10,011 nucleotides of DNA from Alteromonadaceae bacterium (GTDB lineage Bacteria > Pseudomonadota > Gammaproteobacteria > Pseudomonadales > Oleiphilaceae). Positions 1 to 10,011 of this stretch are shown in pieces. The notes under the pieces are model-generated. The model searched no databases. It was not told where the DNA came from and saw only the letters and a program-made list of their open reading frames with translations. Positions within the stretch are counted from its first letter, which is position 1, and each line of letters starts with the position of its first letter. The stretch lies in assembly GCA_013393545.1 (NCBI GenBank), contig JABXHG010000146.1:1-10011 (forward strand). Direction: 5' to 3'. Made by a program: the position numbers and the translations under genes.

Positions 1-381
1 CACGATTTCTTCTAATCGTCTTCCTACAAATCGATTGCCCGCCCGGGCGAGACCCTGGAAGGGCTGAGTGAAGATGGCGCCTATATCCAGCGTGGCGGGC
101 GCAAACAGACAATCCTGGCGTTTGACGGGGCCCTGGGCTGGCTGATGAAGGAAGCTGAGCGTGGGCGGAACATCCATCGCTACAAGGGTCTGGGTGAGAT
201 GAACCCCGATCAGCTTTGGGAAACCACCATGGACCCTGAAACCCGCCGGATGATGAAGGTGACCATCGAGGACGCCATTGCCGCGGACCAGATCTTCACG
301 ACCCTGATGGGGGATGATGTGGAGCCGCGCCGGAACTTTATCCAGAGCAATGCGCTGGAGGTCAGCAACCTGGATATTTGA
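1..381 (+). CDS. gyrB: DNA gyrase subunit B, C-terminal fragment (5' end outside the window)
   Basis: GyrB is the ATPase subunit of DNA gyrase; its C-terminal TOPRIM/GyrA-binding part joins GyrA to introduce negative supercoils. Reading frame 1 runs from the left edge to TGA at 379-381. Family landmarks are [20 protein letters not shown] (about codons 60-79), followed by the [22 protein letters not shown] block and a tail ending [10 protein letters not shown], which is typical of GyrB rather than ParE. Oddity: codon 5 of the fragment (13-15) is TAA, in frame, with GyrB-like sequence resuming directly after it ([16 protein letters not shown]). The next in-frame ATG is at 145, which would begin inside the conserved domain and is not a credible start. 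As gyrB is essential, a sequence or assembly error near the edge is more likely than a real truncation. A terminator follows 28 bases after the stop. Confidence 0.9.
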
Positions 382-408
382 TGGTTGCTGTGGGTTTCAG
401 TCAGGCAT

Positions 409-446
409 AAAAAAACGGTGGCATCCGCGAGGAGCCACCGTTTTTT
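409..446 (+). terminator. Rho-independent terminator of gyrB, bidirectional in form
   Basis: A perfect 7-bp GC-rich stem, CGGTGGC (416-422) with GCCACCG (434-440), closes an 11-base loop. It is flanked by seven A (409-415) and six T (441-446), so the stem can extend by A-T pairs and a U-tract is produced in either direction. It lies 28 bases downstream of the gyrB stop and would also stop transcription arriving from the right, although hairpin repeat copy 1 intervenes before the convergent membrane-protein gene. Confidence 0.9.
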
Positions 447-465
447 ATGTTCAGTCGCTAACTCC

Positions 466-582
466 GTGCCAAGTAAGGGGGAGGCCTTTCAAAAACACGC
501 TGTGAATACATCCGTGTAACGCTCGAGCTCCGCCATCCATGGCTCCGCACGGTTTTTGAAAGGCCTCCCCCTTACTCGGCAC
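466..582 (+). repeat. Hairpin repeat copy 1 (long inverted-arm intergenic element)
   Basis: Arms 472-496 and 552-576 are perfectly complementary over 25 bp. After one mismatch (471/577) the stem resumes for 5 bp, GTGCC (466-470) with GGCAC (578-582). The 55-base interior holds two small hairpins with a similar loop, TACA-TCCG-TGTA (507-518) and GCC-ATCCAT-GGC (532-543), separated by CTCGAGCTC. Interior and inner arm match copy 2 (5221-5337, opposite orientation), while the outer arm sequence is different. It fills the gap between the gyrB terminator and the stop codon of the convergent membrane-protein gene. Not a simple transposon end: the outer arms are not shared between copies. Confidence 0.85.
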
Positions 583-600
583 TCAGAGTGAACCTCTGAT

Positions 601-1359
601 TCAGCTCTGCTCTTTCTTCCTTTGCTTTTCCTTCTCTTTCTCCACCAAGTGCGGCGCCATCACCTCTTCCAGGGTATAACCAGTCAGCCGTCGAATGGTG
701 CGCCACAGATAATAGAAAATCAGCATCATCATCACCATCGAGGGAATGGCGATCATCGGGTAGCTGACCAGAGTCATCCGCCCCAGTTCTTCGTTGAACG
801 CCTCTGTGCCGGACGGGCTGACGACGATCCATTTGGCCAGGACGTAATTCATGATCGAAGAGAACAGGAAAGTCCCGGCGAAGAAGTAGCTGGCTTTGAG
901 CAGCCGGTTTTCAAATTCTTCGATACCGCCCCGTTCCTCAAGGGAGGCCTGAATCTTGTCCACATCCAGAACGTTGGGGTTGTACAACAGCGTGCGAACC
1001 AGCGGGTATTTGGTACGGGTTGAGATAAGCACCGCCAGACCAATGATGGCGGGCACCGCCGCTTCCTTGATGGCCAGCCATCCCGCGTCCAGTTCAAGCA
1101 GGCCGATCCCCCCGGTCAGCGCCACGCTGATCAGGCCCAGCAGGGCAATAAAGTTTTTCTTGCGATAGCGGATTAGCTCGAAAAGGCCCCAGCCCAGGGG
1201 AAAGGCCAGACCGATAATCAGGGCATTGACGCTACCCAGGTGCTCATCTCCGCTAAACTTCATCAGAATAGCGGACGGAATGATGATGCTGACCAGAAGG
1301 TCAATCCACGGGCGGGGTTTGTGATCGGGTGTTGTGTTCGGTGCAGAATTGGCAGTCAT
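601..1359 (-). CDS. VC0807-family multi-pass inner-membrane protein
   Basis: 252 residues from the chosen ATG at 1359. Six hydrophobic stretches are visible, near residues 18-35, 42-63, 70-90, 95-113, 157-180 and 196-221, so this is a polytopic inner-membrane protein. The stretches SIIIPSAILMKF, GGIGLLELDAGWLAIKEA and PLVRTLLYNPNVLDVD, and the TEAFNEELGRMTLVSYP segment before the last helix, fit what I recall of the VC0807 family, whose function is unknown. The C-terminus is a charged cytoplasmic-type tail rich in E and K. A start 12 codons upstream (1395) is possible but lies inside the gabT terminator hairpin; the ATG at 1359 has AGGA six bases before it. The gene is separated from gabT by that terminator, so it probably depends on read-through or on a promoter I could not identify. 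Family assignment is from memory and moderately sure. Confidence 0.72.
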   Translation of the reverse strand: MTANSAPNTTPDHKPRPWIDLLVSIIIPSAILMKFSGDEHLGSVNALIIGLAFPLGWGLFELIRYRKKNFIALLGLISVALTGGIGLLELDAGWLAIKEAAVPAIIGLAVLISTRTKYPLVRTLLYNPNVLDVDKIQASLEERGGIEEFENRLLKASYFFAGTFLFSSIMNYVLAKWIVVSPSGTEAFNEELGRMTLVSYPMIAIPSMVMMMLIFYYLWRTIRRLTGYTLEEVMAPHLVEKEKEKQRKKEQS

Positions 1360-1370
1360 GCAGGATCCTG

Positions 1371-1442
1371 AAAACAAAAAAGGCGGCGAAACCATCGGGT
1401 TCCGGGCTAACCGGAACAGTATACGATGATAACGCCGCCTTT
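1371..1442 (-). terminator. Rho-independent terminator of gabT
   Basis: Read on the minus strand, 31 bases after the gabT stop, is a long two-tier hairpin. The outer stem pairs plus-strand 1379-1388 with 1433-1442 (AAAGGCGGCG/CGCCGCCTTT). Inner stems pair CATCG (1393-1397) with CGATG (1424-1428) and GTTCCGG (1399-1405) with CCGGAAC (1411-1417). The hairpin is followed on the minus strand by TTTTTTGTTTT (1381-1371). On the plus strand only three T follow, so it is directional for gabT. The U-tract ends 11 bases before the ATG of the next gene and overlaps its leader. Confidence 0.85.
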
Positions 1443-1473
1443 CGCGATCCTGCGGATCAGTGGTTAACGCCTA

Positions 1474-2751
1474 TCAGGCACCCACTTCCTGCAGGGCTTC
1501 TTCAACAATCTTCAGGCCTTCTTCCAGTACCTCGTCTTCGATGGTAACGGGCATCAGGAAGCGGATGGTGTTGCCGAACAGACCACAGCTGAGCAGAATC
1601 AGGCCTTTTTCCTTCGCCTTCTTGGTGATGGCGGCGGCAAGCTCGGGCTTCGGCTTGTGGTTGTCCTTGGTTTCTACCAGTTCGAATGCTGCCATGGCAC
1701 CCAGGTTACGGGCATTGGCTACGTGTTCGAACTTGCCTTCCCACTGCTTGAAGCGTTCATTCAGCTTCTCGCCCAGGCGCTGGCTCTTGCCGAGAATGTC
1801 TTCTTCCTTGAACACATCAAATACTGCCAGTGCTGCCGCGCAGGCGGTCGGGCTGCCGGTGTAGGTGCCGCCCAGGGAGTTCGGGCCGGAAGAATCCATC
1901 ACCTTGTCGGTACCGACGATGGCGGAAATCGGCATACCGTCGGCCATGGATTTGGCCATGGTCATAATATCCGGCTGTACATCGCTGTGTTCGATGGCGA
2001 ACATTTTGCCGGTACGGCCAAAGCCGCTCTGCACTTCGTCGACAATCATCAGGATGTCGTTGTCGTCACAGATTTTGCGAATTTTCTGCAGGAATTCGGC
2101 GGACGCGGCATAGAAACCGCCCTCGCCCAGAACCGGTTCGATAACGATGGCTGCGGTGTGACTGGCAGGAGAATCCGCCTTCATGGTCATTTCCAGGCCA
2201 CGCAGGGCTTCGTCTTCGCTGACACCGTGGTATGGCACCGGATAAGGGGCGCGATAGACCTGGCCGGGCATCGGGCCGAAATCGTTCTGGTAAGGCGCTG
2301 CTTTACCGTTCATGGCCATGGTCATGAAGGTACGGCCGTGATAACCGCCGGTGAAGCAGATCACGTTGTCTTTCCTGGTGGCAGCACGAGCGATCTTCAG
2401 TGCGTTTTCCAGTGCTTCAGCGCCAGAGTTGGCCAGCATAACTTTGGCGTCACCCTTAACCGGTACAACACCAGCCAGCTTTTCGGCCAGTTTTACATAG
2501 CCTTCATACGGCATAACGGTCTGGCAGGTGTGCATCACCTTATCCAGCTGCGCCTTGACCGCTTCCACCACCTTCGGGTGACGATGGCCAACGTTCAGTA
2601 CACCGATACCACCGGCGAAATCGATCATGCGCTTGCCGTCAGCATCCCAGAGTTCTGCGTTCAGTGCGTGATCAGCAAACTGTTCGTTCGGGCTGGCTGC
2701 CCCGGCTGCTACGTAACGTTCTTTAAGTGCCTGCAATTCTTTGTTGCTCAC
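1474..2751 (-). CDS. gabT: 4-aminobutyrate aminotransferase (class III PLP aminotransferase)
   Basis: GabT transfers the amino group of 4-aminobutyrate to 2-oxoglutarate, giving succinate semialdehyde and glutamate; related enzymes act on 5-aminovalerate or beta-alanine. Length is 425 residues, matching E. coli GabT (426). Visible residues: NSGAEALENALK at 108-119 (PLP phosphate site), GYHGR at 136-140 (aromatic Tyr, Arg140), Glu210 in LGEGGFY, IVDEVQSGFGRTG at 236-248 with Asp238 (pyridine nitrogen), Lys267 in MTMAKSMADG (Schiff base) and Arg397 in NTIRFLMP (carboxylate binding). All expected catalytic residues are present. The start is GTG at 2751-2749, preceded by GGGAG at 2765-2761 with 9-base spacing; no in-frame ATG fits better. 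It stands alone with its own terminator and without gabD beside it, so the operon context does not fix the substrate. Confidence 0.93.
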   Translation of the reverse strand: MSNKELQALKERYVAAGAASPNEQFADHALNAELWDADGKRMIDFAGGIGVLNVGHRHPKVVEAVKAQLDKVMHTCQTVMPYEGYVKLAEKLAGVVPVKGDAKVMLANSGAEALENALKIARAATRKDNVICFTGGYHGRTFMTMAMNGKAAPYQNDFGPMPGQVYRAPYPVPYHGVSEDEALRGLEMTMKADSPASHTAAIVIEPVLGEGGFYAASAEFLQKIRKICDDNDILMIVDEVQSGFGRTGKMFAIEHSDVQPDIMTMAKSMADGMPISAIVGTDKVMDSSGPNSLGGTYTGSPTACAAALAVFDVFKEEDILGKSQRLGEKLNERFKQWEGKFEHVANARNLGAMAAFELVETKDNHKPKPELAAAITKKAKEKGLILLSCGLFGNTIRFLMPVTIEDEVLEEGLKIVEEALQEVGA

Positions 2752-2785
2752 TGTGTCATTCTCCCTGGGTTCAGGTTAAAAGTTT

Positions 2786-2814
2786 CCTATACAGTGTAGG
2801 TAGTCCAGTCTCAG
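2786..2814 (-). promoter_or_regulatory. Possible sigma-70 promoter of gabT
   Basis: On the minus strand CTGAGA (2814-2809) and TATAGG (2791-2786) are separated by 17 bases, which would place a transcript start about 28 bases before the gabT GTG. Both boxes match the consensus only in part, so this is the best candidate by position rather than a clear promoter. No repressor operator is evident. Confidence 0.3.
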
Positions 2815-2870
2815 GAAACAAACCCCCTGTCCTTGTTATCCGGCCGGCTCGTTTCGAAACTGTAGTTTGG

Positions 2871-3092
2871 TCAGGCGTTGCTTTTGTCTGCCCGCTCCAC
2901 ATCGGCCGGAGTGGCATCCGGGCGAGCGTAGCGAATGTTGTCCGCCACGGTGCCATGGAACAAGGCCGGGTTCTGGCGCACCAGTGCAAAGTACTGGCGT
3001 AACGCATTGAGCGACAACGTCGCTGTGTCGACCCCATCAATCAGAATCCTGCCCTTACCGGGTTGATAAACGCCACAACCAGTTTTAAGGCC
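2871..3092 (-). pseudogene. Remnant of an ABC-exporter ATPase domain, frameshifted and truncated
   Basis: The minus strand from 3092 to TGA at 2873-2871 encodes GKGRILIDGVDTATLSLNAL, then a Q-loop block RQNPALFHGTVADNIRYARP and DATPADVERADKSNA before the stop. This is the stretch between Walker A and the signature motif of an ABC exporter. Walker A upstream and the LSGGQ, Walker B and H-switch downstream are missing. At its 5' side the ABC-like frame moves: the neighbouring frame reads ALKLVVAFINP just before GKGRILIDG, as if one base had been lost near 3057-3062. It differs from the same region of the intact exporter to the right (GAIRIDGQDI...VVPQDTVLFNDTLYRNLAYG), so it comes from a different exporter. 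No start codon or ribosome site supports expression. Confidence 0.75.
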
Positions 3093-3199
3093 TTACGATG
3101 TCGGGTGTTAATGGTGTGCCTCCTGCGTGCGGGCTACTGTAAACTCTGGCCACTATACGGTTTGTACTCGTAACAAGACCTGTCATAGATCCGGAGCAA

Positions 3200-3394
3200 G
3201 CACGCATGGGCGGTAGCGCTTTCCGGGACACGCTGTAAATACCCCTGCGGGGTCCGGCCAGCAATTACAAATTGCTGGTGTTCGGCTGTCGCATGAAGCG
3301 ATGCTTCATAAGCGCTCGGCCTCACCCCTTTACGCTCGACAAAAGCCGTCCCTGGCTTTTGACGGTCCCGGAAAGCGCTACCACCCAAACGTGC
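3200..3394 (+). repeat. Hairpin repeat copy 3 (larger, multi-hairpin variant)
   Basis: Arms 3212-3229 and 3365-3382 are perfectly complementary (18 bp). With mismatches they extend through TGGG/CCCA (3207-3210/3384-3387) to GCACG/CGTGC (3200-3204/3390-3394). Inside are hairpins CCCC-TGC-GGGG (3242-3252), CCAGCAATT-ACA-AATTGCTGG (3258-3278), ATGAAGC-GAT-GCTTCAT (3293-3309) and CAAAAGCC-GTCCCT-GGCTTTTG (3340-3361). It is alignable with copies 1 and 2 at both ends: GCTTTCC..GACACGCTG on the left, and GCTCG-GCCTCACC then TCCCTGGCT..ACGGT..GAAAG on the right. The two middle hairpins are extra. It ends 9 bases before the AGGAG of the ABC exporter gene, so it could form part of that gene's leader. 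Short reading frames inside it are by-products of the repeat. Confidence 0.8.
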
Positions 3395-3419
3395 CCCAAA
3401 TTAGGAGTTAATCTCAACA

Positions 3420-5213
3420 GTGCGCGCCTACGCCGACAACGACTACCCCGCTGACCACAAACCGGACTGGAAAGTGATCGCGGGTCTGTGGCCCTATCTG
3501 GCCGAATTCCGGGGCCGGGTGGTCCTGGCCCTGGCCCTGCTGGTGCTGGCCAAACTGGCGACCGTCGCCACCCCAATTGCCCTGAAATACATTGTGGACT
3601 ACCTGGACCAGAACCGGGGCGCGGACATGCTGCTGTGGATTCCGGTGATCCTGGTGGTGGCTTACGGTTCACTGCGTTTTGGTGCCACGTTATTCAGCGA
3701 ACTGCGGGATGCGGTGTTCGCCCGGGTGGCCGAGCGGGCCATGCGGAGGGTCTCGTTGCGGATCTTCGAGCATTTGCATCAGCGCGAGCTGGGTTTTCAT
3801 CTGGACCGGAAAACCGGTGGCCTGGCGCGGGATATCGAACGGGGCACCAACGGCATCAGTTTTCTATTGCGCTTTACCCTGTTCAACATTGTGCCCACCA
3901 TCCTGGAAATCCTGTTGGTGGCGGGCATTTTGCTGGTGGTCTTCAACGTCGGCTATGTCCTGGCCATTCTGGTGGCGGTGGTCGTGTATGTGGTTTATTC
4001 CATCAAGGTGACCGAGTGGCGCACCAAATACGTCCGCGAGGCCAATGCCCGGGATAACCAGTCCAACTCCCGGGCGGTGGACAGTCTGTTGAACTACGAG
4101 ACGGTAAAGTACTTCAACAACGAGCGCTTTGAAGCCCAGCGTTACGACGCTGACTTGCAGGAGTGGGAGCAGGCCCGGCTGAAAAACCGATTGTCGCTGG
4201 CAACGTTAAACGCCGGCCAGGCACTGATTATCGGACTGGCGTTGATCGTGATTATGGCCATGGCCGTCACCGAAGTGGCCAGTGGTGAGATCACACTGGG
4301 CGACTTCACCATGATCAACGCTTACCTGCTGCAATTATTCATTCCCCTGAATGCGCTGGGCTTTGTCTACCGTGAAATTCGTCAGGCGCTGGTGAACGTG
4401 GAGCGATTGTTTAAACTGCTTGGGGATAAACCCGCGATTGAAGACGCTCCGGACGCCCGGGCGCTGTCTGTGGATAAAGGCGAAGTGCGCTTCGAACATA
4501 TCCACTTTGCCTACCGCGCTGACCGACCGATTCTGCAGGATGTGAATTTCACCATTCCCGCCGGGCACAAGGTGGCGGTGGTGGGTGCCAGTGGTGCCGG
4601 TAAGTCCACCCTCGCCCGTTTGTTTTTCCGGTTCTACGACGTGGATAACGGCGCCATCCGAATTGACGGCCAGGACATTCGCGACGTGACTCAGGACAGC
4701 CTGCGCTCGGCGATTGGCGTGGTGCCGCAAGACACCGTGCTGTTTAACGACACCCTGTATCGCAACCTGGCCTATGGTCGGCCTGATGCCAGTGAAGAAG
4801 AAGTCCACCGAGCCGCCCGCATGGCCCATCTGGAAGACTTTATCCACAGCCTGCCGGAAGGTTATGACACGAAAGTGGGTGAACGTGGCCTGAAACTGTC
4901 CGGCGGCGAAAAACAGCGGGTGGCCATCGCTCGGGTAATCCTGAAGAACCCGCCGTTGCTGATTCTGGACGAGGCCACATCTTCTCTGGATTCTCTGTCA
5001 GAACAGGCCATTCTGGGCGCACTCAAGGAAGTCAGCCGCCAGCGCACCACCCTGGTGATTGCCCACCGGCTGTCGACCATCCGCGATGCCGATACCATTC
5101 TGGTGATGGATGGTGGCCGGATTGTGGAGAGTGGTAGTCATAACCAGTTATTGGCTGCGGCTGGCGACTATGCGCATCTTTGGGAGCAGCAGCACCGAGG
5201 CGGGGATAACTGA
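3420..5213 (+). CDS. Atm1/HMT-type ABC exporter, fused permease and ATPase half-transporter
   Basis: 597 residues, acting as an inner-membrane homodimer. Residues 25-330 form the six-helix transmembrane domain and 355-590 the ATPase. Visible motifs: Walker A GASGAGKS (389-396), Q-loop VVPQDTVLF (Gln437), signature LSGGEKQR (493-500), Walker B LLILDEAT (513-520), D-loop SSLD and switch His549 (VIAHRLST); all intact. The permease carries LLNYETVKYFNNERFEAQRY (223-242), typical of the Atm1/ABCB7/HMT1 group, and NAGQ at 264-267, resembling the Asn-x-x-Gln pair that binds glutathione in bacterial Atm1. Export of glutathione-linked metal or sulfur compounds is therefore likely by family; the substrate is not shown by the sequence. 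Start is GTG at 3420 with AGGAG at 3403-3407, a slightly long 12-base spacing. The gene stands between hairpin repeats 3 and 2, the second beginning 8 bases after its stop. Confidence 0.9.
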   Translation: MRAYADNDYPADHKPDWKVIAGLWPYLAEFRGRVVLALALLVLAKLATVATPIALKYIVDYLDQNRGADMLLWIPVILVVAYGSLRFGATLFSELRDAVFARVAERAMRRVSLRIFEHLHQRELGFHLDRKTGGLARDIERGTNGISFLLRFTLFNIVPTILEILLVAGILLVVFNVGYVLAILVAVVVYVVYSIKVTEWRTKYVREANARDNQSNSRAVDSLLNYETVKYFNNERFEAQRYDADLQEWEQARLKNRLSLATLNAGQALIIGLALIVIMAMAVTEVASGEITLGDFTMINAYLLQLFIPLNALGFVYREIRQALVNVERLFKLLGDKPAIEDAPDARALSVDKGEVRFEHIHFAYRADRPILQDVNFTIPAGHKVAVVGASGAGKSTLARLFFRFYDVDNGAIRIDGQDIRDVTQDSLRSAIGVVPQDTVLFNDTLYRNLAYGRPDASEEEVHRAARMAHLEDFIHSLPEGYDTKVGERGLKLSGGEKQRVAIARVILKNPPLLILDEATSSLDSLSEQAILGALKEVSRQRTTLVIAHRLSTIRDADTILVMDGGRIVESGSHNQLLAAAGDYAHLWEQQHRGGDN

Positions 5214-5220
5214 GAAGCTA

Positions 5221-5337
5221 GGGTGTCAGTGTGGTAGGCCTTTCCAGAACCGTGCGGAGCCATGGATGGCGGAGCTCGAGCGCCACATGGACGTGCCGCA
5301 GGAGCGTGTTTTGGAAAGGCCTACCACACTGACGCCC
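5221..5337 (-). repeat. Hairpin repeat copy 2 (inverted relative to copy 1)
   Basis: Arms 5225-5246 and 5312-5333 are perfectly complementary over 22 bp. They extend outward through a T-G pair to GGG/CCC (5221-5223/5335-5337) and inward through GAAC/GTTT (5247-5250/5308-5311) with one G-T, for 30 paired positions. Read on the minus strand the interior matches copy 1: CAAAACACGCT, a small hairpin CACG-TCCA-TGTG (5295-5284), GCGCTCGAGCTCC, then GCC-ATCCAT-GGC. AGGCCTTTC is shared with copy 1 but the outer arm (GTCAGTGTGGT against AGTAAGGGGG) is not. It starts 8 bases after the ABC exporter stop and ends 5 bases before the recD stop. No other terminator is present here, so it probably ends both transcripts. 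Confidence 0.88.
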
Positions 5338-5341
5338 GGGG

Positions 5342-7585
5342 TTATTGCTCCCCAAGCCGAAGCGCCAATCCGGAAGTCCGCACTACCTGTTGCTCTACGC
5401 TGTCTTTGAAGACCTGCGTGTTGCCGGTAATCAGGCTAAACCAGTTCTTCGCCCGGGTGATGCCGGTATACACCAGCTCCTTGGTCAGCACCGGGCTGAG
5501 CCGGTCTGGCAGCACCAGGCAGGTATGGTTGAACTCCGATCCCTGGGATTTGTGCACGGTCATGGCGTACACGGTTTCCAGTTGCTGTAGACGGCTGGGG
5601 GAAATCCAGCGAATGCCACCGGCGCTGTCACTGCCGGGGAACGCGACCCGCAGGGTGTCTTTCGGCTCGCCGCTGCCGGTTTTATTCCAGGGCACGCTGA
5701 AGGTTATGCCGATATCTCCGTTCATCAGGCCCAGGTTGTAGTCGTTGCCGGTCACCAGCACTGGTCGGCCGGGGTACCAGCCTTCTGCCCTGGGGATAAG
5801 TTTTTCTGCCAACAGATGGCGAGCAACCCTGTCGTTCAGGCCTTCCACGCCCCATGGTCCTTTGCGTAAGGCACACAGAATCTGGAAATCGTTGAAGGCT
5901 GCCAGCACGGTTGCGGCGTGAGCATCCCAGGCTTCCCGGGGACTGTCAGCAGTCAGGTCCGGGTGGTGGATAATGTTCAGATAATGGCGATAACCTACCG
6001 GTGGGGGAAGTTCGTGACCATTCACCCGTCGCCCTTGTCCGGCGTTGCGAAAGCTCTCCGGGGTGCCGGTAATAGCATGGCGGCAGATCAGTTCCAGCGT
6101 TTGTTCGGTGTCGGGTTGAGGTGTGTGGCTGTTCAGCCAGGTTACATCCTCAAACTCTGTGTTCCGGACCTGCTTCAATACCGTATTGGTCAGCGCGCTG
6201 GTGTTCACGGCTTCCGCCAGTTGCCGGATCCCGCTGTCCTGACTGAAGCGATAGCTCTTTCGCAGCATAGCCACGGCCTGGTCGAGTGCCTGGCCTGAAT
6301 TATCCACAAGACTGTCGGGTAGCCTGGCGCCGGTTAAGGCTTCCAGCCAGCCGGCGGTTTCGGTTGTGTAGTGGGCTTTAAAGGCTCGCTGGCACAATTC
6401 GCCCAGCACCGCACCGGCGTCCACCGAAGCCAGCTGGTCCTTGTCGCCCAGCAGGATCAGTTGGGCTCTGGCCGGCAGAGCGTCGAAGACAGAGGCCATC
6501 AGGTCGACATCCACCATGGAGGCTTCATCAATCACCAGAATATCCACCAGCATAGGGTTGTCCCGGTTGTGGCGGAACTGGCGGGTATCTGGCCGGCTGC
6601 CGAGTAATCGGTGCAGAGTGGTGACCCTGGTGGGAATGTCGTCCGGTTGGACGGCACCCGGGAGGTCCGTCAACGGCAGTTTGCTGACCGCACCACCGAT
6701 AGATTCATTCAGACGGGCGGCGGCCTTGCCGGTGGGCGCGGCCAGGCGGATACGGTACTTTCGCCCTGCCCGTTCCGGACTTTCACCAGCCATTGCCTGC
6801 AGGGCCGCCAAAAGATTCACCACGGTGGTGGTCTTGCCGGTGCCCGGGCCGCCGGTAATGACCGCAAAGCGGTTACGAGCCGCCAGGGCGCAGGCCAGCT
6901 TCTGGTAATCCACCACGTCGGTTGACCGGAACAGTTGGTTCAGCGCCTGCGACAGGGTTTGCGCTGCGGATGATTGCGGATCGGCCAGTGGAGATGCCAA
7001 TCCAAGTCTGTGCCGTATGCCTTCGGCAATGCGCTGTTCGTAGCGCCAGAACCGGCGCAGGTACAGCCGGGTGCCGTTCAGCACCATGGGTGCCGATACT
7101 GATCCGTCGCTCACGGCGAGAGAGTTCTGAAGGGCCGTCAGGCAGTCGGCCAGCTGCACCCGGGCCAGCAGGTCCTGTGGATAAATGCCTTGCAGCTGTG
7201 CAACCTCCGTTTCCGACAGCCCGGTGTTGGCTGTTTCTTCAGGCGGCAACGTCAGGGTATTGCCGGGATCGGCCAGCAACATGGCCAGGTCGATACAGAC
7301 GTGGCCACGGCCTACCTGGTGGGAGGTCAGTGCCGCCAACAACAGAACCAGCGGCTGCGGACTTTGGCCTTGCTCTTCACTCAGTTCCCGAATCAGTCGG
7401 GCAAAGCCCGCATCCAGCGGGCGAATCCATTCGGCCTCTTGCCATTGCCGTAACAGGGCTTCGGTTTCACTCAGACTGTCCAGGCGGTGGGGTTTATCCA
7501 CAGGTGTGCGCGGCTCAGGGTTCACGGGCGTATGGTCTCCCAGATCCAGGGGAAACTGGTTTTCGGTATGGCGGGTACGACTCAT
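5342..7585 (-). CDS. recD: RecBCD enzyme subunit RecD (5'-3' helicase)
   Basis: RecD is the SF1B 5'-3' helicase of RecBCD and, in E. coli, keeps the nuclease active until Chi. The protein has 747 residues. Motifs: Walker A GGPGTGKTT (245-253), motif Ia APTGKAAARL (283-292), Walker B VIDEASMVD (351-359), motif III LLGDKDQLASV (378-388), Arg-rich motif IV KSYRFSQDSGI (443-453), motif V AMTVHKSQGSEF (674-685) and motif VI LVYTGITRAK (704-713). All are intact. The N-terminal 200 residues form the RecB-contact domain. It is about 140 residues longer than E. coli RecD (608); part of the extra length seems to be the 400-440 insertion and the 500-550 loop. ATG at 7585-7583 overlaps the recB stop (ATGA), and GGGGAGG lies 7 bases upstream (7599-7593), indicating translational coupling to recB. 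The TAA stop sits at the expected family end (SGLALRLGEQ). Confidence 0.95.
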   Translation of the reverse strand: MSRTRHTENQFPLDLGDHTPVNPEPRTPVDKPHRLDSLSETEALLRQWQEAEWIRPLDAGFARLIRELSEEQGQSPQPLVLLLAALTSHQVGRGHVCIDLAMLLADPGNTLTLPPEETANTGLSETEVAQLQGIYPQDLLARVQLADCLTALQNSLAVSDGSVSAPMVLNGTRLYLRRFWRYEQRIAEGIRHRLGLASPLADPQSSAAQTLSQALNQLFRSTDVVDYQKLACALAARNRFAVITGGPGTGKTTTVVNLLAALQAMAGESPERAGRKYRIRLAAPTGKAAARLNESIGGAVSKLPLTDLPGAVQPDDIPTRVTTLHRLLGSRPDTRQFRHNRDNPMLVDILVIDEASMVDVDLMASVFDALPARAQLILLGDKDQLASVDAGAVLGELCQRAFKAHYTTETAGWLEALTGARLPDSLVDNSGQALDQAVAMLRKSYRFSQDSGIRQLAEAVNTSALTNTVLKQVRNTEFEDVTWLNSHTPQPDTEQTLELICRHAITGTPESFRNAGQGRRVNGHELPPPVGYRHYLNIIHHPDLTADSPREAWDAHAATVLAAFNDFQILCALRKGPWGVEGLNDRVARHLLAEKLIPRAEGWYPGRPVLVTGNDYNLGLMNGDIGITFSVPWNKTGSGEPKDTLRVAFPGSDSAGGIRWISPSRLQQLETVYAMTVHKSQGSEFNHTCLVLPDRLSPVLTKELVYTGITRAKNWFSLITGNTQVFKDSVEQQVVRTSGLALRLGEQ

Positions 7586-10011
7586 GCGGCTGCCTCCCCG
7601 GTGACCGGCTTGCCATCGAACAGGGCATCCAGTTGTTCGATCAGCGCTCTGGGTGGCTTGTCGGTAAAGGCGCCGCCGCTGGCGGAATTCACGCCTCTCA
7701 GGAACAGGTAGACAGCACCCCCGATGTGCCGGTCGTAGTCGTAACCCGGCAGCCGGGCTTTCAGCAGTCGGTGCAGAGCCAGCAGGTAGAGCACGTATTG
7801 CAGGTCATAACGCTTGGCCAGGATGGCATCGCCCATGGTCTGGTGGGTGTAGGCATCGTCCTCCTCGCCCAGGGTATTGGATTTGTAGTCCAGCACGTAA
7901 TACTGCCCATTGTGTTCGAACACCAGATCAATAAAGCCTTTGAGCATGCCGTTGAAGCGGTGAGTTTCGGCCCGGGGCCGGTCAGCGCCATTCAGGGTAT
8001 GGTGGGTGACCAGCGCATCCAGTTGCCGGATGCTGACATTACGGCTTTCAAACCAGAATTCCAGTTCCGGTCGTAGGTTGCCCAGCTCAGCGAGACTGGC
8101 GGTTTGCTGCCCTCCGCGGTCCAGTGTCAGCGGCTTGCGGATCAGAGTCAGTAACCACTGTTGAAGGGGCTCCACCCAGTCGCTCCAGCCACGGGTACCA
8201 CAACGGCGAACCAGCTGTTCGTGCAGCAGCTCGGGGTTATCCACAACCCGCTGAAAGCCCTGGGCTGTGCACCATTCCAGCAATTCGTGCAGGAAGGTGC
8301 CGGGGCCGGCGCCTTTGGGGAAATGGTGATGGTTGCGGGTAGCGGGGGCCGCCGGTATTTCATCGGCCTCGTCCTGGGCACTTTCTTCCAGCAGGTTCTG
8401 GGTCTGGGCGTCTTCCACTTCACCGGTGAAGGTAATACCGGTGCCTGCCATGCCGGTGTATTCGATGCTGGAGTAACTGGCAATCCACCAGTCTTCTTTT
8501 GCTTCCCGAGTGGATTTCAACGCCGGCCCCAGAGCTTCCGGGGCGGTTTCGGTGAACACGATGCTATCGGCTTCCGGTAACGGCTGGACGGCGATTTCCG
8601 GATACCCTTGTGCCAGAGGTGCCAGTGCCTGACGGATGCCCTGCTCCGGTGAACCGGCAAGCACGTAGCCCAAACCACTCTGGTGCCAGTTATCCACAGC
8701 TGCCGCGCCCACCCAGGTGGCAAACCGGGCCCGGGTCAGAGCGACATAAAGTTTACGAATGTCTTCACCCAGGCGTTCCTGGTCGGCTTTTTCGGTGTCT
8801 TCCGGTGTGGGTTCGAGCACGGTGACTTTTTGGCCATCGTCATCGTGGTAACTCATGGAGGTCTGTTTCTGGTTTTCCGCCCGAAACGCCGTGCCGAAGG
8901 GCAGGAACACCAGCGGGTATTCCAGGCCCTTGGATTTGTGCACGGTGACGACCTTCACCAGCCCGGCATCGCTTTCCAGGCGCAGAGTGCGGTGCTCGTC
9001 TTCCTCGTCCGCCGCTCGCAGGATCCGGGTGAAGTGCTACACCAGGGCGTGTTCGCCGTCCAGCTCCTGGCTTGCCTCCTGCAAAAGCTCGCCCAGGTGC
9101 AACAGATCGGTCAGCTCGCGCTCGCCGTTGCCGCCCGGACTATTCTGGCCCAGCAGGCGGGCCGGCACGGCGTAATCCACCATGATCCGGCGCATCAGCG
9201 GCAGCACGCCCTGGCGCTGCCAGAGGCGATGATAGCCGCCAAACTGCTCGACTTTGGCCTCCCAGGCCAGCTCATCGCGCTGAAAGCGGTCAAGTTCGGC
9301 AAGGCCAAGCCCCAGCGCCCTGGTGGCAAGCGCAGCGCGCAGCCGGCTCTGAGCCTGGCGGGAGCTGGCTAAAGGTTCACTGCAGGCGGCAAGCCACAGG
9401 GCTACCTGGGCGGCCATGGGCGAGCTGAAGACCTTGTCCTTGTCCGAGAGATAGACGCTTTTGACCCCGCGCCGGGCAAGCTCGCGGCGGATCAGCCCGG
9501 CTTCCGTGGCGTTGTTGACCAGCACCGCCATGTCCGAGGGCCTGATTGGGGTCAGAGTCTCGCCGTCGTCAAAACCCGCCCGGCGGGTTTGGCCGGCGTT
9601 GAGCAGGGTCGTCATATAGCTGGCGCAGCTCTTGGCCATGGTGTCCTGATAGACACCCTTGCCCAACGGCTTGCCGTTGTCGCTGTACAGATGCCAAAGG
9701 GTCATGGCGTTTACGGCCTCGCCGTCAAGGGTCAGCGTTTCTTCCCGGCCCCGGGCGCTGACCGGGATAAACGGCAGCGGGTCGTTGTCGCCGTCGCGGA
9801 ACAAAAATGCGCCGCTTGTGTGAGCGCCGTCCTGATTGTCATCCGGCTTGTCGGCATAGCTGAAGCAGTGGTTGACCGCCTCGACCATGGCCTCGCTTGA
9901 GCGGAAGTTTTTGCCCAGGGTTACGTGGCGGCCGGCGGTGTCTCGGCGGGCCTTGAGATAGGTGAAAATATCCGCCCCGCGAAACGCGTAGGTCCCCTGC
10001 TTGGCGTCGCC
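7582..10011 (-). pseudogene. recB: RecBCD enzyme subunit RecB, C-terminal two thirds, interrupted by an in-frame TAG
   Basis: RecB is the 3'-5' helicase and the nuclease of RecBCD. The frame enters from the right edge at helicase motif III (GDAKQGTYAFRGADIF) and continues with motif IV-like GKNFRSSEAMVEAVN. Codon 325 of the fragment (9039-9037) is TAG; the same frame resumes with HFTRILRAADEEDEHRTL, motif V VTVHKSKGLEYPLVFLPF (8952-8899) and motif VI YVALTRARFA. The C-terminal nuclease has FLHELLEW, ELEFWFE, GFIDLVF, VLDYKSN and DLQYVLYLL, matching the His/Glu/Asp/Asp-x-Lys active site of E. coli RecB. No frameshift is involved, so one base change (CAG to TAG would restore Gln) separates this from an intact gene. 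As written, the product would lack motifs V-VI and the nuclease. The intact downstream half and coupled recD argue for a recent mutation or a base error. TGA at 7584-7582 overlaps the recD ATG. Confidence 0.85.

Follow-up and report, generated by a model that had tools for sequence, protein, structure and literature searches.

A dispersed, MITE-like repeat of Marinobacter predicted to encode a TwoAYGGAY-type RNA with CsrA recognition loops

Three hairpins with similar cores lie in a 10,011-nt stretch of DNA from an Alteromonadaceae bacterium (contig JABXHG010000146.1, hereafter the window), and their outer arms differ from copy to copy. What kind of element keeps a stem without keeping its sequence? 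A sequence-only reading had proposed selection on the fold or template switching during replication, as opposed to a transposable MITE. Our analyses indicate that the contrast between MITE and fold is a false one. The hairpins are probably copies of a mobile element that is dispersed and MITE-like and that codes for a structured RNA of TwoAYGGAY type, a predicted target of CsrA/RsmA.

Three window copies of an interspersed repeat

A scan for inverted repeats returned E1, E3 and E2 as the top three of the whole window, and all three fold strongly as RNA (z = -10.1, -9.0 and -8.3, respectively; none of 200 shuffles folds as well). As had been proposed, they form one family, which is interspersed and intergenic (Table 1). 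E3 is oriented opposite to E1 and E2. By-eye comparison indicates that E2 has lost the ANGGA loop of hairpin 1, which harbours an extra block found in one other copy among those compared, L048 of M. confluentis. The outer arms are nearly complementary, not perfectly paired as first described, and those of E1 and E3, initially considered unrelated, align by eye, together with relatives, to one consensus (approximately CAGTRAGGGGAGGCCYTTCC). Of the small inner hairpins thought to co-vary at the same place, TACA/TGTA and CACG/TGTG do correspond, but CCCC/GGGG belongs to the extra block of E2.

Table 1. Coordinates of the three copies and their parts in the window
Feature	Position	ANGGA strand	Description	Basis
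E1, whole element	466-582	minus (presumed RNA strand)		inverted repeat, fold, RF01731 match
E1, arms	466-496 / 552-582		31 nt, 97% complementary	inverted-repeat scan
E1, hairpin 1	507-518	minus	TACACGGATGTA, loop ACGGAT, C-G closing pair	sequence and column structure
E1, hairpin 2	532-543	minus	GCCATGGATGGC, loop ATGGAT	sequence and column structure
E2, whole element	3200-3394	minus	long variant	inverted repeat, fold
E2, arms	3200-3229 / 3365-3394		30 nt, 90% complementary	inverted-repeat scan
E2, extra block	3243-3330 (approximate limits)	minus	~80-90 nt, further hairpins within hairpin 1	by-eye comparison with plain copies and L048
E2, hairpin 2	3340-3361	minus	extended stem CAAAAGCC/GGCTTTTG, loop AGGGAC	sequence, fold
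E3, whole element	5221-5337	plus		inverted repeat, fold, RF01731 match
E3, arms	5221-5250 / 5308-5337		30 nt, 93% complementary	inverted-repeat scan
E3, hairpin 2	5259-5270	plus	GCCATGGATGGC, loop ATGGAT	sequence
E3, hairpin 1	5284-5295	plus	CACATGGACGTG, loop ATGGAC	sequence

The suggested covariance-model search for further copies gave 55-100 matches per genome in six Marinobacter species or strains' genomes, and 17 of 56 genomes sampled from the order contained the family. These copy numbers are lower bounds because no more than the 150 top-ranked first-look candidates of a genome were scored (67 in the order-wide search). In the opposite direction, some matches are a single element detected on its two strands (G005, 6 of 98; G063, 2 of 30; these two genomes were counted). 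No close copy of E1 was found in plasmid or phage records at E ≤ 1e-5. With a codon-based gene caller trained on Marinobacter, which replaced a crude ORF caller that had placed 8 of 129 elements inside genes, none of the 129 lies inside a gene.

Loops of the conserved core

On one strand, the conserved core consists of two hairpins with ANGGAN loops (N being free), which match the CsrA/RsmA recognition motif. Loops and mismatches were counted in a set of 128 elements, which collapsed to 120 distinct elements. Of the 120, 114 have two or more closed ANGGAN hairpins, a count biased upwards because the motif finder demanded a TCC motif; the finder also passed over covariance-model loci (at least L077, L109, L111, L113, L121 and L126). 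A fairer check is provided by lower-scoring M. salarius copies, 38 of 40 of which retain at least two ANGGAN loops. In the 252 loops, any base can occupy position 2 (T 138, G 72, A 30, C 12), and 229 of them are closed by a C-G pair. Exact RUACARGGAUGU was found in 11 distinct elements and ACANGGAUGU in 50, in agreement with the CsrA/RsmE consensus from SELEX and NMR (PMC7652899, PMC3791407). The csrA gene was found in all 18 genomes searched, which is permissive only as to CsrA binding.

Among Rfam families, TwoAYGGAY (RF01731, gathering score 43 bits) comes closest, and CsrA binding had already been proposed for it. E1 (458-590, minus strand, 38.6 bits, E = 0.0022) and E3 (5207-5350, plus strand, 40.2 bits, E = 9.5e-4) match it below this cut-off, and E2 gave no match. 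Because of scores under the gathering score, we call the elements TwoAYGGAY-like and do not class them as members. The repeat described here has two sites consisting of an ANGGA hexaloop on a short closing stem, and E1 and E3 both harbour the two same-strand terminal loops typical of TwoAYGGAY (AYGGAY-type, here ANGGAN); E2 keeps one. Four of ten other loci match RF01731 at E ≤ 1, one of them above the cut-off (L064, 44.3 bits). At E ≤ 0.01, all six Marinobacter genomes have matching places (7-35 each), with the cut-off passed in one; a place over the cut-off was found in one of ten genomes. None of 14 control genomes gave a match. RF01731 also found nothing in G022, and isolated weak places occur in genomes without R1 matches (one in G007, two in G008). 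RF02770 (Ysr224), which is annotated as a Yersinia sRNA, is similar to the opposite strand, scoring 35 bits against a cut-off of 70.

Outer stems, mobility and genetic environment

We propose that the outer stem, of ~28 bp, would present the two small hairpins, with their CANGGAYG-type loops, on one strand, and that this ANGGA strand would be transcribed from a neighbouring promoter or its own. The RNA may then be bound by a CsrA/RsmA dimer, one hairpin per subunit, and the tens to ~100 copies per genome might together sequester CsrA, titrating it, or anchor it on transcripts. Transcription, CsrA binding, titration and any host effect are predicted here from sequence. If pairing in the RNA is required and the stem sequence is free, each resident copy would drift by compensated changes.

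The outer stems co-vary strongly. Both-side changes affect 29 of 37 pairs in an alignment of 32 copies and fill 263 cells of it, whereas shuffles gave 72 ± 7 and sliding the partner gave no more than 46, confirming that stem identity is kept despite sequence change. The mismatches are strand-biased: on the ANGGA strand, 3,294 pairs include 71 G.U, 13 A.C and 35 other mismatches. Counted by element, G.U prevails in 49 of the 120 and A.C in 4, with 67 ties (p = 7e-11), and 40 further M. salarius copies gave 43 G.U, 12 A.C and 15 others (p = 3e-5). As a control, recent changes in young copies of genome G022 amount to 16 G.U and 16 A.C, as against 57:10 in Marinobacter (Fisher p = 0.0004); the G022 count left out 15 of 46 copies, which differ from the two subtype consensuses at more than 7 positions, and some of the changes counted are common to several copies and hence not independent events. 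The bias favours selection on a folded RNA, rather than strand-symmetric template switching, as what maintains the outer stems.

G022 harbours a young expansion of the same family, with nearly identical arms and ends (TACTA...TAGTA), and it alone has defined inverted ends common to copies at different sites, TACTAGTAAAGC...GACCCGGTAGTA. The family is therefore also mobile and MITE-like, and changing stems do not speak against a MITE, contrary to the earlier argument; many copies with shared arms, put forward as the mark of an ordinary MITE, exist in G022 but not in Marinobacter. By eye, the G022 ends show a possible TA and no longer target-site duplication. In Marinobacter, the flank motif CWCCRAAG, a direct repeat, is weakly enriched (35 of 121 against a shuffle mean of 15, and 45 of 121 against 23). 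No transposase was recognised by eye in L183, where one long pair of inverted ends was inspected. Genes for Y1_Tnp (IS200/RAYT-type) were not found in three of the six element-rich genomes and number one or two in the others, and a REP/REPIN system with a cognate RAYT was rejected on this ground.

Could these elements be MITEs at the DNA level only, with a fold that matters just as a hairpin of DNA during transposition and an RNA without any role? The young copies with common ends fit this view, as does the near-random orientation of 61 genome-sample elements to neighbouring genes (18/15/14/11, rest 3), from which no steady transcription unit is apparent. Core inversions also appear to be tolerated: in related species, cores are inverted, or of another type, between alignable arms, the inversion being seen at one slot. 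However, a DNA hairpin should either bar G.T and A.C or accept both equally, unlike the observed ratio, and two closed ANGGAN loops persist in 38 of 40 lower-scoring M. salarius copies, against 36 of 46 young G022 copies that have both plain ANGGA motifs, a laxer count. The lack of Y1 transposase matches in three genomes removes one candidate mover only. We regard this explanation as unlikely.

Less probable still is quasipalindrome correction, in which replication template switching would copy one arm onto the other and maintain pairing without selection. At slot 17.7, L011 and L015 (93.3% identical DNA, one core difference in 55) differ by four double transversions with no single-sided change in 22 columns, and all orthologous pairs together yield 177 double transitions and 155 double transversions, which are not independent. 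Being expected to be strand-symmetric, template switching does not predict the mismatch bias and is not the main explanation; moreover, in young G022 copies, whose arms and loop are similar, all but one of 75 departures from the subtype consensus affect a single side. It may have contributed, as clustered double transversions were seen at that one slot. Such clusters are unlike gradual drift.

E3 lies between the 3' ends of an ABC gene (ending at 5213) and recD (ending at 5342). Three loci of the recD slot, L054, L056 and L002, are readable as deletion derivatives, and L054 may be the original empty site. Copying of the arms from local flanks was rejected, as recD-slot arms of three groups align by eye. 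No called gene adjoins 6 of 28 elements of other genera. A bidirectional 3'-end element between convergent genes, acting as terminator or mRNA stabiliser, is very improbable: E1 and E3 are ~20 and ~9 nt past a stop codon, and the stop codons of both genes can fall within recD-slot arms, but E2 is 27 nt from the ABC gene start codon, 14 of the 61 elements are between convergent and 11 between divergent genes, and no T run follows the stems in flanks inspected by eye, for which reason an intrinsic terminator was also rejected.

Possible significance and known systems

Csr regulation usually relies on a few sRNAs that titrate CsrA. We tentatively raise the possibility, which may well not hold, that a mobile element carrying a host regulator's recognition RNA forms a CsrA sponge distributed genome-wide. 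Each Marinobacter genome would then contain up to ~100 loci with ~200 sites, read by flanking promoters, RNA-fold selection lasting long after transposition while stems drift freely. If a transposable RNA did seed up to ~200 CsrA-type sites per genome, the amount of CsrA available would be set in part by scattered repeats, and a global regulator would be exploited by a mobile element or have recruited it. The comparison of G.U with A.C mismatches between old and young copies offers a clean test of the selected strand in a palindromic repeat. The literature searched contained no description of TwoAYGGAY, or of repeats with CsrA sites, as elements present in many copies.

Like REP/REPIN with RAYT, ERIC and other MITEs, the Marinobacter element is palindromic and occurs between genes in many copies, of which some form inverted pairs, but its stems are not conserved in sequence and no Y1_Tnp gene was found in three of the six genomes. 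By description rather than sequence, it resembles YPAL/RU-2 of Yersinia, an intergenic palindromic mobile repeat of ~168 bp (PMC2229807); in sequence, the only Yersinia link is the resemblance of Ysr224 to the other strand of the core, and we do not equate Ysr224 with YPAL. With the CsrA-titrating sRNAs CsrB/CsrC and RsmX/Y/Z, it shares ANGGA loops on short-stem hairpins. Those sRNAs carry many sites per RNA, whereas the Marinobacter element has two per copy, in many dispersed copies without a known dedicated promoter. The closest likeness is to TwoAYGGAY, with two hairpins bearing AYGGAY-like loops on an outer stem, on the same strand; Marinobacter copies, however, mostly score under its cut-off, accept any base at loop position 2, and constitute a repeat with tens to ~100 copies per genome and long, copy-specific stems.

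Three inverted repeats in a Marinobacter-like window

An inverted-repeat scan of the whole window returned E1, E2 and E3, members of one family, as its top three hits (see the table), and their RNA folds are far stronger than those of shuffled sequences. The gene order is parE end, E1, membrane protein gene (-), gabT-like gene (-), E2, ABC exporter gene (+), E3, recD (-) and recB (-), with names taken from translations read and coordinates from codon-based gene calling. The RecD protein is 85-86% identical to its best matches, in M. vinifirmus, Marinobacter sp. SS5-14b, M. shengliensis and a Marinobacter MAG, and the window DNA is Marinobacter-like. The recB-like frame is interrupted by an in-frame stop, which means that the gene is broken or that the sequence contains an error from sequencing.

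Features in the window and in the compared loci (L numbers)
Feature	Sequence	Coordinates	Strand	Remarks
E1	window	466-582	-	
E2	window	3200-3394	-	long variant; extra hairpin block common to E2 and L048; one ANGGA loop retained
E3	window	5221-5337	+	
Resembles short ABC-type ATPase remnant	window	about 2880-3070	-	by eye; upstream of gabT-like gene
In-frame stop in recB-like frame	window	9037-9039	-	ORFs 9037-9888 and 7582-8958 in the same frame
recD and ABC-gene stop codons inside outer arms	L008, L015, L017, L022, L023	near 12245-12400		recD/ABC site; overlap 6-8 nt
ABC-gene stop codon inside outer arms	L002, L004, L006, L007, L012, L057	near 12265-12425		recD/ABC site; overlap 6-8 nt
Two copies, inverted to each other, around a GNAT-like acetyltransferase frame	L183	1501-2370		frame named by eye
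Resembles Ysr224	L100	1482-1587	opposite ANGGA strand	35 bits; cut-off 70
Resembles Ysr224	window	451-553	opposite ANGGA strand	20 bits; cut-off 70

Relatives were collected using a core profile, then a covariance model (R1) built from 32 aligned copies. The recD surroundings yielded relatives in 63 loci, of which 61 are titled Marinobacter. Six Marinobacter genomes have at least 95, 62, 100, 55, 98 and 77 matches and M. algicola at least 30, while one Aeromonas genome has none; these counts are lower bounds because the number of candidates scored per genome was capped, yet some matches represent one element on both strands (6 of 98, 2 of 30). In an even draw of 56 genomes from the order, including its centre, at least 17 have matches. 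Two M. algicola matches are partial, each at base 1 of a contig (C33 and C61). Draft assemblies may break at long hairpins, and the copy numbers obtained from them may therefore be too low. No called gene contains any of the 129 copies that were located. G022, a non-Marinobacter genome with young copies, harbours nine csrA-family matches and at least 64 R1 matches; csrA-family matches number 1-3 in each of the 17 remaining genomes searched.

Stem co-variation and strand bias

The sequence-only reading held that pairing is kept while the stem sequence changes, and this is borne out by strong co-variation, with 96.4% of cells paired in 32 copies. Two-sided changes number 263 versus 72 +/- 7 in shuffles and at most 46 in slid controls; the weak one of five measures is further pair types (64 versus 58.6, matched in 18 of 500 shuffles). 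At orthologous sites, 387 cells are two-sided with pairing kept and 148 have a wobble or mismatch, and a separate tally of 22 columns gave 177 double transitions, 155 double transversions and 113 non-Watson-Crick combinations, cells over species pairs not being independent. Pairwise comparison of L011, L015 and L014 at site 17.7 shows 4-6 double changes, almost all of them transversions, and 1-2 core changes, which counts against gradual drift. The near flank of L014 differs too, and this copy is thus possibly a fresh insertion.

On the strand reading ACACGC...ATCCNT, the mismatches among 3294 stem pairs (120 distinct copies) are 71 A.C, 13 G.T and 35 others; on the opposite strand, with C-ANGGAY-G loops, the same mismatches read as 71 G.U and 13 A.C. 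By element, 49 lean to G.U and 4 to A.C, with 67 ties. The G.U:A.C ratio is 57:10 in Marinobacter and 14:3 in other genera, and 40 further, lower-scoring M. salarius copies show 43 versus 12. Selection on the RNA fold is the simplest reading of this bias. Transcription-linked mutation from neighbouring genes is an unlikely source, since element orientation relative to genes is near random. General mutation does not account for it, because changes from consensus in the young G022 copies, a control from another species than the Marinobacter copies and with changes partly common to several copies, include 16 G.U and 16 A.C mismatches along with 28 of other kinds; 74 of the 75 changes are single-sided.

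Rearrangement and mobility

At the recD/ABC site, alignable arms enclose a core that is inverted (L022 versus L023) or of another type (L007 versus L057, L001 versus L041). Such swaps may stem from recombination of one arm with another or from conversion among copies. Deletion may have given rise to L054, L056 and L002, and L037 retains a short palindrome alone. In close pairs the ANGGA strands point away from each other, a back-to-back arrangement seen in 33 of 34 cases picked by eye among the matches listed and in all 8 distinct pairs <400 bp apart within located loci. Copies in G022 have the ends TACTAGTAAAGC and GACCCGGTAGTA and the arms in common; L155 carries core and arms in inverted orientation relative to the ends. 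Inspection by eye of one long pair of inverted ends, in L183, revealed no partner transposase. A parE-like gene end near the two L183 copies is reminiscent of the surroundings of parE and E1 in the window.

ANGGAN loops and known RNA families

At least two closed ANGGAN loops, position 2 being free, occur in 114 of 120 distinct copies and 38 of the 40 lower-scoring M. salarius copies; the figure for young G022 copies, 36 of 46, counts the plain ANGGA motif rather than closed loops. PMC7652899 and PMC3791407 give RUACARGGAUGU and ANGGAN hexaloops as the CsrA/RsmE consensus.

The window has no match to Rfam at its own thresholds. A search with E-values matched RF01731 (TwoAYGGAY), the closest family, to E3 and E1 on the ANGGA strand, below the 43-bit cut-off, and gave no RF01731 match for E2. 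Among ten other loci, four match at E <= 1, and one of these, L064, exceeds the cut-off. RF01731 matches 7-35 places per Marinobacter genome, none in G022 or in 14 control genomes, and 1 and 2 places in two genomes lacking R1 matches. The Yersinia sRNA Ysr224 may be distantly related, with its annotation on the opposite strand. TwoAYGGAY is listed among probable RNAs in PMC2864571, which considers it probably not cis-regulatory, and PMC4333381 proposes a CsrA role for it. The analysis demonstrates the family, its copy number, the pairing of its stems, the strand bias of mismatches and the conservation of the loops. We conclude that the family is mobile and MITE-like and that its copies are TwoAYGGAY-like RNA repeats carrying CsrA-type sites, which would be transcribed and may bind and titrate CsrA.
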